NCBI RefSeq assembly: GCF_014879975.1
Contig: NZ_CP062501.1
Span: forward strand, 1,860,001 to 1,924,000
Origin: Vibrio bathopelagicus
Lineage (GTDB): Bacteria > Pseudomonadota > Gammaproteobacteria > Enterobacterales > Vibrionaceae
Direction of reading: 5' to 3'
DNA: 64,000 nt
Part shown: in pieces, positions 1 to 64,000 of the stretch
How positions within the stretch are numbered: the stretch's first letter is position 1
How the letters are laid out: each line of letters begins with the position of its first letter
The notes under the pieces: generated by a model
The model's input: only the letters and a program-made list of their open reading frames with translations
Told to the model about the DNA's origin: nothing
The model's database searches: none
Made by a program: the position numbers and the translations under genes

Positions 1-748
1 TGGCTAATTCATAACTGTAATCGGTACGAGCTAGATCGCTGCTGTAAGGGGTTTCAAAGTAGAGGTAATCTTGTTGAGGGTAGAAACCGTGAGTTCCAAG
101 AATACCCATGATCTCTTCATAACCCCATTCACGGACTTCTTCTGTACAGATGGTCGCTAGGTTGTCGCCTTGACCAGGAATGGTTGTCCACTCATCGTCG
201 TAGCCAACACACTCTTCTTTACCGCGGCTATAGATACGTTGATTCTTGCCTCCTTCTCCCAAAAAGTCCGACTTACCCGCTGGGATAGTAAATGGACGAA
301 CTGGATCGTGGTTTCCTGGCGCCGCAAAAAACTCAAGACCGTAAGTATCACGGTAGTGGTCAAAGATGCTAACCAAGCCACGCATATGAACAGGTTGGCC
401 GTCGTCACTAAAATCACCGGGTAAGGCTACGTACTTCACGCCACGCTCAACCACATCATCCAGTGCCGCTATCATCGCAAAGTAGTTTTCATTGAATAAA
501 CGAGTAGAGTTCATTTGAGACTCCATCGTTCTTATCGTTGCATTCTCACCACTGATTGGATTCGGCAAACCAGCGAACGAGCCATCTTGAAAATCACCGT
601 AAACGTCATGGAAGTGGATATCAGGCATGAAGGCGACTTGCACCGCGCTATCTAGATTACCGCTGTCATCACTTGGAGAGCTTGAATTACAACCCACCAG
701 TGTGGCTGCCATCAAGCCCGACAGTACAGTCAATGTACTCTTTTTCAT
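1..748 (-). CDS. Lipoprotein calcineurin-like phosphoesterase (3' end outside window)
   Basis: The minus strand is open from an ATG at 746-748 to the window edge, giving about 249 residues without a stop, so the C-terminus is missing. The N-terminus begins MKKSTLTVLSGLMAATLVGC, a lipoprotein signal with lipobox LVGC, so the product should be anchored in a membrane after export. Metallophosphoesterase motifs follow in the usual order: MPDIHFHD (D-x-H metal ligands, about residue 43), ALPGDFSDDG (GD block) and APGNHD (GNHD block). The substrate cannot be told from sequence. A GAGA-type ribosome site precedes the ATG. Family assignment is firm and function is general. Confidence 0.85.
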   Translation of the reverse strand, partial: MKKSTLTVLSGLMAATLVGCNSSSPSDDSGNLDSAVQVAFMPDIHFHDVYGDFQDGSFAGLPNPISGENATIRTMESQMNSTRLFNENYFAMIAALDDVVERGVKYVALPGDFSDDGQPVHMRGLVSIFDHYRDTYGLEFFAAPGNHDPVRPFTIPAGKSDFLGEGGKNQRIYSRGKEECVGYDDEWTTIPGQGDNLATICTEEVREWGYEEIMGILGTHGFYPQQDYLYFETPYSSDLARTDYSYELA

Positions 749-2408
<1,660 letters not shown>

Positions 2409-2416
2409 CTCTCCTT

Positions 2417-2442
2417 GGTCTCGATACTTCGGTGTCGAGACC
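2417..2442 (+). other. Intercistronic hairpin after frmA
   Basis: A perfect 8-bp inverted repeat (GGTCTCGA at 2417-2424, TCGAGACC at 2435-2442) begins 8 bases after the frmA stop. No T-run follows, so it looks more like an mRNA-stabilising or processing hairpin than a strong terminator. Confidence 0.5.
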
Positions 2443-2476
2443 ACAGTTCTGACTTAAACATCAGAGCGAAACTGTC

Positions 2477-2506
2477 TTCACCACCTCCTGCCCGGTGGGT
2501 GGTGAA
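2477..2506 (+). other. Second frmA-fghA intercistronic hairpin
   Basis: A perfect 9-bp inverted repeat (TTCACCACC at 2477-2485, GGTGGTGAA at 2498-2506) sits in the 181-bp gap between frmA and fghA. It is followed by a T/A-rich stretch but not by a clean T-run. With the preceding hairpin it could reduce or separate fghA expression from frmA. Confidence 0.5.
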
Positions 2507-2589
2507 ACCTTTAGCTATAACTTTGACTTTAGTATTAAACAACCCAAACACATTAATTCCGAAACCATCAACCTAACGGAGCACAATAA

Positions 2590-3429
2590 ATGACAATCGA
2601 AAACATTAGCCAAGCAAAGGTTGCTGGTGGTTGGCACAAACAATACACCCACTTTTCAACAACGCTTGACTGCAACATGCGTTTTGCGATTTTCTTGCCA
2701 CCAAATGCAAGCAAAGAAAACCCAGTTCCTGTTTTGTATTGGTTATCAGGCTTAACCTGTACCGATGAAAACTTCATGCAAAAAGCCGGCGCTTTCAAAG
2801 CCGCTGCTGAGCAAGGCATCGCTATTGTTGCACCTGATACTAGCCCACGTGGCGAAGGCGTTGCCGACAATGAAAGCTACGATCTAGGCCAAGGTGCAGG
2901 ATTCTACGTGAATGCTACTCAAGCACCGTGGGACAGCCATTACCACATGTACGATTATGTCGTAACAGAGCTCCCAGCGCTGATTGAATCGTTCTTCCCT
3001 GTAACATCAGTAAAATCGATTTCTGGCCACAGTATGGGCGGACATGGTGCACTAACAATTGGCATCAAGAACGAAGAAAACTACCGTTCTATCTCTGCAT
3101 TCAGCCCGATAACAAACCCAATGCAATGCCCTTGGGGACAGAAAGCATTCAACCAATATCTAGGCTTAGATATTGAAGAGTGGAAACACTACGATGCCTC
3201 TGAGCTTCTAAAAACCAAAGGCACTAAGCTACCAATGTTAGTAGACCAAGGCGAAGCCGATAACTTCCTAATTGAGCAGCTAAAACCTGAACAATTAGTG
3301 GAAGCCGCTAAGGTAACGAATGCCGATTTAGAGCTACGTATGCAGCCAGGTTACGACCACAGCTACTACTTTATCTCTAGCTTTATTGATGAGCATATTG
3401 AGTTCCACGCTGCTTACCTAAACAAATAG
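2590..3429 (+). CDS. fghA: S-formylglutathione hydrolase
   Basis: This esterase-D family serine hydrolase (279 residues, alpha/beta fold, cytoplasmic) cleaves S-formylglutathione to formate and glutathione. That is the step after FrmA. The nucleophile elbow GHSMGGHG places the catalytic serine at S148. D224 (GEADNF) and H257 (GYDHSYY) complete the expected triad. The length and the N-terminal sequence around GLTCTDENFMQKAGA match the family. The ATG follows the sequence CTAACGGAGCACAATAA, a good GGAG ribosome site. A strong terminator follows the gene at 3442. Confidence 0.95.
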   Translation: MTIENISQAKVAGGWHKQYTHFSTTLDCNMRFAIFLPPNASKENPVPVLYWLSGLTCTDENFMQKAGAFKAAAEQGIAIVAPDTSPRGEGVADNESYDLGQGAGFYVNATQAPWDSHYHMYDYVVTELPALIESFFPVTSVKSISGHSMGGHGALTIGIKNEENYRSISAFSPITNPMQCPWGQKAFNQYLGLDIEEWKHYDASELLKTKGTKLPMLVDQGEADNFLIEQLKPEQLVEAAKVTNADLELRMQPGYDHSYYFISSFIDEHIEFHAAYLNK

Positions 3430-3441
3430 TCACACCTATTT

Positions 3442-3481
3442 AGCCCACACCTTGCAAAAGCGTGAGGTGTGGGCTTTTTTG
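3442..3481 (+). terminator. Terminator of frmA-fghA
   Basis: A perfect 11-bp stem, AGCCCACACCT and AGGTGTGGGCT, is followed directly by a T-run. This is a canonical intrinsic terminator 12 bases after the fghA stop. Confidence 0.92.
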
Positions 3482-3578
3482 TGCCTGCAATATGAGCTAA
3501 TCCGCGATTAGCATCGATTACCACTTTCAAACACTCTCGCTATACCAACACAAACAATACAACGATAAAGGTACGAAT

Positions 3579-3911
3579 ATGAGCTGGTTTTTCTTGATGA
3601 TGGGCGTAATGGCTGAAGCACTTTCTCACGTTGCACTTAAGGCAACTGATGGTTTTAGTTTGTCTAAACCTATTCCTGCTTTACTGGTTATTTCCGGCCA
3701 CTTGGCGGCCTTTCTATTTTTGAGCCAAGCCATGAAAGGGATGCCGGTTGGTGTGGTGCACTCTTTATGGGCAGGTTTAGCTATCGTGACAGTGAGCCTG
3801 ATTTCTACCTTCGTTTACCGCCAGCACCTAGATACTATGGTTTGGATTGGCATGTTATTCGTTGCAGCTGGTGTTGTGATGATCAACCTATCTCAAGGTC
3901 ACTCGCACTAA
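3579..3911 (+). CDS. SMR-family small multidrug/drug-metabolite transporter
   Basis: This 110-residue inner-membrane protein has four predicted helices, the exact size of EmrE/SugE-type small multidrug resistance proteins. The membrane-embedded glutamate that is essential in the family is present at E13 (GVMAEALSH). Helix 3 contains the W-A-G-L block and helix 4 ends GVVMINLS, as in EmrE. Such proteins work as dimers that exchange protons for cationic drugs or guanidinium-like compounds. The C-terminal GHSH is unusual but short. It is a single-gene unit with its own AAAGGT ribosome site. The substrate is unknown. Confidence 0.88.
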   Translation: MSWFFLMMGVMAEALSHVALKATDGFSLSKPIPALLVISGHLAAFLFLSQAMKGMPVGVVHSLWAGLAIVTVSLISTFVYRQHLDTMVWIGMLFVAAGVVMINLSQGHSH

Positions 3912-4098
3912 TTTTAACCTAGAGTTGTGAACAGAAGCTTGTGAACTCGGGGTAGCGAACAATAAGTTATTAACAGTGTGTCAATTCGTTCAAATTTTCT
4001 AACAGGCAGGTGATACCTTCACTTATTCATACTCTTACAATCAGCGAATCAAACCTGTTACCATAGCGCCTTCAACATTACCTATTTTGAAGGTTGCT

Positions 4099-4500
4099 AT
4101 GAAAGCAATTAAAACTCTTTTCTTCCTGATGGTTTTATTGAGTGGTCTGTTTACCGCTTGGCTGTTTATCCCGATTCCAGCGACCATGGACAAACAAACA
4201 CTCGACGTTCCATTAACGGAACCATTCAAGCTGGTGGCGTATCGCAGTAATCCGAACGATGCGAGCAAGCCGCTGACCTATCACTACTATGTGATTTCCG
4301 ATGTGGTTGGCGTGGACGACATGGACCCTTTTCTGATTACGACAGACCAGTTTGTGAAGCTTGGCGAATTCGACGAGAACACATTCAACCTTACGGTTAA
4401 CGGCAAGATTGAGAGCTACACCAACGATTTGTGGATCAAAAAAGCCGATGGCAAACTGCAGCACTGGTATGTAAGTGTTGACGCCAACTACGTTCGTTAA
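4099..4500 (+). CDS. Hypothetical membrane-anchored or exported protein
   Basis: The protein has 133 residues from the ATG at 4099. A TTG at 4087 would add four residues, but GAAGG at 4089-4093 is correctly spaced for the ATG, so I prefer the later start. Residues 1-25 form a basic N-terminus followed by a hydrophobic helix (KTLFFLMVLLSGLFTAWLF), which is a signal anchor or signal peptide. The remainder is soluble, with many D, T and Y residues, and has no motif I recognise. A strong terminator follows, so it is monocistronic. Confidence 0.65.
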   Translation: MKAIKTLFFLMVLLSGLFTAWLFIPIPATMDKQTLDVPLTEPFKLVAYRSNPNDASKPLTYHYYVISDVVGVDDMDPFLITTDQFVKLGEFDENTFNLTVNGKIESYTNDLWIKKADGKLQHWYVSVDANYVR

Positions 4501-4529
4501 AGTCGACATACAATAGAATCTATTATTAG

Positions 4530-4559
4530 ACAGCGCTTGGCTTCCAAGCGCTGTTTTTG
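4530..4559 (+). terminator. Intrinsic terminator
   Basis: An 11-bp stem (ACAGCGCTTGG and CCAAGCGCTGT) with a three-base loop is followed by TTTTG. It ends the upstream hypothetical gene. Confidence 0.9.
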
Positions 4560-4654
4560 TTTCTTGCCTCTCGCTTCAAACCTCCCCTCACTTTCCACCG
4601 ACCACTGCCCTTTCCGCTTGAGATACGATAAGCTCAGCCAATGCTCGACTCCCT

Positions 4655-4820
4655 ATAATACCAATCGTAGTAAATAACTGTTCACCCTAGCTTGCTAAAA
4701 TGCTCGATAACTGCGTTAGAATTTTTGATTGTAGAATAACTACTTATCGAAAAATTCTTCCTTGTTCTCAAGCCTTTTCCCTACGCTATTTTTGATCACT
4801 TACTTACTGTGATTGGTATA
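4655..4820. repeat. Vibrio-type interspersed element (MITE-like) with TACCAATC ends
   Basis: The ends are imperfect inverted repeats: TATAATACCAATCGTAGTAA on the left and the complement of TTACTTACTGTGATTGGTATA on the right. Inside, AGAATTTTT and AAAAATTCT flank a short central region and could form a second hairpin. There is no open frame. The size (about 165 bp), terminal symmetry and intergenic position fit a miniature non-autonomous element, and similar sequences are scattered through Vibrio genomes from memory. The right end lies about 25 bp before the start of the next gene, so that gene's promoter probably lies in or overlaps the element. Confidence 0.7.
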
Positions 4821-4845
4821 AATCAAAAATAATAAAGGATCACCC

Positions 4846-5583
4846 GTGGAATTTACGCTCGACAAATTTAACGGCATCATCATCGACCCAGCGACAGCAC
4901 CTCAAGACGCTGATGTATTTCATGCCGAACTTAGTGAAATCACCGAATTTTCAAAACAAAATAACAAAGGCATTATTTGGATTAGTTTGCCTATTTCGCT
5001 CTCGCATCTTATCCCTGTAGCTACTGAACTAGGCTTCGTGTTCCACAACTGCCTAGAAGAAGAGATCACGCTGATCCATAAATCTGAAATCGTCGAGTTT
5101 GTGCCTTTCATTCCTACTCACACCTTGGGTGCAGGCGCATTGATCACCAACGAACACAACCAAGTGCTGATGATCAAAGAGCATGGCATGACAGGCTATA
5201 AATTACCGGGTGGCCACATTGAACTTGGCGAGGGTATTGAAGAGTCTGTGGTTCGAGAAACCTTGGAAGAGACTGGCATCGAAGCCACGTTCGTTTCAGT
5301 GGTTGGTATGGCAACGCGCCACCCATATCAGTTTGGCAAATCGAACCTCTACTTTGTTTGTCACCTTATTGCTCAAACTCAGGAGATTGCGATTCAAGAC
5401 ACTGATGAAATTGCAGAGGCTAAATGGGTTGATGTTGAAGAGTACATTAACAATCCTGACAGTTACCCGTTTAACCGCCAATTGGTCGCATCTCTGATAG
5501 GCAAGCAAGGATTAGAGCTTACCCAACTAAAAGGGAACTCTGGCCCGAACCACAAGCCAGAGATCTTCTTTTCGAAGCACTAA
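4846..5583 (+). CDS. Nudix hydrolase with an N-terminal pre-Nudix domain
   Basis: The protein has 245 residues and starts at a GTG preceded by AAAGGA at 4833-4838. Residues 1-85 match the layout of the pre-Nudix domain found in NUDT6-like and plant NUDT2-like enzymes. The Nudix domain follows. Its box, read G-x5-E-x7-R-E-x-x-E-E-x-G, starts at the GGHIELGEG segment (about residue 124) and continues through VVRETLEETGI. Nudix enzymes hydrolyse nucleoside diphosphates linked to another group, using metal bound by the box glutamates. The substrate cannot be predicted here. It is monocistronic and ends near a bidirectional terminator. Confidence 0.9.
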   Translation: MEFTLDKFNGIIIDPATAPQDADVFHAELSEITEFSKQNNKGIIWISLPISLSHLIPVATELGFVFHNCLEEEITLIHKSEIVEFVPFIPTHTLGAGALITNEHNQVLMIKEHGMTGYKLPGGHIELGEGIEESVVRETLEETGIEATFVSVVGMATRHPYQFGKSNLYFVCHLIAQTQEIAIQDTDEIAEAKWVDVEEYINNPDSYPFNRQLVASLIGKQGLELTQLKGNSGPNHKPEIFFSKH

Positions 5584-5613
5584 TGCTTAGTCGCCTCAAA
5601 GATTGCAAAACAA

Positions 5614-5647
5614 AAAAGCCAAGTGATTTGAAACTCACTTGGCTTTT
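5614..5647. terminator. Bidirectional terminator between convergent genes
   Basis: A 13-bp perfect stem, AAAAGCCAAGTGA and TCACTTGGCTTTT, has A and T runs on its two sides. It serves the Nudix gene on the plus strand and the DUF1028 operon on the minus strand. Confidence 0.9.
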
Positions 5648-5668
5648 ATTTCGATTAAACCTTTGTTG

Positions 5669-6370
5669 TTACTGGTTTGGTAGATTGTTTAGGAAGTCGC
5701 GAAAACCTGTTTCTCGGACACGCCCCAGCACTTTTCGCAATTCACCAATTAAGCACCCATCAGCCCAATCAACACGAATATCAATCGGCGCTTTAGTCAG
5801 GCTTTCTACTCGGAGTGATGCAGAAAAGGTTCCTCGCTTGTCTCCTCCCGCTTGCAACGCGGCTTCCAATGCTGTTATCAATATTTCTGGTAGCTCTGCT
5901 TCATAGTTATCTCTATAAACAGGCGCACCATCTTCTGAGATTGAGCTTGGATTCAAGGTTGCTTGAGCGATAAAGCTGTCAGAAAAGGCCTGTAAAACCT
6001 TGTCACTCTCTAGCATGTTCCCAGCAACGGCAATCGTAGGGTAAGCAATCGAACCAACATAAGGGATGTTGTCATCCCCATGAATGAAAGCGCTGTCGCC
6101 ATTTTTATCCATCACCATACATTGGCGTTTTGAATATTCGGCATCGCCCGCTTTTAAAGACTCAACAACCTGCTGAGCCGTCTGACCGAGAATAAATAAC
6201 TCACGTGCTTTGTCCGCATACCAAGGGTTGGTAAATAACCCTTGAGTTGCACACGCTCCGACACCTCGCCAGCTATGGTTTACATAGCCTCCGACTGAAA
6301 CACCTCCTGTCGCAGAGATAGAAGCCGATAAACCGGTATTGGGATTAACGTGAATAAGTGAAATTGTCAT
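5669..6370 (-). CDS. DUF1028 family putative Ntn-type hydrolase
   Basis: This 233-residue protein matches the DUF1028 pattern: an N-terminal TISLIHVNPNTG strand, then GVGACATQG, the GDDNIPYVGSI block, and GNML. DUF1028 proteins are predicted to have an N-terminal-nucleophile hydrolase-like fold, but their reaction is not established. It is the last gene of a minus-strand set, 20 bp after the YfcC-type transporter and downstream of an M20 amidohydrolase. This suggests it hydrolyses an amide or carbamoyl compound imported by that system, which is inference from context. The ribosome site is weak. Confidence 0.8.
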   Translation of the reverse strand: MTISLIHVNPNTGLSASISATGGVSVGGYVNHSWRGVGACATQGLFTNPWYADKARELFILGQTAQQVVESLKAGDAEYSKRQCMVMDKNGDSAFIHGDDNIPYVGSIAYPTIAVAGNMLESDKVLQAFSDSFIAQATLNPSSISEDGAPVYRDNYEAELPEILITALEAALQAGGDKRGTFSASLRVESLTKAPIDIRVDWADGCLIGELRKVLGRVRETGFRDFLNNLPNQ

Positions 6371-6390
6371 AGATGTTCAACACCAAAAAA

Positions 6391-7782
6391 CTAGTAACCA
6401 ATCATTTGTCCAATGAACAGCGCCACCCAACATAGGGCATAAACCACCAACATAAATGGCACAATCGCTTTCAACCACTGCTCGTAAGAAACTCGACCCA
6501 GTGCAAGCATCGCTAGAGTACCGCCTGACGTAGGTACAATAAGGTTAGTTAAGCCATCACCCACTTGGAATGCGGTAACCATTAGCTGGCGACTCATACC
6601 TGCTAGGTCGGCAACCGGGATCATAATCGGCATGGTCACCATCGCCTGACCAGAACCACCAGGAATGAACAAGTTGATGATGCCTTGAACTACACTCGCC
6701 GCAATGGCAGCTAACGCGATTGGCATATCTTGAATCAATGAACTCAGTGCGTTCACGATGGTATCAATAATTGACGCTTGGTTAAGGATCACTTGAATAG
6801 ATGCAGCAACACCGATCACCAATGCACCAGAGGTAACGCCCGACGCACCTTCCATCATCTGCTTAACAATAGCGTTTGCACCCAAGCCGTTCACGATACC
6901 AATCGCAATCGCCATCAATAAGAAAAGACCCGCGATCTCATTGATGTACCAGCCATTAGCGAACACACCGTAAAGCATGATACCTAAGCCAATAAGAAAA
7001 ACGCCCAAGGTCATTTTGTCTTTCTTATTGAGTTGGTATTCAGAAAGATCTTTACTCAGGCCGCCAGCAGTCTCTGGCTCTTTGAACTCCATTTTAGTGA
7101 CACGAGAACAAATGTAGTAAGACAGAAATGCCAAAGAAGAAAGCACCATAACGGTACGCAACCAAGCACCAGAGAAGATTGGAAGTTCCGCAATGCCTTG
7201 TGCAACACCAACCGTGTACGGGTTAATCGGTGACAGAGCGAAACCCACACCGATACCACCTACCGCCATCACCGTGCCAACTAAGCTCGAATATCCAACC
7301 GCAGCAGAGATCAGTACCGCAACTGGCACTAAGGCGATGTTGTTTTCGAAGCCGACCGCCACACCAAAGAAACCATAGATGAACGTGCCTATCGTAATGA
7401 TTAGATTACGGTTTTTAATTCCAGCCTTATTTACCGCAACACCGATGGCATTTTCTAATGCGCCAGTGCGTTGCAAAATATGGAATAGACCACCCGCAAT
7501 AAACACAATAAACAGGTAAGGTGCCGCGCTAATCAAACCTTTAGGAATAGAGACGAAAATATCGAAGAAATGTACTGACGGAATGCCTTCAATATAAGTA
7601 AATGAATCAGCAACAACCGTTGTTCTACCATCAACGACAACGCGTTCAAACTCACCTGCTGGCACTATAAAAGTAAGAAGGTAAGTGGCAACCAGTATAA
7701 AAAAGATAAGAACCATCGGGTCTGGTACGTTTTTGTACCACGCCTTCTTCTCTGCTGTTTCCATTTTCTCTGTCATGTCCAT
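6391..7782 (-). CDS. YfcC-family (DcuC superfamily) membrane transporter
   Basis: The protein has 463 residues and about 12 hydrophobic segments. It has the family features: a soluble N-terminus then the NVPDPMVLIFFILV helix, an FIVPAGEFER loop, FIAGGLFHIL, and conserved polar TM segments with GGSGQAMVTMP and PTSGGTLAML. Related proteins are proposed to carry peptides, amino acids or carboxylates. I start it at the ATG at 7782, because GGAGAG is spaced 8 bases from it. An in-frame TTG at 7788 lies too close to that site. It sits between the M20 hydrolase and the DUF1028 gene and probably imports their substrate. Confidence 0.85.
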   Translation of the reverse strand: MDMTEKMETAEKKAWYKNVPDPMVLIFFILVATYLLTFIVPAGEFERVVVDGRTTVVADSFTYIEGIPSVHFFDIFVSIPKGLISAAPYLFIVFIAGGLFHILQRTGALENAIGVAVNKAGIKNRNLIITIGTFIYGFFGVAVGFENNIALVPVAVLISAAVGYSSLVGTVMAVGGIGVGFALSPINPYTVGVAQGIAELPIFSGAWLRTVMVLSSLAFLSYYICSRVTKMEFKEPETAGGLSKDLSEYQLNKKDKMTLGVFLIGLGIMLYGVFANGWYINEIAGLFLLMAIAIGIVNGLGANAIVKQMMEGASGVTSGALVIGVAASIQVILNQASIIDTIVNALSSLIQDMPIALAAIAASVVQGIINLFIPGGSGQAMVTMPIMIPVADLAGMSRQLMVTAFQVGDGLTNLIVPTSGGTLAMLALGRVSYEQWLKAIVPFMLVVYALCWVALFIGQMIGY

Positions 7783-7903
7783 AACCAAATCTCTCCTTAG
7801 TATAGGGAGCGCCTAAGAGCTGCGCTCTGTGTTATTTGTAGCAGGCGATAACCAGAACTTTGTTCAGATACCGTTAAAGACTGCTACTAAAATCTCGAAT
7901 CGT

Positions 7904-9157
7904 TTATTCTTGCTCTGCTTTCATCAATAGACAGAAGTGGTTTAACACTTCGACTGCAGCAACCAAATCTTGCTGAAGAATGGCTTCGTCTGGGTGGTGG
8001 CTAATGCCATCAGTACAACGCATAAACAGCATGGCAATATCGGTGAGCTTACTCACTGCCAAGCCGTCATGGCCTGCACCGCTGTATAGGTGTTTCGGTG
8101 TGATACCCGACAAACTTACCGCGTTACTTAAAACTGACGATAAAGAGTCGGCACAGGTCACAGCTGCTTGCTCATAAGTCTGTTCATGACGGTAAGCCAA
8201 GTTGTATTGAGTCATCAGGCTGTCGATATCTGCCAACATCTCTTCTCGCGCTTTAACACGAGAAGCGTCATTTGGCGAACGAAGCTCAATGGTAATGTCT
8301 GTCTGCTGTGGGATTACGTTGACGCCATTCGGGTAGTTAGCAATTTTGCCCACAACACCGACTAAGTCTTCTTCTCGCTTGCAAAGCTGATCAAACATAT
8401 GGATCACTTGAGCTGCACCCACCAACGCATCTTGGCGTAAGTTCATCGGTACTGTGCCCGCATGGCTCGCCTTACCAATGATCGATAAGGTATGGCGCTC
8501 AATCCCAGTCATTGCAGTCACAACCCCTACAGGCAGGTTGGCTTGTTCTAACTGCGGGCCTTGCTCAATATGTAACTCAACAAAGCCAAGCACATCCTCT
8601 TTCTCGTAAGCGTCATTACTGATGAGGTCTGGATTACAACCGAAAGACACCAAAGCATCACGCATGCTTACGCCGTTTGCGTCTTCTGCCGTCAACATCG
8701 CAGGGTCGAAGATGCCTGAAATCGCTTTTGAGCCTAAAAGTGTTGATTGAAAGCGCGTGCCTTCCTCGTCACTAAAACCAATCACATCAATATGAAATGG
8801 GAACTCTAACTGATTGTTATGAAAATAATTAACCAATGCGATTGGCAGCACTACGCCCAAAATCCCATCGTATTTTCCACCATTAGGCACCGTATCTTGG
8901 TGTGATCCAAAGATCAGTGTTTTGGCATCTGGGTTAGCACTTGGGTAACGACCAATTAAATTTGCCGCATTGTCCATTCGAACTTCCATACCAGACATTG
9001 TCATCCAGTTATGCAGCTTACGGTTTGCCTCTTCATGTTCTTTAGACGCACATAAACGCGTAACCCCTTCGTTATCGGGATCGGATGTTTGGCTGCACTG
9101 AGCAATAGACTCTAGCCATTCCCACGTTAAGCTGGCGGTTTCTTCGAATTTACCCAT
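7904..9157 (-). CDS. M20-family allantoate / N-carbamoyl-L-amino acid amidohydrolase
   Basis: This 417-residue zinc amidohydrolase is of the AllC/HyuC type (hydantoinase/carbamoylase family). Expected di-metal ligands are visible: H86 (GSHQDTV), D97 (KYDGILG), E131/E132 (SDEEGTRF), H196 (ELHIEQGP) and a C-terminal histidine in GISHHPDEA. The dimerisation-domain motif GKASHAGTVPM, also conserved, is present. Members cleave allantoate, ureidoglycolate or N-carbamoyl amino acids, releasing ammonia and CO2. Sequence alone does not choose between these. It is the first gene of an operon with a YfcC transporter and DUF1028, and twin palindromes lie upstream. It is far from the allantoicase route encoded at 54-57 kb. 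Confidence 0.88.
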   Translation of the reverse strand: MGKFEETASLTWEWLESIAQCSQTSDPDNEGVTRLCASKEHEEANRKLHNWMTMSGMEVRMDNAANLIGRYPSANPDAKTLIFGSHQDTVPNGGKYDGILGVVLPIALVNYFHNNQLEFPFHIDVIGFSDEEGTRFQSTLLGSKAISGIFDPAMLTAEDANGVSMRDALVSFGCNPDLISNDAYEKEDVLGFVELHIEQGPQLEQANLPVGVVTAMTGIERHTLSIIGKASHAGTVPMNLRQDALVGAAQVIHMFDQLCKREEDLVGVVGKIANYPNGVNVIPQQTDITIELRSPNDASRVKAREEMLADIDSLMTQYNLAYRHEQTYEQAAVTCADSLSSVLSNAVSLSGITPKHLYSGAGHDGLAVSKLTDIAMLFMRCTDGISHHPDEAILQQDLVAAVEVLNHFCLLMKAEQE

Positions 9158-9194
9158 CTAAAATCATTCCATTCTGATCATGTACACTCAGGCA

Positions 9195-9240
9195 ATTTAT
9201 CATGATAAATATCAAATAAAAGCTATTTATCATGATAAAT
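9195..9240. promoter_or_regulatory. Two identical 16-bp palindromes, candidate operators
   Basis: ATTTATCATGATAAAT occurs at 9195-9210 and again at 9225-9240. Both copies are perfect palindromes and their centres are 30 bp apart, close to three helical turns. They lie 38-83 bp before the M20 gene and 155 bp before the divergent GntR gene. Binding by that GntR protein is the simplest inference. Confidence 0.8.
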
Positions 9241-9270
9241 AAGCATTTTGTGACTAAGATTCGATCAATA

Positions 9271-9376
9271 ATCGGAGTGTTTCATAGCTCAACACTCCGA
9301 TTCTTCCGGGGTTTTTATGGCAAGAAAACAGGTGACATTCAGAGGAATTCCGTCAGAATTCAATAAGTACGGATAG
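9271..9376 (+). other. Hairpin and 19-codon reading frame upstream of the GntR gene
   Basis: A perfect 11-bp inverted repeat (ATCGGAGTGTT at 9271-9281, AACACTCCGAT at 9291-9301) is followed by GGGGTTTTT. Directly after this run an ATG at 9317 opens a 19-codon frame (MARKQVTFRGIPSEFNKYG) ending at 9376, 18 bases before the GntR start. The T-run is about 10 bases from the stem, so this is not a classical terminator. It could be a leader with attenuation or chance. Confidence in function is low. Confidence 0.35.
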
Positions 9377-9394
9377 CACCCCAGCGAGGATAAT

Positions 9395-10141
9395 GTGGCA
9401 AAAAGCGCGAAAAGACGTAGAACACAAGAATTAGCAGAATCGATCAAGAACTGGATCGTCGAACAAGCTCTTCAGCCTGGGGATCGTTTACCTAACGAAC
9501 TAGAGGTTATGGAGAGGTTTGACGCTTCAAAAGGAACGGTTCGTGAAAGTATGCGAATCTTGGAAGCGCAAGGGATTTTGTCTACCAAAACTGGCCCTAA
9601 TGGCGGTGTCTTTGTTAGTGAGATGAGCGAAAACAAAGCGCAGTCACTCTTAAGTAACTACCTGTTTTTTAAGAACACTTCGATATCAGATTTATACCAA
9701 ATGCGTTTGTCGCTTGAGCCGGAGATTGCAGCTTCCCTCGCGGGAAAATTAGGCGAATCGCAACTGCAGGCACTGAGCAACCAAATCGATAAATATCAGA
9801 CGCCGCCAGAAGATATATATCAAGAGCGTGAACATCACATCGCTTCGTTAGAGTTCCACAGTCTGCTGGCGAGCTATTCTGATAATGAGCTATTGAAGTT
9901 TGTGGTGCGTTTCACCGCGCAAATGCTTACCGAACTGACGATTTATCACAAGCTTTACGAACCAGGAAACCACAAGCTTTGGCGTACCGGTGTGCAAAGC
10001 CAGCGCGACCTTGTGCAAGCACTAAGAAAAAATGACGCTGTAAAAGCAAAGCAAATCATGCAGCAGCATATGCTTACAGCGCACCAACTTATGATTAAGC
10101 AAGAAGCGCAAATCACGAACAGCTTTATCGCAGAAGAGTAA
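9395..10141 (+). CDS. GntR/FadR-family transcriptional regulator (FCD domain)
   Basis: The protein has 248 residues and begins at a GTG with GCGAGGA five bases upstream. Residues 10-75 form the winged helix typical of GntR proteins, with RLPNELEVMERFDASKGTVR as the helix-turn-helix. Residues 95-230 are an all-helical FCD ligand domain, where H and D residues such as those in LEFHSLL can bind metal and a carboxylate effector. It is divergent from the M20-YfcC-DUF1028 operon and most likely represses it in the absence of the imported substrate. Confidence 0.9.
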   Translation: MAKSAKRRRTQELAESIKNWIVEQALQPGDRLPNELEVMERFDASKGTVRESMRILEAQGILSTKTGPNGGVFVSEMSENKAQSLLSNYLFFKNTSISDLYQMRLSLEPEIAASLAGKLGESQLQALSNQIDKYQTPPEDIYQEREHHIASLEFHSLLASYSDNELLKFVVRFTAQMLTELTIYHKLYEPGNHKLWRTGVQSQRDLVQALRKNDAVKAKQIMQQHMLTAHQLMIKQEAQITNSFIAEE

Positions 10142-10187
10142 GACCAAGCGCGTTCAGCTTATCTAGCACATTTCTCACAAACACTAA

Positions 10188-10222
10188 AAAACGCCAAGCT
10201 CATCAGAACTTGGCGTTTTGCT
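10188..10222. terminator. Bidirectional terminator
   Basis: An 11-bp perfect stem (AAAACGCCAAG and CTTGGCGTTTT) with flanking A and T runs lies between the convergent GntR and aldB genes. Confidence 0.9.
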
Positions 10223-10298
10223 TTTCATTTTACTTATATTAGTTAAGCCAACTCGTTGTTAGTGACTCCTTGATAAAGCGTTCTAGACCATATCTATT

Positions 10299-11819
10299 TT
10301 AGAAAAAGCCTAGCGGATTAGTGTCGTAACTGATCAGTAGGTTCTTAGTGTTTTGGTAATGGTCGAGCATCATCTTATGTGTCTCACGGCCAATGCCAGA
10401 TTTCTTGTAACCACCAAACGCGGCATGCGCTGGATAAGCGTGGTAGCAATTCACCCAAATACGACCCGCTTCGATATTGCGCCCCATTCGATACGCTAAG
10501 TTTGCATCACGTGTCCACACCCCTGCACCCAAGCCATACTCGGTATCATTGGCAATTTCTAACGCTTCTGCTTCATCTTTAAAAGTGGTGACCGCGATAA
10601 CAGGGCCGAAGATCTCTTCTTGGAAAACACGCATTTTGTTGTGCCCTTCGAGCATGGTTGGCTGGATGTAGTAACCATTTCCTAAATCATCTGGTTGCTG
10701 CGCGATTTCGCCACCTGTCAGCACTTTCGCGCCTTCTTGGCGGCCAATCTCAAGATAGCTCAGAATCTTATCGAACTGCTCTTTAGAAGCTTGTGCGCCA
10801 ACCTGAGTATCGGTATCTAGCGGGTTACCTTGTTTGATGGTTTGAGCACGCTCAACCACCTTGGCGATGAACTTGTCGTACACCGATTCATGGATCAATA
10901 CACGTGATGGACAGGTACACACTTCACCTTGGTTAAAAAACGCCAGCAACATACCTTCGACACACTTATCTAGGTATTCATCTTCATGGTTAAAGATATC
11001 TGGGAAGTAGATGTTTGGAGACTTACCGCCAAGCTCAACCGTTGATGGAATCAAGCTTTCAGCAGCACATTTTAGAATATGGTGACCGACCTCTGTTGAA
11101 CCTGTAAATGCTAACTTAGCAATGCGATTACTGGTCGCGAGAGCCTGACCCGCTTCACTACCAAAACCATTGACGATGTTGACCACACCTGCAGGCAGAA
11201 GGTCAGCGATCTTCTCCATCATCACCAAAATCGAGGTTGGCGTTTGCTCGGCTGGCTTCATAACCACACAACACCCCGCAGCCAGTGCGGGTGCCAGTTT
11301 CCAAGCCGCCATTAAGATTGGGAAGTTCCAAGGAATGATTTGACCGACTACGCCAATTGGTTCTGGGAAGTGGTAGCTAGCGGTGTTTGAATCTAGCTCA
11401 GCTGCACTGCCTTCTTGCGCTCGAATACAACCCGCAAAGTAGCGGAAGTGATCGACAACCAAAGGAATATCTGCCGCTAAAGTTTCACGCACAGGTTTGC
11501 CGTTTTCCCACGTTTCAGCAACCGCGATTTCTTCTAGATTCGCTTCAATACGGTCAGCAATTTTAAGTAGGATATTAGAGCGCTCAGTTACACTCGTTGC
11601 TGCCCAACTTGCACGAGCTGCATGCGCGGCATCAAGTGCTAAGCTAATATCCGCCTCAGTTGAGCGCGCGACTTGGCAATACACCTGACCATTTACTGGG
11701 GAAGTGTTATCAAAATACTCGCCGCTGACAGGCTTCACCCACTCACCACCGATAAAATTATCGTATTGAGCTTTAAAGTTCACCACTGCGTTATCACTAC
11801 CCGGCTGTGCGTAAATCAT
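10299..11819 (-). CDS. aldB: Aldehyde dehydrogenase AldB
   Basis: This 506-residue NAD(P)-dependent enzyme oxidises acetaldehyde and related aldehydes to carboxylates. It aligns from memory along its whole length with E. coli AldB, including YDNFIGGEW near the N-terminus, [12 protein letters not shown], the glutamate of [10 protein letters not shown], the catalytic cysteine of [11 protein letters not shown], and the C-terminal [19 protein letters not shown]. The start ATG follows AAGGATCTAACT. A sigma-54-type promoter lies about 180 bp upstream and a divergent AcoR-like activator gene follows. Regulation by that activator in response to an alcohol, acetoin or aldehyde signal is therefore likely. 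Confidence 0.93.
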
Positions 11820-12000
11820 AGTTAGATCCTTCTTTGATTTTTAGTCGTTGCTCATTCGTTGTTGAGCTTATGTTGTCGAGCTAGCATGGCGGCGTCCCTT
11901 GAGAAGAGAACCCGAGAAGAGAACTCAAAAAAAGATTCGCCATGTTTATTCTTTCTGTTTAAAACACTGATACTTCGTGTTTTCTTCACAACAGTAACAA

Positions 12001-12019
12001 CGCAAATCACACGCCAGAA
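12001..12019 (-). promoter_or_regulatory. Candidate sigma-54 promoter for aldB
   Basis: On the minus strand the sequence TTCTGGCGTGTGATTTGCG contains GG and GC separated by exactly ten bases, the -24/-12 signature. It reads towards aldB and would leave a leader of about 170 nt. The rest of the 351-bp gap between aldB and the activator gene is AT-rich and contains no gene. Confidence 0.65.
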
Positions 12020-12124
12020 CTTCAAAACTTGTTGTTAATAAATTGTAAAACTATGATTACCAAACGTTTACAACCCAAAGTGAGTTGGCATTGAACGGAC
12101 GTATGGAAACCACTCCAGTGTTCA

Positions 12125-12169
12125 ACTGTTCCAATTTGGTACACCCTCACTGTTACGACATGGAACAGT
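12125..12169. promoter_or_regulatory. Inverted repeat ACTGTTCCA, candidate activator site
   Basis: ACTGTTCCA at 12125-12133 and its exact complement TGGAACAGT at 12161-12169 are 27 bases apart. They lie roughly 105-150 bp upstream of the candidate sigma-54 promoter, the usual place for enhancer sites. The right half ends just before the activator's ATG, so binding could also limit the activator's own expression. Confidence 0.6.
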
Positions 12170-12170
12170 C

Positions 12171-13961
12171 ATGCAACTTCAACACACACAAAACTCAGAT
12201 TGGCTTTCGTCCTCTTGGCACCGCAGCACAGAAGCTGGACTAAAACAAAGACGGCTTCCTGAAGATATACGCCTGCCACAATCGATCCTTAAGCAACGAC
12301 GTCATCAATCTTCTGACTTGATTCAAATCGTCGAGCGCAATGCACTGCCTCTGTTTAATCAGATGTTTGCACGCACAGACAGTCGCTTGATTCTGACCGA
12401 TATTGAAGGGGTGGTTCTGGCGAGTTGGGGCCAAGAAAGGTTTAAGGAGAAACTGACTTCGATTGCACTTAGCTCTGGAGCGTGTTGGCAGGAACAACTC
12501 AAGGGGACCAACGCGATTGGCACCGCCATTGTGGAAGCCAAACCAGTGACTATCATTGGCGAACAGCACTTCATCCACCAGCATCGGTTTATAAGTTGTT
12601 CAGCAAGCCCTGTGTTTGATCATCAAGGCCAGATGGTTGGCGTATTGGACATAACCAGTGAACAGCAACAACACGACAGTTCGGTGCAGCTACTCGTTCA
12701 AAACATGGTTCAGCTTGTTGAAAACCAGCTATTGAGTCATATCCCACAAGGCACGACTCGTATTGATCTCGCGTGTGAGAAATCGTTATTGCACAGTGGT
12801 TGGCAAGGGATCGTAATAGCGAATGAGGCTGGTGAGGTGGTGGCGCATAATCAAGTCGCCTCTCAATTGCTGGATCAAACCTCGATCGTTGGTGCATGCA
12901 TTGATACCCTCTTCAACCGAACTTCATTAGACACCTCATTTGTGTTTGAAAAACAGCACCTCAAACGCACGACAACCAAACGCACACGTTCTATTTCAGC
13001 ATCGTGTGATTTGCACCATGGCGAACAACAGATAGAACACGCTTGGCAGCAAGCTAATAAGGTCATCGATAAAGGGATCAGCTTGCTGATCTTAGGTGAA
13101 ACTGGCGTTGGAAAAGGTGAGTTTGTTAAAGCCTTACACAAACAGAGCCAGCGTAAATCCTCACCCTTAGTTGCCGTCAATTGTGGAGCACTACCGAAAG
13201 ATCTTATCGAATCTGAATTGTTTGGTTACGCGCCGGGCGCCTTTACGGGAGCAAGCCACAAGGGCTTCCAAGGCAAGATCCGCCAAGCAGACAAAGGGAT
13301 TCTATTTCTAGATGAGATCGCCGACATGCCTTTGGAGGCTCAGTGTCGACTGCTGCATGTTCTGCAAGATAAATCCGTAGTACCTGTAGGTTCAAACCAG
13401 AGTTACCAAGTTGATTGTCAGATCATCGCTGCCACACATAAAAACCTCGAGCAGTTAGTTGCGACAGGAGAATTTAGGCAAGATCTGTATTACAGACTAA
13501 ATGGCTTGGCCTTCACCTTACCAAGCCTGCAATACCGACAAGACAAGCACGCTTTAATCAAAAATATTCACCGAAAATACGCAGAAGATGAACAGACAAT
13601 CTGCCCTCACTTGATGAGCTTACTATGCGCTTATTCTTGGCCGGGTAATATCCGAGAATTAGATAACTTACTGAAGGTCACCGCCCTACTCGCGAGCGAC
13701 GAACCACAAGTCACTCTAGAACATGTACCAAGCCACCTTGCTCAGCACCTCACCTCTTTAGCTCAAGATAGTCATCATCAGATTACTGCTTCTCGTATCA
13801 TCGAAGGTAAGTCAAATGCTGATTTAAGAAGTACCGTTGAAGAGACCTTGCTACAAACCTATCAAGCCAACCAAGGTAATATCAGCAAGACATCCCGAAT
13901 ACTAGGCATCAGCCGTAATACTATTTATCGAAAACTAAAGAGTTTGGGGATTCTTCAATGA
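12171..13961 (+). CDS. AcoR-like sigma-54-dependent transcriptional activator
   Basis: The protein has 596 residues. Residues 1-180 hold a GAF-like sensor region of the AcoR type (SRLILTDIEGVVLASWG, and KGTNAIGTAI). A central AAA+ domain has Walker A GETGVGKGE, the sigma-54 contact loop GAFTGA, and Walker B ILFLDEI. The C-terminal Fis-type helix-turn-helix (GNISKTSRILGISRNTIYRK) binds DNA. Such proteins activate sigma-54 promoters from distance using ATP. Its divergent target is almost certainly aldB. The ribosome site is poor, suggesting low expression. The effector (acetoin, acetaldehyde or another) is not determined by sequence. Confidence 0.9.
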   Translation: MQLQHTQNSDWLSSSWHRSTEAGLKQRRLPEDIRLPQSILKQRRHQSSDLIQIVERNALPLFNQMFARTDSRLILTDIEGVVLASWGQERFKEKLTSIALSSGACWQEQLKGTNAIGTAIVEAKPVTIIGEQHFIHQHRFISCSASPVFDHQGQMVGVLDITSEQQQHDSSVQLLVQNMVQLVENQLLSHIPQGTTRIDLACEKSLLHSGWQGIVIANEAGEVVAHNQVASQLLDQTSIVGACIDTLFNRTSLDTSFVFEKQHLKRTTTKRTRSISASCDLHHGEQQIEHAWQQANKVIDKGISLLILGETGVGKGEFVKALHKQSQRKSSPLVAVNCGALPKDLIESELFGYAPGAFTGASHKGFQGKIRQADKGILFLDEIADMPLEAQCRLLHVLQDKSVVPVGSNQSYQVDCQIIAATHKNLEQLVATGEFRQDLYYRLNGLAFTLPSLQYRQDKHALIKNIHRKYAEDEQTICPHLMSLLCAYSWPGNIRELDNLLKVTALLASDEPQVTLEHVPSHLAQHLTSLAQDSHHQITASRIIEGKSNADLRSTVEETLLQTYQANQGNISKTSRILGISRNTIYRKLKSLGILQ

Positions 13962-14361
13962 AGAAAATGAACCAAGCTTTGGCTGCCCTAAATTTATAAA
14001 ACAAACATAAACACTCGCATAAATAGGGGGAATGAATGACTTTGAGTAAAATTAAGTGTGACCATTGTCATATAATGAATAATCCACATTCAGTAACGAG
14101 CGAAAACAACACTGTTCTCACCCAATAAAAGACCACTTTATCAATAAGGTTTAAAGATCAATAAATACAATTGGTTACTTAACCTTAAGCAAGCATTTAT
14201 TTATCTTTCAGAACCCACACATCAAATATAAAGATAAGCCCAATGCAATCCTGTTTATAAATTTGATCTGTCTGTTCTTTTTGTATTCATTATTTTGAAT
14301 TTTTCATTCATTTATCTTGTTTAAAATCTCAGCAAATTTAAAATATTTGGCATGAGATCAT
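13962..14361. other. AT-rich intergenic region before a chemoreceptor gene
   Basis: This 400-bp stretch is strongly AT-rich and carries the promoter of the chemoreceptor gene. I see no open frame with a ribosome site, no clear terminator for the preceding activator gene, and no obvious palindrome. Confidence 0.5.
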
Positions 14362-16494
14362 ATGTTTAACAGTATACGTACACGAATTGCGGTAAGTGCA
14401 GGCGGGGCAATGGCTTTCACTCTGTTAATCGCAATGGGGATGACGACCAACGCATTTACCGATGTGAATGAGCAAGTCACTAAAAAAGTCAAAACGCAGC
14501 TGACAGACGCCACGACATCGGATTTACAAAACACAGCGCTTCAACAAGGTTTAAACATCGCTAACCAGCTTGACCCTGTATTGGCCAACCTAAAACAAGC
14601 ACGCTCAATCATTGAGTTGAGTTCAGAAACCAACGCAAGCGCAGACCTTGTTGTTAAACAGTTTACTGCCGCCTTGGAAGCACAAAACAAAGCTGTATTT
14701 GCGGGCTACATGGTTTGGGAAAACAAAACATGGCCACAGCAAGCTAAGTTGAACAGCGAAAGCAACTCAAACTCCCAAGAAAGCTCAGACACCGAATTAG
14801 GCTTTAACAGCCAAGGCTACCTTGCACCTTTCTTCTCTCCAAATGATCACAACAGTTTTGATGCCGTCGCAATGGAGAGCTTCAGCAATACTGAACTCAA
14901 CAGCAACGGGGAGCGAAAAGACGATTGGCACTTAATGCCTTACCAAACCGGTAAGACATTTGTGATGGAACCGTATTTCTACCCGGTTCGAGGTAAGCAA
15001 GAGCTCATCACCACCATCAGCCAACCAATCAAACAAGACGGGAAAATCATTGGCTCAATTGGCTTTGATTTGTCTTTGTTCGAGCTTCAAAGCCAGAGTG
15101 AATTGTTTGCGCGTGACCTGTTTGATGGCAAAGGCAAGATCCTCATCACATCCTGGAAAGGTATTACACTGGCCAACAGTCGCTCTGCAGATATGGTAGG
15201 TAAAAAAGTCTCATCTGAATTGGAAGCAGAATGGTCGAGCATTCAATCTATCGCTCAGCGAGCAGGCGCTGGCCTTGTCACTTTCGGCGGCGATGAATAC
15301 GCGATTACTTCAATTAATACCAGTGATGCGCCATGGGTCGTCATGGTTTCAGTACCCAGTAGTCACCTTACAAAAAGCGTCGACGACTACACGAATTGGA
15401 GTGATGAACAGAATTCAAAAGCACTTGAAAAAGGTGTGTGGGCGGGGATCATCGCAGCTCTTCTAGGCATTGCCTCCATGGCATTTATCGCCAACTCTTT
15501 AGGCAAGGTTCTGAACAACTTAGTGGAACGTTTCAAAGATGCAGCACAAGGCGAGGGTGACTTAACTTATCGCATTGAAGTGAAAGGTAAGGATGAAACT
15601 GCTCAGCTAGCACATTGGTTCAATACTTTCCTATCTCGCATACAAGAAATGCTCCTAACCGTTATGGTAACGGCAGACCAAGTGGATAAAAATGCTGCTG
15701 AAGGCCAAGCTCGCGCTGAGGTTTCTCGTGATCAGTTGAATTCTCAAGTTAACGAAGTGAACTCACTGGCCACTGCAATCAATGAGATGAGTGCGACTGC
15801 ACAAGAAGTGGCAAGTTCAGCCGTTCAAGCGGCCGCAGCTGCGAGCCAAGTGCAAAGCAACAGCCTTAATGGTATGGCACGTATGGACAATGCCGCGAGC
15901 GCAGTAGATAGCTTGGCCATTCAGGTCAATGACGCTCAGCAACAAACGCAAAACTTAGTTGATTCAAGCACCGCCATTCAAGGTATTTTGAGTGAAATTG
16001 GCGGTATTGCAGAACAAACCAACCTACTTGCACTTAACGCCGCGATTGAAGCAGCTCGTGCGGGTGAAGCCGGACGTGGCTTTGCTGTGGTTGCTGATGA
16101 AGTACGTAACCTCGCGAATCGTACTCAAGGTTCGACCGAAGAGATCCGCTCAATGCTGGCGCGCTTAGAGCAAGAGACTCAATCTATCGTGGTATTGATG
16201 GAGCAAAGCCAAAAGCAAGCAAACGACACCAAAGGCGAAACTGAAGCCGCTCATCTCGCCTTGTCAGAAATCAACCAAGCGATTGAAGTGATCAACGACA
16301 TGAACAACCAGATTGCTTCCGCTGCTGAGGAACAAAGCTCGGTATCAGAAGAGATTAACCGTAATGTGGTGATCATCAATGACACTGCCGTTGAGGTGAT
16401 GGGCACCATGACATCGTCGGTCCAAATTAGTAACGATCTGACAGTAAAAGCTGGAGATTTGCACGGAGAACTGAGCAAGTTTAAGCTCTCTTAA
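14362..16494 (+). CDS. Methyl-accepting chemotaxis protein with a periplasmic Cache domain
   Basis: This inner-membrane chemoreceptor of 710 residues has a first membrane helix at about 8-28. A large periplasmic double-Cache sensor follows at about 35-340, including the family-typical [21 protein letters not shown] region. A second helix is at about 356-380 and a HAMP linker at about 380-435. The long coiled-coil signalling domain contains the highly conserved hairpin tip [20 protein letters not shown]. Double-Cache receptors generally sense amino acids or other small molecules directly. The ligand here is unknown. The gene is alone, with a hairpin terminator shared with the next gene. Confidence 0.93.
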
Positions 16495-16510
16495 TTCGCT
16501 ATCTCTTCCA

Positions 16511-16546
16511 TAAAAACAAGGCCGAGAAGCTCAATGTTCTCGGCCT
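16511..16546. terminator. Terminator between convergent chemoreceptor and LysR genes
   Basis: A 10-bp stem, AGGCCGAGAA and TTCTCGGCCT, spans 16519-16546. The T-run lies on the minus-strand side (complement of TAAAAACA), so it is best suited to the LysR transcript but may also serve the chemoreceptor. Confidence 0.85.
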
Positions 16547-16619
16547 ATCTCTTATCCACCTTATCCCATCGTAAAAAGCTCAACTCCTGAGTAAGAAAGC
16601 AAAAGTCCTTTAGAAAAAG

Positions 16620-17453
16620 CTAATCAGAATCCAACTCGACAAGTTGATTGAGCACCTCTTTATCTAATACAGGGTGGTGTTTGCTCGCTAGGATCAGCAC
16701 GATATCAACCGAAGGCAATGGTGGCATGTCATCAAGGATTTTCAGATCCGGAGTGACGCTGAGCTTACCCATTGCACCAATCGCTAAACCGGCTTTCACA
16801 ATCGCGCGCTGAGCTGAAGCCGTGTTACTACAGGCTAGTAATTGATAGGGTATCCCCTGCTTAGTTAAACCATTTACCGCCGCAGCGTGGTATTTACAGT
16901 CAGTCTGAAATAGAGCTAATGGAACTGGCTTAGAGTCATCCAAGACATAATCAGAACTGCTTATCCACACTCCAACATCATGGGTCAGCCAATAACCCTC
17001 TTCACTGTCAGGTGCTCTGGTCACAATCGCGGCATCTAATCGGCCATCATCCAACCACTCTCTGAGCGTAATGCTTGGTAAGCTGAATACTTGAATAGAA
17101 CAGGTAGGTTCTGCTTTCTGCAACAGACGAATGACTTTCGGCAGAATGGTGTCGTTATAGTCTTCAGGACAACCTAATCGCAGAGGTTGTTTATCCTCAT
17201 AACGCTTAACTTGTTTTAATGCCGTATTGTGGAGTGCGACTAGCTGCTCCGCATGAGAACGCAGTGCTAAGCCCGCCTCAGTTAAAACTAAGTTACGCCC
17301 CTCTTTTTGAAACAGGGTGACGTTGAGTTCCTCTTCCAACTTACGCATCTGCGCGCTAAATGCCGATTGGGTGCGATTGATCTGTTTGGCAGCACGCGTG
17401 AAGCTACTTGTTTCCACAAACGCGAGAAAGCCTCGCAAAGCATCAATATCCAT
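16620..17453 (-). CDS. LysR-family transcriptional regulator
   Basis: The protein has 277 residues from the ATG at 17453. An in-frame ATG at 17471 adds six residues but lacks a ribosome site. Residues 1-65 form the winged helix (MDIDALRGFLAFVETSSFTRAA, then NRTQSAFSAQMRKLEEE). The remaining part is the periplasmic-binding-protein-like effector domain. It is divergent from a glutathione S-transferase gene with about 115 bp between them, so it may regulate that gene. The effector is unknown. Confidence 0.88.
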   Translation of the reverse strand: MDIDALRGFLAFVETSSFTRAAKQINRTQSAFSAQMRKLEEELNVTLFQKEGRNLVLTEAGLALRSHAEQLVALHNTALKQVKRYEDKQPLRLGCPEDYNDTILPKVIRLLQKAEPTCSIQVFSLPSITLREWLDDGRLDAAIVTRAPDSEEGYWLTHDVGVWISSSDYVLDDSKPVPLALFQTDCKYHAAAVNGLTKQGIPYQLLACSNTASAQRAIVKAGLAIGAMGKLSVTPDLKILDDMPPLPSVDIVLILASKHHPVLDKEVLNQLVELDSD

Positions 17454-17569
17454 ATTGAAATAACCACCCATCGTTTTTATTAATGTATTGCATCAAAATT
17501 ATCCGTTAGTGCTCAGTAATACAATCCCTTAATCTCAAATGCATCCCCACCAAATGCAAGGAAGCATCT

Positions 17570-18217
17570 ATGCAGCTTTATATCGCTAATCAGAACTACT
17601 CAACTTGGTCACTGCGCGCATGGCTAATATTCGACAACTACAACTTGAATACAGAAGTTATCAAGCTCAAGCTTTTCACCTCTGACTTTTACGACACTCT
17701 AGCCTCAGTAACACCGACTGCGAAAGTCCCGACTTTGGTTGATGGTGACATTGCAGTGTGGGATTCACTGGCTATTCTCGAATACGTGAACGATGCCTAT
17801 TTAGACGGTGCTGCGTGGCCTTCTTCCGTCGCAGAACGCGCCCATGCCCGAGCAATTTCCGCAGAGATGCACTCTGGGTTCTTCAATCTAAGAAATGAAG
17901 TGCCAATGAACTGCCGAGCAAAAAGAACGCTAACGCTGAGTGAAGGCGCACTGAAAGACATCGCTCGTATCGATGCGATATGGTCAGCGCAAATGGAACA
18001 GTATCCAGAAGGCTGGTTGTTTGGTGAGTGGTCGATTGCTGATGCGATGTTTGCACCTGTAGCGCTGCGAGCCGAAACCTATGGCATCAAGCTTTCGGAC
18101 AAAGCCCAACAGTATCAACAACGTGTGTTGAATAGCCCGTCTATAAGAAAATGGTTGGCGGAGGCGAGTTTAGAAAAGGATATCGTTAAAGAAGACGAGG
18201 CGGGAGAACCTGTTTAG
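17570..18217 (+). CDS. Glutathione S-transferase family protein
   Basis: The protein has 215 residues. An N-terminal thioredoxin-like domain (MQLYIANQNYSTWSLRAWL) has S14 in the position of the catalytic serine of zeta/YfcF-like GSTs. KVPTLVDGD supplies the cis-proline loop, and WDSLAILEYVND contains the glutathione-binding serine. Residues from about 85 are the helical C-terminal domain. It probably conjugates or isomerises an electrophile with glutathione. The electrophile is not predictable. AAGGAAGC precedes the ATG and a terminator follows. Confidence 0.9.
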   Translation: MQLYIANQNYSTWSLRAWLIFDNYNLNTEVIKLKLFTSDFYDTLASVTPTAKVPTLVDGDIAVWDSLAILEYVNDAYLDGAAWPSSVAERAHARAISAEMHSGFFNLRNEVPMNCRAKRTLTLSEGALKDIARIDAIWSAQMEQYPEGWLFGEWSIADAMFAPVALRAETYGIKLSDKAQQYQQRVLNSPSIRKWLAEASLEKDIVKEDEAGEPV

Positions 18218-18226
18218 TCTGGAGCG

Positions 18227-18261
18227 AATGAGTCTCGAATGGCTTCGAGACTCATTGTTTT
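18227..18261. terminator. Terminator after the GST gene
   Basis: A 13-bp perfect stem (AATGAGTCTCGAA and TTCGAGACTCATT) with a four-base loop is followed by GTTTTC. It separates the GST gene from the convergent XRE gene. Confidence 0.85.
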
Positions 18262-18288
18262 CATAACGGAATACGATTTACTGACTCG

Positions 18289-18522
18289 CTATTCAGCAGT
18301 AACGCTGTCTTGGTGAACGTTCGCTTCAAATTCCAATATGTCACCCGGTTGGCACTCTAATACTTCACACAACTTGTCGAGTGTAGATAGCCTTACCGCT
18401 TTGGCCTTGCCATTCTTTAACACCGACAAGTTGGCTTCTGTAATCCCTACTTCTTTTGCCAATGTCTTCAATCGCATTTTCCGCTTGGCCATCATAATGT
18501 CTAAATTAATGCAGATAGTCAT
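18289..18522 (-). CDS. Small XRE-family helix-turn-helix regulator
   Basis: The 77-residue protein consists almost entirely of one Cro/C1-type helix-turn-helix, with KTLAKEVGITEANLSVLKNG as the HTH and LDKLCEVLECQPGDIL as the last helices. This is the YozG-like type that is commonly paired with a DUF2975 membrane protein, as here. The ribosome site AAAGGA overlaps the stop of the upstream gene, so the two are translationally linked. It may regulate its own operon. No target site was identified. Confidence 0.88.
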   Translation of the reverse strand: MTICINLDIMMAKRKMRLKTLAKEVGITEANLSVLKNGKAKAVRLSTLDKLCEVLECQPGDILEFEANVHQDSVTAE

Positions 18523-18532
18523 GACAAGTCCT

Positions 18533-19081
18533 TTAAATCGTGTGGCTGTGTTCGTCGGCCAAAATATACCCCTCTTTCATCACCCATGAGATGATCAAGA
18601 TAATCATACCCAATATCAGGGTTAAAAAATCCATGCCGACAAAACTAATTGCAAATATTCGTTCGCCAGGAGGATTATTGAACGACAATACTACAGACAT
18701 CGCTGCACCGTAGATCACCGACCCAAATACCCAGTAAAACAAGCAGTAACCAAGCTTCTGATAAGACATTGCATTTTCTAGTGAGAAGATTTCTCCGCGT
18801 TCATAATTACGGAATAAACGTATCAGAACCATTAACGCATACAAAACAATGCTCCACACGGCCAAACTTGTGAACATCGCAATGATTCTTGTGGTCAAAG
18901 TTAATGGCAACGTTGTAAGAGATTCAATTTCGTAAGAAAACTGAACAATACCCATATTAGTAAGGAAGTCATAGGGAGTTTGAACGGCTAGCCAAAAGTA
19001 ACACACCATGATTGGTACAAGTGCAAAAAGACATTGCAGTAGCATGCGAACACGTCGGCTTTGTTTTTGAATGTTAGACAT
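18533..19081 (-). CDS. DUF2975 membrane protein
   Basis: The protein has 182 residues and four hydrophobic segments (about 12-32, 60-85, 110-135 and 147-165). A RLFRNYERGEIFSLENA loop between helices 2 and 3 is characteristic of DUF2975. It is the first gene of a two-gene operon with an XRE regulator, an arrangement frequent in bacteria. Whether the membrane protein controls the regulator is not known. The molecular role is undetermined. Confidence 0.85.
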   Translation of the reverse strand: MSNIQKQSRRVRMLLQCLFALVPIMVCYFWLAVQTPYDFLTNMGIVQFSYEIESLTTLPLTLTTRIIAMFTSLAVWSIVLYALMVLIRLFRNYERGEIFSLENAMSYQKLGYCLFYWVFGSVIYGAAMSVVLSFNNPPGERIFAISFVGMDFLTLILGMIILIISWVMKEGYILADEHSHTI

Positions 19082-19167
19082 AGTTATTGTTCCTGTTGAG
19101 TTGACAGGAGGATACTAAGATCAAAACAAACGATGATCAATAAAAAATTATCGATAAACGATAACTT

Positions 19168-20106
19168 TTAAAGTGTACTCTTCAATAACTCACTGAACTT
19201 CGACGCTATCCACTGATGCGAAGCTGATGTAAATGTACGCTGATGTTGCAGTAAATATAGGTCGACGTGATATTGCTTACTGGCTACAAAATCGTAAATA
19301 TCCACAAACTGGCTATCGAAACCCGGTAGTGCATTCAACGCATTCATACCAAAGATCACCGCATCTGAACGAGACGCGATCTCCATCAACACATGAGTTT
19401 GGGTGCTTCGAAGTTTTGGGCGTTTGTCACTTTCCAACTGTAATAGAACTTGTTGAAGAGGCGTGTTGAATGCTTGCTTGTGGTCTTCTTCTACGTTCAT
19501 AGCGACTATAGGGTATCGCATGATTTCATCTAACGTAGTGTCTTTTCCAACCAGCGGGTGGTCTTTACGAACAAACAGTTTGGGATAGATGGTTCCTATT
19601 TTTGTCGCTTGGTATTTTTGATCTAGCGAGCTTGAATAATGAATCGCAAAGTCTAACTTACCTTTGTCGAGTAAGTCATAAGGGTTACTTTTGGCGGCCA
19701 TTTCTATCAAGTTGACGTCTGGGGCTTCTTCAAATAACCCTAATGCTAAGTTAGGAAGAATGGTACTTCCTAGAAAGGTAGGCAAAGAGATCGAAAACGT
19801 ATCATTACATTCTTGAGGATCAAATTGACTACGTTGAAACAACGCCCCCAACTGCGGAAGAATGTGTTGCAGCTCTTGACCTAACTCTAGCGACTTTGAT
19901 GTCGGTGTCAGGCCAGTAGAGGTTCGGATAAAAAGGGGATCATCGAAGGTTTCTCTCAACCGTTTTAAGCTGCGACTCATAGCCGACTGCGAGACAAATA
20001 ACACCTTTGCAGCATTGGTTACATTGCGTTCTCTAAGTAATGTGTCAAAGGCCACCAGCAAATTCAGGTCGACTCGATTCAATTGATATGAAATATCTTT
20101 TTGCAT
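19168..20106 (-). CDS. LysR-family transcriptional regulator
   Basis: The protein has 312 residues from the ATG at 20106, chosen because AGAGGG lies five bases upstream. The frame stays open to 20172 without another good start. The N-terminal HTH reads NRVDLNLLVAFDTLLRERNVTNAA and SQSAMSRSLKRLRETF, the NodD/NahR-like subgroup. The rest is the substrate-binding domain. It lies just downstream of two DUF1254/DUF1214 genes on the same strand, and could control them. The effector is unknown. Confidence 0.88.
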   Translation of the reverse strand: MQKDISYQLNRVDLNLLVAFDTLLRERNVTNAAKVLFVSQSAMSRSLKRLRETFDDPLFIRTSTGLTPTSKSLELGQELQHILPQLGALFQRSQFDPQECNDTFSISLPTFLGSTILPNLALGLFEEAPDVNLIEMAAKSNPYDLLDKGKLDFAIHYSSSLDQKYQATKIGTIYPKLFVRKDHPLVGKDTTLDEIMRYPIVAMNVEEDHKQAFNTPLQQVLLQLESDKRPKLRSTQTHVLMEIASRSDAVIFGMNALNALPGFDSQFVDIYDFVASKQYHVDLYLLQHQRTFTSASHQWIASKFSELLKSTL

Positions 20107-20225
20107 AATCCCTCTGCGATATTGAACAACGACATTGTTTAGACGAACTAACCATAACACGAAAAGATACACCCACTTAAAGGTGTATCCAATCTTGATT
20201 AGCCTGCTACTTTACTTTGATAGAA

Positions 20226-21722
20226 TTACTCGTTTACTTTAATAAAGTCACCTGGCTTCCATGAATTATCAAACCATTTTTCTGTCGGTGAATACATACG
20301 GAAGATGATATTAAAACCTTTCCCTTCCGTCGTTTGCACCCAGTTGTTTTCCATTCCTTTTGGCGCATCAGGTGCAAAATGTATGGTGATAGAACCATCA
20401 CTGTTTTTCTTAATGTCTTCACTCAAACCATCGATACCCGCAGATTTTTGGTCGGTTTCTAACATGGAACGCGTCTGGTTATCGTAGATCATAAATGACC
20501 AGAACTTCTCTACAGGCGCATTCGGCGGCAGTGTTACCGTGTAGTACTGGCTACCATCTAACACTTCCTGATTGGCATCACGTGTTGCCAATAAGTAATC
20601 CGAACCTTTGCCTACGGTTTTCGTCACCATATCAGGGGTAATTCCCGTTGCCATAAAGTGGAATGTTGCTCGCATATCAGAGTCAATAACCCCATTTGCG
20701 TCTTTAAATTCATGCCCTGAGACTAACGGAGTAAACCATTGTCTATCTTCGTAGCGAAACATCTCTTCCTTAGGATGAAAATAGGTAGAGCGCGCTTCAG
20801 CGGTTGCTATTTTTGCCGCTTCCGACAGGATTTGCTGCATGCGCTTATTGGGAGCAAATTCCTGCCCTTTTTCGATTCCGATATCTTTGGCTAACGACAA
20901 CCATTCAGCATCAAAGATTGCCGTAGGTTCGTATTGAATGAGTGCATTCACCTCATCGTAAAATGTCGCATCCATTGCATGAATAGTGTTGTAGTCGACA
21001 CCTGAAATATTCATGAACTCTGTGTTGTCTTTCTCTCCATACGGGTAAAGCTTAGTGGTCTCTTTCAGCGTCGCAATACTCGCTTGCATTTCATCTGGCG
21101 AGCTTACAAGACGCAATAACAACCAGTGCTGATAACCTTCACTGACGATTTCAATGTATCCCTCTGGCACTTCACCTTCCCACGAGGAATGGCGGATAAA
21201 GTACTTGCCTGACTTTGCGAGATTGTCTGGGTGGGTAACACCAATTCGGTCTACATATTTAAACGCAGCGTTGTCGAGTAAGCCAAGTGCTGGGGTTGGA
21301 ATTTCCAGAACAACCGGGCCATTTTTCACATCAATTTCAGAAGTGATATACGGTGTGGTTGTATTCGCGGTTAACCACAGGCTATTGGCGTCTAAGTTGT
21401 CTTCAGAAATCGCAATGGTTTGGTTCGGCTTCATGCCAATACTTTCATGTCCCAGTAGCAGTCCTTGTATTGAAGCAACAGGAATACCGGATAGAAACAC
21501 ACGAACCGCATTGGAGACTTGAACAAAGTCTTGCACCTTAGTGTGCGTTTCTTCAGTAGGTGCGCCATCGGTATAGTTCAGATCTCCTAGATAGGCTGAC
21601 TCAACCTTATTTGGGGTGATAATACTCTCTGGTACTTGGGCACTATATTTAGGCTCAGCGAATGCAAAAGATGAACAACCTAAAGTAATCAGTAACGTAG
21701 CAATAATGGATTTTTTCATCAT
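20226..21722 (-). CDS. Exported DUF1254/DUF1214 domain protein
   Basis: The protein has 498 residues with a signal peptide (KKSIIATLLITLGCSSFAFA), so it is periplasmic. An N-terminal DUF1254 region (about 60-180, with VRVFLSGIPVASIQG) is followed by a DUF1214 region near the C-terminus containing SQYYTVTLPPNAPVEKFWSF and the DAPKGMENNWVQT block. These domains are widespread in bacteria, and no reaction is firmly known. A paralogue lies directly upstream on the same strand, 116 bp away. The pair was probably formed by duplication followed by divergence. Confidence 0.85.
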   Translation of the reverse strand: MMKKSIIATLLITLGCSSFAFAEPKYSAQVPESIITPNKVESAYLGDLNYTDGAPTEETHTKVQDFVQVSNAVRVFLSGIPVASIQGLLLGHESIGMKPNQTIAISEDNLDANSLWLTANTTTPYITSEIDVKNGPVVLEIPTPALGLLDNAAFKYVDRIGVTHPDNLAKSGKYFIRHSSWEGEVPEGYIEIVSEGYQHWLLLRLVSSPDEMQASIATLKETTKLYPYGEKDNTEFMNISGVDYNTIHAMDATFYDEVNALIQYEPTAIFDAEWLSLAKDIGIEKGQEFAPNKRMQQILSEAAKIATAEARSTYFHPKEEMFRYEDRQWFTPLVSGHEFKDANGVIDSDMRATFHFMATGITPDMVTKTVGKGSDYLLATRDANQEVLDGSQYYTVTLPPNAPVEKFWSFMIYDNQTRSMLETDQKSAGIDGLSEDIKKNSDGSITIHFAPDAPKGMENNWVQTTEGKGFNIIFRMYSPTEKWFDNSWKPGDFIKVNE

Positions 21723-21838
21723 AATTTCTCTTATCTAATGTGATTCACGTAGCCTAGGCTGTCTCGTTTGTAATCTTCATTTGGCTATCCACGCCATAGG
21801 CTATTTATTTCCAGAGACGGTTGAGTCTCTATTGCTGG

Positions 21839-23317
21839 CTAGTCACTGATTTTCTCCATGTCTTCTAGCATCCAGTTCTTAAAGAATGTTTTCGAGGTTG
21901 GTCGGTAAAGTCGGAACAACAAGAAGTAATCTTCTCCGCCCGTAGGCACCCAGTTATTCTCTTGCCCTTTTGGTGCTTCTGGACCGAAGTACAGGTCGTA
22001 AGAACCGTCTGGATTCTTTTTCATCGTGTCTGCGTTTCGAGAAGATAGTCCTACTCGGTCGACACCTTTAACAAAGTTCTTGGTTTCCATGTTGTAAACA
22101 ATGGCAGACCAGAAATCTTCAACTGGCGTATCGGCTGGCACGTTGAGCTTATACGTCGCTTTTCCATCTAACATTTCACCTTTTGAATCACGCAGCCCCG
22201 TTAGGTAGAAGGTTGAACCACCCAGCTGTTTCGGTAAATAAGTCACATAAAAGTACGACGCTGCACGCTTATCGACTAGCACTTCATTTTCATCCACAAA
22301 TGGGAAGCCAAGCTGAGCCTGAGGGCCAAAGTTCCAGAAAGACCATTGTGAAAGTGGTTTGCCATTTTCATCTTTCCATAGCGCGCTAACCGTTTGATCA
22401 GGCTCTACGAATTTCGACTGCATGTGCGCATACGCCATCAGTACCCCCTCACGAATCGCTTTTTTCTGCTCTTCTGACGGGTCGAATTTTTTGCCTTTCT
22501 CGATACCAAGATCTTTTAGTAACGAAACCATCGCCTTATCTTGTGTTCTAACAGGGTTCTCTTGAATGACATCATTAATGTCTTGGAAGAACGTCTCGTT
22601 GTAATACGGAAGGCTGTCATACGCGACATCCGTTGCATCTAAGTAGTCTGTCTTTGGTGGATTTTTGGCCTCAGCAAGATTGTAGATTTTGATTTTCTTC
22701 GCGTAATTACCCGCATCTAAATCTGTTGCTCCATTGGTCAACGACGGTCTGAACGAAAAACCATACAAATACGTGTCAGTTTCAAACACCAAATAACCTT
22801 GGCTTTCTAACGCTTGCTTAGTACCAAGTTCATTATCGTAACCTGGTGGTAAGAATAGATACTTTCCTCCCTTACCTTCATCAGCACCTTTGTACCCCAC
22901 ATCTGTAATCGGCACCTCCCATTGGTTAACAATCGAGCCAAAGTAATTCACCTTGTCTGTTGCAGCCGGAACTTCAATAACAACAGGGCCATTTTTAGAG
23001 GTTGTGGTTGCCCAAGCATATGCCGTGGTGTCGTTAGCCGTGAGGAAGCCTTTTTCTGAGCCAAAAGGTTCGTTAACGTAAACCACGTCGTTGAAATCGC
23101 CATTCAGGTCGCGACGAGTCGCTTTCAAAAAATCAATCTGAGTGACAGCTGGCATGTAATGAATAGCGGTTTGCGTGGCACGTTGTACCATCATTTTGTA
23201 TTCGAGGTTTTCGATCTGTGATGCGCGGTTAAGGATGTCATCAGTATCATCAAATGATTGAGAATAGACCGGCAATGTACTGATAGTGAGTAGCGAAGCG
23301 AGTAGAAGTTTTTTCAT
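21839..23317 (-). CDS. Exported DUF1254/DUF1214 domain protein, paralogue
   Basis: I place the start at the ATG at 23317, where a clear signal peptide begins (MKKLLLASLLTISTLPVYSQ), giving 492 residues. The frame is open 32 codons further upstream but that extension is not signal-like. Domain order is the same as in the adjacent gene: DUF1254 (IHYMPAVTQIDFLKA) then DUF1214 (ATYKLNVPADTPVEDFWSA, EAPKGQENNWVPT). The two proteins share the same closing motifs but differ over most of their length. The function is unknown and the location is probably periplasmic. Confidence 0.83.
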   Translation of the reverse strand: MKKLLLASLLTISTLPVYSQSFDDTDDILNRASQIENLEYKMMVQRATQTAIHYMPAVTQIDFLKATRRDLNGDFNDVVYVNEPFGSEKGFLTANDTTAYAWATTTSKNGPVVIEVPAATDKVNYFGSIVNQWEVPITDVGYKGADEGKGGKYLFLPPGYDNELGTKQALESQGYLVFETDTYLYGFSFRPSLTNGATDLDAGNYAKKIKIYNLAEAKNPPKTDYLDATDVAYDSLPYYNETFFQDINDVIQENPVRTQDKAMVSLLKDLGIEKGKKFDPSEEQKKAIREGVLMAYAHMQSKFVEPDQTVSALWKDENGKPLSQWSFWNFGPQAQLGFPFVDENEVLVDKRAASYFYVTYLPKQLGGSTFYLTGLRDSKGEMLDGKATYKLNVPADTPVEDFWSAIVYNMETKNFVKGVDRVGLSSRNADTMKKNPDGSYDLYFGPEAPKGQENNWVPTGGEDYFLLFRLYRPTSKTFFKNWMLEDMEKISD

Positions 23318-23605
23318 GTTGAGCATATCTCTTCGTAAAGTTGAAACATTCAATTGTTTAAAAAACATCCTTTGTTTGAACCAAGTATACGAATGAGACC
23401 AAAATTCATCCAATGACTTATACTCATTAGTTATTATTCATTTTTAGGATAATTCTCAATGGTAATTTGTTGACCCAGTAAAGTTCATAACTTTGAAAAA
23501 CTTACTCAGCATCGTTGATAATGTGGTTGATTGTGATCGCCTAACCACAATGTGCAGAGCTGATTGTTTATATTCAAGCAAACTCAAATTATTAAGATAA
23601 ACATC

Positions 23606-25048
23606 ATGTTACGAGCCTCTATCGCATTAATCAGTGTCACGAGCTTAGCTGTATCTGCCAATATTGCCCTTCCCACTGGAGAAGACTGGATTGCTCATGC
23701 CAGCGAAGGATTAGCACCTTACTGGTTGATGCCCAGTGCTCAGGGCGAGCCGATAGGCAACTTCCCTACTTTTCGTTGTGATGATGGAACATTGCTTGAT
23801 GTAACCAATGTTTGTCCTGAGTTAGACCGAGGCTGGATCACGCCGCACTTTGGCAAAGAGTTCACACGAATGAAGTCACGCCAAACCTATGCCTATGGCG
23901 TGCTCTACCACCTAACCGGAAACAAACAGGCATTAGCACTTGCCAAGCAAGGAGCGTACTACCTCATTGAACACTTAGAAGATGAGCAAAATGGTGGCTT
24001 CATAAGCTTCACCAAAGACGGTAAAGCGGGACTTGAGTGGCAACAGCGAACTTCTCAAGATCAAGCTTATGCTCTGGTTGGGTTAGCCATGTACTACTAC
24101 CTGACCCAAGACAAAAAGGTTGAGCAAGCGCTCATTGCCCAACAAGCTTTTATCTTCGACAAATATCGACTTAGCGATAACAGCGGCCTAGCGTGGGTAC
24201 TTGCCGACGGTGAAGATGGCAAAGCCACTCAACGGGAATTGGTTGCACAGCTTGACCAGATTAACGGTTACATGCTGTTAGTTGCTCCGCTGCTAAAAGA
24301 GCCCATCCAATCAAAATGGCTTGATGACCTGAATTGGCTGACCCAAACCATGGTCGATCACTATCACTCTCAAGATGAACAACGCTTCTACGGTGCAATT
24401 CACAGCAAAGCAGCCATGATGCCGAACGCCAATCACAACGATTTTGGGCACACGATAAAAGCGTATTGGATGACTTACCTTACCGGACAAACACTGGATA
24501 ACTCCGAATGGAAAGAGTTCGGTATGAAAGGGATGAAGCACACTTTAGCCCAAGCGCAGTACCAGAAAGACTTCACCGATGTATCCCAATACTTTGGCGG
24601 CAAGCTTCAGAAGGCATGGCAAGGACGAGAAATTACTGGCTGGCAAAGCAGACCAAACACAAATTGGGCTTCCTCATGGGAGTGGGCTGAGCTCGACCAA
24701 GCTGCAATGACGGTATCTCTTGTCGATGGTTCAATGAAAGAAGTCCTGCAATACACGTTGCCGACTTTTCATGATGTGTGGGTCGACCACAAATATGGTG
24801 GTGTAGGGCTTGAACCTAAGCGCACCAAAGCTTTCCATTGGGGCAACGGGTACCATCAGTTTGAGCACGCGTTGATTGGTTATTTGTACGCACAGCAAGT
24901 TGAAGAGCAACCCGCGGTATTGCACTACGCAAGGCCAACCAACAGCACAATGCCAATGGCACCGTATTACTATCAAGGGGATTTGGTTAAGTTGGAGAAG
25001 CTTGAGGGCGGAATGCAGAAGGTCAGCTTCAATAATATTCGACCTTAG
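23606..25048 (+). CDS. Exported AGE-family (N-acylglucosamine 2-epimerase-like) protein
   Basis: The protein has 480 residues from the ATG at 23606. An in-frame TTG at 23564 is less likely because the ATG starts a signal peptide (MLRASIALISVTSLAVSANI). The rest fits an alpha/alpha six-barrel of the AGE superfamily: GWITPHFGKEFTRMKSRQTY, ENGGFIS-type glycine block (QNGGFISF), SQDQAYALVGLAMYY, HNDFGHTIKAYWM and WGNGYHQFEHALIGY. The conserved histidines of epimerases and mannose isomerases are partly present. Known AGE enzymes are mostly cytoplasmic, so an exported member is uncommon. The substrate is unknown. Confidence 0.78.
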   Translation: MLRASIALISVTSLAVSANIALPTGEDWIAHASEGLAPYWLMPSAQGEPIGNFPTFRCDDGTLLDVTNVCPELDRGWITPHFGKEFTRMKSRQTYAYGVLYHLTGNKQALALAKQGAYYLIEHLEDEQNGGFISFTKDGKAGLEWQQRTSQDQAYALVGLAMYYYLTQDKKVEQALIAQQAFIFDKYRLSDNSGLAWVLADGEDGKATQRELVAQLDQINGYMLLVAPLLKEPIQSKWLDDLNWLTQTMVDHYHSQDEQRFYGAIHSKAAMMPNANHNDFGHTIKAYWMTYLTGQTLDNSEWKEFGMKGMKHTLAQAQYQKDFTDVSQYFGGKLQKAWQGREITGWQSRPNTNWASSWEWAELDQAAMTVSLVDGSMKEVLQYTLPTFHDVWVDHKYGGVGLEPKRTKAFHWGNGYHQFEHALIGYLYAQQVEEQPAVLHYARPTNSTMPMAPYYYQGDLVKLEKLEGGMQKVSFNNIRP

Positions 25049-25165
25049 CGTCTGACATTCGCTCATCGATACTTTTAGTCGCGAGTAAGGAGGAAGAGGA
25101 AGAGATTAATCACTGATCGTTGCCAAAGCCTGAGAATAAAAGAAGCTTTTCAGGCTTTTGAAAAA

Positions 25166-25573
25166 TCACTTCTTCTTGTTCTGCTCAACCAGTTTTTCAT
25201 TCCACGCTACGTTGCCGTCTCGCTTGCTCACATCATACTCAGAACAGAACTGCGATATGGTCATGTTGTTGTCGCCTGTTGCTAACTTTAACGCTAACTG
25301 CACTTGCTGGAGCTTGCTTTGAAGGCGAAGATTTTGGCCCGCCTTTGGGCTTTTTTCTTTGGCGAACTTTAAGGCAGCATGTTTACGCTCGGCGGCACCT
25401 GCTCGGCGATCGGCTTCTGATAATAGATATTTTAGCTGCGCGACACTTTTCCCCTTTTTGAAAGCAGGTTCAAGCAGTTCGACACACTCATCAAATGATG
25501 GATTTATAACATACGGATCAATTCTATGCGCTTGTTGGCGCATCCACTCTAGCGCGAGCTTTTCATCTGACAT
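25166..25573 (-). CDS. Hypothetical basic helical protein
   Basis: The protein has 135 residues if started at the ATG at 25573 (MSDEKLALEWMRQQAHRID). The frame extends to 25624 through a TTG and another ATG, but that extension is poor in charged residues and has no ribosome site. The protein is rich in lysine, glutamate and leucine and largely helical (KGKSVAQLKYLLSEADRRAG, then RLQSKLQQVQLALKLA), and ends in a lysine-rich tail. I do not recognise the family. It is probably cytoplasmic, perhaps nucleic-acid binding. Confidence 0.6.
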   Translation of the reverse strand: MSDEKLALEWMRQQAHRIDPYVINPSFDECVELLEPAFKKGKSVAQLKYLLSEADRRAGAAERKHAALKFAKEKSPKAGQNLRLQSKLQQVQLALKLATGDNNMTISQFCSEYDVSKRDGNVAWNEKLVEQNKKK

Positions 25574-25944
25574 TTTGCAATCTTTACCAATAAAACAGCC
25601 GTACATGGTATCGCTCAATAGCAAACCGCTGCAATAGAAAATTGAGTAACTTTGGATCTTTAGACTATGCCTAAATCATCAATGCTTTTTAGATAATCGA
25701 CTTACCCCTTATTACCAACGATTTAGGCAGATCTTACGAGCCTTTATTTCCACTAACTCGTGAAGGTAATCCAACGTCGTAAGATCCACTTAAACTCAAT
25801 ATTGAATAATTTTGTTCGGTAATTTAATGACAAAAGTGCTAACTTTCTCTGGTTTCAAAAAGATGAGCCAAAGAGCTACGGCTCAAAGAGGAGCATCCTA
25901 AAAGAACGTATCTCTCCATCTTACGCCTGTTTCTAAGGAACCCT
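25574..25944. other. Intergenic region before the CLCA_X gene
   Basis: This stretch lies between a minus-strand hypothetical gene and the plus-strand CLCA_X gene and should hold both promoters. No open frame with a ribosome site, repeat or terminator stands out, apart from the weak upstream extension of the minus-strand frame. Confidence 0.45.
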
Positions 25945-26736
25945 TTGAAGTTAACTCACTTTAAATACAAAACACGTAAAGGCCCAGACTACCGACATGG
26001 CGATCAGGTGTCTTTTATGGACATCAAGCAGACCTTCGGTATGGGCAGTATTCGTGTGGGGGCTTGGGTAACGAAAGAAGAGAAAGAGTTAGCCGCAAAT
26101 CTGATCTTCGATTCATTGGCTGACTTAGCTTACATCTTAGCCCTGCCACCAGAAGCGATTGGCCTTCGAGGTACACTAGGCTTAGCCTTCGGCAGCGGTG
26201 GCAGGAAAGGGGTGCAAGCACACTATGCACCGAACCAACGAGAATTGGCACTCGCTAAGAACGCAGGTGCAGGTGCGTTAGCCCACGAATTTTGGCATGC
26301 TTTTGACCACTACATCGCCGAAAAGGCTTTTGAGATTGGTGACACCTCAGGCCCTCAAAAACACATCTTGTTTGCCAGCGATTGTTGGCTACACGATAGA
26401 AAAGTTCGACCTCACCCATTAAACGAGAGTTTGATGTCACTGTTCGATACCACTCTACTTAGCGACAACAGCTTAGATAAGCATGATTACGTTGCTCGTA
26501 GTGTCATCGCCGACAAGGCGACGTCTGCACGTTATTTCTCATTGCCAACAGAAATGATGGCCCGTGCCTTTGAGGCCACGATTGAATCCTGTTCGGATAT
26601 CAAAAACCCTTATCTAGTCAATGGCACAACCAAGCCTGACATGTTCCCTTTGTATCCCGATCTCTCACACAGAGAAGAAATATACCAAGCGTTACAAGGT
26701 TACTTCGCACCGTTAGGCAGGTCATTGAGTAAGTAA
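25945..26736 (+). CDS. CLCA_X / LPD1-domain protein with HExxH motif
   Basis: The protein has 263 residues and a TTG start directly supported by AAGGAA four bases upstream. The central region (GTLGLAFGSGGRKGVQAHY, then LALAKNAGAGALAHEFWHAFDHY) matches the large-polyvalent-protein-associated domain 1 seen in CLCA_X family proteins. H114-E115-x-x-H118 forms a HExxH zinc-binding signature. This suggests a metallopeptidase-like fold, although activity is not shown. The same domain occurs in large phage and plasmid polyvalent proteins. This stand-alone chromosomal form is found in vibrios from memory. There is no operon partner. Confidence 0.75.
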   Translation: MKLTHFKYKTRKGPDYRHGDQVSFMDIKQTFGMGSIRVGAWVTKEEKELAANLIFDSLADLAYILALPPEAIGLRGTLGLAFGSGGRKGVQAHYAPNQRELALAKNAGAGALAHEFWHAFDHYIAEKAFEIGDTSGPQKHILFASDCWLHDRKVRPHPLNESLMSLFDTTLLSDNSLDKHDYVARSVIADKATSARYFSLPTEMMARAFEATIESCSDIKNPYLVNGTTKPDMFPLYPDLSHREEIYQALQGYFAPLGRSLSK

Positions 26737-26870
26737 ATATACAGAATAATAGATGTTTAAATAACGGATCTATCTAAGCAAATCGTCGTAGGGACAAGAG
26801 ATGATCCAACAATGAAAAGTGTTTATAGTCGTGAAACACAAACTTCAACACCCATGATATAGAGGCAGTA

Positions 26871-27194
26871 ATGATCAGTTGGCCATCTTTAGTAAAACTC
26901 GACGGTGATGATGAGCTTATTTACGTCTCATCTGAGCAAGATTTTCAGACGGAATGCTCAGACATGATCTTGGGCGAACATGATTATCTTATTGATTCAC
27001 AGGGTGATAGCTACTCGCTTCAATCGAGTCACAACCAATTAGCTCTATCTAAAAGAACACAGCAGTATTCAGTTGAAAACATCACTAAACTGATTCGAAA
27101 TCACGAGTTCCAGAAAGCAGAAGTGTGCCTGATGAAGATTCATTTCCTGACTATCGAAGAAGCGATTCAGTCTTTGGCTTTTGAGCCACGTTAA
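26871..27194 (+). CDS. DUF4144 family protein
   Basis: This 107-residue acidic cytoplasmic protein opens MISWPSLVKLDGDDELIYVSSE and continues with GEHDYLIDSQGDSYSL. I recall that pattern from the Vibrio DUF4144 family. No catalytic motif is visible and the function is unknown. GAGGCAGTA precedes the ATG and a bidirectional terminator follows. Confidence 0.72.
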   Translation: MISWPSLVKLDGDDELIYVSSEQDFQTECSDMILGEHDYLIDSQGDSYSLQSSHNQLALSKRTQQYSVENITKLIRNHEFQKAEVCLMKIHFLTIEEAIQSLAFEPR

Positions 27195-27237
27195 GATTGG
27201 TTGCTGATACAAATCAGGCTCGTTAAACAGTGGATAC

Positions 27238-27266
27238 AAAAACAGCGCCGAATAAGCGCTGTTTTT
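27238..27266. terminator. Bidirectional terminator
   Basis: An 11-bp perfect stem (AAAAACAGCGC and GCGCTGTTTTT) lies between the convergent DUF4144 and RpiR genes, with A and T runs at either end. Confidence 0.92.
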
Positions 27267-27300
27267 CAAAATCAAATCGAGTATCCAATAAATTCAGTAC

Positions 27301-28149
27301 TCAGACCATAAACGCCATGGTTACTTCAGCGGTGTCTTTTACCGATTCCGCGTACTCTTCGTACTCAGCCACCAACTGATTAATCAAGACGTCAACCAAA
27401 AGCAATGCACTTACTTTTGATGCGAATGCACCGCCAGTTAAAGGGCCTTCTGGTCTAGCGGCAACCAACACTTCATCAGAAGTCACTGATAATGGGCTAT
27501 GGCGAATGTTAGTTAAACTCACGACTGGAGACTGTTGGCTCTTCGCTCTTGTCGCGGCATACACCACATCTTTCGTTGAACCCGAGCTTGAAATCGCAAA
27601 CCACAGATCACTTGTTTTCGACTTAACGGCACGCATCGCTGCAATATGAGTGTCTTCAAACATGGTCGAGCATTTACCTATTCGAGTTAAGCGAAAAGAT
27701 AAGTAACGACCAACAATGCTCGACGCCCCAACACCGACACAATGAATATTATCGGCTTCATGAATCATCAGACAAATACGATCAATCTGCTTTCTATCTA
27801 TCAGTGTACTGGTGTCTTGCAGGCTGGTAATCGCACTTTGGGTCGCGCTGTCAATTCGATCTGCATTCTCATTAAGGGGTTCATTTGCTTTCTGTGCTCG
27901 CGGCTGGCTGAGCTCAATTGCCAACCCCATTCGAAAGTCAGAGTAACCTTTAAAGCCCAAGTCTCGACACAAGCGAATCACGGTCGCTTCACTTGTCGTA
28001 GTATCTCTTGCTAACTCTGTAATGGTTAGGTATTGAGCGCTATCAGCGTTAGATACAATAAAATCAGCCACTTTTTTTAATTTAGGGCTGTAACCTTCCA
28101 TGCCATAGCGAAGGCGAGAGAGTAAATTGACTTGAGATTGTGCGTTCAT
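27301..28149 (-). CDS. MurR/RpiR-family regulator with SIS domain
   Basis: The protein has 282 residues from the ATG at 28149. The frame extends to 28197, but MNAQSQVNLLSRLRYGMEGY is the family-like start. The N-terminal HTH_6 reads YLTITELARDTTTSEATVIRLCRDLGFKGYSDFR. Residues about 120-260 are a SIS sugar-phosphate-binding domain (CVGVGASSIVGRYLS, WFAISSSGSTKDVV). It is downstream of the PTS gene on the same strand. The natural ligand is likely an amino-sugar phosphate such as N-acetylmannosamine-6-phosphate or GlcNAc-6-phosphate. It probably binds the two inverted repeats before nanE. Confidence 0.9.
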   Translation of the reverse strand: MNAQSQVNLLSRLRYGMEGYSPKLKKVADFIVSNADSAQYLTITELARDTTTSEATVIRLCRDLGFKGYSDFRMGLAIELSQPRAQKANEPLNENADRIDSATQSAITSLQDTSTLIDRKQIDRICLMIHEADNIHCVGVGASSIVGRYLSFRLTRIGKCSTMFEDTHIAAMRAVKSKTSDLWFAISSSGSTKDVVYAATRAKSQQSPVVSLTNIRHSPLSVTSDEVLVAARPEGPLTGGAFASKVSALLLVDVLINQLVAEYEEYAESVKDTAEVTMAFMV

Positions 28150-28203
28150 AGTGCTCTTGATTCCATAACTAACGCTGGGAGTATAACGTAATTTCAAACA
28201 ACA

Positions 28204-28227
28204 AGAACCTAGCGATTGCTAGGCTCT
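28204..28227 (-). terminator. Hairpin between the PTS and RpiR genes
   Basis: On the minus strand AGAGCCTAGC pairs with GCTAGGTTCT, with one wobble pair and a four-base loop, followed by TGTTGTTTG. It lies 16 bp after the PTS stop and could partially end that transcript before the regulator gene. Confidence 0.6.
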
Positions 28228-28242
28228 TATCTCAATTAATTG

Positions 28243-29850
28243 TTATAACTGATATTTTTCTATTATCTGATTCTTATAGGTTTCAGCCTGAGTTCCGTAA
28301 ATCAACTGAATACCATTGCCGGAGCGAATCACTCCTTTGGCATCCAACGATTTCCAAACCTCATCACTGGCAGGCAACTCACTGTCTTTCACAGTAATTC
28401 TCAGGCGAGTGATACAAGCGTCAATCGAAGCAATGTTCTCTTTACCACCTAAATTCGTCACGATGTCATCAATCAGCCCACCCTCTTTACCGCTATAGTC
28501 TTTACGTGTGTAAAGTTTGCTCTCAGCATCGTTACGGCCCGGTGTTGAATAATTGAACTTGCGGATCATAAAGCTGAACACAAAGTAGTAAATCACAGAG
28601 TAAATCGGGCCAAGGATCAGAATCCATTGATACGATGTTTTCGCTGTCCCTTGTAGCAAACCAAAGAAGGTAAAATCGATGATACCGCGAGAGAAAGTAA
28701 TACCAACCGCGACGTCCAGCATGTGCATCAACATGTAAGCGATACCTTCGAGCACTGCGTGTACCGCGTACAATGCTGGTGCAACAAACAAGAAAGTAAA
28801 CTCTAGTGGCTCAGTAATACCTGTCAGGAACGACGTTAACGCAGCTGAGAACAAGATACCTTTTACTTTGGCTTTATTCTTATCGTCTGCACAGCGGTAC
28901 ATAGCTAAAGCTGCGGCAGGCAGGCCAAACATCATTGGTAAGAAGCCACCGGTCATTGTGCGTGTTGCTTCAGAGCTAAAATGTACCGTCGCTGGATCAG
29001 CGAGCTGAGCAAAGAAAATCTTTTGACCACCAGCGACCATTTCACCGGCAACTTCTTGTACGCCACCTAATTCGGTATACCAGAACAATGGGTAAATCGC
29101 ATGATGGAGACCAAATACGTTCAATAGACGCATCAATGAACCGTAGAAGAAAGTACCGATGTACCCCATTGCAGAGAAGGCTTCACCTGCAAAAACGATA
29201 GATTTAAAAATTGGTGGCCAGATGAATGGGAACACAAATGCTAACGGAATAAAGAACACCATTGTCATGACGGGTACTAAGCGGTTTCCGCTAAAGAACG
29301 CCAAGTAATCAGGCAGTGTCACGTTTGAGAAACGGTTAGTGATAAACGCCGATAATAGGCCACACGTAATACCGCCAAACACACCTGTTTGTAGGGTAAA
29401 TATGCCAAGCTCTTTGGTATACAGAGAGGCTAAACCCACCGCTTCATCCGCATTGGCGCCAGCCGCAATAAGCCCATCAATACTGGTAGTCTCTGGTGAG
29501 AAGCCCTGGAAACCAAGTACTGCACCAATCACTGTGTGGAATAGTAAGAAGCCAAGTACTGCGGAGAGTGCCGCCGTTTCTTTATTATTATTCGCCATAC
29601 CAATCGCAACGCCAACTGCAAATAGCAATGGTAAGTTTACAAACACGAATAGACCCGCTTGGAAACAGAGTACCAAAAACTGATTGGCAAGCGTTCCTGG
29701 AGCTAAGAAGGTCAGATTATAAGTTTCAATGAGTGGCCCACTCGTAAATGCCCCACCAACCCCAAGTAAAATACCCGCCATTGGCAAAACAGCAATGGGC
29801 AACATAAATGCCCGACCGATCTTTTGTAGTACAGAAAAGATACCGTTCAT
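28243..29850 (-). CDS. PTS IICB permease, Glc/GlcNAc type, probably for an N-acetylated amino sugar
   Basis: The protein has 535 residues. Residues 1-420 form the IIC membrane domain of the glucose superfamily (MLPIAVLPMAGILLGVGG, MGMANNNK-type block GMANNNKETAALS, and the GITEPLEFTFLFVAP loop that contacts sugar). Residues about 460-535 are the IIB domain with phosphorylatable cysteine C479 in DACITRLR. There is no IIA domain, so phosphate must come from a separate Crr-type IIA protein. Linkage to nanE and nagA suggests uptake of N-acetylmannosamine or another sugar yielding ManNAc-6-phosphate. The start ATG follows TTGGAGGGTAC. Confidence 0.88.
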   Translation of the reverse strand: MNGIFSVLQKIGRAFMLPIAVLPMAGILLGVGGAFTSGPLIETYNLTFLAPGTLANQFLVLCFQAGLFVFVNLPLLFAVGVAIGMANNNKETAALSAVLGFLLFHTVIGAVLGFQGFSPETTSIDGLIAAGANADEAVGLASLYTKELGIFTLQTGVFGGITCGLLSAFITNRFSNVTLPDYLAFFSGNRLVPVMTMVFFIPLAFVFPFIWPPIFKSIVFAGEAFSAMGYIGTFFYGSLMRLLNVFGLHHAIYPLFWYTELGGVQEVAGEMVAGGQKIFFAQLADPATVHFSSEATRTMTGGFLPMMFGLPAAALAMYRCADDKNKAKVKGILFSAALTSFLTGITEPLEFTFLFVAPALYAVHAVLEGIAYMLMHMLDVAVGITFSRGIIDFTFFGLLQGTAKTSYQWILILGPIYSVIYYFVFSFMIRKFNYSTPGRNDAESKLYTRKDYSGKEGGLIDDIVTNLGGKENIASIDACITRLRITVKDSELPASDEVWKSLDAKGVIRSGNGIQLIYGTQAETYKNQIIEKYQL

Positions 29851-29938
29851 GTACCCTCCAAACCCTTTGATTTATTAAAATTGTATTTAAACCGCTATGC
29901 AGCTTCCCTTAATCGAGTCAATTATCAACACAATAAAA

Positions 29939-30012
29939 ATTTTCTTCAAACACCATGAAGAAAATCTGTGATCGGTGTAAAAAATATAATCTTCACTGTG
30001 GATGAAGATTAT
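29939..30012. promoter_or_regulatory. Two RpiR-type operator candidates in the PTS-nanE divergent region
   Basis: Site 1 (29939-29965) is ATTTTCTTCA-N7-TGAAGAAAAT. Site 2 (29986-30012) is ATAATCTTCA-N7-TGAAGATTAT. Both have perfect 10-bp arms with a 7-bp spacer and share the core TCTTCA-N7-TGAAGA. The centres are 47 bp apart. They sit between the PTS gene (minus) and nanE (plus), and the neighbouring RpiR protein is the natural candidate to bind them. Confidence 0.8.
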
Positions 30013-30077
30013 TTTCAGTAGTATAACTGCCTCATAAACAAGTTCTGAAGAATAAAGATCATATTAAGAGGCGAGTA

Positions 30078-30773
30078 ATGAAGAACTGGGATATCACTAA
30101 AATAGCCAAAACACTGGCCGACACTATTGTCGTTTCTATCCAACCAGTTGAAGGAAGTCCACTCGACACCACTGAGTTTGTTGTTGCTATGGCAAAGGCC
30201 GCAGAAATGGCAGGTGCACCAGCGTTAAGAATAGAAAGTGCTGAACGCGTTGCTGCTGTGGCGAAAGCCGTATCCATCCCTATCATTGGCATCGTAAAGA
30301 GAGATTTACCTGACAGCCCGGTGCGTATCACACCCTTTGTTGATGATGTGAAAGCACTAGAAGCAGCCGGTGCAGCGATTATTGCTTTCGATGCGACCGA
30401 TCGAGTTAGACCGGAAACCCGCCAAGTCATTGCGCAAGCTATTGTTCAATCTTGTTGTATTGGTATGGCCGATTGTGCCGAGTTTGCAGACGGCTTCTGG
30501 GCGCATTCCCAAGGCATTGAATTGATCGGTTCTACGCTTTCTGGCTACACTGGTGAGACAACTCCAGAAGAGCCAGACTTTGAACTGGTTACCAAGTTTG
30601 CTCAAGCAGGCTATCTCACTATGGCAGAAGGAAGATTCAACTCTCCAGAACTATGTAAACAAGCCATCCAAGCCGGTGCGCTTTCAGTGACCGTAGGCTC
30701 CGCACTAACGCGTCTAGAAGTTGCAACATCGTGGTACCTCGACGCAGCCGCTAGTGCAAAAATAGCGAAATAA
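30078..30773 (+). CDS. nanE: N-acylglucosamine-6-phosphate 2-epimerase
   Basis: The protein has 231 residues and is a TIM-barrel enzyme that interconverts N-acetylmannosamine-6-phosphate and N-acetylglucosamine-6-phosphate. NanE hallmarks are present: [11 protein letters not shown] near the N-terminus, [44 protein letters not shown], and the closing AEGRFNSPE with [11 protein letters not shown]. The start ATG follows GAGGCGAGTA. nagA begins 15 bp later, so the pair is one transcript divergent from the PTS gene. Together they take a ManNAc-type sugar to glucosamine-6-phosphate. Confidence 0.92.
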
Positions 30774-30788
30774 GAAAAGGATAGCATC

Positions 30789-31915
30789 ATGTTGAAAGCC
30801 ATTACCGCACGCACATTATTTGACGGTGAACGCTATCTAGAGCAACACGCTTTAGTGTTTGATCACACCGGGATCCTCGAAATAACCCCAATCGACAAAC
30901 TCGATTCAAGTGTCGATTTGATTAGTTACGGGGACGCTATCATTACCCCAGGCTTTATCGATATTCAAGTCAACGGCGGTGGTGGCATGATGCTCAATCC
31001 GTTCCCACGATTGAAACCATCATAAAAGCACACCGCAAAGGCGGCACAGCGTATCTATTACCTACCCTAGTCAGCGAAAAGCCATCCGCTATGGCAGCGG
31101 CGCTAAACGCGATTGAGCAAGGGATAGAGAAAAAAGTTGATGGTTTGCTAGGCATTCACTTAGAAGGTCCATGGCTAAACCCTGTAAAAAAAGGGGCTCA
31201 CGATGAAAATAACTTCTACAGCCCGAGCATTGAACAGTTGGCCGCTTTTCCGTGGCTAACGCAAGGCATTAACTTCATAACTTTAGCGCCTGAGCAAGTG
31301 GATTCAGCATCCATCAAATGGCTATCAGATAAGGGTTGCATCATTGCTGCAGGACATACCAACCTTGCCGAGCTAGATCTCGTTGGCAAGCGTGAGAACA
31401 TCCATGGTTTTACCCACCTATATAACGCGATGTCATCACAAACTGGTCGTGAGCTTGGCGCAGTCGGTGTCGCATTAAGTGATGATGATTGTTGGGCATC
31501 TTACATTGCTGATGGTATTCACGTTCACCCACAAAACTTGTTAATGGCTATCAAACTTAAGCCAAAAGACAAAATGGTGCTGGTTACCGATGCAATGGCA
31601 TCAGTAGGAAACCCTGATGAAAGCTTCATTCTTGATGGCCAAAAGATTCGAGTCAAAGATGGTAAGTTAGTTAACGAAGCAGGCAACCTCGCAGGCGCGC
31701 ATATCACCATGGCTCAGTCCGTAAAAAACCTTATTGATTGGGGCGTTAGCCCAGAACACGCTTACCAAATGGCCAGCACTAACCCAGCCCATGCGATGAA
31801 TCTTGAAAATGAACTAGGCTACCTAAAAGTAGGATACCGAGCATCTGCAACAATTCTTGATAAAAACGGCGAACCAAATTCCGTTCTAGTCGATGGGAAT
31901 TTATACTCCTGCTAA
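30789..31915 (+). pseudogene. nagA: N-acetylglucosamine-6-phosphate deacetylase, frameshifted
   Basis: NagA removes acetate from GlcNAc-6-phosphate. The first frame (30789-31025) encodes the normal start through FIDIQVNGGGGMMLN and then runs to a stop. The second frame resumes at about 31006 with VPTIETIIKAHRKGGTAYLLPTLV and continues through GIHLEGPWLNPVKKGAH, AGHTNLAE, HLYNAM, and VTDAM to a normal C-terminus at 31915. Joining them requires skipping to the -1 frame, consistent with loss of one base near 31003-31006. All domains are otherwise intact, with no other stop. It is either a recent inactivating mutation or a sequencing error. No slippery heptamer is visible. Confidence 0.87.
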
Positions 31916-31935
31916 AAACCCAACCTAAACTCCTG

Positions 31936-31969
31936 AAGGTCACTCCCCCCTATTGAGTGGCCTTTTTTT
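31936..31969 (+). terminator. Terminator of nanE-nagA
   Basis: A 10-bp stem with one wobble (AAGGTCACTC and GAGTGGCCTT) is followed directly by a run of T. It lies 21 bases after the nagA stop. Confidence 0.9.
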
Positions 31970-32072
31970 AATGTCCTCTCAGATCATCGATACTTCAAAA
32001 CTCAGTTAGCCCACCTATTCTTTAAGAGTCATAAATATCAAAACGACTGACGACACCTCCTTAATCACAAAC

Positions 32073-32102
32073 AAAAACAGCGCCAATTCAGGCGCTGTTT
32101 TT
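32073..32102. terminator. Bidirectional terminator upstream of the Dcu gene end
   Basis: A 12-bp perfect stem (AAAAACAGCGCC and GGCGCTGTTTTT) with a six-base loop serves the minus-strand C4-dicarboxylate transporter. Confidence 0.92.
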
Positions 32103-32151
32103 CGTTTCTTATCTCGTTATCGCTAGTTTAATTAAGCGACAAGAAGTTAGC

Positions 32152-33480
32152 TTAAGCGATAAAAATCTGTGCCAGTGCATAACCCAAACAACATGCGCCT
32201 ACTACACCAATTAAACCCACCGACATGAATGAGTGGTTGAAGTACCACTTACCAATCTTGGTGGTGCCAGAGACATCGAAGTTCACTGTTGCGATATCAG
32301 ATGGGTAATTTGGGATAAAGAAGTAACCGTAAACCGCTGGCATCAAGCCGATAAGCAAGGCAGGGTCTAACCCTAGGCCAAGACCTACAGGTAGCATCAT
32401 ACGTGCAGTTGCGGCTTGTGAGTTCACCACAACCGATACGATGAATAGTGCTAGTGCAAACGTCCATGGGTAGTTGGTTACCATTTCCACGATACCCGAT
32501 TTAAACTGAGGCATTGCGTATTGGAAGTAAGTATCCGACATCCATGCGATACCGAAGATAGCAATTGCCGCCACCATACCCGATTTAAATACCACGCCAT
32601 TTGGCACATCACGCGGGTCAGTTTTGGTTGCTAGCAAGATGATACCGCCGAAGCAGAGCATCATCATTTGGATGATGACCGACATCTTGATTGGCTTGTC
32701 ACCGTCTACGATGGTTCTGATTTCTGGCACCATCGCCACAATAACAATCACAACTATCGACAGTAGGAAAATCAATACTGCATTACGTGCCGAGCTTGGA
32801 AGCACTTCATCCAAAGACGTCGCAGTGGTGTTTTCAATGCGCTTTTTCCACTCAGGATCTTTTAAACGAGCTTGATAATCAGGATCGTCGTTCAATTCTT
32901 TGCCGCGCTTCAAGCTGTACAAAGAAAGTAACAGCGTACCGAATAGCGTTGCAGGCACAGTCACTAATAGAATTGAAAGCAAAGTGATAGAGTGTTGAAT
33001 ATCCGACAACTGCGCTAAGTAATAAACCACGGCTGCCGAGATTGGCGATGCTGTGATCGCAAGTTGAGACGCAACGGAAGCTGCCGCCATCGGGCGCTCA
33101 GGACGAATCCCATTCTTCAATGCCACATCACCAATGATCGGCATGATTGAGTAAACCGCGTGGCCAGTACCCAATAGGAAAGTCATCGAATATGTCACAA
33201 ACGGGGCTATCAAGGTGACACGTTTCGGGTTCTTTCTGAGCACCCTTTCCGCAACTTGCAGCATGTATTTCAAGCCACCTGCGGCTTCGAGGATCGAGGC
33301 ACAGGTAACAACGGCGAGGATAATCAGCATTACTGTGACAGGTGGAGACGTTGGTGGCATCTTGAAGACAAACACCTCGATAACCAAACCAATTCCAGAA
33401 ACAACCCCTAAACCAATACCACCATATCGAGAACCGATATAGAGAACGACAAGTAAAAATAGAAACTCAAAATACAACAT
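32152..33480 (-). CDS. DcuA/DcuB-family anaerobic C4-dicarboxylate transporter
   Basis: The protein has 442 residues from the ATG at 33480, with CAGGG six bases upstream. A TTG two codons earlier is the other option. It is an integral membrane protein with about ten helices, and the family blocks are visible: IGSRYGGIGLGVVSGIGL, FLLGTGHAVYSIMPIIGDVALKNGIRPERP, ASPISAAVV, NSQAATARMMLPVGLG and PNYPSDIATVNFD. Family members exchange fumarate, malate, aspartate and succinate during anaerobic growth. From sequence I cannot separate DcuA-like from DcuB-like use. Confidence 0.9.
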   Translation of the reverse strand: MLYFEFLFLLVVLYIGSRYGGIGLGVVSGIGLVIEVFVFKMPPTSPPVTVMLIILAVVTCASILEAAGGLKYMLQVAERVLRKNPKRVTLIAPFVTYSMTFLLGTGHAVYSIMPIIGDVALKNGIRPERPMAAASVASQLAITASPISAAVVYYLAQLSDIQHSITLLSILLVTVPATLFGTLLLSLYSLKRGKELNDDPDYQARLKDPEWKKRIENTTATSLDEVLPSSARNAVLIFLLSIVVIVIVAMVPEIRTIVDGDKPIKMSVIIQMMMLCFGGIILLATKTDPRDVPNGVVFKSGMVAAIAIFGIAWMSDTYFQYAMPQFKSGIVEMVTNYPWTFALALFIVSVVVNSQAATARMMLPVGLGLGLDPALLIGLMPAVYGYFFIPNYPSDIATVNFDVSGTTKIGKWYFNHSFMSVGLIGVVGACCLGYALAQIFIA

Positions 33481-33891
33481 AAGCAACCCTGCTAAAAGTG
33501 TGGACTATTTATATTTTGTCCGCAAATTCAGCCATTTACTTATTGCTTGGTCACACTCTCATTGCAGGCTTCCGCAAATTGTTTTTTATAAGATTGTGGT
33601 CACGCTACCAAGTCTGTAAGTTTATGAATTGTAATAGCAAACTAGACTCTCGACCTAGATTTGTTATCTATGATAACCATTATTGTGTCTATTAGATCCG
33701 TATAGCCTATAAAACACCAGACTCATAACTTAACGGTATTGTTTCAACTACAACCAATCACAATTAAAGTCACTCATAAGCATATTGCCGAACTAATTAG
33801 ACATATTCTCACACAACACTGGCTCGCCTATCCCTAGACACTATGTCAAAATACCTGCCCTCACGACGACAACACATAAAGAACCACGGAT
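33481..33891. other. Intergenic region between the Dcu and HAD genes
   Basis: This divergent promoter region carries one short palindrome, GTTATC-TAT-GATAAC at 33663-33677. No typical FNR site (TTGAT-N4-ATCAA) was seen upstream of the Dcu gene. No gene with a ribosome site is visible. Confidence 0.45.
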
Positions 33892-34551
33892 ATGAATTTT
33901 CAAGCTGCTATTTTTGATATGGATGGACTGCTGCTCGACACCGAGCGACTTTGTATGCAGATTTTTGAAGAAGCATGTCACGCGCAGGGTGTCCCATTTT
34001 TAAAGGACGTTTACCTAGGCATCATTGGCTGCAACGCAAGAACCATCGAACAGATCTTTCGAAATGGTTATGGTGAAGATCTCGATTATCCGGCTCTAAA
34101 TAACGAATGGCGCACCCGCTATAGCGCGATAGTGAAGAACCAAGCTATTCCAGTAAAAGACGGCGTGATTGAGCTTTTAGAGTGGCTAAAGTCGAACGAT
34201 ATTCCTATCGCGGTGGCAACATCGACGCAGCTTGATATCGCGAAGAAAAAGCTGGAACTGGCTGGCTTAGATTCTTATTTCACCTCATTAAGCACAGGTT
34301 GCGAAGTGACTAATGGTAAGCCTCACCCAGAGATTTACTTACTTGCAGCTGAACGCCTAGGGGTTGCACCTGAAACTTGTCTCGCGTTTGAAGATTCAAA
34401 CAACGGCATTCGCGCTTCGATGGCAGCCAACATGATCAGCTTTCAAATCCCTGATTTAGTAGAGCCATGTGACGAAGTAAAAGCGCTTGGTCACACCATC
34501 AGCCCTTCTCTGCATGATGTATTAGCACAGCTTCAACAAGCTGCAGCTTAA
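33892..34551 (+). CDS. HAD-superfamily phosphatase, phosphoglucomutase-like
   Basis: The 219-residue protein has all HAD motifs: D9-x-D11-G (IFDMDGLLLDTE) as nucleophile and acid, VATST as motif II, the lysine in NGKPHPE as motif III, and FEDSNNG as motif IV. A helical cap lies between residues about 20 and 85. It belongs to the YcjU/beta-phosphoglucomutase-like subgroup, whose members act on sugar phosphates and other small phosphomonoesters. The substrate is not predictable. The gene ends in a strong terminator. Confidence 0.88.
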   Translation: MNFQAAIFDMDGLLLDTERLCMQIFEEACHAQGVPFLKDVYLGIIGCNARTIEQIFRNGYGEDLDYPALNNEWRTRYSAIVKNQAIPVKDGVIELLEWLKSNDIPIAVATSTQLDIAKKKLELAGLDSYFTSLSTGCEVTNGKPHPEIYLLAAERLGVAPETCLAFEDSNNGIRASMAANMISFQIPDLVEPCDEVKALGHTISPSLHDVLAQLQQAAA

Positions 34552-34602
34552 GCTCTAACTGCCGTTGATAATGCTTTTATCAACGTAGACAAGCCTCCTA
34601 TT

Positions 34603-34628
34603 AAGCCGACTCACAGAGTCGGTTTTTT
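34603..34628 (+). terminator. Intrinsic terminator after the HAD gene
   Basis: CCGACTC and GAGTCGG form a short perfect stem, extended by A-T pairs, with a T7 run immediately after. Confidence 0.9.
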
Positions 34629-34746
34629 TGTCGGTATAGTTTTTATAAAAGATAAAAACTCGCGCTTGAAACTGTTAAAGTCGATGTGAAACATATGCCA
34701 AATGATGAACAAGATTGCTAACGCCTAAAGATGGAGAAAGAGACAC

Positions 34747-35373
34747 GTGATTGAGAAATTTAAAGGCCAACTGCTTGATTTTGCACAGCGAGAAATGACA
34801 CAAGATGCAGCGCACGACATCAGCCACATTAAGCGCGTAGTCAAAACTGCCAAAGCTTTGTGTACTCAAGAACAGGCTAAACTTGAAGTCGTTCTTCCCG
34901 CTGCTTACCTTCACGATTGCTTCACCTTTCCTAAGAACCATCCAGACAGAGCCCAAAGCTCAAGAATGGCAGCAGACAAGGCGATTTCTTTCCTCAAAAC
35001 TATCGACTACCCCGTGTCCTATCTTGATGAGATCCATCATGCCATTGTCACGCACAGCTACAGCGCCAATGTCACACCAGAAACCTTAGAAGCACAAATC
35101 GTCCAAGATGCTGATCGCCTTGATTCTCTCGGTGCAATTGGTATTGCTCGCTGCCTGTACGTGGGTCAGAGCTTTAATGCCGAACTCTATAACCATCAAG
35201 ACCCGTTCGCGACGCAACGAGACTTGGATGACAAGCATTACAGCGTCGACCATTTCTACGTGAAGCTGTTTAAGCTCGCTGAAACCATGAATACAGAATC
35301 CGCCAAGTTAGAAGCTAACAAGCGCACTGACTATATGCGTGGCTTTCTTGATCAGTTGAGCACAGAAGTTTAA
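34747..35373 (+). CDS. HD-domain phosphohydrolase, YedJ-like
   Basis: The protein has 208 residues and begins at a GTG after ATGGAGAAAGAGAC. HD-domain metal residues are seen in AAHDISHIKRV, AAYLHDCFTFPKNHPDR, HHAIVTHSYSA and VQDADRLDSLGAIG, which closely follow the E. coli YedJ pattern. Such proteins are metal-dependent phosphohydrolases of nucleotides or related compounds. The physiological substrate is unknown. The following GNAT gene begins 50 bp later and may be cotranscribed. Confidence 0.87.
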   Translation: MIEKFKGQLLDFAQREMTQDAAHDISHIKRVVKTAKALCTQEQAKLEVVLPAAYLHDCFTFPKNHPDRAQSSRMAADKAISFLKTIDYPVSYLDEIHHAIVTHSYSANVTPETLEAQIVQDADRLDSLGAIGIARCLYVGQSFNAELYNHQDPFATQRDLDDKHYSVDHFYVKLFKLAETMNTESAKLEANKRTDYMRGFLDQLSTEV

Positions 35374-35423
35374 CGGCTTACTTGCTTAGAAAAATAGTTA
35401 GCCAACAAGGGAGAAGTTCGAAT

Positions 35424-35921
35424 ATGGAAATTAATCGCTTTAAGGAATCCGACGCCGACGAGATCGTCACTTGGTTCACGTCACTGGAAGATTACGTGCT
35501 ATGGGGCGGACGAACCTTTGGTTGGCCGTTAGAAGCGACTTCTATCATCGAACGATCTCAAGAACCACATGTTGAGCTATATACCTTCTCTCAACCTAAT
35601 GTTGGCTCTAGCACAGGTGCATTGCTTGGCTTTATGGAGTTTCAACGCATGTCAGACAGTGAGCTTCGCTTTTGCCGTGTCGCCATACACCCAAACCTTC
35701 GAGGCGAAGGGTTAGGACAATCGATGCTAGAAACGGCCCTCGAAGCGGCGAAAGAAATACCGGATGTCACCACCATCACCTTGGCCGTATTCAAGCAAAA
35801 CCAAGGGGCAAAGCGCTGCTACGACAAAGCGGGGTTTCAGGTTGTCGACAAAGAACCAAGCGTTAAAGAATTCAATGGTAAAACATGGCCCTTGTATCAA
35901 ATGGAATTACAGCTCGGCTAA
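35424..35921 (+). CDS. GNAT-family N-acetyltransferase
   Basis: I start the gene at the ATG at 35424, preceded by GGGAGAAG eight bases upstream, rather than the earlier in-frame TTG at 35382. The product has 165 residues. The acetyl-CoA-binding motif A is visible as CRVAIHPNLRGEGLGQSML, and NQGAKRCYDKAGFQVV is motif B. The acceptor is unknown. It probably belongs to a transcript with the YedJ-like gene. Confidence 0.88.
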   Translation: MEINRFKESDADEIVTWFTSLEDYVLWGGRTFGWPLEATSIIERSQEPHVELYTFSQPNVGSSTGALLGFMEFQRMSDSELRFCRVAIHPNLRGEGLGQSMLETALEAAKEIPDVTTITLAVFKQNQGAKRCYDKAGFQVVDKEPSVKEFNGKTWPLYQMELQLG

Positions 35922-36001
35922 TTCGTTTTAATTGTCAGGCTGGTTTTAATTACCAGGTTTGACCCCATATCTTAAAAACTCGCATTAGTTTGGAACCTTC
36001 A

Positions 36002-36688
36002 ATGACCCAAGAAAAATTCGACACCATTTACCAACGTGCAGCTCACCGTAAAGGTGGCGCAGCCGAACTCGAAAAGATTGTTCGTGCGCCCCTTTCACAA
36101 GCCGATCTATCACAAATCACAGACGACCGCTGGTTGGCAGCCTTTACCGAAAAGGTCTTCCAATGTGGCATTTCATGGAATGTAGTGAGAAAGAAATGGC
36201 CGCAATTTGAAGAAGTGTTCTTTGAATTCAATATCGAAAAAATGCTGATGCTGCCTAATGAAATGTGGGAACAAAAAGCACAAGACCCGCGTATTATTCG
36301 CCACCTCACTAAGGTGATGACCATCCCAGCTAACGCCACCATGATCCACAATGCCAAGCGTGAAGCCGATTCATTCTCACAAATGGTAGCCGACTGGCCT
36401 TCAGAACGCATTACTGAGCTTTGGGATTACCTGAAGAAACACGGCAAGCGATTGGGCGGAAATACAGGCGCCTATACCTTGCGTCAAATGGGTAAAGACA
36501 CCTTTATCCTGTCTTCTGACGTTGAAGCACACCTGCGTAGCACAGATGTTATCGATAGCGGTCGTAACACCAAGCGAGCACAACTGGCGGCAGGTAAAGC
36601 CTTTAATGAGTGGCAGCAACAATCTGGGCGTAGCCTAAGCGAAATCAGCCAGATCGTTGCATACAGCTGCGGCGATAATCGAGTCTAG
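36002..36688 (+). CDS. DNA-3-methyladenine glycosylase I family protein (Tag-like)
   Basis: The protein has 228 residues from the ATG at 36002. A TTG four codons upstream is possible. The adenine-glycosylase fold of Tag is visible in FQCGISWNVVRKKWPQFEEVF and in PRIIRHLTKVMTIPANA, compared from memory with the LSWITVLKKRENYR and GIIRHRGKIQAIIGNA blocks of E. coli Tag. It is longer than classical Tag (about 190) and lacks the cysteine-rich C-terminus that binds zinc in E. coli Tag. Base-excision activity on alkylated DNA is thus inferred from family, not certain. Confidence 0.78.
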   Translation: MTQEKFDTIYQRAAHRKGGAAELEKIVRAPLSQADLSQITDDRWLAAFTEKVFQCGISWNVVRKKWPQFEEVFFEFNIEKMLMLPNEMWEQKAQDPRIIRHLTKVMTIPANATMIHNAKREADSFSQMVADWPSERITELWDYLKKHGKRLGGNTGAYTLRQMGKDTFILSSDVEAHLRSTDVIDSGRNTKRAQLAAGKAFNEWQQQSGRSLSEISQIVAYSCGDNRV

Positions 36689-36806
36689 TTATCGCTAGAA
36701 TTGCTTAAAGCTCAATATTGCACACAGTATCCTGCAAACTAAATGTTATAAGTCATTAACAAATAAGCGTGTATTACACTTTCATGCGGTGGCATTGTAT
36801 AGATAA

Positions 36807-36817
36807 ATGTATACAAT
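36807..36817. promoter_or_regulatory. GntR operator upstream of its own gene
   Basis: ATGTATACAAT, with the palindromic core TGTATACA at 36808-36815, lies about 70 bp before the GntR gene. It matches the motif ATTGTATACAAT found at the other purine promoters in all but the first arm base. A related half-site, ATTGTATAGA, lies at 36794. Autoregulation is inferred. Confidence 0.7.
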
Positions 36818-36882
36818 ATAGAGTAATACTCATGAATTACTCTCGACCAGACCAACTCGACTAAACAAGGGTCCTTATCTCT

Positions 36883-37617
36883 ATGACAGCTCTCAAAAAC
36901 TCTGTCTCCAAAGGTGTAAATACAAAAGTATCAGGCCAGACTCAAGACGATGTTGTTTACTGCCATATCTTCGACGCAATACTAGAACAAAGGCTACCAC
37001 CAGCCACTAAATTAAGTGAAGAAGCCCTAGCAGAAATCTTTGGTGTTAGCCGTACAATCATCCGTCGTGCCTTGCTACGTCTATCTTTAGAACAAGTTGT
37101 GGTGATCCGTCCAAACCGAGGGGCAATGATTGCTGCGCCAACGGTAGACGAAGCCAAACAGATATTTAAAGCGCGTGAAGTGATGGAAATCGCTATCACC
37201 GAACTTGCAGTGAAAAATGCGACCAAAGCTCAAATCGAAGAATGTAGAAAATTAGTAGCGAAAGAGAATTGCGCCTTTGACCAAGGTGATTACGGCTCTG
37301 GCTTACGACTGTCTGGTGAGTTCCACATCAAACTGGCTGAAATGGCAGAAAACGCACCACTTCTCGCCTTCCAACGCAGTTTAGTGTCACAAACTTCACT
37401 GCTGATCGCTCAATACGAAACAGGTAATCATTCAAACTGTTCTTTAGATGAGCACTCTGGGTTACTTGATACGATTGAATCAGGCAATGAAGAGCAAGCG
37501 GTAGAGTTGATGCAAGAACACTTAAGCCACATCCGTTCAAAGCTCAATTTAGACAGCAGCACAGCTTCTAGCGACCTACACGTGGTGTTCTCTGATCTGC
37601 TCAAGAGCAAATCATAA
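36883..37617 (+). CDS. GntR-family regulator (FCD domain), probable purine-catabolism regulator
   Basis: The protein has 244 residues. The N-terminal winged helix contains KLSEEALAEIFGVSRTIIRRALLRLSLEQ and the wing IRPNRGAMIAAP. The C-terminal FCD effector domain includes AREVMEIAITELAVKNA-type helices and SGEFHIKLAEMAENAPLL, where the histidine is a usual metal ligand. It stands first in the purine cluster, with xdhA starting 476 bp downstream in the same direction after a terminator. Identical palindromes before this gene, xdhA and between puuE and uraH point to one regulon. It resembles in role the GntR regulator HpxS of Klebsiella purine use, but orthology is not tested. Confidence 0.85.
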   Translation: MTALKNSVSKGVNTKVSGQTQDDVVYCHIFDAILEQRLPPATKLSEEALAEIFGVSRTIIRRALLRLSLEQVVVIRPNRGAMIAAPTVDEAKQIFKAREVMEIAITELAVKNATKAQIEECRKLVAKENCAFDQGDYGSGLRLSGEFHIKLAEMAENAPLLAFQRSLVSQTSLLIAQYETGNHSNCSLDEHSGLLDTIESGNEEQAVELMQEHLSHIRSKLNLDSSTASSDLHVVFSDLLKSKS

Positions 37618-37695
37618 CCGTATCAACGATATAGCGATATAGCGATGCTAAGAACATTACAGCACAAACATTAGTAACCACCTGTTAACAAATAG

Positions 37696-37730
37696 AGAGA
37701 AGTAAGCGCCTGTGCTCACTTCTCTTTTTT
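37696..37730 (+). terminator. Terminator of the GntR gene
   Basis: A 12-bp stem with one mismatch (AGAGAAGTAAGC and GCTCACTTCTCT) is followed by a T-run. It isolates the regulator from xdhA transcription. Confidence 0.88.
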
Positions 37731-37862
37731 ATGCCCCACCTTCTCTAACTCGGTACAAAAATCGATACCACTTATCCTTAAAGTCCCATCAAAACAGGCC
37801 TGAACCGTTAACTTAACCTCAATAATGCATTTCCTTCCTACCCCACAAACCCTGCCGTTATT

Positions 37863-37966
37863 TTGTATACATCGCTATCAATTCATTCACACTGTCAAAC
37901 TAATTAATACTTCGGACAACCCTTTATAAAACAACCAAATAGAGTCGATAATTTATTGTATACAAT
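37863..37966. promoter_or_regulatory. Two GntR operator candidates upstream of xdhA
   Basis: TTGTATACAT at 37863-37872 and the perfect palindrome ATTGTATACAAT at 37955-37966 lie 92 bp apart, 128-231 bp before the xdhA start. The rest of the 476-bp gap between the regulator and xdhA holds the regulator's terminator and the xdhA promoter and leader. I see no other gene in it. Confidence 0.75.
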
Positions 37967-38093
37967 TCCAATTAGCGCCTCTTTGTTGCATTTTTGTAAA
38001 TAAATAGTTGACCACAGGGTCAGGATGGATAATTATTGACCTAGAAGTCAAAAAGAATACACATGGAAATATGTCGATATACAAGGAGGTCTC

Positions 38094-39539
38094 TTGATTA
38101 CTTTTTTGCTCAATCAGGAAATAAGACGTGAAGACAATCTGTCACCTAACATGACAGTGCTCAACTACCTTCGTACCAAGATAAATAAGACGGGTACAAA
38201 AGAGGGATGCGGTTCAGGCGACTGCGGCGCATGTACGGTCGTTCTAGGTGAAGTAGTTGATGGGCAACTGCAATACCGTTCGGTGAATTCTTGCCTAACG
38301 TTTGTATCAGCGCTGCATGGTAAGCAACTGATCACGGTAGAAGATTTGCAAAACAAAGACCGCTCTCTGCACCCAGTGCAAAAAGCAGTGGTTGATTTTC
38401 ACGGTTCACAGTGTGGTTACTGTACTCCGGGCTTCATCATGTCGATGTTTGCGCTAGGTAAGAACAAACCCGATGCGAGCAAAGAAGACGTCATGGAATC
38501 ACTGGCGGGTAACCTATGTCGCTGTACTGGCTACCGCCCAATTGTTGATGCTGCGATGTCACTTTCAACAGACCAACCTTTGATAGACCAATTTGCTGAA
38601 CTTGAACGCAACACCATCAAGAAATTAGAAAGCATTCAAGACACTGAGGCCAACTTACGCCTTGGTCACCTCACGGCTTTTTCCCCGAAAAGCACCGATG
38701 AGTTGGCCAAGCTTTTTCAAGCACATCCGAACGCTAAGCTGGTTGCTGGCGGTACGGATTTAGCACTGGAAGTGACTCAATTCCATCGTGAGATTGAAAC
38801 ACTAATCAGCGTTAACCTTGTTGAAGACATGAAAGTATGTGAAGAGACAGACACTGACTTAATCATTGGTGCCAACCTGCCTATTAGCGATTCATACTCA
38901 CTACTGAAAAAACACTACCCAGACTTTGGTGAACTTCTGCATCGCTTTGCTTCGCTGCAAGTGCGTAACCAAGGAACCATTGGCGGTAATGTTGCGAATG
39001 CTTCGCCTATCGGTGATACACCTCCTCTGCTGATTGCACTTAACGCGAAAATCAAACTGCGTTGCGGTGATGAGTCACGCATCATGCCGATCGAAGATTA
39101 CTTCATCAGCTACAAGGTGACTGCTCAGAAAGAGAGTGAATTCATTGAACAGATTATTATTCCAAAGCCAACCAATGACAGCTTCCGAGCTTACAAACTG
39201 TCTAAACGTTTAGACGATGACATCTCTGCGGTTTGTGGTGCGTTTGATATTCAAATTGAAGATGGCAAGGTTTCCTATGCTCGCATCGCCTTTGGCGGTA
39301 TGGCAGCAACACCTAAGCGCGCGGCGCGTTGTGAAAATACGTTATTAGGCAAACCGTGGACAGACGCTAATATTAAGTTAGCGATGCAGGAACTGTATAA
39401 CGACTTTGAGCCGCTATCGGATTTCCGTGCAAGCCAAGAATACCGTTCATTGTCAGCGGCTAACATGCTGCGTCGCTACTTCATTGAACAACAGAACAAA
39501 AGCAACCAAATCGAAACAAGGGTAACGTCTTATGTCTAA
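38094..39539 (+). CDS. xdhA: Xanthine dehydrogenase, iron-sulfur/FAD subunit
   Basis: The 481-residue small subunit passes electrons from the molybdenum site to NAD+ as hypoxanthine and xanthine become urate. Two [2Fe-2S] clusters are evident: C39, C44, C47 and C67 (KEGCGSGDCGACT), and C107, C110, C142 and C144 (QCGYCTPGF, GNLCRCTGYRP). The FAD domain follows from about residue 200, with LVAGGTDLALEVTQ and TIGGNVANASPIGD. The start is a TTG with a perfect AAGGAGGT ribosome site three bases upstream, an unusual combination. The last 8 bases overlap xdhB, so the subunits are translationally coupled. Confidence 0.95.
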   Translation: MITFLLNQEIRREDNLSPNMTVLNYLRTKINKTGTKEGCGSGDCGACTVVLGEVVDGQLQYRSVNSCLTFVSALHGKQLITVEDLQNKDRSLHPVQKAVVDFHGSQCGYCTPGFIMSMFALGKNKPDASKEDVMESLAGNLCRCTGYRPIVDAAMSLSTDQPLIDQFAELERNTIKKLESIQDTEANLRLGHLTAFSPKSTDELAKLFQAHPNAKLVAGGTDLALEVTQFHREIETLISVNLVEDMKVCEETDTDLIIGANLPISDSYSLLKKHYPDFGELLHRFASLQVRNQGTIGGNVANASPIGDTPPLLIALNAKIKLRCGDESRIMPIEDYFISYKVTAQKESEFIEQIIIPKPTNDSFRAYKLSKRLDDDISAVCGAFDIQIEDGKVSYARIAFGGMAATPKRAARCENTLLGKPWTDANIKLAMQELYNDFEPLSDFRASQEYRSLSAANMLRRYFIEQQNKSNQIETRVTSYV

Positions 39540-41922
39540 ATCAAACGAGCATGCGATGACCCACGAAGAAATGGTTACCATTGCAAAACAAGACCTAAAA
39601 ACTGGCGTGGGTAAAAGCGTTAAACACGACAGTGCAGCCAAACAAGTAACGGGCGAAGCGGTATACATTGATGACCGCCTAGAGTTCCCAAATCAGCTGC
39701 ATGTATACGCACGCCTGAGCACACAAGCACACGCCAACATCACCAAGATAGATTTATCACCGTGTTACGAGTTTGAAGGTGTGGCGATTGCTATTCAGGC
39801 CAAAGACGTACCGGGTGAACTGGATATCGGTGCAATCCTACCGGGTGACCCACTACTTGCGGATGGCAAAGTAGAGTATTACGGCCAACCAGTAATTGCC
39901 GTGGCTGCCAACGATTTAGAAACCGCACGTAAAGCCGCACACGCCGCCATTATTGAATACGAAGAGCTACCTGCCATTCTTGATGTAAAAGAAGCACTGG
40001 CGAAAGAGCACTTCGTGACAGAAAGCCACACTCAACAGCGTGGTGATTCAAAAGCAGCACTGGCAAAAGCAAAACATGTGATCTCTGGCGACCTAGAGAT
40101 CGGCGGCCAAGAGCACTTCTACCTAGAAACACAAATCAGTAGCGTGATGCCAACCGAAGATGGCGGCATGATCGTGTATACCTCAACCCAAAACCCGACC
40201 GAAGTTCAAAAACTGGTTGCGGAAGTGATTGGTGTACCGATGCACAAAGTCGTGATTGATATGCGTCGTATGGGTGGTGGTTTTGGTGGTAAAGAGACTC
40301 AGGCGGCCTCTCCAGCTTGTATGGCAGCGGTTATCGCGAGCCTAACCGGTCGACCAACAAAAATGCGTTTGCTGCGTAGTGAAGACATGCAGCAAACAGG
40401 TAAACGCCACCCGTTCTACAACCAATATACCGTCGGTTTTGACGACAATGGTGTGATTCAAGGTGCTGATATAACCGTTGCAGGTAACTGTGGCTACTCA
40501 CCTGACTTATCAAGCTCTATCGTCGACCGCGCGATGTTCCACTCGGACAACGCTTATTACCTAGGCGATGCAACTGTGGTCGGTCACCGATGCAAAACCA
40601 ACACAGCATCGAACACCGCGTATCGTGGCTTTGGTGGTCCGCAAGGCATGATGACCATCGAACACATCATGGATGAGATTGCGCGTTACCTGAAAAAAGA
40701 TCCTTTGGAAGTACGTAAGGCAAACTACTACGGCGAAGAAGGCCGTAACGTGACCCACTACTACCAAACCGTTGAAGACAACTTTTTACCTGAGATAACC
40801 GAACAGCTTGAGCGCAGCAGTGACTACCACGCACGTCGTAAAGAAATTGCCGAGTTCAACAAGCAAAGCCCTATCTTGAAGAAAGGCCTAGCGATCACAC
40901 CAGTGAAATTCGGTATCTCATTTACTGCGACTTTCTTGAACCAAGCAGGTGCGCTCATCCATATCTACACCGATGGCAGTATTCATTTGAATCACGGTGG
41001 TACGGAAATGGGGCAAGGCTTGAACATCAAAGTGGCACAAATCGTTGCACAGGAGTTCCAAGTCGATGTCGAACGTATCCAGATCACCGCTACAAACACA
41101 GACAAAGTTCCGAACACATCACCAACCGCAGCCTCATCGGGCGCCGACCTCAACGGTAAGGCCGCGCAAAACGCCGCAATAACTATTAAGCAGCGCTTGA
41201 TTGACTTTGCTTCTTCACACTTCAAAGTGTGGCCCGAAGAAGTCATCTTCAAGAACGGTATGGTGCAGATCCGCGATGAGATCATGACCTTCAACTCATT
41301 TGTTGAACTGGCTTGGTTTAACCAAATTTCGCTGTCGAGCACCGGCTTCTACCGCACGCCGAAGATCTTCTACGATCACGAGAAAGCACGCGGTCGCCCG
41401 TTCTACTACTACGCATACGGCGCATCTTGTTCAGAGGTTATCGTTGATACCCTAACGGGCGAAAACAAAATTCTACGTGTCGATATTCTGCATGACGTGG
41501 GGGCTTCGTTGAACCCAGCGATTGATATCGGCCAAGTCGAAGGTGGCTTTGTGCAAGGTGTTGGCTGGTTGACGACCGAAGAACTGGTATGGAACCAACA
41601 AGGTCGCTTAATGACCAATGGCCCTGCAAGTTACAAGATCCCTGCGATTGCTGATATGCCGATTGATTTCAGAACGCACCTTTTGGAAAACCGTAGCAAC
41701 CCAGAAGACACAGTATTCAACTCGAAAGCCGTGGGTGAGCCACCTTTCATGTTGGGTATGTCGGTATGGAGTGCATTGAAAGATGCGATTAGCTACGTAG
41801 CCGTTGATGGCGCGATTCCTAAGCTGAACACACCAGCAACGCCAGAGCGCATTCTGATGGCGATTCAGGAAGTCTCTGAAACAGCCCCGACTTCGGTCGA
41901 TGCTCAATCAGAAACGGCTTAG
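39532..41922 (+). CDS. xdhB: Xanthine dehydrogenase, molybdopterin-binding subunit
   Basis: The 796-residue catalytic subunit of xanthine dehydrogenase carries the molybdenum cofactor. Recognisable cofactor and substrate blocks are RRMGGGFGGKETQA, NTAYRGFGGPQG (substrate-binding arginine), GGTEMGQGLNIK, SPTAASSGADLNGKA, and the C-terminal KAVGEPPFMLG, whose glutamate is the general base of the family. The length is typical for the bacterial heterodimeric enzyme. It overlaps xdhA by 8 bases and is followed by the maturation gene xdhC. Confidence 0.95.
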   Translation: MSKSNEHAMTHEEMVTIAKQDLKTGVGKSVKHDSAAKQVTGEAVYIDDRLEFPNQLHVYARLSTQAHANITKIDLSPCYEFEGVAIAIQAKDVPGELDIGAILPGDPLLADGKVEYYGQPVIAVAANDLETARKAAHAAIIEYEELPAILDVKEALAKEHFVTESHTQQRGDSKAALAKAKHVISGDLEIGGQEHFYLETQISSVMPTEDGGMIVYTSTQNPTEVQKLVAEVIGVPMHKVVIDMRRMGGGFGGKETQAASPACMAAVIASLTGRPTKMRLLRSEDMQQTGKRHPFYNQYTVGFDDNGVIQGADITVAGNCGYSPDLSSSIVDRAMFHSDNAYYLGDATVVGHRCKTNTASNTAYRGFGGPQGMMTIEHIMDEIARYLKKDPLEVRKANYYGEEGRNVTHYYQTVEDNFLPEITEQLERSSDYHARRKEIAEFNKQSPILKKGLAITPVKFGISFTATFLNQAGALIHIYTDGSIHLNHGGTEMGQGLNIKVAQIVAQEFQVDVERIQITATNTDKVPNTSPTAASSGADLNGKAAQNAAITIKQRLIDFASSHFKVWPEEVIFKNGMVQIRDEIMTFNSFVELAWFNQISLSSTGFYRTPKIFYDHEKARGRPFYYYAYGASCSEVIVDTLTGENKILRVDILHDVGASLNPAIDIGQVEGGFVQGVGWLTTEELVWNQQGRLMTNGPASYKIPAIADMPIDFRTHLLENRSNPEDTVFNSKAVGEPPFMLGMSVWSALKDAISYVAVDGAIPKLNTPATPERILMAIQEVSETAPTSVDAQSETA

Positions 41923-41989
41923 AGCTGACAGATATGGCTTAGGGCGTAATAAACAGCTTAGGAAGCATAGAAGGGATTTAGGAGGACAT

Positions 41990-42871
41990 ATGTTTAAGGA
42001 TAATTGGATTCACGAACTGGCAAAACTGGAAGAGAACTACGAACCATGTGTCATGGTGACAGTGCTTGAAGACAGAGGCTCAGTGCCACGTGATGCGGGT
42101 ACCAAGATGCTTGTCACTCGTGACCGAATCATCGCTACGATTGGTGGTGGTCACCTTGAACATGTGGCCACTAAAATGGCTCGCGAGATGCTGATTGCCA
42201 GCGAAAAATCGCTCAAAGTAGAACGCTTTAACCTAGGTGCTCGTTTGGGCCAATGTTGTGGCGGAATGGCAACATTAAGCTTTGAACCGATCGGCACTCA
42301 GCAGAACCACCTCGTGCTGTTCGGCGCTGGCCATGTGGCCAAAGCTCTGCTGCACATTGTCGCAACCCTGCCCTTCCGTGTGACCTGGATTGATGAACGT
42401 GAAGAAGTGTTCCCTGACACACTTCCTCACGGTGTGAAAAAGCTGGTCTCAGACGATCCGGTTGGCGAAGTAAAACACATGCCACCAAACAGCTACTACC
42501 TTGTGATGACGCACAACCACCAGCTTGATTTCGATTTAACTAAAGCCATCATCGACCGTGAAGACAGTCGCTACTTCGGCATGATCGGCTCGCTGACCAA
42601 GCGCAAGAAATTCGACTTCCGCCTAGAGCAACGTGGCTATAGCCAAGAACAAATTGAAACCATGGTTTGCCCTATTGGTATTAGTGCTGTGAATGGCAAA
42701 CATCCGGCCGAAATTGCGGTATCGGTTGCGGGTGAACTGATCGCACATTATCAAGGCCAGGCACTTGAACAAAAGCGTCCAACCAAACAATATCAAAATC
42801 AGGATTTGACCGATCAACACAGTCAACCAAGCGATGTAGGCGAACCTCCTTTGGAAGAGAAGATCGCCTAA
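41990..42871 (+). CDS. xdhC: Xanthine dehydrogenase accessory protein XdhC
   Basis: XdhC binds and sulfurates molybdenum cofactor and inserts it into XdhB. The start at the ATG at 41990 is supported by GGAGG at 41981-41985. The frame is open further upstream into xdhB but that extension is not used. The 293-residue product shows the N-terminal block CVMVTVLEDRGSVPRDAGTKM, then ATIGGGHLEH, the CCGG motif in LGQCCGGMATL, and a Rossmann-like C-terminal half (LFGAGHVAKAL). The C-terminal 40 residues are polar and variable. guaD follows 59 bp later. Confidence 0.92.
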   Translation: MFKDNWIHELAKLEENYEPCVMVTVLEDRGSVPRDAGTKMLVTRDRIIATIGGGHLEHVATKMAREMLIASEKSLKVERFNLGARLGQCCGGMATLSFEPIGTQQNHLVLFGAGHVAKALLHIVATLPFRVTWIDEREEVFPDTLPHGVKKLVSDDPVGEVKHMPPNSYYLVMTHNHQLDFDLTKAIIDREDSRYFGMIGSLTKRKKFDFRLEQRGYSQEQIETMVCPIGISAVNGKHPAEIAVSVAGELIAHYQGQALEQKRPTKQYQNQDLTDQHSQPSDVGEPPLEEKIA

Positions 42872-42930
42872 TAAAAGTCGCAAAGCTTCAGTGGCCATAA
42901 CGTCGCTGAAGTCATTAAAAGGAAGTAAAC

Positions 42931-44265
42931 ATGACAACGCAACGCAAAGCTTATCGCGCAAGTATTTTACACAGCGTAGCCGACCCAAAAGACGTCGGTA
43001 TCGATGAGTCTTACGACTATTTTGAAGACGGTGTTTTAGTGGTTGAGAACGGCCACATCGTTGACCTAGGCCATGCGGATGACGTATTGGCTCGCCAACC
43101 AAAAACACTCGAAGTAAAAGAATACAAAGACAAGCTGATCACCTCTGGCTTTATTGATACGCACATCCACTACCCTCAAACAGGGATGATCGCGTCTTAC
43201 GGTGAGCAGCTTCTCGATTGGTTGGAAAACTACACCTTCCCAGAAGAAAAACGCTTCAAAAACCCAGTCTACGCACACAAAGTGGCGAAGCTATTTCTAG
43301 ACGAACTGGCCAGCAACGGTACCACGACAGCACTCGTGTTCGGCACTGTGCACAAAGAGTCGGTCAATGTGTTCTTCGAAGAAGCTGAAAAACGTAACCT
43401 ACGTATGATCGCGGGTAAGGTTTTGATGGATCGCAACGCGCCTGATTACCTCACCGATACCCCTGAATCTGGCTATAAAGATTCAAAAGAACTCATCGAG
43501 AAATGGCACAACCGTGGTCGCTTGCACTACGCTGTGACGCCTCGCTTTGCACCAACCAGCACCCCAGAACAATTGGCGACGGTTGGTAAGCTATTAGAAG
43601 AATACCCAGATGTGTACATGCACACCCACCTTTCTGAAAACAAGAAAGAAATCGACTGGGTTCTAGAATTGTTCCCCGAACGCGACAGCTATTTAGATGT
43701 GTATGACCACTATGGCTTGCTGCATAAGCGTTCGGTATTCGCACACGGTATTCACCTATCAGACTGCGAATGTAAGCGCCTAGCGGATACCGATTCTGCA
43801 ATCGCCTTCTGCCCTACTTCAAACCTGTTTTTAGGCTCTGGCTTATTCAAGCTGCCAAAAATGGAAGAGCACGGTATTCGTGTTGGGATGGGGACAGACG
43901 TTGGCGCTGGTACCAGCTTCTCAATTCTGCAAACCATGAGCGAAGCGTATAAAATCATGCAGCTTCAACAAGAGAAACTACACCCGGTTAAATCACTGTT
44001 CTTAGCAACTCTGGGTGGCGCACGCTCGCTGCATTTAGAAGACAAGATCGGTAACCTAGAAGTCGGTAAAGAAGCAGATTTCGTCGTGTTGGATCTGCAC
44101 GCGACACAACTGATGCGCTTTAGAATGGAACAAGCGACCAAGCTTGAAGAGAGACTGTTCGTGCTAATGAGTTTAGGTGACGATAGAACCGTCAGCGAAA
44201 CTTACATCTACGGTGAAAAAGCCTACGACGTGAACTTCAAAGATTACAAAAAACTCGTTAGCTAG
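42931..44265 (+). CDS. guaD: Guanine deaminase
   Basis: The 444-residue zinc amidohydrolase converts guanine to xanthine, feeding XdhAB. Metal ligands are visible as H78 and H80 (FIDTHIHYPQ), H231 and H233 (MHTHLSENK), H272 (VFAHGIHLSD) and D323 (GMGTDVGAGTS). The region GEQLLDWLENYTFPEE is a guanine-deaminase signature. The ribosome site AAGGAAGTAAAC precedes the ATG. It is the last gene of xdhA-xdhB-xdhC-guaD and is followed by a terminator. Confidence 0.94.
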   Translation: MTTQRKAYRASILHSVADPKDVGIDESYDYFEDGVLVVENGHIVDLGHADDVLARQPKTLEVKEYKDKLITSGFIDTHIHYPQTGMIASYGEQLLDWLENYTFPEEKRFKNPVYAHKVAKLFLDELASNGTTTALVFGTVHKESVNVFFEEAEKRNLRMIAGKVLMDRNAPDYLTDTPESGYKDSKELIEKWHNRGRLHYAVTPRFAPTSTPEQLATVGKLLEEYPDVYMHTHLSENKKEIDWVLELFPERDSYLDVYDHYGLLHKRSVFAHGIHLSDCECKRLADTDSAIAFCPTSNLFLGSGLFKLPKMEEHGIRVGMGTDVGAGTSFSILQTMSEAYKIMQLQQEKLHPVKSLFLATLGGARSLHLEDKIGNLEVGKEADFVVLDLHATQLMRFRMEQATKLEERLFVLMSLGDDRTVSETYIYGEKAYDVNFKDYKKLVS

Positions 44266-44334
44266 CGCGCTAACAATGAACACATGCTAGGTAGCCTTTG
44301 TTGTTAAAGAATCCGTCCAGATTCCCCTAGCTTT

Positions 44335-44369
44335 AAAAGACCAGTCGTTAACTCCGCTGGTCTTTTTTT
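44335..44369 (+). terminator. Terminator of the xdhABC-guaD operon
   Basis: AAAAGACCAG and CTGGTCTTTT form a 10-bp stem with a 12-base loop, followed by a T-run and G. Confidence 0.9.
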
Positions 44370-44530
44370 GTCCTTAATTCAAAGAAATACAAATTATTAC
44401 TCGTGGTGTGCTCAACACCCATGACGAAGACGCTTTATGTTGATAGGTTAAGTGTTAGTAGATTAAATGCTATTAGGTCGAAGTTTGTCCGTTTAAAACA
44501 GAACCAACACTCCACTTAGAAAGGAATTCT

Positions 44531-45412
44531 ATGTTCGAACAGGTCGTCAGCATTCTGTTTCCCGTTTTTGCACTCGCCAGTGCTGGCTTTGCAGTAGGTC
44601 GTTGGCTCAAGCCCGATTTCAAACCGATCAATCGCATTAATATGGATGTCTGTATTCCTGCTCTGGTGTTTGCGTCGCTGACCACCATGCCGCTCGACAC
44701 CGAACAGTTGCCACTCATCTCTGCTTCTTTGGTCGCGGTATTAGTGCCAGCTTTGTTGATGATTCCGATCTGTAAGATCTTTAAGCTCAACTTCAAGGCT
44801 TGGGCTCCACCACACATGTTCCGCAACAGTGGTAACCTTGCGATTCCCCTGTTCACGTATACCTTTGGCGAGAGCGCATTAGCCCCAGCGGTACTGCTGT
44901 TTGTGGTGTCGGCGTGTGTTCATATCAGTGTGGGCTTGGCGCTACTAAGCGAAGGCAACCCAATCAAACAGATCCTCAAGATGCCGATATTTTTAGCGGC
45001 AGCATTGGCGATGACACTGAACTTATCCGGCATTGCAGTGTGGAACCCAATCTACGAAGCAACGTCACTGCTTGGGCAAGCCGCTGTCCCTATCATGCTG
45101 TTGTCACTGGGTTCGCAAATGGTCAACTTGAGGCTTAGCGGATTAAAGGTCGGCTTGTTATGTACAGCGCAATCCCTATTTACTGGAGCCATCGCTTTTA
45201 CGATCATCTACTTCTTTATTCCTCTGCCTACGCTGCACTTACAAATGATGGTGCTGTTCACCATGCTGCCACCCGCAGTGATGAATTACCTGTTTGCAGA
45301 AAGGTTCAACGTAGAGCCACCCAAGGTTGCGTCTATGGTGTTATTCGGCAACTTCCTGAGCGTGGTAACGCTGCCGATATTGCTATCATTTGCGTTGTCT
45401 TTGTCGACCTGA
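44531..45412 (+). CDS. AEC-family membrane transporter
   Basis: The protein has 293 residues and about ten hydrophobic helices. The auxin-efflux-carrier pattern is visible: LFPVFALASAGFAVGRW at the start, DVCIPALVFASL, MFRNSGNLAIPLFTYTFG in the middle, and AVPIMLLSLGSQM with LPPAVMNYLFAERF in the second half. Bacterial AEC proteins export or import carboxylates such as malate. The substrate is unknown, and no link to purine breakdown is evident. AAAGGAATTCT precedes the ATG. Confidence 0.88.
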   Translation: MFEQVVSILFPVFALASAGFAVGRWLKPDFKPINRINMDVCIPALVFASLTTMPLDTEQLPLISASLVAVLVPALLMIPICKIFKLNFKAWAPPHMFRNSGNLAIPLFTYTFGESALAPAVLLFVVSACVHISVGLALLSEGNPIKQILKMPIFLAAALAMTLNLSGIAVWNPIYEATSLLGQAAVPIMLLSLGSQMVNLRLSGLKVGLLCTAQSLFTGAIAFTIIYFFIPLPTLHLQMMVLFTMLPPAVMNYLFAERFNVEPPKVASMVLFGNFLSVVTLPILLSFALSLST

Positions 45413-45429
45413 AGGCCGTAAACCTTTTA

Positions 45430-45849
45430 CTATCGAGTCGGATAAGCCTGCCCTTCCCCCTGAGAAGTCGCGGCCGATGAAGCATGTCTGTGCAGCCACA
45501 CCCAGCGGTCCGTTTTCTTTAGCATCACGCTCCAACGAACAGGGATAGACAAAAACGATCCACCCGCATTCAAATGGATCGTTAAACACTGTGAAACCAC
45601 AGCATGATTACCCGATATCACAGTATCTGACCAACCCCATTCAAATCTTATCGCTGTGGCTTCAGAAAAATTTCTCAGAAATAGCTGCTTTACTGATTCT
45701 GCACCTGAACACAACTCATCTTCGCCCGTCCCTATCACTGAAATGTGGCCATTCACATCAAATACACGCATCAGTGCTTCAATATCCTTTGCACAATACG
45801 CGTCTGCGTAATTATTTAACGTAGCCATAATGTCATTGAGATCTTTCAT
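45430..45849 (-). CDS. SnoaL/NTF2-like small protein
   Basis: The protein has 139 residues. The start is the ATG at 45849, preceded by AAGGAGTGCACC, rather than an in-frame GTG-like extension to 45870. The opening LNDIMATLNNYADAYCAKDIEALMRVFD and the closing WVWLHRHAS are typical of the cone-shaped NTF2/SnoaL fold, often annotated as DUF4440 or SnoaL-like. These include ketosteroid-isomerase-like enzymes and non-enzymatic binding proteins. The function is unknown. Convergent with the AEC gene, 17 bp apart, with no visible terminator. Confidence 0.75.
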   Translation of the reverse strand: MKDLNDIMATLNNYADAYCAKDIEALMRVFDVNGHISVIGTGEDELCSGAESVKQLFLRNFSEATAIRFEWGWSDTVISGNHAVVSQCLTIHLNAGGSFLSIPVRWSVMLKKTDRWVWLHRHASSAATSQGEGQAYPTR

Positions 45850-46025
45850 GGTGCACTCCTTGGTTACCATGAAGTGTAGACCACCGCTTTAAAAGCATTC
45901 GATCCGAATCAAGGCTGTCACTTACACTGTAATATCATCAGAAAAGAGGAGTTTTCGCGAAGAGAGCCGGAAGGGAAAACAAAAATGACGGACTTAACCG
46001 CCACTAGATGGAAGGTGTTTTAAAC

Positions 46026-46334
46026 TTAGTTTGAAGGGTAAACGCGATAGTTAGGTTCGTTGAGGTTCTCTGCAAACCCAAGCTCACCAATAAAGTAGAT
46101 AGCACTACCAATCGTATCCAAAGTATCATTCGGCTCTCTTTCAGGTATGTCACCGATTGACGGTACAGTTTGTATCGCAGCTCTCTCTTTACAAATGATA
46201 CTTCCACATTGCCTTTCAGAAAAACTCGGTGTCGGTATCTCATATTGTTTTCCGTGCCCTAAAAACACAGGTTCATTCACGCCAAATACGCCGCCCGAGA
46301 ACAAAACGAGTAAAGGTACCCCTAGCTTTATCAT
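46026..46334 (-). CDS. Hypothetical exported protein
   Basis: The product has 102 residues from the ATG at 46334, with AGGG eight bases upstream. The first 20 residues (MIKLGVPLLVLFSGGVFGV) form a signal peptide. The mature part has a CGSIIC pair of cysteines about five apart that could form a disulfide, and a proline- and asparagine-rich C-terminus. No family is recognised. It is probably periplasmic or secreted. Confidence 0.55.
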   Translation of the reverse strand: MIKLGVPLLVLFSGGVFGVNEPVFLGHGKQYEIPTPSFSERQCGSIICKERAAIQTVPSIGDIPEREPNDTLDTIGSAIYFIGELGFAENLNEPNYRVYPSN

Positions 46335-46457
46335 ACTCACACCCTACTGTTTATAAAATTGAGCAGAATGATATCTAACACTTGAACTATTGAACAGTGT
46401 TTTTAATTAGACGGCATTACATCGCCTATCTTGCATGATAACGACCAAGCCTGAGAA

Positions 46458-46997
46458 CTAACTTATGAGCGCTAGAAGTTGATAGGCGATCAGCACTAAG
46501 AACATTAATACGGTGGAATAAAATGTCAGAGCAAAACCGAAGGCTCTGGCTGGAGCACCTTGTTTGTACCCCTTAAAAAAGAAAATTCGCCCAATGGCAA
46601 ACAACATCGAGCATAATGGCACGACCGATAACCATGAAGCTGGCATTAATAAACTCCAAGCCGTATACACACCAAGCGCAATCACAAGTTGTTCTAACGT
46701 GTTTTGGAGTAAGCTCTGTAAAATCATCGCTTCGTTTGTGCCAGACGTTAGACCACTGCCATCAATGTCTTCCGGGCTAAAAAAACGGAACTTGGCGAGC
46801 CGACCAATTGATGCAATTAAAAATAGAACTGGAAATAGTAAGGACAGCGCTAAAACAGTAAGTCGTTCTGATACTTGGCTAATTTCTGAGTAATTGAAGG
46901 GGTCGAATACAACCGCAACTGCGATGACGACGACTGAAGTCAGCATAGCTGAGACCATTCCTTTTAAAACACCACTTTGTTTATTCGATAATTTCAT
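46458..46997 (-). CDS. MAPEG-family membrane protein
   Basis: The 179-residue protein has four hydrophobic segments. I start it at the second of two adjacent ATGs because GAGGGA is properly spaced for that one. Sequences typical of MAPEG are LQNTLEQLVIALGVY and the last helix region APARAFGFALTFYSTV. Family members are glutathione-dependent membrane transferases or peroxidases in eukaryotes. The bacterial function is mostly unknown. Confidence 0.8.
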   Translation of the reverse strand: MKLSNKQSGVLKGMVSAMLTSVVVIAVAVVFDPFNYSEISQVSERLTVLALSLLFPVLFLIASIGRLAKFRFFSPEDIDGSGLTSGTNEAMILQSLLQNTLEQLVIALGVYTAWSLLMPASWLSVVPLCSMLFAIGRIFFFKGYKQGAPARAFGFALTFYSTVLMFLVLIAYQLLALIS

Positions 46998-47104
46998 CAT
47001 TCCCTCAAACCAAATTCACACCATTTAAAAATACGGTAACTAGGGCGGTTAAGCTGTGACCTCTAGGTGTATTCCATACAAAGAACCGTTATTGAATCCT
47101 CTAG

Positions 47105-47500
47105 TTACTTGTCTTGACTCACAATCGCCTCAGCTTCGATTTCAAGAAGCCATTCAGGGTTGATGAAGCGACTGACTTCAACCACGGTATCAACAGGCAA
47201 GATATCTCTGAAATAACGGCCTCTCACTTTCGCCACCTCTGACCAATCGTTAATGTTGGTCAACATTATCCGAGTTCTTACCACATCACCTAAGCCGCTA
47301 CCTGCACTTTCAAGCGCCGCTTTAATGGTCTCAATACACTGTTGAGTTTGCGCTGCGGGGTCTCCAACACCTACCGTCATCCCGTACTCATCGATAGGCG
47401 CAGTGCCGCCAACTGAAATATGGTTACCCACTCTCACTGCCCGAGAAAAACCGATAACCGGAGCGTAAGGACTTGTGCTTGCAATCAATTGTCTTGTCAT
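47105..47500 (-). CDS. RidA-family protein
   Basis: The 131-residue protein matches the RidA/YjgF/UK114 family: SPYAPVIGFSRAVRVGNHISVGGT at the start, the arginine in VVRTRIMLTN that contacts the carboxylate of imines, and WLLEIEAEAIV at the end. RidA hydrolyses reactive enamine and imine intermediates. This divergent paralogue may act on another substrate, since the length and active arginine fit but flanking residues differ from E. coli RidA. The ribosome site AGAGGTGA precedes the ATG. Confidence 0.88.
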   Translation of the reverse strand: MTRQLIASTSPYAPVIGFSRAVRVGNHISVGGTAPIDEYGMTVGVGDPAAQTQQCIETIKAALESAGSGLGDVVRTRIMLTNINDWSEVAKVRGRYFRDILPVDTVVEVSRFINPEWLLEIEAEAIVSQDK

Positions 47501-47630
47501 AAATCACCTCTTAGTTAAAACCGTAGTTGTAACTTCTGAGCATGTCTACTAGCCATAGGACTCTCTAGCTTATGGCAGGTGCCAATGCTCTGATGTTAAC
47601 GCCATCACCTCTCAATTGAATTCTCTATAG

Positions 47631-48497
47631 TCAGGCTTTTTCGTTAAAATACTGAACACTATGATCAATGAACAACCGAGTTAAACGCGGAAGCTGCTTT
47701 CTGGAAGGGTAAAGCAAACTGATTTCGAATAAAGGCATAGGGAAGTCAGGTAAAACCTCGATTAACTCCCCTCTTTTAATCTCACATTCACATAAGAATG
47801 GCGGCAGTTCCGTAACGTACTGACCATTTAAAACACTATACTTAAGTTGAGAATAGTCATTACATACCTCTTTCGGCTCAATTTTTATTTTTTCATCTCC
47901 TAAGCTCCAGACAATACTTTCTCCCGGATAACCCCATGCAATACAAGATTTATGATAAAGCTCCGATGGCTTAGCGATTGGATCCATCTCAGGAGAAGAA
48001 ACCAGCTTATGACGATAAGAAGTTAAACGGCGAACTACATGCGATAAGTTGTTAATGCTCCCAACACGAAAGGCAACATCAATCCCATTTGAAATTAAAT
48101 CTAACTTTTCTGTCGTCACTACAGTATCAATTTCAATGTTTGGATAAGCCTCTTTGAAAGCTTGTAACAATGGCCACACAATATGAAAAGAGGGAGGAAT
48201 AGATATTTTAATCCGCCCTCTTATGGCTTGTTCATTGTCAGATAAAGTCTCAAGGCCGTTATTAATCTCATTGAATGCACGAACAAAAGAGTTATATAAG
48301 ATGTCGCCAGCTTCTGTTGATCTCTGTTTTCTCGTTGTCCTTTCCAATAAACGAATGCCTAGTTCTTCTTCCAACTCTGAGACTTTTCTACTTACTGTCG
48401 TGAGTGGAACATTGAGCTCTTTAGCTGCAGCTGTAAAAGAGCCCTTGTCCACAACCGCAACGAAAATTCGTGCTCCATTAAGACTTAGATCTTTCAT
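47631..48497 (-). CDS. LysR-family transcriptional regulator
   Basis: The protein has 288 residues. The N-terminal winged helix reads ARIFVAVVDKGSFTAAAKELNVPLTTVSRKVSELEEEL, and the effector domain follows. GGAA at seven bases before the ATG supports the start. It is divergent from a medium-chain oxidoreductase gene starting at 48617, with 119 bp between them. This is a common layout in which the LysR protein regulates the oxidoreductase. The effector is unknown. Confidence 0.9.
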   Translation of the reverse strand: MKDLSLNGARIFVAVVDKGSFTAAAKELNVPLTTVSRKVSELEEELGIRLLERTTRKQRSTEAGDILYNSFVRAFNEINNGLETLSDNEQAIRGRIKISIPPSFHIVWPLLQAFKEAYPNIEIDTVVTTEKLDLISNGIDVAFRVGSINNLSHVVRRLTSYRHKLVSSPEMDPIAKPSELYHKSCIAWGYPGESIVWSLGDEKIKIEPKEVCNDYSQLKYSVLNGQYVTELPPFLCECEIKRGELIEVLPDFPMPLFEISLLYPSRKQLPRLTRLFIDHSVQYFNEKA

Positions 48498-48616
48498 ACA
48501 ATAATTCCAAATATGGGATAGTCCATTGTAATTTTACCATATTGTTGTTCTTTTTGGTTTGCTTGATACTGCAGTTCTCAACACGAGATTTAACGAAAAA
48601 ACATAGGAATAAAATT

Positions 48617-49600
48617 ATGAAAGCTATTATCGCAGCACAAGCAGGTTCTCCAGAAGTTCTTACTCTGATTGATATTAATGAACCAGAAACACAAGAAAAT
48701 GAAGTCAAAATTAAAGTAAAAGCATTTGGCCTCAATAAAGCAGAAACTTATTACCGAGCAGGCCACTTTGGTCAACTAAACCCTGAATTGGCACTGGGTA
48801 TTGAAGCTGCTGGCGAAGTTATCTTCGACCCATCAGGTACGTATCAGAAAGGGGACAAGGTTGTTACAGCAATGGGCGGAATGATGTTTGCTCGCCACGG
48901 TGGTTATGCAGAAATCATTGCCGTAAACAAAACCAACGTGAAAAAAATTAATAGTGATATTGATTTTACCACTCTCGCTTCATTACCAGAGCTTTACTCA
49001 ACGGTATGGGGTGCATTGGACAAAACGCTAAACATTCAATCAGGTGAAACGTTATTAGTTAGAGGGGCAACGTCAGCAGTTGGCTTAGCAGCCATCACTT
49101 ATGCTAAAGCAAAAGGCTTAACCATCTTCGCAACAACACGCAGTGAAGATAAGGTTGAGTTCTTGAAGTCCATGGGGGCAGATAACGTTCTTATCGATGA
49201 TGGTCATGTAGGTGACAAAGTACGAGCTATTCTTCCTGAAGGTGTCGATAAAGCCCTGGAAGTTGTTGGTGCATCAACCGTTGTTGATACAATGAAAGCG
49301 ATTAGACCATGGGGTGAAGTCACTGTAGTCGGCCTTCTTGGCGGCGCACCTGTGATTGAGAACTTTGGTTTAATGTCAGACTTACCAAGCTCAGTAAAAC
49401 TAAGCTTTTTCCAAAGTGGAATGCTAGGTAACGAACTACCACTAGAAGAGTCACCGCTTGACTGGGTTGCGGACCAAATACTCGACGGAAAAATGCCATC
49501 GATTATTTCTCAGGTATTTAAATATGAAGATACCAAAAAGGCTCACTCGCTAATGGATGCCAACCAAGCTAACGGTAAACTCATTGTTGAAATGGATTAA
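48617..49600 (+). CDS. Medium-chain dehydrogenase/reductase (quinone oxidoreductase-like)
   Basis: The product has 327 residues from the ATG at 48617, which follows TAGGAATAAAATT. The frame is open upstream to 48542 but without a good start. A GroES-like N-terminus (NEVKIKVKAFGLNKAETYYRAGHFG) and a Rossmann domain (LLVRGATSAVGLAAITYAKAKG) define the quinone-oxidoreductase branch, which lacks catalytic zinc ligands. Such enzymes use NADPH to reduce quinones or unsaturated carbonyls. The specific substrate is unknown. It is divergent from a LysR regulator. Confidence 0.88.
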   Translation: MKAIIAAQAGSPEVLTLIDINEPETQENEVKIKVKAFGLNKAETYYRAGHFGQLNPELALGIEAAGEVIFDPSGTYQKGDKVVTAMGGMMFARHGGYAEIIAVNKTNVKKINSDIDFTTLASLPELYSTVWGALDKTLNIQSGETLLVRGATSAVGLAAITYAKAKGLTIFATTRSEDKVEFLKSMGADNVLIDDGHVGDKVRAILPEGVDKALEVVGASTVVDTMKAIRPWGEVTVVGLLGGAPVIENFGLMSDLPSSVKLSFFQSGMLGNELPLEESPLDWVADQILDGKMPSIISQVFKYEDTKKAHSLMDANQANGKLIVEMD

Positions 49601-49630
49601 TGCCTATCGATACCCATAATACCAACAACA

Positions 49631-49658
49631 TGGTCACTGCATATCGATGTAGTGACCA
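49631..49658. terminator. Hairpin between convergent genes
   Basis: TGGTCACT and AGTGACCA form an 8-bp perfect stem separated by 12 bases. There is only a weak T-rich tail, so terminator strength is doubtful, but it sits between the convergent oxidoreductase and hypothetical genes. Confidence 0.6.
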
Positions 49659-49669
49659 ATATTCTTACC

Positions 49670-50326
49670 TCACTTTACGCACTTATCCAGTTTAAGCTCT
49701 GCCGTTACTTTAGTAAGGCGCAGCGCTATTGCGAAACAGACTAAGTAAGGACTCACATACCAGAAGATACTTTCTAACGGTTGCTTCACCTGCGCTTCTC
49801 TGGTTCTTATGTATTGGTTTTTCTGCTTCTCATACTGACTCAGCATACCATCCACCCACACCGCATCACTTTCAACAAGCGATACACTAGGCGCAGGAAC
49901 CGTAAAATCCGATGCGTTGGGTAATAAGGTGAAATCAACATCTTTGAACGTCATTGCGGTGCTCAAATACCACAAACACGCTTCATGATGCTGAGCCTGG
50001 TTATCTAAAGATGGTTGACCTGTGCAGATATCACTTCTCAGCTTATCCAAAGAAAACTGCTGAACCGATTCTAGAATCACCACTGCTCTGGTTTGTTCTG
50101 TTTCAACCCAATCACCCGCCACTTTCGCACGAATCTCAGATACTGCACCGAGCATCCCGATCCCTGCCAATAATGGCCACAAATAGTCCATCAGTTTCCA
50201 TTTACGTCGGCTCAAGTTGAACCCACACCAAATGGGAAGGTGTAAAAGGAGCGTTAGCCCAAGCGATAGCAAAACGAAATTCAAGGAGCTAGAGAGCATG
50301 AGTTCGCTATCAAAAAAGTTCTTCAT
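49670..50326 (-). CDS. Hypothetical membrane protein
   Basis: The protein has 218 residues with three hydrophobic segments: about 14-38, about 47-64 (DYLWPLLAGIGMLGAV) and near the C-terminus (YVSPYLVCFAIAL). The middle region, about 65-175, is probably exposed to one side of the membrane and contains a SLDNQAQHHEACLWYLSTA stretch and two isolated cysteines. No family is recognised. There is no good ribosome site at the ATG at 50326, and a start at 50299 is possible. It is a lone gene. Confidence 0.6.
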   Translation of the reverse strand: MKNFFDSELMLSSSLNFVLLSLGLTLLLHLPIWCGFNLSRRKWKLMDYLWPLLAGIGMLGAVSEIRAKVAGDWVETEQTRAVVILESVQQFSLDKLRSDICTGQPSLDNQAQHHEACLWYLSTAMTFKDVDFTLLPNASDFTVPAPSVSLVESDAVWVDGMLSQYEKQKNQYIRTREAQVKQPLESIFWYVSPYLVCFAIALRLTKVTAELKLDKCVK

Positions 50327-50585
50327 AATGAGTTGCTTGCCATTAAAACAAGGAGTGATTTGATACTAAGAGCGATATTAGAAAAGAGTGTAAGGGGAAA
50401 GTAAAAACAGCACCAAGAATTGAAGTAAGCGAAGGGAATCGCTCTAAAATGAACACGTTGGATACGCCCCTCCTAACTCAGAAACAAATGACAGTCCCAA
50501 TTAAAGTCAATTTGGAACAGAAAATGCCTTGGGTAGAGATTCATATTAAGTATCTTATACAGGACTGCGCACGTAATGAATAATT

Positions 50586-51182
50586 TTAAACGTAAGTGCT
50601 TACTATCGACATGCAATGATTAACTGACTCTTCTTTCTCGCCGACAGGCGCAACATAGTGAATGGCAGCTTCGGCATGTGCTCGATCTGCGAGCTTACTG
50701 ATAACCCATGCTGCTAGGTATTTAGACGACAAACAGCCACCCGCTGTAGCAATGTTACCTTCCGCATAAAACGGCTGATCCAACACAGTCACACCCGATT
50801 CAATTACCCATGGTTTCGTTGTTAAATCAGTACAGGCTGGAACTTGATTCAGCAATCTCAATACCGACATTAACAAAGTCCCTGAACATTGACCGCCAAT
50901 CAATTGTGTTTGTGGATTGAGGTTCAATCTTGAGAGTAATTTAGCATCTTTGGCGATATCGCGGGTCAGCATGCCACTACCAAACAACACCGCATCAGCA
51001 GTATTGGCAAACTCCAGAGGTTGCTGAGATTGAATTGTGACTCCATTCATTGAAGTCACTGATTCTGTGGGGCTAGTAATCTGCACATTCCAGCCAAACT
51101 CTTTCATTCGATTCAAAATACCCGATGCGATGAAAGAATCTAGCTCGTTGAATCCATCAAATGTTAGTACGGCAATATCCAT
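50586..51182 (-). CDS. DJ-1/PfpI-family protein
   Basis: The protein has 198 residues with a class I glutamine-amidotransferase-like fold (IAVLTFDGFNELDSFIASGIL). The nucleophile is C99 in GGQCSGTLLM, followed by a glycine-rich GNIATAGGCLSS segment, as in DJ-1/PfpI proteins such as ThiJ-type members. Family activities include glyoxalase-III-like and amidase reactions, and regulators use the fold as well. The exact role is unknown. AAAGGA precedes the ATG. Confidence 0.83.
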   Translation of the reverse strand: MDIAVLTFDGFNELDSFIASGILNRMKEFGWNVQITSPTESVTSMNGVTIQSQQPLEFANTADAVLFGSGMLTRDIAKDAKLLSRLNLNPQTQLIGGQCSGTLLMSVLRLLNQVPACTDLTTKPWVIESGVTVLDQPFYAEGNIATAGGCLSSKYLAAWVISKLADRAHAEAAIHYVAPVGEKEESVNHCMSIVSTYV

Positions 51183-51406
51183 ATTTATCCTTTATCTCTG
51201 TCTTAATAAAACCAGTTTTAGCAACTATTTTCTACACGGTAGTTCAGCGCATACACAACCATATCGCACCATTATAGAGCGATTTTTTTTGGCTCAAACT
51301 CAGAAGTGTAGAAGGCAGCATGCATTGGTATATCGATGCATAATTTCCTTAACATGCAATGAATGGCTAAACTTTTACGGAATCATTTCAGTTGCTACCG
51401 TCAATG

Positions 51407-51874
51407 TTAAATTTCCACTTCACAAGTAGAGTACATCCCGCAACGAACCCGTTTCGTTTTACCTCTCGGCTTTTCCTTTTCTAAAGATTGATTTACTTGC
51501 TCTTCCACTTTATTAATTGTGAAGTCAGGGCATTTCTTCTCTATAGAAGCAAATTTAAGTGCATATGCCTCACCTTTGAGCCGGGTATACTCGGTAGCCT
51601 GAGAGCCATCACCTCCCTCAAGGAAAAAGAGAGTAGGCCAAAACAAAAGCATACCGAATGTCATCTGAAGTGCATCATTTTCTGCCAAGGTTTGAAGCTC
51701 TATTTCTAGCACATCCTGCCGTTGTATAACGTCAGAGTAACTACGGTCAACTTGTTCACAATTAAAATTTTCATATTGTAAGGGGCTTACATGCTGTGCT
51801 GCTAATTGCTGTGGCGGAGTCGCACATCCAGACAATAGCGATATAGTGAAAGTGGTAATAACTAATTTTTTCAT
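51407..51874 (-). CDS. Putative lipoprotein
   Basis: The protein has 155 residues with a lipoprotein signal and lipobox LLSGC at residues 14-18. A short hydrophobic stretch (MTFGMLLFWPTLFFLEGG) lies in the middle. It ends in a basic region and RCGMYSTCEVEI with two cysteines. No recognised domain. Its promoter lies in the stretch that carries the first structured-RNA copy, which terminates 58 bases before this start codon. Confidence 0.72.
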   Translation of the reverse strand: MKKLVITTFTISLLSGCATPPQQLAAQHVSPLQYENFNCEQVDRSYSDVIQRQDVLEIELQTLAENDALQMTFGMLLFWPTLFFLEGGDGSQATEYTRLKGEAYALKFASIEKKCPDFTINKVEEQVNQSLEKEKPRGKTKRVRCGMYSTCEVEI

Positions 51875-51931
51875 CGTAGCTTCTATAAGGTGGATGTGTT
51901 GTCTTCCGAGACCTGCGCTCTGAGTAAATGC

Positions 51932-52050
51932 ATAAAAAATCCCCGGCGATAGGAGCCGGGGGGAAGATGGGGAAAATGAGTCTGACGTATGCCTGCGACC
52001 AAACTCCCCCGAAACCTCATCTAAAGCTGATGTCCTAGTTGAGGGATTGG
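51932..52050 (-). ncRNA. Candidate structured RNA, copy A
   Basis: On the minus strand, three hairpins lie in a row. The first pairs CCTCA with TGAGG and CTAGG with TTTAG. The second pairs GAGTTTGG (complement of 51999-52006) with TCAGACTC (complement of 51978-51985). The third is a terminator, CCCCGGC and GCCGGGG at 51941-51961, followed by a T-run on the minus strand. Several pairs are G-U on the minus strand and would be mismatched C-A on the plus strand, so transcription is minus. The same three-hairpin design recurs at 53278-53400. The 5' end is not known. Confidence 0.6.
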
Positions 52051-52108
52051 CAAATGGTTGTTGAAATATCGTGTCTTACTCTGTTAAATATACAATCAGA
52101 GAGAGTCA

Positions 52109-52234
52109 TCATCGATCGTCAATGTTCTGCTTGATCATTCGATAAATCAGAAATGCAGCGACAATGCATAGAACACTCATCACGATGCTGCTAATACAAA
52201 GAAAAACGTAAATTGGTTCCACTTCTTCTCCCAT
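52109..52234 (-). CDS. 41-residue small membrane protein
   Basis: An ATG at 52234 has GGAGAG five bases upstream and opens a 41-codon frame ending in TGA at 52109. The start reads MGEEVEPIYVFLCIS, and residues 8-31 are one hydrophobic helix followed by a basic RMIKQNIDDR tail, a typical single-span small membrane protein. The frame was too short for ordinary ORF finding. It is 59 bp upstream of structured-RNA copy A on the same strand and may share its transcript. No family is recognised. Confidence 0.6.
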   Translation of the reverse strand: MGEEVEPIYVFLCISSIVMSVLCIVAAFLIYRMIKQNIDDR

Positions 52235-52303
52235 CACTCTCTCCAGAAATAAGCCTTGTTGACTCCAACACCTTCAATAACACACTAATATTTAATGATA
52301 CTT

Positions 52304-52322
52304 TAAAGGTCAACACCCTTTA
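52304..52322. promoter_or_regulatory. Inverted repeat 1 of a TetR operator set
   Basis: TAAAGG-N7-CCTTTA at 52304-52322. Arms are perfect and the 7-bp spacer equals that of the other two sites. Confidence 0.55.
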
Positions 52323-52393
52323 TTTGATCGTGGTTTTTGTTTTATCGCTAATTATTTATTAGCCAAAGCCAACGAACTGTTGTTACACCCTCC

Positions 52394-52418
52394 AAATAAA
52401 GGTCGTCGCCCTTTATTT
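52394..52418. promoter_or_regulatory. Inverted repeat 2 of a TetR operator set
   Basis: AAATAAAGG-N7-CCTTTATTT, a perfect 9-bp inverted repeat. It is the strongest of the three related sites. Confidence 0.65.
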
Positions 52419-52539
52419 TCAAAGTCTACGTTTAGTCAAACTTATCGTCAAGCTACTTCGTAACCAAAAGTCAGAATAGCCGCTCAACTCTATTGGAGTT
52501 GGATTCCTAAATTTGAATATAGAGTCACCCCTTTCAAAA

Positions 52540-52562
52540 AATAAAGGTTAACAACCCCTATT
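52540..52562. promoter_or_regulatory. Inverted repeat 3 of a TetR operator set
   Basis: AATAAAGG-N7-CCCCTATT has the same left arm and spacer as the two other copies, with two mismatches in the right arm. It lies about 180 bp before the TetR start. Confidence 0.5.
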
Positions 52563-52742
52563 CTATGTGCTAAATGTATAATTTCAATAGCATGATCTCG
52601 ATGAGGCATGTTTGAGCCCATTGATATTCAGTGACTTAACGAGCGATTGTATCGCAAGCTTTGTGCCTTTATTCTACGGCCTGTTACTGCTTATTATCGA
52701 TGGCACATAAAAACAACCATCATCCAACATTCGGAGGCAAGA

Positions 52743-53189
52743 GTGGGAAGAGCAAGCGCTGCACAAGCGATTATTACACGACAGAAAATTATCGATGCTG
52801 CATTTGATATTGCACTGCATGAAGGTTTCGACAAGGCAACCTTTGCTTATATCGCAAAAAAAGCTGGCGTGTCTAAATCAGGGATTAACGCCCACTTCGA
52901 CAGAAAAGCCGATATTGCCAAAGAACTCGAGCCTCTGTTTGCAAAGATTATCAATGAGCACTTAAGCTATGAATCAACCAGTGCCTTTTCAAAAACATGG
53001 CAAAAAGCCATTGATAACGAACCTAGCTTTGTAGCAGCAATTGTGGCATTTGGCCCGATTATGCCAACCGAGAAAGGCATCAAAGGGCTGCAAGCTAAGA
53101 TCCAAGGTGAAGAACAAGAAGTGCTCGACTGCATCTACCATTGTATCGGCTATGCAGTTTGTAATATTCAACCTCACCAATCAGCTTAA
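52743..53189 (+). CDS. Short TetR-family regulator
   Basis: I start the gene at the GTG at 52743, with GGAGG five bases upstream. A TTG at 52647 would add 32 poorly conserved residues. The 148-residue product has the TetR helix-turn-helix (ITRQKIIDAAFDIALHEGFDKATFAYIAKKAGVSKSGINAHF) followed by a short helical ligand domain. Most TetR proteins have about 190 residues, so the C-terminal domain is small or truncated. It could autoregulate through the three TAAAGG repeats upstream. The effector is unknown. Confidence 0.8.
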   Translation: MGRASAAQAIITRQKIIDAAFDIALHEGFDKATFAYIAKKAGVSKSGINAHFDRKADIAKELEPLFAKIINEHLSYESTSAFSKTWQKAIDNEPSFVAAIVAFGPIMPTEKGIKGLQAKIQGEEQEVLDCIYHCIGYAVCNIQPHQSA

Positions 53190-53277
53190 TTCACCTTCCC
53201 TCATTCTGCAGATTTAATCAATAAAGCACTCGGTTTCCACTTTCCTGCACCTGATTGCCCGTAAACAAAATTACCCC

Positions 53278-53400
53278 AAAAACAAAAAGCCCCGGTTATA
53301 GGAACCGGGGAAACAGGGTGGGAGGAGTTTGGTGCGTGCCCGTAAACCAAACTCTCCCCAAGCCTCACCTAAGACTCATGCTCTTAGGTAAAGGATTCGC
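53278..53400 (-). ncRNA. Candidate structured RNA, copy B
   Basis: On the minus strand directly after the puuD stop, ACCTAAGA and TCTTAGGT form hairpin one (53367-53389). GAGTTTGGT and ACCAAACTC, extended by GGGA and TCCC around one bulge, form hairpin two (53320-53358). CCCCGGTT and AACCGGGG form a terminator (53290-53310) followed by a T-rich run. Copy A has the same order and shares the minus-strand core TGAGG-x-TT-GGGG-GAGTTTGGT. It is either a 3'-UTR element of puuD or an independent RNA. I do not recognise it as a named RNA family. Confidence 0.62.
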
Positions 53401-53404
53401 ATCA

Positions 53405-54724
53405 TTATTGAAGCGTAGCGCCTTGCTCTACCCAAGTGCCGATGAGTGCGCGTTCTTCGTCGGTCATTTGAGTCATGTTGCCGAGCGGCATCACCTTGGT
53501 TGTTACGGTTTGAGCAACAATCCTTGGGACGTTGGCTTTGATCTCTTCTGGCGTATCAAACATTACACCCGCAGGCGCAGCAGCAAAAGCGGCGTGACTA
53601 GGGGTTGAAGAGTGACACACAGAACAGCGCTCTTGAATGACCTTGTTGATGGTTTCAAAGCTGACTCCTGCGCTAGCGGTTTGAGCTGCGTGGTCTGCTG
53701 GTAAAGCTGGAGCATCAGTTGTAGTTGAAGCAGTATCGATTGAAGCAGCCTCTTCTACCGTCGATTCAGTCGCGCTTACTTGCACTTCTTGAACGACTTG
53801 CGCCTGTACAACTGGGGTCATCTGTTTTTTCGCGTAAGGTGAAGTCACAAACGCAAGAGTGATCATACCCAATGCCGCGACTGGTACTGTCCATGCAAAT
53901 TTCTGACTACCGTGACGGGTGTTGAAATAGTGACGCACCAAGATACTGAAGATCGCTAGGCCAGCAAGAATCAGCCAGTTGTATTCCGAGCCATAAGTGC
54001 TTGGGAAGTGGTTACTGATCATGATGAACAACACTGGCAGTGTCATGTAGTTGTTGTGACGAGAACGCAGTAGACCTTTCGCTGGCAATGCCGGATCCGG
54101 TTCGCGCTTCTCTTCAATCGCTTTCACTAAATTACGTTGTGCAGGCATGATAACTCGGAATACGTTACCCACCATGATGGTACCAATGATTGCACCCACA
54201 TGAATGTAAGCACCACGGCCACTGAACACTTGAGTTAGGCCATATGTCGCAGCGACGAGCAGCACAAACAGCACAACGCCAAGCAACACTGGGGTTTTAC
54301 CTAATGGTGAGTCACACAGTAGGTCGTAGATAAACCAACCGGCAACGAATGAACCAATACCAATCGCAATTGCAGTGGTTGAATCAAGACCAGAGCCCGG
54401 TGCAATCAGGTAAATCTCAGCGTTAAGGTAGTAAACCACACCCAGTAGACACACACCGGTGATCCACGTGAAGTAAGCTTCCCATTTGAACCAGTGCAGG
54501 TGCTCCGGCATCTCTGGCGGTGCAAGTTTGTATTTTTCCAGGTGATAAATACCACCACCGTGAATTGCCCATAAGTCGCCAGAAAGGCCCGTTTTTGGGT
54601 TTACTCGGTTAAGGTTGTTCTCTAACCAAACAAAGTAAAATGATGCGCCTATCCACGCAACACCAACAATCATGTGAGCCCAGCGTATTGCTAAGTTCAA
54701 CCACTCTGTAATATGCGGATCCAT
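53405..54724 (-). CDS. puuD: Urate oxidase/hydroxylase PuuD with C-terminal cytochrome c domain
   Basis: PuuD oxidises urate to 5-hydroxyisourate. The start is the ATG at 54724 with AGGAG six bases upstream, giving 439 residues. The first 300 residues form eight or so membrane helices of the urate-oxidase N-terminal family (WAHMIVGVAWIGASFYF, GGGIYHLEKYKLAP, SNHFPSTYGSEYNW). A linker of about 50 residues rich in Ala, Thr, Val and Glu leads to a cytochrome c domain, with heme motif C367-SV-C370-H371 and likely axial M412 (KVMPLGN). The heme domain passes electrons to the respiratory chain. First in the order puuD-allA-alc-uraD-puuE, it is the last gene of the minus-strand operon. Confidence 0.92.
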   Translation of the reverse strand: MDPHITEWLNLAIRWAHMIVGVAWIGASFYFVWLENNLNRVNPKTGLSGDLWAIHGGGIYHLEKYKLAPPEMPEHLHWFKWEAYFTWITGVCLLGVVYYLNAEIYLIAPGSGLDSTTAIAIGIGSFVAGWFIYDLLCDSPLGKTPVLLGVVLFVLLVAATYGLTQVFSGRGAYIHVGAIIGTIMVGNVFRVIMPAQRNLVKAIEEKREPDPALPAKGLLRSRHNNYMTLPVLFIMISNHFPSTYGSEYNWLILAGLAIFSILVRHYFNTRHGSQKFAWTVPVAALGMITLAFVTSPYAKKQMTPVVQAQVVQEVQVSATESTVEEAASIDTASTTTDAPALPADHAAQTASAGVSFETINKVIQERCSVCHSSTPSHAAFAAAPAGVMFDTPEEIKANVPRIVAQTVTTKVMPLGNMTQMTDEERALIGTWVEQGATLQ

Positions 54725-54738
54725 AATAAACTCCTGTA

Positions 54739-55299
54739 TCACAACGCTTTAGCTAAACGTTGCTCTTCCTTATTGTCGTCCGTTGGCAGATCGTCCAAAT
54801 GCAATGCCACTAGGTCGTTGTCGAAATAAACTTCATCACAGTTGTGTCCTTCGCCGCCTCTATCGACGATCAAGAACTGGTCTTGATCGGTGAGGGCGAG
54901 AACTGGGTGGTGCCACACCCCTTTGTGATAGTTCACTCCTTGACGGCCGTTGCTCAAGAAAGCTCGGCTATTGGCTAATGTTGGATCATCGCCTTTTGGC
55001 GCAACAACAATTAAATAGGGTTGACCAAGTAATGGAATGAATGCCTGAGAGCCAAGTGGATGACGCTCTAACATTTTGATGGTCAGTGGGTAGCTCAACG
55101 GTGTGGCCTGGAAGATGCTGATGATGGCTTCTCCGCCTTGGTCTTGCACATCCGTTGTCGCTAACTGGTGGTAGCGACGTGTTGATCCACTGTTGATCAT
55201 GAAGAAATCACTATTATCGGACTCGATAACATCGCCAAACTCTGCAAAAGCCTGCTTGGTTAACGGTTCGATTGATAAACGACGTATTCCATTACTCAT
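54739..55299 (-). CDS. allA: Ureidoglycolate lyase
   Basis: The 186-residue cupin enzyme splits ureidoglycolate to glyoxylate and urea, the last step of the pathway in this cluster. The start at 55299 is the second ATG, with AAGGA seven bases upstream. Conserved segments are INSGSTRRYHQL, HPLGSQAFIPL and the metal-associated GVNYHKGVWHHPVL. The stop lies 14 bases before puuD, and alc is 14 bases upstream, so the genes are tightly linked. Confidence 0.92.
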   Translation of the reverse strand: MSNGIRRLSIEPLTKQAFAEFGDVIESDNSDFFMINSGSTRRYHQLATTDVQDQGGEAIISIFQATPLSYPLTIKMLERHPLGSQAFIPLLGQPYLIVVAPKGDDPTLANSRAFLSNGRQGVNYHKGVWHHPVLALTDQDQFLIVDRGGEGHNCDEVYFDNDLVALHLDDLPTDDNKEEQRLAKAL

Positions 55300-55313
55300 A
55301 CTCATTTCCTTAC

Positions 55314-56300
55314 CTATTTCGCTTTCGTACCAAATAGACGCAAACGGCTGATACCACCATCTGGGAATATGTTTGCACGTACGTGGGTAATCGCACCAAG
55401 GTCATTAACCTCAGAAATGAATTCGTGAATCTCGTGTGCTTGCAGCTTTTGAGCAGGCAACAGTTCACGCCAGAATAGGCTTTGTGTTGCAACTTGGTCG
55501 TCGGTACCGCCTTTCACGTAAGCCGCTTGAATCGAACAGCTGTCTGGGTAGTTACCTTTGAAGTGGGCAGTATCCACAACGATACGTTCAATGTTACCTG
55601 GATGGCCTAGTGCCACGATAACCCAGTCGTTACCCGGTGTACGACGACGTGCTGTTTCCCAACCGTCCCCCATGTTTTCACCGCGGCCTGGGCCTAAGAT
55701 ATTGGCTTTGTTGCCATAGTGCTCATCGCTACATGCGAGTGCTCGACCACCGTGTTCAACGGCTGCTAGGTCAACTTGTTGCTGAGAATCTATTGCGTCC
55801 CAATCCACGCTTGGTCGACCGTAAACACGTAGACGTGCAACACCGCCGTCTGGGTAGATGTTCAAACGTAGGTGAGTAAATACTAGGTCGCTTTCAATCT
55901 CTTCAAGATGATGGTGATCACCCTGTAGTGCCATTGAAGGCAGAATTTCTTGCCACTCTGTTGAGTCAGTTGGTTCACCTTGTGGTGAATAACACGCGTC
56001 AATTGAAGCCGAAGGTGGGAAGTTACCAGTGAAGAAAGAGGTATCAACATCAACGCCAGCAATGGTGCCAGCTAGACCAAGGCGAACGACACAGTGGTCA
56101 TAACCTTCGCCACGTTTACGTCTGCTTTCCCAACCGTCCATCCACTTGCCGTTATCGTCGTATAAGTCGTCTTTCCACTCTGGCGCTGCGTGGCTGAGTA
56201 GACGGCTTTTATCCGCGAAAAAATCGTCTGTTGCGAAGATAGCTTCTGCACCGAGTTTTTCGTCTGCAAGGTTTATGTATTGTTCAAATGTTTGGGTCAT
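55314..56300 (-). CDS. alc: Allantoicase
   Basis: The 328-residue enzyme hydrolyses allantoate to ureidoglycolate and urea. It has the two repeated jelly-roll domains of the family: the first contains [20 protein letters not shown] and the second [22 protein letters not shown], each followed by a D-T-x-F block and by a RLFG/RVYG-type strand (GVARLRVYG and GISRLRLFG). The gene is central in the minus-strand operon, and the ORF is intact. Confidence 0.94.
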
Positions 56301-56423
56301 GTCCGTGTAATCCTATCCAATTAATCAAGTAATAATAAAATGAGAACTTAGTGGCTTATTCGCTTATAAAGCGGGCTCTTAGCGCACCAAGACTGGGCTG
56401 AGATAGCTGTTAACTCCGTTAAC

Positions 56424-56939
56424 TTACATATCCCAGAGACGAAACATCGCGATCTTGTTGATCTCTTGAATCGCCGTAGCAAACTCAGTTTCACTATCAT
56501 TTCCTAATCGCATCTCGAACGACTCAAGAATTTGGTAACGATTGGCTCCCTTCACCGCCATGATAAAAGGGAAATTGAAGCGACTTTTGTAGCTGTTGTT
56601 GTAAGAAGTGAATTTTTCAAATTCTTCGGCGCTGCACTGGTCAATGCCCGCCCCCGCTTGTTCTTTTGTCGACGACTCTGTGAGTTCGCCGTTTACTGCT
56701 GCTCGGCCGGCTAAATCCGGGTGAGCGTTGATCAAAGCCAACTGTTTGCCTTGCTCTGCATTTAACAAGGTTGTTGCCATTTTCAGATGAAGATTCTCGA
56801 TATGGTCATCTTCGGCATTCAAACCTTGGTCATACACCACTTCTGCAACCCATGGGCTATGTTCGTAAACATCAGCGAAATGAGCGACAAAGGTATCGCG
56901 TTCCATGGTTGTTGGTTGGCATGATCGAAATTCAGTCAC
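56424..56939 (-). CDS. uraD: OHCU decarboxylase
   Basis: The enzyme decarboxylates 2-oxo-4-hydroxy-4-carboxy-5-ureidoimidazoline to S-allantoin. I start it at a GTG at 56939 because AAGGAGG lies six bases upstream. The frame runs to an ATG at 56969 that overlaps the puuE stop but lacks a ribosome site. The 171-residue product shows the fold signature FVAHFADVYEHSPWVAE, with the catalytic histidine, INAHPDLAGR, and SYKSRFNFPFIMAVKG. It lies between puuE and alc in the urate-breakdown operon. Confidence 0.93.
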   Translation of the reverse strand: MTEFRSCQPTTMERDTFVAHFADVYEHSPWVAEVVYDQGLNAEDDHIENLHLKMATTLLNAEQGKQLALINAHPDLAGRAAVNGELTESSTKEQAGAGIDQCSAEEFEKFTSYNNSYKSRFNFPFIMAVKGANRYQILESFEMRLGNDSETEFATAIQEINKIAMFRLWDM

Positions 56940-56965
56940 GTATAGCCTCCTTGCTTCTCGCTTTG

Positions 56966-57901
56966 TCATTTTTTCTGTTGATGATTAGCTTGTTGTTGGT
57001 ATGGATGATGTTGGTGCCAGTGATTGGCAATATCGATTCGACGACATAGCCACACACTGTCGTGCTGTTTGACGTAATCTAGGAAACGTCTTAACGCAGC
57101 AATACGACCGGGGCGACCAATCAGCCGACAGTGCAACCCAACCGACATCATTTTCGGTGCGGTTTCGCCTTCCATATAAAGGGTGTCAAAAGTGTCTTTT
57201 AGATACTGGAAGAACTGTTCACCTGAGTTGAAACCTTGCGCGGTAGAAAAACGCATGTCGTTCACATCGAGTGTGTAAGGGATCACCAATTGAGGGTGAC
57301 CCGTTTCGGTATGCCAATAAGGCAGGTCATCATCGTAGGCATCTGAGTCATAAAGAAAGCCGCCTTCTTCTGCCACTAAACGACGAGTATTCGGCCCTGT
57401 ACGACCTGTGTACCAGCCTTGTGGACGTTGGCCCGTCACTTGCTGGATGATCTCAATCGCTTTGGTCATGTGATCACGCTCTTCAGACTCATCAATGTAT
57501 TGATAGTCTATCCAGCGGTAACCGTGGCTACAGATTTCATGCCCCGCTTCGACCATGGCTTTGGCAACGTCTGGGTGACGTTCGATCGCCATAGCGACCG
57601 CAAATACGGTCAGTGGGATTTCATATTCATCGAACAAGCGAAGAACACGCCATACACCCACACGGCTACCATATTCATAGATGGATTCCATGCTGATGTG
57701 ACGTTCGCCTTTGATCGGTTGTGCTGACGGGATCTCTGAAAGAAAGGCTTCAGACTCGTCGTCTCCATGTAACAAACAACGCTCACCGCCCTCTTCATAG
57801 TTCAATACAAAAGAAACCGCGACGCGCGCATTACCTGGCCATTGAGGGTTTGGAGGGTTAGCTCCGTAACCGATCAAATTTCTTGAATAATCCTTATTCA
57901 T
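56966..57901 (-). CDS. puuE: Allantoinase, PuuE type
   Basis: This metal-independent-family allantoinase of the polysaccharide-deacetylase superfamily has 311 residues and opens allantoin to allantoate. Conserved blocks are NPQWPGNARVAVSFVLNYEEG, YGSRVGVWRVLRLFDEYEIPLTVF, AGHEICSHGYRW and GWYTGRTGPNTRRL. It is unrelated to the AllB amidohydrolase. TAGGAGTACTT precedes the ATG. As the first gene of the operon it faces uraH across a 411-bp divergent region with GntR-type operators. Confidence 0.93.
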   Translation of the reverse strand: MNKDYSRNLIGYGANPPNPQWPGNARVAVSFVLNYEEGGERCLLHGDDESEAFLSEIPSAQPIKGERHISMESIYEYGSRVGVWRVLRLFDEYEIPLTVFAVAMAIERHPDVAKAMVEAGHEICSHGYRWIDYQYIDESEERDHMTKAIEIIQQVTGQRPQGWYTGRTGPNTRRLVAEEGGFLYDSDAYDDDLPYWHTETGHPQLVIPYTLDVNDMRFSTAQGFNSGEQFFQYLKDTFDTLYMEGETAPKMMSVGLHCRLIGRPGRIAALRRFLDYVKQHDSVWLCRRIDIANHWHQHHPYQQQANHQQKK

Positions 57902-58011
57902 CCAAGTACTCCTAACATAAGTGGTTGGCTTAGCCGCTCTTTAAGTGAGTCACCAAATGTTTCAATCAAATGGATTCTCGATAAACAGAGCAACCTTACC
58001 CCTGTACATTT

Positions 58012-58023
58012 ATTGTATACAAT
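58012..58023. promoter_or_regulatory. GntR operator before puuE
   Basis: A perfect palindrome ATTGTATACAAT, identical to the one upstream of xdhA at 37955-37966. It lies 110 bp before the puuE start. Confidence 0.75.
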
Positions 58024-58193
58024 TATTTATCTCAATGTAAAGATTTTGTTATTCAAGTTAAATTTAAGCTCTTTAATCATTTAAAAACAAAAACTTAACA
58101 AAGTGCAAACTCACTAAAAAACGATAATTAAGATCTATAAAGTCAGAAAAAACGACACAATGGTTAACATTTTTCCAACAATTAGCTTTACTA

Positions 58194-58205
58194 ATTGTGT
58201 ACAGT
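58194..58205. promoter_or_regulatory. Degenerate GntR operator before uraH
   Basis: ATTGTGTACAGT matches ATTGTATACAAT at ten of twelve positions. It lies about 108 bp before uraH. Confidence 0.5.
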
Positions 58206-58312
58206 TCGTACATAGTTAGTGATAACAAAGTGACCAGTTGCATTCTTTGCAAGGTCGAAACAGACAGATAAACCACGGAACAGAGGAGCGCTAAAAGCGC
58301 TATTAAGGGACT

Positions 58313-58666
58313 ATGGGAAGACTAACAACACACGTATTAGACACTACTCACGGCTTACCAGGTGCAGAGATCAAGGTAGAGCTTTATAAGGTCAATGAAG
58401 ACTCAACAGAAAAGCTGGCGACGGTACTCACCAACTCCGATGGCCGAACCGATGCGCCGATTCTGGCAGGGAATGATTTCCGACCAGGGAAATATCAATT
58501 GGTGTTCTACGTTGCGGATTACTACAAAAGCAAAGGTGTAGAATTGGATGGTGTGCCCTTCTTAGATGATGTGGTGATTCGTTTCGGCTTAGATGACCCA
58601 GAAGCGCATTATCATGTCCCTCTTCTCGTCTCGCCTTACAGTTTCTCAACCTATCGGGGCAGTTAG
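58313..58666 (+). CDS. uraH: 5-Hydroxyisourate hydrolase
   Basis: The 117-residue transthyretin-like enzyme converts 5-hydroxyisourate to OHCU. Signatures are LTTHVLDTTHGLPG at the start, with an active histidine, GRTDAPIL, and the C-terminal YRGS motif that tells the enzyme from transthyretin. AAGGGA precedes the ATG. It begins a plus-strand group with two nucleobase permeases and a deaminase. Confidence 0.95.
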   Translation: MGRLTTHVLDTTHGLPGAEIKVELYKVNEDSTEKLATVLTNSDGRTDAPILAGNDFRPGKYQLVFYVADYYKSKGVELDGVPFLDDVVIRFGLDDPEAHYHVPLLVSPYSFSTYRGS

Positions 58667-58787
58667 TCCCGTGACCTAGAACTTCGAACTAGGCTCAACC
58701 GACAAATATTAAACAGATTAGTGCGTGCATCCAAAATAATGCGCGCTCATTAAACACGCTCATATAAAAATACTAACAACGTTAATA

Positions 58788-58836
58788 GTTAGAGATTAAT
58801 AACTAGAAAACAGATGGTTAGAAATTGATAACTAAA
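58788..58836. repeat. Direct repeat pair upstream of the NCS2 permease gene
   Basis: GTTAGAGATTAATAACTAGA at 58788-58807 and GTTAGAAATTGATAACTAAA at 58817-58836 match at 17 of 20 positions with 29-bp spacing. Each has a symmetric GTTA-N8-TAAC core. They may be a regulator's binding sites. Confidence 0.5.
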
Positions 58837-58925
58837 GAAATAGCGGCTAGGAAAAACCTTAAAACTTAATATTGAAATCTCGCTGTATTCAATAAATGGA
58901 TCACAACATAAAAGGACTTGCTGAC

Positions 58926-60269
58926 ATGAGTGAGAGTAAAACAGAAATACTCAACCAAGATGCGAATAACGGAATTTTAGAGAAACTCTTTAAAATTAAG
59001 GCACACGGGAGCAGTGTGAAAAATGAGTTGGTCGGGGGTGTCACGACCTTCGCCACCATGGCATACATTATCTTCGTTAACCCACAAATTATGGCCGCAT
59101 CAGGTATGGACGCGGGGGCCGTATTCGTCGCAACCTGTATTGGTGCTGCGATCGGTTGTTTGCTAATGGGGTTATTTGCGAACTGGCCTGTCGGCCTTGC
59201 GCCGGGTATGGGGCTGAATGCCTTCTTCTCGTTCACTGTAGTAAGTGAAATGGGCTACAGCTGGGAAGTGGCACTGGGTGCAGTGTTCATCTCCGGTATC
59301 TTGTTCGTCGGAATGAGCTTCTACAAAGTCCGCCAATGGATAATTGAAAGTATCCCAGTGAGTCTGCGTTACTCCATGACAGCGGGTGTTGGTTTATTCC
59401 TGGGCCTGATTGGTCTGAAAACAGCAGGTATTGTCGTTGAAAACCCAGCAACTTTGGTTTCATTAGGTGACTTCACCAAACCTGAAGCTCTACTTGCAGC
59501 TATCGCATTCCTTATCATCGCCGTTCTGAGTGAACGCAAGGTATTTGGCGCAGTGTTAATCGGTATTTTGAGTGTAACTCTGGTCGGCATGATGCTTGGC
59601 CTCGTTCACTACAACGGTTTCTTCGCAGCCCCACCAAGTTTAGCTCCTACGTTCCTAAAGATGGATATTATGGGTGCGCTTGATGTTTCGATGATCAGCG
59701 TTATCTTGGCTTTCCTTTTTGTAAACATGTTCGATACCGCGGGTACTTTGATGGGCGTGGCTGAGCGTGCAAACCTAACTAACCCTGAAACGGGCAAAAT
59801 TGAAGGTCTGAGCAAAGCACTGAAAGCCGATAGTATCTCAAGTGTTGCAGGTGCGTGTGTGGGTTGTCCACCTGTCACCAGTTACGTAGAAAGTGCTGCA
59901 GGTGTTGCAGCCGGTGCTCGAACAGGCCTATCTGCGATTGTAGTTGGCGCTTTGTTCTTAGCGGCGATTTTCCTATCACCACTTGCTGGAATGATCCCTG
60001 CTTACGCCACCTCTGGCGCGTTGATTTACGTAGCGTTTGTGATGATGAGCAGCATGCAGCACGTTGATTGGAAAGATTTCACCAACGGTGCACCCGCAGC
60101 GATTACCGCTTTGATGATGCCACTGACGTTCTCTATCGCGAATGGTATCGCACTGGGTTTCATTACCTACACAGTACTTAAGCTGGCGACAGGTAAAACA
60201 AAAGACGTATCAATTTCGATGTACTTCCTAGCGGCTATCTTCGTTGCCAAGCTGGTATTCATCGGATAA
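58926..60269 (+). CDS. NCS2-family purine permease (GhxP/AzgA type)
   Basis: The protein has 447 residues from the ATG at 58926, supported by AAAAGGA upstream. An ATG at 58896 lacks a ribosome site. About 12-14 hydrophobic segments include GVTTFATMAYIIFVNPQIM, GLAPGMGLNAFFSF and FVNMFDTAGTLMGVAE, typical of the AzgA branch for hypoxanthine, guanine and adenine. It probably brings in purine bases for GuaD and Xdh. It is preceded by a repeat pair and followed by a hairpin. Confidence 0.9.
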   Translation: MSESKTEILNQDANNGILEKLFKIKAHGSSVKNELVGGVTTFATMAYIIFVNPQIMAASGMDAGAVFVATCIGAAIGCLLMGLFANWPVGLAPGMGLNAFFSFTVVSEMGYSWEVALGAVFISGILFVGMSFYKVRQWIIESIPVSLRYSMTAGVGLFLGLIGLKTAGIVVENPATLVSLGDFTKPEALLAAIAFLIIAVLSERKVFGAVLIGILSVTLVGMMLGLVHYNGFFAAPPSLAPTFLKMDIMGALDVSMISVILAFLFVNMFDTAGTLMGVAERANLTNPETGKIEGLSKALKADSISSVAGACVGCPPVTSYVESAAGVAAGARTGLSAIVVGALFLAAIFLSPLAGMIPAYATSGALIYVAFVMMSSMQHVDWKDFTNGAPAAITALMMPLTFSIANGIALGFITYTVLKLATGKTKDVSISMYFLAAIFVAKLVFIG

Positions 60270-60292
60270 TCAATACAGCAACATGATTTATT

Positions 60293-60316
60293 GCTTGGCT
60301 CATTCATGAGCCAAGC
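60293..60316 (+). terminator. Hairpin after the AzgA-type permease
   Basis: GCTTGGCTC and GAGCCAAGC form a 9-bp perfect stem with a six-base loop. No T-run follows, so it may be an intercistronic structure rather than a full terminator. Confidence 0.55.
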
Positions 60317-60491
60317 TACTGACACACAATCTACCGACAAAATTGCTAAGAAAGCTAATTGTATTAATACGCGGAACGCAGATACATTCCGTCCCTTTAA
60401 TGCACCTTTTTTATGACCCTACGCAGTTTGTAGAAGTCATTATTTGACCGCCAGTCGCCTGTAAATGGAAACGCAGGCAGAGGAATATCAA

Positions 60492-61943
60492 ATGAAACTT
60501 CTGTACACCCTAAATGAAAGACCGCCTCACGGCTTAACCTTTTTACTCGCTTTACAGCATATGCTCGCCTCGATAGGTGGCATCGTCGCTGTTCCCCTCA
60601 TTGTCGGCGCTTCTATCGGCCTACCTAACACAGAGATCGTCTCACTGATCAATGCAGCACTACTGGCATCTGGTATTGTGACCGTCGCTCAATGCCTCGG
60701 CTTTGGCCCTGTTGGCATTCGACTGCCCGTGGTTATGGGTTCGAGCTTTGCCTTTTTAGGTGTGGCGATTTCAATCGGTAACGAAGGTGGTGTCGCCGCT
60801 ATCATGGGATCGGCGCTGATCGGCTCATTCGTGGTCATAGCTGCTAGCTTCTACATGGACAAGGTTCGAAAGCTGTTCCCAACCGTGGTAAGTGGTGTGG
60901 TGGTTACCCTAATCGGCTTAACCATTTTACCGGTTGCCATGAATTGGGTCGGAGACTCTCCTGCCAACAGTGAACAATTCGCCACGCTACCTAAACTGTT
61001 CCTAGCCCTTGTCTCACTGGGTATTGTGGTTGGTGTATCGGTTTACTGCAAAGGTGCCGTTGCTGCCTCTGCTATCGTGATTGGTTTAGCGGGAGGCTAC
61101 ATTGTAGCGCTATCGCTCGGCATGGTAGACCTTGAGCAAATCAGCTCTGCCGCTTGGGTTGGTGGCCCTGAACCTTTCAAATATGGCTTTACCTTTTCTG
61201 CCAGCGCTATCATCAGCATGAGCTTGGTATACATCGTGGTTATCGCTGAAGCAACGGGCGACTTCATGGCATTGGGCAACAACTGCCAAACCAAAGTTAG
61301 TGGTAAAGATCTAAAACGTGGATTACTAGGTGATGGCCTTGGTAGTACGCTCTCTTCAATTCTAACGGCGATGCCATTGGCATCATTCAGCCAAAACGTT
61401 GGTATTGTCGGTATCACAGGTGTTGCAAGTCGCTATGTCGTAGCAGCAACAGGTGGTTTGCTAATTTTAGGCGGTTTATTCCCGAAATTAGCTGCTATTG
61501 CCGTCACCATTCCTAAACCAGTATTAGGCGGCGTAGGTTTTGTCATGTTTGGAATGATTGCCTACGCGGGTATCCGCATGTTGATCAAAGCCGCAGACAC
61601 CAAACGTAACGCTTTGGTAATCTGTGTTGGTTTGGCGTCTGGTTTAGCTGTTACCTTCGAACCAAGATTACTCCAACATTTACCTCATGACCTAGCGAAC
61701 TTTCTTCACTCTGGCATCACGACCGGTACTATCATGACCGTGCTGCTAAACCTTGTGTTACCGAAATCTTCACGAGCAGAAGAACAAGAAGCACTAGCCG
61801 AAAGCCAAGCACAAGTTGAGCTAGAAATGAAAGAGCAAGCTGAAGAAGCAATGGCGTCAGACGAGCAATTAGAGACTCAACAGGCAAGCACAGAAGCAAA
61901 TGTTCAAGCAGCATCAGAAAATCCTGAGCCCAAAGCGAACTAA
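60492..61943 (+). CDS. NCS2/NAT-family urate or xanthine permease (UacT-like)
   Basis: The 483-residue membrane protein starts at the ATG at 60492 with GAGGAA upstream. The nucleobase-transporter signature is seen as FSQNVGIVGITGVASR, and the TM8 block as IAEATGDFMALG. The N-terminal TM1 carries LALQHMLASIGGI. It fits urate/xanthine proton symporters such as UacT and XanQ. The last 50 residues form an E/A/Q-rich hydrophilic tail (SRAEEQEALAESQAQVE onward), which is unusual for the family. Residue choice between urate and xanthine is not resolved by eye. Confidence 0.88.
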   Translation: MKLLYTLNERPPHGLTFLLALQHMLASIGGIVAVPLIVGASIGLPNTEIVSLINAALLASGIVTVAQCLGFGPVGIRLPVVMGSSFAFLGVAISIGNEGGVAAIMGSALIGSFVVIAASFYMDKVRKLFPTVVSGVVVTLIGLTILPVAMNWVGDSPANSEQFATLPKLFLALVSLGIVVGVSVYCKGAVAASAIVIGLAGGYIVALSLGMVDLEQISSAAWVGGPEPFKYGFTFSASAIISMSLVYIVVIAEATGDFMALGNNCQTKVSGKDLKRGLLGDGLGSTLSSILTAMPLASFSQNVGIVGITGVASRYVVAATGGLLILGGLFPKLAAIAVTIPKPVLGGVGFVMFGMIAYAGIRMLIKAADTKRNALVICVGLASGLAVTFEPRLLQHLPHDLANFLHSGITTGTIMTVLLNLVLPKSSRAEEQEALAESQAQVELEMKEQAEEAMASDEQLETQQASTEANVQAASENPEPKAN

Positions 61944-62109
61944 CTAGCTAACTAATTCACGGACTAACGTAAACCGATTTCCACAGAATCAGGGTCGAAT
62001 TAGAACATTGAAAGTTTTAACGCCCCTGATTCGAATTTATCTTACAACTATAAATACCAATAAAGACCCTCTTCCCTGAAAAGGCTGAGATGGCTAAGGA
62101 CTACTATGA

Positions 62110-63474
62110 ATGGAAACCATCTGGATTAAGAATCCTCTCGCAATCTACACTGGCTCAAATGCAGATGCAGAAGGCGGTATTGTCATAAAAGGTAATAAAA
62201 TCATTGAACTGGTTGGTAAACACAGAGAACCAACCTTACCCGTAGATTACAGCGTAGACGCCTCTCGTCATGTTGTAACTCCTGGGCTTATCAATGCGCA
62301 CCACCACTTCTATCAAACCTTAACGCGTGCCTACCCCGGCGCACTTAATAAAGAGCTCTTCCATTGGCTGCAAAGCCTCTATCCTGTTTGGGCAAACCTC
62401 GATTCTGAAATGATGAGCCTAGCCACAGAACTGGCTCTGGTGGAATTAATGATGTCGGGTTGTACTACAGCTTCCGATCACCATTACTTATTGCCAAACG
62501 GGCTTGAGCACGCTATTGATTTACAAGTCGAGGCGGCAGAGAAGCTGGGTGTAAGGGCAATTTTCACTCGCGGTTCTATGAGCCTAGGGGAAGATGAAGG
62601 TGGACTACCTCCACGACACACCATTCAAACCGAACAAACCATCATTGATGACAGCCAACGCTTGATTCGCGATTACCACCAGCGTGATGAAGGGGCGATG
62701 ATTCAAATCGCACTCGCGCCTTGTTCACCGTTCTCTGTCACCACAGATCTGATGAAAGAAACCGCTAAGATAAGTGAGCGTGAGAACGTAATGATGCACA
62801 CGCACTTATGTGAAACACTTGATGAAGAAGACTTCTGTATTGAGAAGTTTGGCCTGCGCCCTGTGGATTACCTAGAGGATGTGGGTTGGTTAAACGAACG
62901 CACTTGGCTTGCTCATGGCATTCACTTCAATTCAGAAGAGATCAAACGTTTAGGTAAAGCGGGAATCGGTATCAGCCACTGCCCTACCTCCAACATGATG
63001 TTGGCTTCCGGTATTTGTAAGAACAACGACCTTGAAGCCGCTGGCGTCAAAGTGGGGCTTGGTGTGGACGGTTCCGCCTCAAACGATGGCTCCAATATGA
63101 TTGCCGAAGTGCGCATGGCGATGTATCTACAACGCCTGCAATATGGTTCGGCGAACGTCTCCCATTTCGATGCCCTACGCTGGGCAACCTCAGGCTCTGC
63201 TGCCGCTATGGGGCGAACTGATATTGGTACGCTCGAAGTTGGCAAACAAGCTGATATTGCGATGTTCAAACTCGATGATATTCGTTTCTCTGGCAGCCAC
63301 GATCCACTCGCTGCACTATTGCTTTGTGGTGCTCAACAAGCAGATAAAGTGATGGTTGCCGGTAAGTGGCGAGTCAACGATGGCGCTGTGATTGGCGTAG
63401 ACATGGAGCAACTGATGCACCGCCACCATGCAGCAGCCATGAAGTTAGGTAAGTTGGCGATGAATAACAATTAA
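62110..63474 (+). CDS. 8-Oxoguanine deaminase-like amidohydrolase
   Basis: The 454-residue zinc amidohydrolase has metal ligands in NAHHHFYQT (H64 and H66), MHTHLCETLDEED, WLAHGIHFN, and GLGVDGSASNDGSNM. These blocks match 8-oxoguanine deaminase, which yields urate from 8-oxoguanine, rather than guanine deaminase. Relatives hydrolyse triazines. The enzyme would feed oxidised guanine directly into PuuD. AAGGA nine bases before the ATG supports the start. Confidence 0.85.
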   Translation: METIWIKNPLAIYTGSNADAEGGIVIKGNKIIELVGKHREPTLPVDYSVDASRHVVTPGLINAHHHFYQTLTRAYPGALNKELFHWLQSLYPVWANLDSEMMSLATELALVELMMSGCTTASDHHYLLPNGLEHAIDLQVEAAEKLGVRAIFTRGSMSLGEDEGGLPPRHTIQTEQTIIDDSQRLIRDYHQRDEGAMIQIALAPCSPFSVTTDLMKETAKISERENVMMHTHLCETLDEEDFCIEKFGLRPVDYLEDVGWLNERTWLAHGIHFNSEEIKRLGKAGIGISHCPTSNMMLASGICKNNDLEAAGVKVGLGVDGSASNDGSNMIAEVRMAMYLQRLQYGSANVSHFDALRWATSGSAAAMGRTDIGTLEVGKQADIAMFKLDDIRFSGSHDPLAALLLCGAQQADKVMVAGKWRVNDGAVIGVDMEQLMHRHHAAAMKLGKLAMNNN

Positions 63475-63483
63475 TTAAGATAC

Positions 63484-63530
63484 TTGCCCATCAAACACTG
63501 CGAGCCAAAGCGCGTGACTTTGATGGGCAA
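63484..63530 (+). terminator. Long hairpin after the deaminase gene
   Basis: TTGCCCATCAAA and TTTGATGGGCAA are a 12-bp perfect inverted repeat separated by 23 bases, starting 9 bp after the stop. The tail lacks a T-run, so termination is probable rather than certain. Confidence 0.6.
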
Positions 63531-64000
63531 ACATCCAAAAATACCTGCAAAAATCTGCAAACATGATTGCCTCACAGGCTATGTATTAGTCAATTTACTT
63601 AAATACTTCCATCCCTATTAAACCGAAAGATAAACCTTCACCAATTGAAGACAACCTAATTAAATGTAATCTAATTTAATATTAACTAATAAAACATTCA
63701 CTAATAAAACCTTCGATTAATATAAAACCACTCGTATATTTTTGGCACAGATCAAATTTAAAACGCTCGTTCTATTTATATATTCATCAAGTCAATCAAC
63801 AGATTCAGTAATAACTAAAATAATCTAGATAATTATACTTTTATCACTTATCACGTTTGTGAATAGAATAAAAACCCCTTGAGACCTTTCCATACCTAGC
63901 CTGACAAAAGACACAAGAGTAATGACCTAAATATCATTAATTTCAATAGATCAACAAACAATCAATATGAATGCAAATATGTGATCTAAATAGAACTTTT
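63531..64000. other. AT-rich end of window without genes
   Basis: No open frame with a ribosome site is present. A tandem pair of 15-mers, ACTAATAAAACATTC and ACTAATAAAACCTTC, occupies 63685-63714. The composition suggests a promoter region for a gene beyond the window. Confidence 0.5.

Follow-up and report, generated by a model that had tools for sequence, protein, structure and literature searches.

On the minus strand of the 64,000-nt stretch of DNA analysed here (the window, whose host contig measures 2.0 Mb in a genome of two contigs), the urate oxidase gene puuD is followed by a compact three-hairpin element, and a diverged second copy of this element stands behind a small ORF nearby. 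The question is what such an element does at the end of a urate-breakdown message, and how its second copy relates to it. Judged from sequence comparison, the RNA at the end of this message is probably a regulatory RNA. The features concerned, in window coordinates, are as follows.

53405-54718, minus strand: puuD, urate oxidase (Urate_ox_N), the gene that precedes copy B; its start is set at 54718 (54742 for the longest ORF).
53283-53396, minus strand: copy B, the three-hairpin RNA element in the puuD 3' UTR, placed by covariance model and genome comparison.
53311-53319, minus strand: unpaired linker ACCCUGUUU of copy B, a candidate pairing segment.
53290-53310, minus strand: stem-loop of the copy B terminator, with a T-run behind it.
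52701-53189, plus strand: TetR-family regulator, located between the two copies; its start is an assumption (52647 for the longest ORF).
52109-52234, minus strand: 41-aa small ORF upstream of copy A, with no Pfam match, in 9 of 227 Vibrio genomes.
51934-52047, minus strand: copy A, a diverged paralogue of copy B with the same three hairpins, in 8 of 227 genomes.
51941-51961, minus strand: stem-loop of the copy A terminator, likewise with a T-run behind it.

Both copies share one fold, in which two hairpins (1 and 2) precede a CCCCGG terminator and its T-run. The first-pass annotation had described the same order of elements in two minus-strand copies, and this arrangement is confirmed, with three hairpins in each and the boundaries refined to 51934-52047 and 53283-53396. 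Likewise, copy B had been placed a few bases behind puuD and copy A behind a 41-codon gene; from the coordinates, the gap between the puuD stop codon and copy B is 8 bases and that between the 41-codon ORF and copy A is 61 bases. The two copies are 70.8% identical over 120 bases, and the core previously noted as shared, TGAGG-x-TT...GAGTTTGGT, is found in both. In hairpin 1 the two copies agree best in the 3' arm and in hairpin 2 in the 5' arm, with two differences each; the partner arms carry four and five differences, respectively. In the linker before the terminator, copy A mostly has CCCCAUCUU where copy B has ACCCUGUUU.

Folding energy gives no strand call, because the plus strand scores similarly: the z-scores against dinucleotide shuffles are -2.52 (copy A) and -3.94 (copy B) on the minus strand and -2.22 and -4.11 on the plus strand. 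The call for the minus strand comes from the pair changes between the copies, which stay standard there. Between copy A and copy B of G018, 11 of 30 pairs differ and all 11 are still standard on the minus strand; eight have turned into G-U, two have gone from G-U to G-C, and one is altered on both sides. The earlier claims that pairs are kept despite the divergence, and that the G-U pairs of copy A would be mismatched on the plus strand, both hold: all 30 consensus pairs are standard in copy A, and each of the eight copies A contains seven to nine G-U pairs, equivalent to A-C on the plus strand. This strand argument is stronger than the covariation statistics. The covariation set comprises 28 distinct sequences with 834 pair cells, 99.3% of which pair, compared with 32.5-56.0% when the partners are slid by one to three columns; after shuffling within pairs, 98.1% still pair. 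Cells altered on both sides number 15 against 5.0 in shuffles. Meanwhile, among the 28 sequences neither the pairs with a both-side change (2 against 2.2 in shuffles) nor the further pair types (16 against 17.0) show an excess. The covariation score is 0.194 against 0.170 shuffled and is reached by none of 500 shuffles, an excess that kinship among the sequences can cause.

A covariance model, proposed at the outset as a check, was built from 27 sequences and run with a cut-off of E<=0.01. Homologues are found in 37 of 227 Vibrio genomes, 35 of which carry a near-complete copy B (>100 bits) and two only remnants (G121 and G216). Copy A occurs in 8 of the 227, all within the 35, and copy B stands without copy A in 27 genomes. 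Of 148 Vibrio genomes searched by BLAST, 23 yield copy B (E 6.7e-29 or lower) and 4 yield copy A (E 7.2e-51 or lower). In a search of Vibrionaceae, the matches again come from 37 of 329 genomes and from 1 of 13 genera, and no homologue beyond Vibrio appears at E<=0.01 among the 329 genomes, in a search whose filters may lose weak matches. In the element alignments, G121 is included in one and left out of two others, and G216 is in none. An exact-pattern scan of genome contigs returns 15 stretches, all in Vibrio: three in V. splendidus, one each in V. lentus, V. crassostreae, V. chagasii, V. fortis and V. profundi, and seven in other Vibrio; most of these form the Splendidus clade. A dispersed repeat of the REP or integron attC-like kind is ruled out, since no genome of the 227 has more than two matches above 90 bits; a third model match in G000 reaches only 20.5 bits.

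The statement that the element belongs to no named family holds for Rfam 15, where the whole window yields no match at the gathering threshold. The best sub-threshold matches are Yfr1 (21.5 of 38 bits), anti-hemB (21.3 of 49.5) and Esr41 (20.9 of 102), each of which includes the terminator and all of which lie well below the gathering scores. The literature searched yielded no paper on an RNA downstream of puuD; a survey of V. splendidus sRNAs (10.1261/rna.033324.112) may already list this one. The srvg23535 RNA of Vibrio alginolyticus is described in PMC6186989 as a 107-nt sRNA, reported conserved in V. splendidus, with its own promoter and downstream of rctB; it is not at puuD and is set apart by its location. 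The kind of RNA is already known, and what the element adds is an RNA family outside Rfam 15, linked to the catabolism of urate in marine Vibrio of a widespread group and accompanied by an unusual sibling copy. Its near-complete copies, deletion variants, puuD-less remnant and diverged sibling provide a natural series for following the passage from 3' UTR to regulatory RNA, and the same series suits asking how sibling RNAs change their pairing segments.

The conservation of copy B exceeds that of its coding gene and its surroundings, as in the class of 3' UTR-derived sRNAs. Relative to the copy in the window, copy B has an identity of 95.6-98.2% in 21 of the 22 genomes examined (78.8% in G077), whereas the fourfold sites of puuD are 46.5-88.7% identical in the same comparison. 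In G074 and its neighbours G009 and G031, copy B stands at 95.6-96.5% and the fourfold sites at 46.5-50.8%. In eight genomes, the stretch between the puuD stop codon and the element varies between species, and conservation begins abruptly just past the stop. Behind copy B, 10-30 more bases are common to many V. splendidus-like genomes and absent from V. fortis-like ones. With G077 and G169 set aside, 33 copies B remain, in which 18 of 117 columns are variable; the hairpin 1 arms, the pre-terminator linker and the terminator's 5' arm contain none of these. The linker ACCCUGUUU in G077 is identical to that of the 33 copies; such an invariant unpaired segment is more than a mere terminator should need. 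Deletion variants are also present. In G169 (L186:4237-4339), copy B has lost 11 bases spanning hairpins 1 and 2, which are thereby joined, and the puuD protein is 98.7% identical to that of the window. G216 has puuD and only the 3' part of the element, and G121 has no Urate_ox_N match and an element remnant with broken arms.

The element is closely tied to puuD, which lies directly upstream of copy B in all 35 near-complete copies among the 227 Vibrio genomes. Here puuD ends a gene block that begins with a polysaccharide-deacetylase-family gene and continues with those for OHCU decarboxylase, allantoicase and ureidoglycolate lyase; the tight spacing suggests that the urate genes form a single operon. 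On sequence, copy B lies at the 3' end of this predicted mRNA and shares its terminator, the position seen in 3' UTR-derived sRNAs. Urate_ox_N scores above its cut-off in 65 of 148 genomes, and all 23 genomes with strong BLAST hits to copy B are among them. In the other 42, a count that leaves out G071 (with a partial Urate_ox_N match below the cut-off), the best covariance-model score is 25.5 bits. On a tree of puuD C-termini with 67 rows (9 under half filled, G116 entered twice, and G216 labelled element-bearing despite its partial copy), the element requires 2 changes against a shuffled mean of 20.4. On this tree, many forks of which are weakly supported, 24 of 25 element-bearing rows cluster, with G077 apart. 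The neighbouring group holds 7 of 10 rows with another CCCCGG type, joined with modest support (93/78). Four other Vibrio genomes (L060:2764-2898, L061:2791-2925, L063:2791-2925, and after puuD in L065) share a distinct and well-conserved puuD 3' UTR that has several hairpins and a CCCCGG terminator; it may be a sister RNA or independent. In addition, the puuD of G163 (L195:2480-3813) gives two overlapping match pieces in different frames near the N-terminus, which suggests a frameshift.

Around copy B, no sigma-70-like match lies in 53068-53800, a region that includes the last 400 bases of puuD; the 2 kb scanned contain four such matches against 3.5 in shuffles. For copy A, three promoter-like matches are located upstream of the small ORF, with no excess over shuffles. 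A duplex scan of four segments against the starts of ORFs in the window at least 150 aa long (scored without accessibility, 100 letter shuffles) gives no significant hit, with best-hit p values of 0.90, 0.08, 0.79 and 0.77. Furthermore, the 10-base complement of the copy B linker occurs at 23 sites in G000 and G031, two of which are the element itself, and no other orthologous pair is found; the only site within 30 bases of an ORF start is antisense to a longer ORF.

With modest confidence, we favour copy B as a structured 3' UTR RNA of the urate transcript that is released by RNase E and acts in trans by base-pairing, with copy A as its sibling. Copy B would form the 3' end of the urate-degradation transcript, and RNase E would most likely cut near the puuD stop codon to release it. 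The three hairpins would keep the released copy B stable, possibly with ProQ or Hfq bound; ProQ prefers structured RNA. The separate RNA would then pair in trans, most plausibly via the linker ACCCUGUUU and the terminator loop, and urate breakdown would thereby also adjust other mRNAs. Copy A would be a sibling on the same scaffold, which arrived with or evolved in the TetR/small-ORF block, and the change in its linker suggests different targets. The explanation is supported by the conservation of copy B far above its neighbourhood and the keeping of its pairs by minus-strand G-U changes, by puuD upstream in every near-complete copy, the two tree changes and the mere remnant in G121, and by the missing sigma-70-like match, the invariant unpaired linker and precedents in V. 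cholerae. It is weakened by the negative target scans, by G169 and G216, which do without parts of the element, and by the two unexceptional covariation measures. The first-pass annotation had proposed an sRNA pair or a 3'-UTR-derived RNA; for copy B, derivation from a 3' UTR is the best-supported reading, given puuD in 35 of 35, the abrupt start of conservation, the lack of a promoter-like match in the region scanned and the intrinsic terminator, whereas the sRNA part is one that we infer.

A number of sRNAs derived from 3' UTRs are known to depend on RNase E in V. cholerae (PMC7398697 and the review PMC9438474). Like OppZ, CarZ and FarS as presented there, copy B is situated at the 3' end of a metabolic operon, starts close to a stop codon and takes its own end from the intrinsic terminator of the operon, and by analogy RNase E would be its expected maturase. 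Unlike these RNAs, it belongs to another operon and has a paralogous copy elsewhere in some genomes; the likeness is one of position, with no sequence relation claimed. RaiZ, a ProQ-dependent 3' UTR-derived sRNA, is likewise described as a fragment from a 3' end and of comparable length, about 122 and 160 nt (PMC9438474), but it comes from a different host gene, and for the present RNA ProQ is a possible partner.

A possible alternative, which we hold tentatively, is that the three hairpins work only in cis, as an elaborate terminator and 3' stabiliser of the urate operon mRNA or as a decay element bound by a protein, and do nothing in trans. A terminator-ended element directly behind puuD in all 35 copies, its decay in G121 where puuD is gone, and the target scans that found none are all consistent with a purely local role. 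Multi-hairpin 3' UTRs closed by a CCCCGG terminator likewise follow puuD in some other Vibrio (five were folded, z -2.71 to -5.59), yet several Vibrio puuD genes manage with an apparently plain terminator. A purely local role also fits poorly with the unpaired linker of copy B, as invariant as the hairpin 1 arms, and with a second copy behind an unrelated small ORF in eight genomes.

Within the 227 genomes, the 41-aa ORF is followed by copy A in eight of its nine occurrences (the exception is G121), and each of the eight copies A sits after this same ORF. The TetR gene adjoins copy B in all eight copy-A genomes, and in G211 copy A lies 13 kb away from copy B. In four of the eight, the DNA behind copy A matches the DNA behind copy B of block-free genomes; the match begins at the T-run in G152 and G219 (about 98 and 82 bases long) and 73-75 bases after copy A in G005 and G153 (>1 kb long). 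In the other four, no match above about 25 bases is found within 150 bases of copy A. Because of this resemblance, we infer that the block of TetR gene, 41-aa ORF and copy A (51934-53277) was probably inserted directly behind copy B or, if the direction is reversed, lost in the other genomes; the first-pass annotation had not noticed that copy A is part of such a block. The DNA behind copy B is itself variable, and stretches shared with other genomes resume about 50 to >2000 bases after it.

An extended and doubtful proposal makes both copies sibling regulators, in which copy B would couple urate breakdown to other genes and copy A, brought in by a TetR/small-protein module that settles right behind copy B, would mimic its shared G-rich arms and terminator loop, competing for or redirecting its partner via a new pairing segment; the RNA gene would double as an anchor where accessory modules recombine in. 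It is improbable that the copies are simply a recombination footprint, that is, a repeat on either side of an inserted cassette of TetR gene and small ORF, for which the fold is a secondary matter. The match behind copy A in four of eight genomes, from the T-run in two, is what such a footprint could leave; however, the other four have no match above about 25 bases right behind copy A, copy B is conserved in the 27 genomes without copy A, the copies at about 71% identity are too divergent for fresh flanking repeats, and the base pairs of the fold are preserved. A small protein encoded across the element is very improbable, and coding on either strand is ruled out: short ORFs do span both copies on both strands, and the plus-strand frames of copy A and some copies B look similar by eye, but the hairpin-2 loop of copy B is 11 bases long in 12 of the 35 copies, 12 in another 15 and 13 in the remaining 8, so the frame shifts, and the plus-strand ATG is missing in 7 of 35.

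Between the TetR gene and the small ORF, the interval 52305-52420 contains two inverted repeats of the type AATAAAGGG...CCTTTATT, which are possible operator sites.
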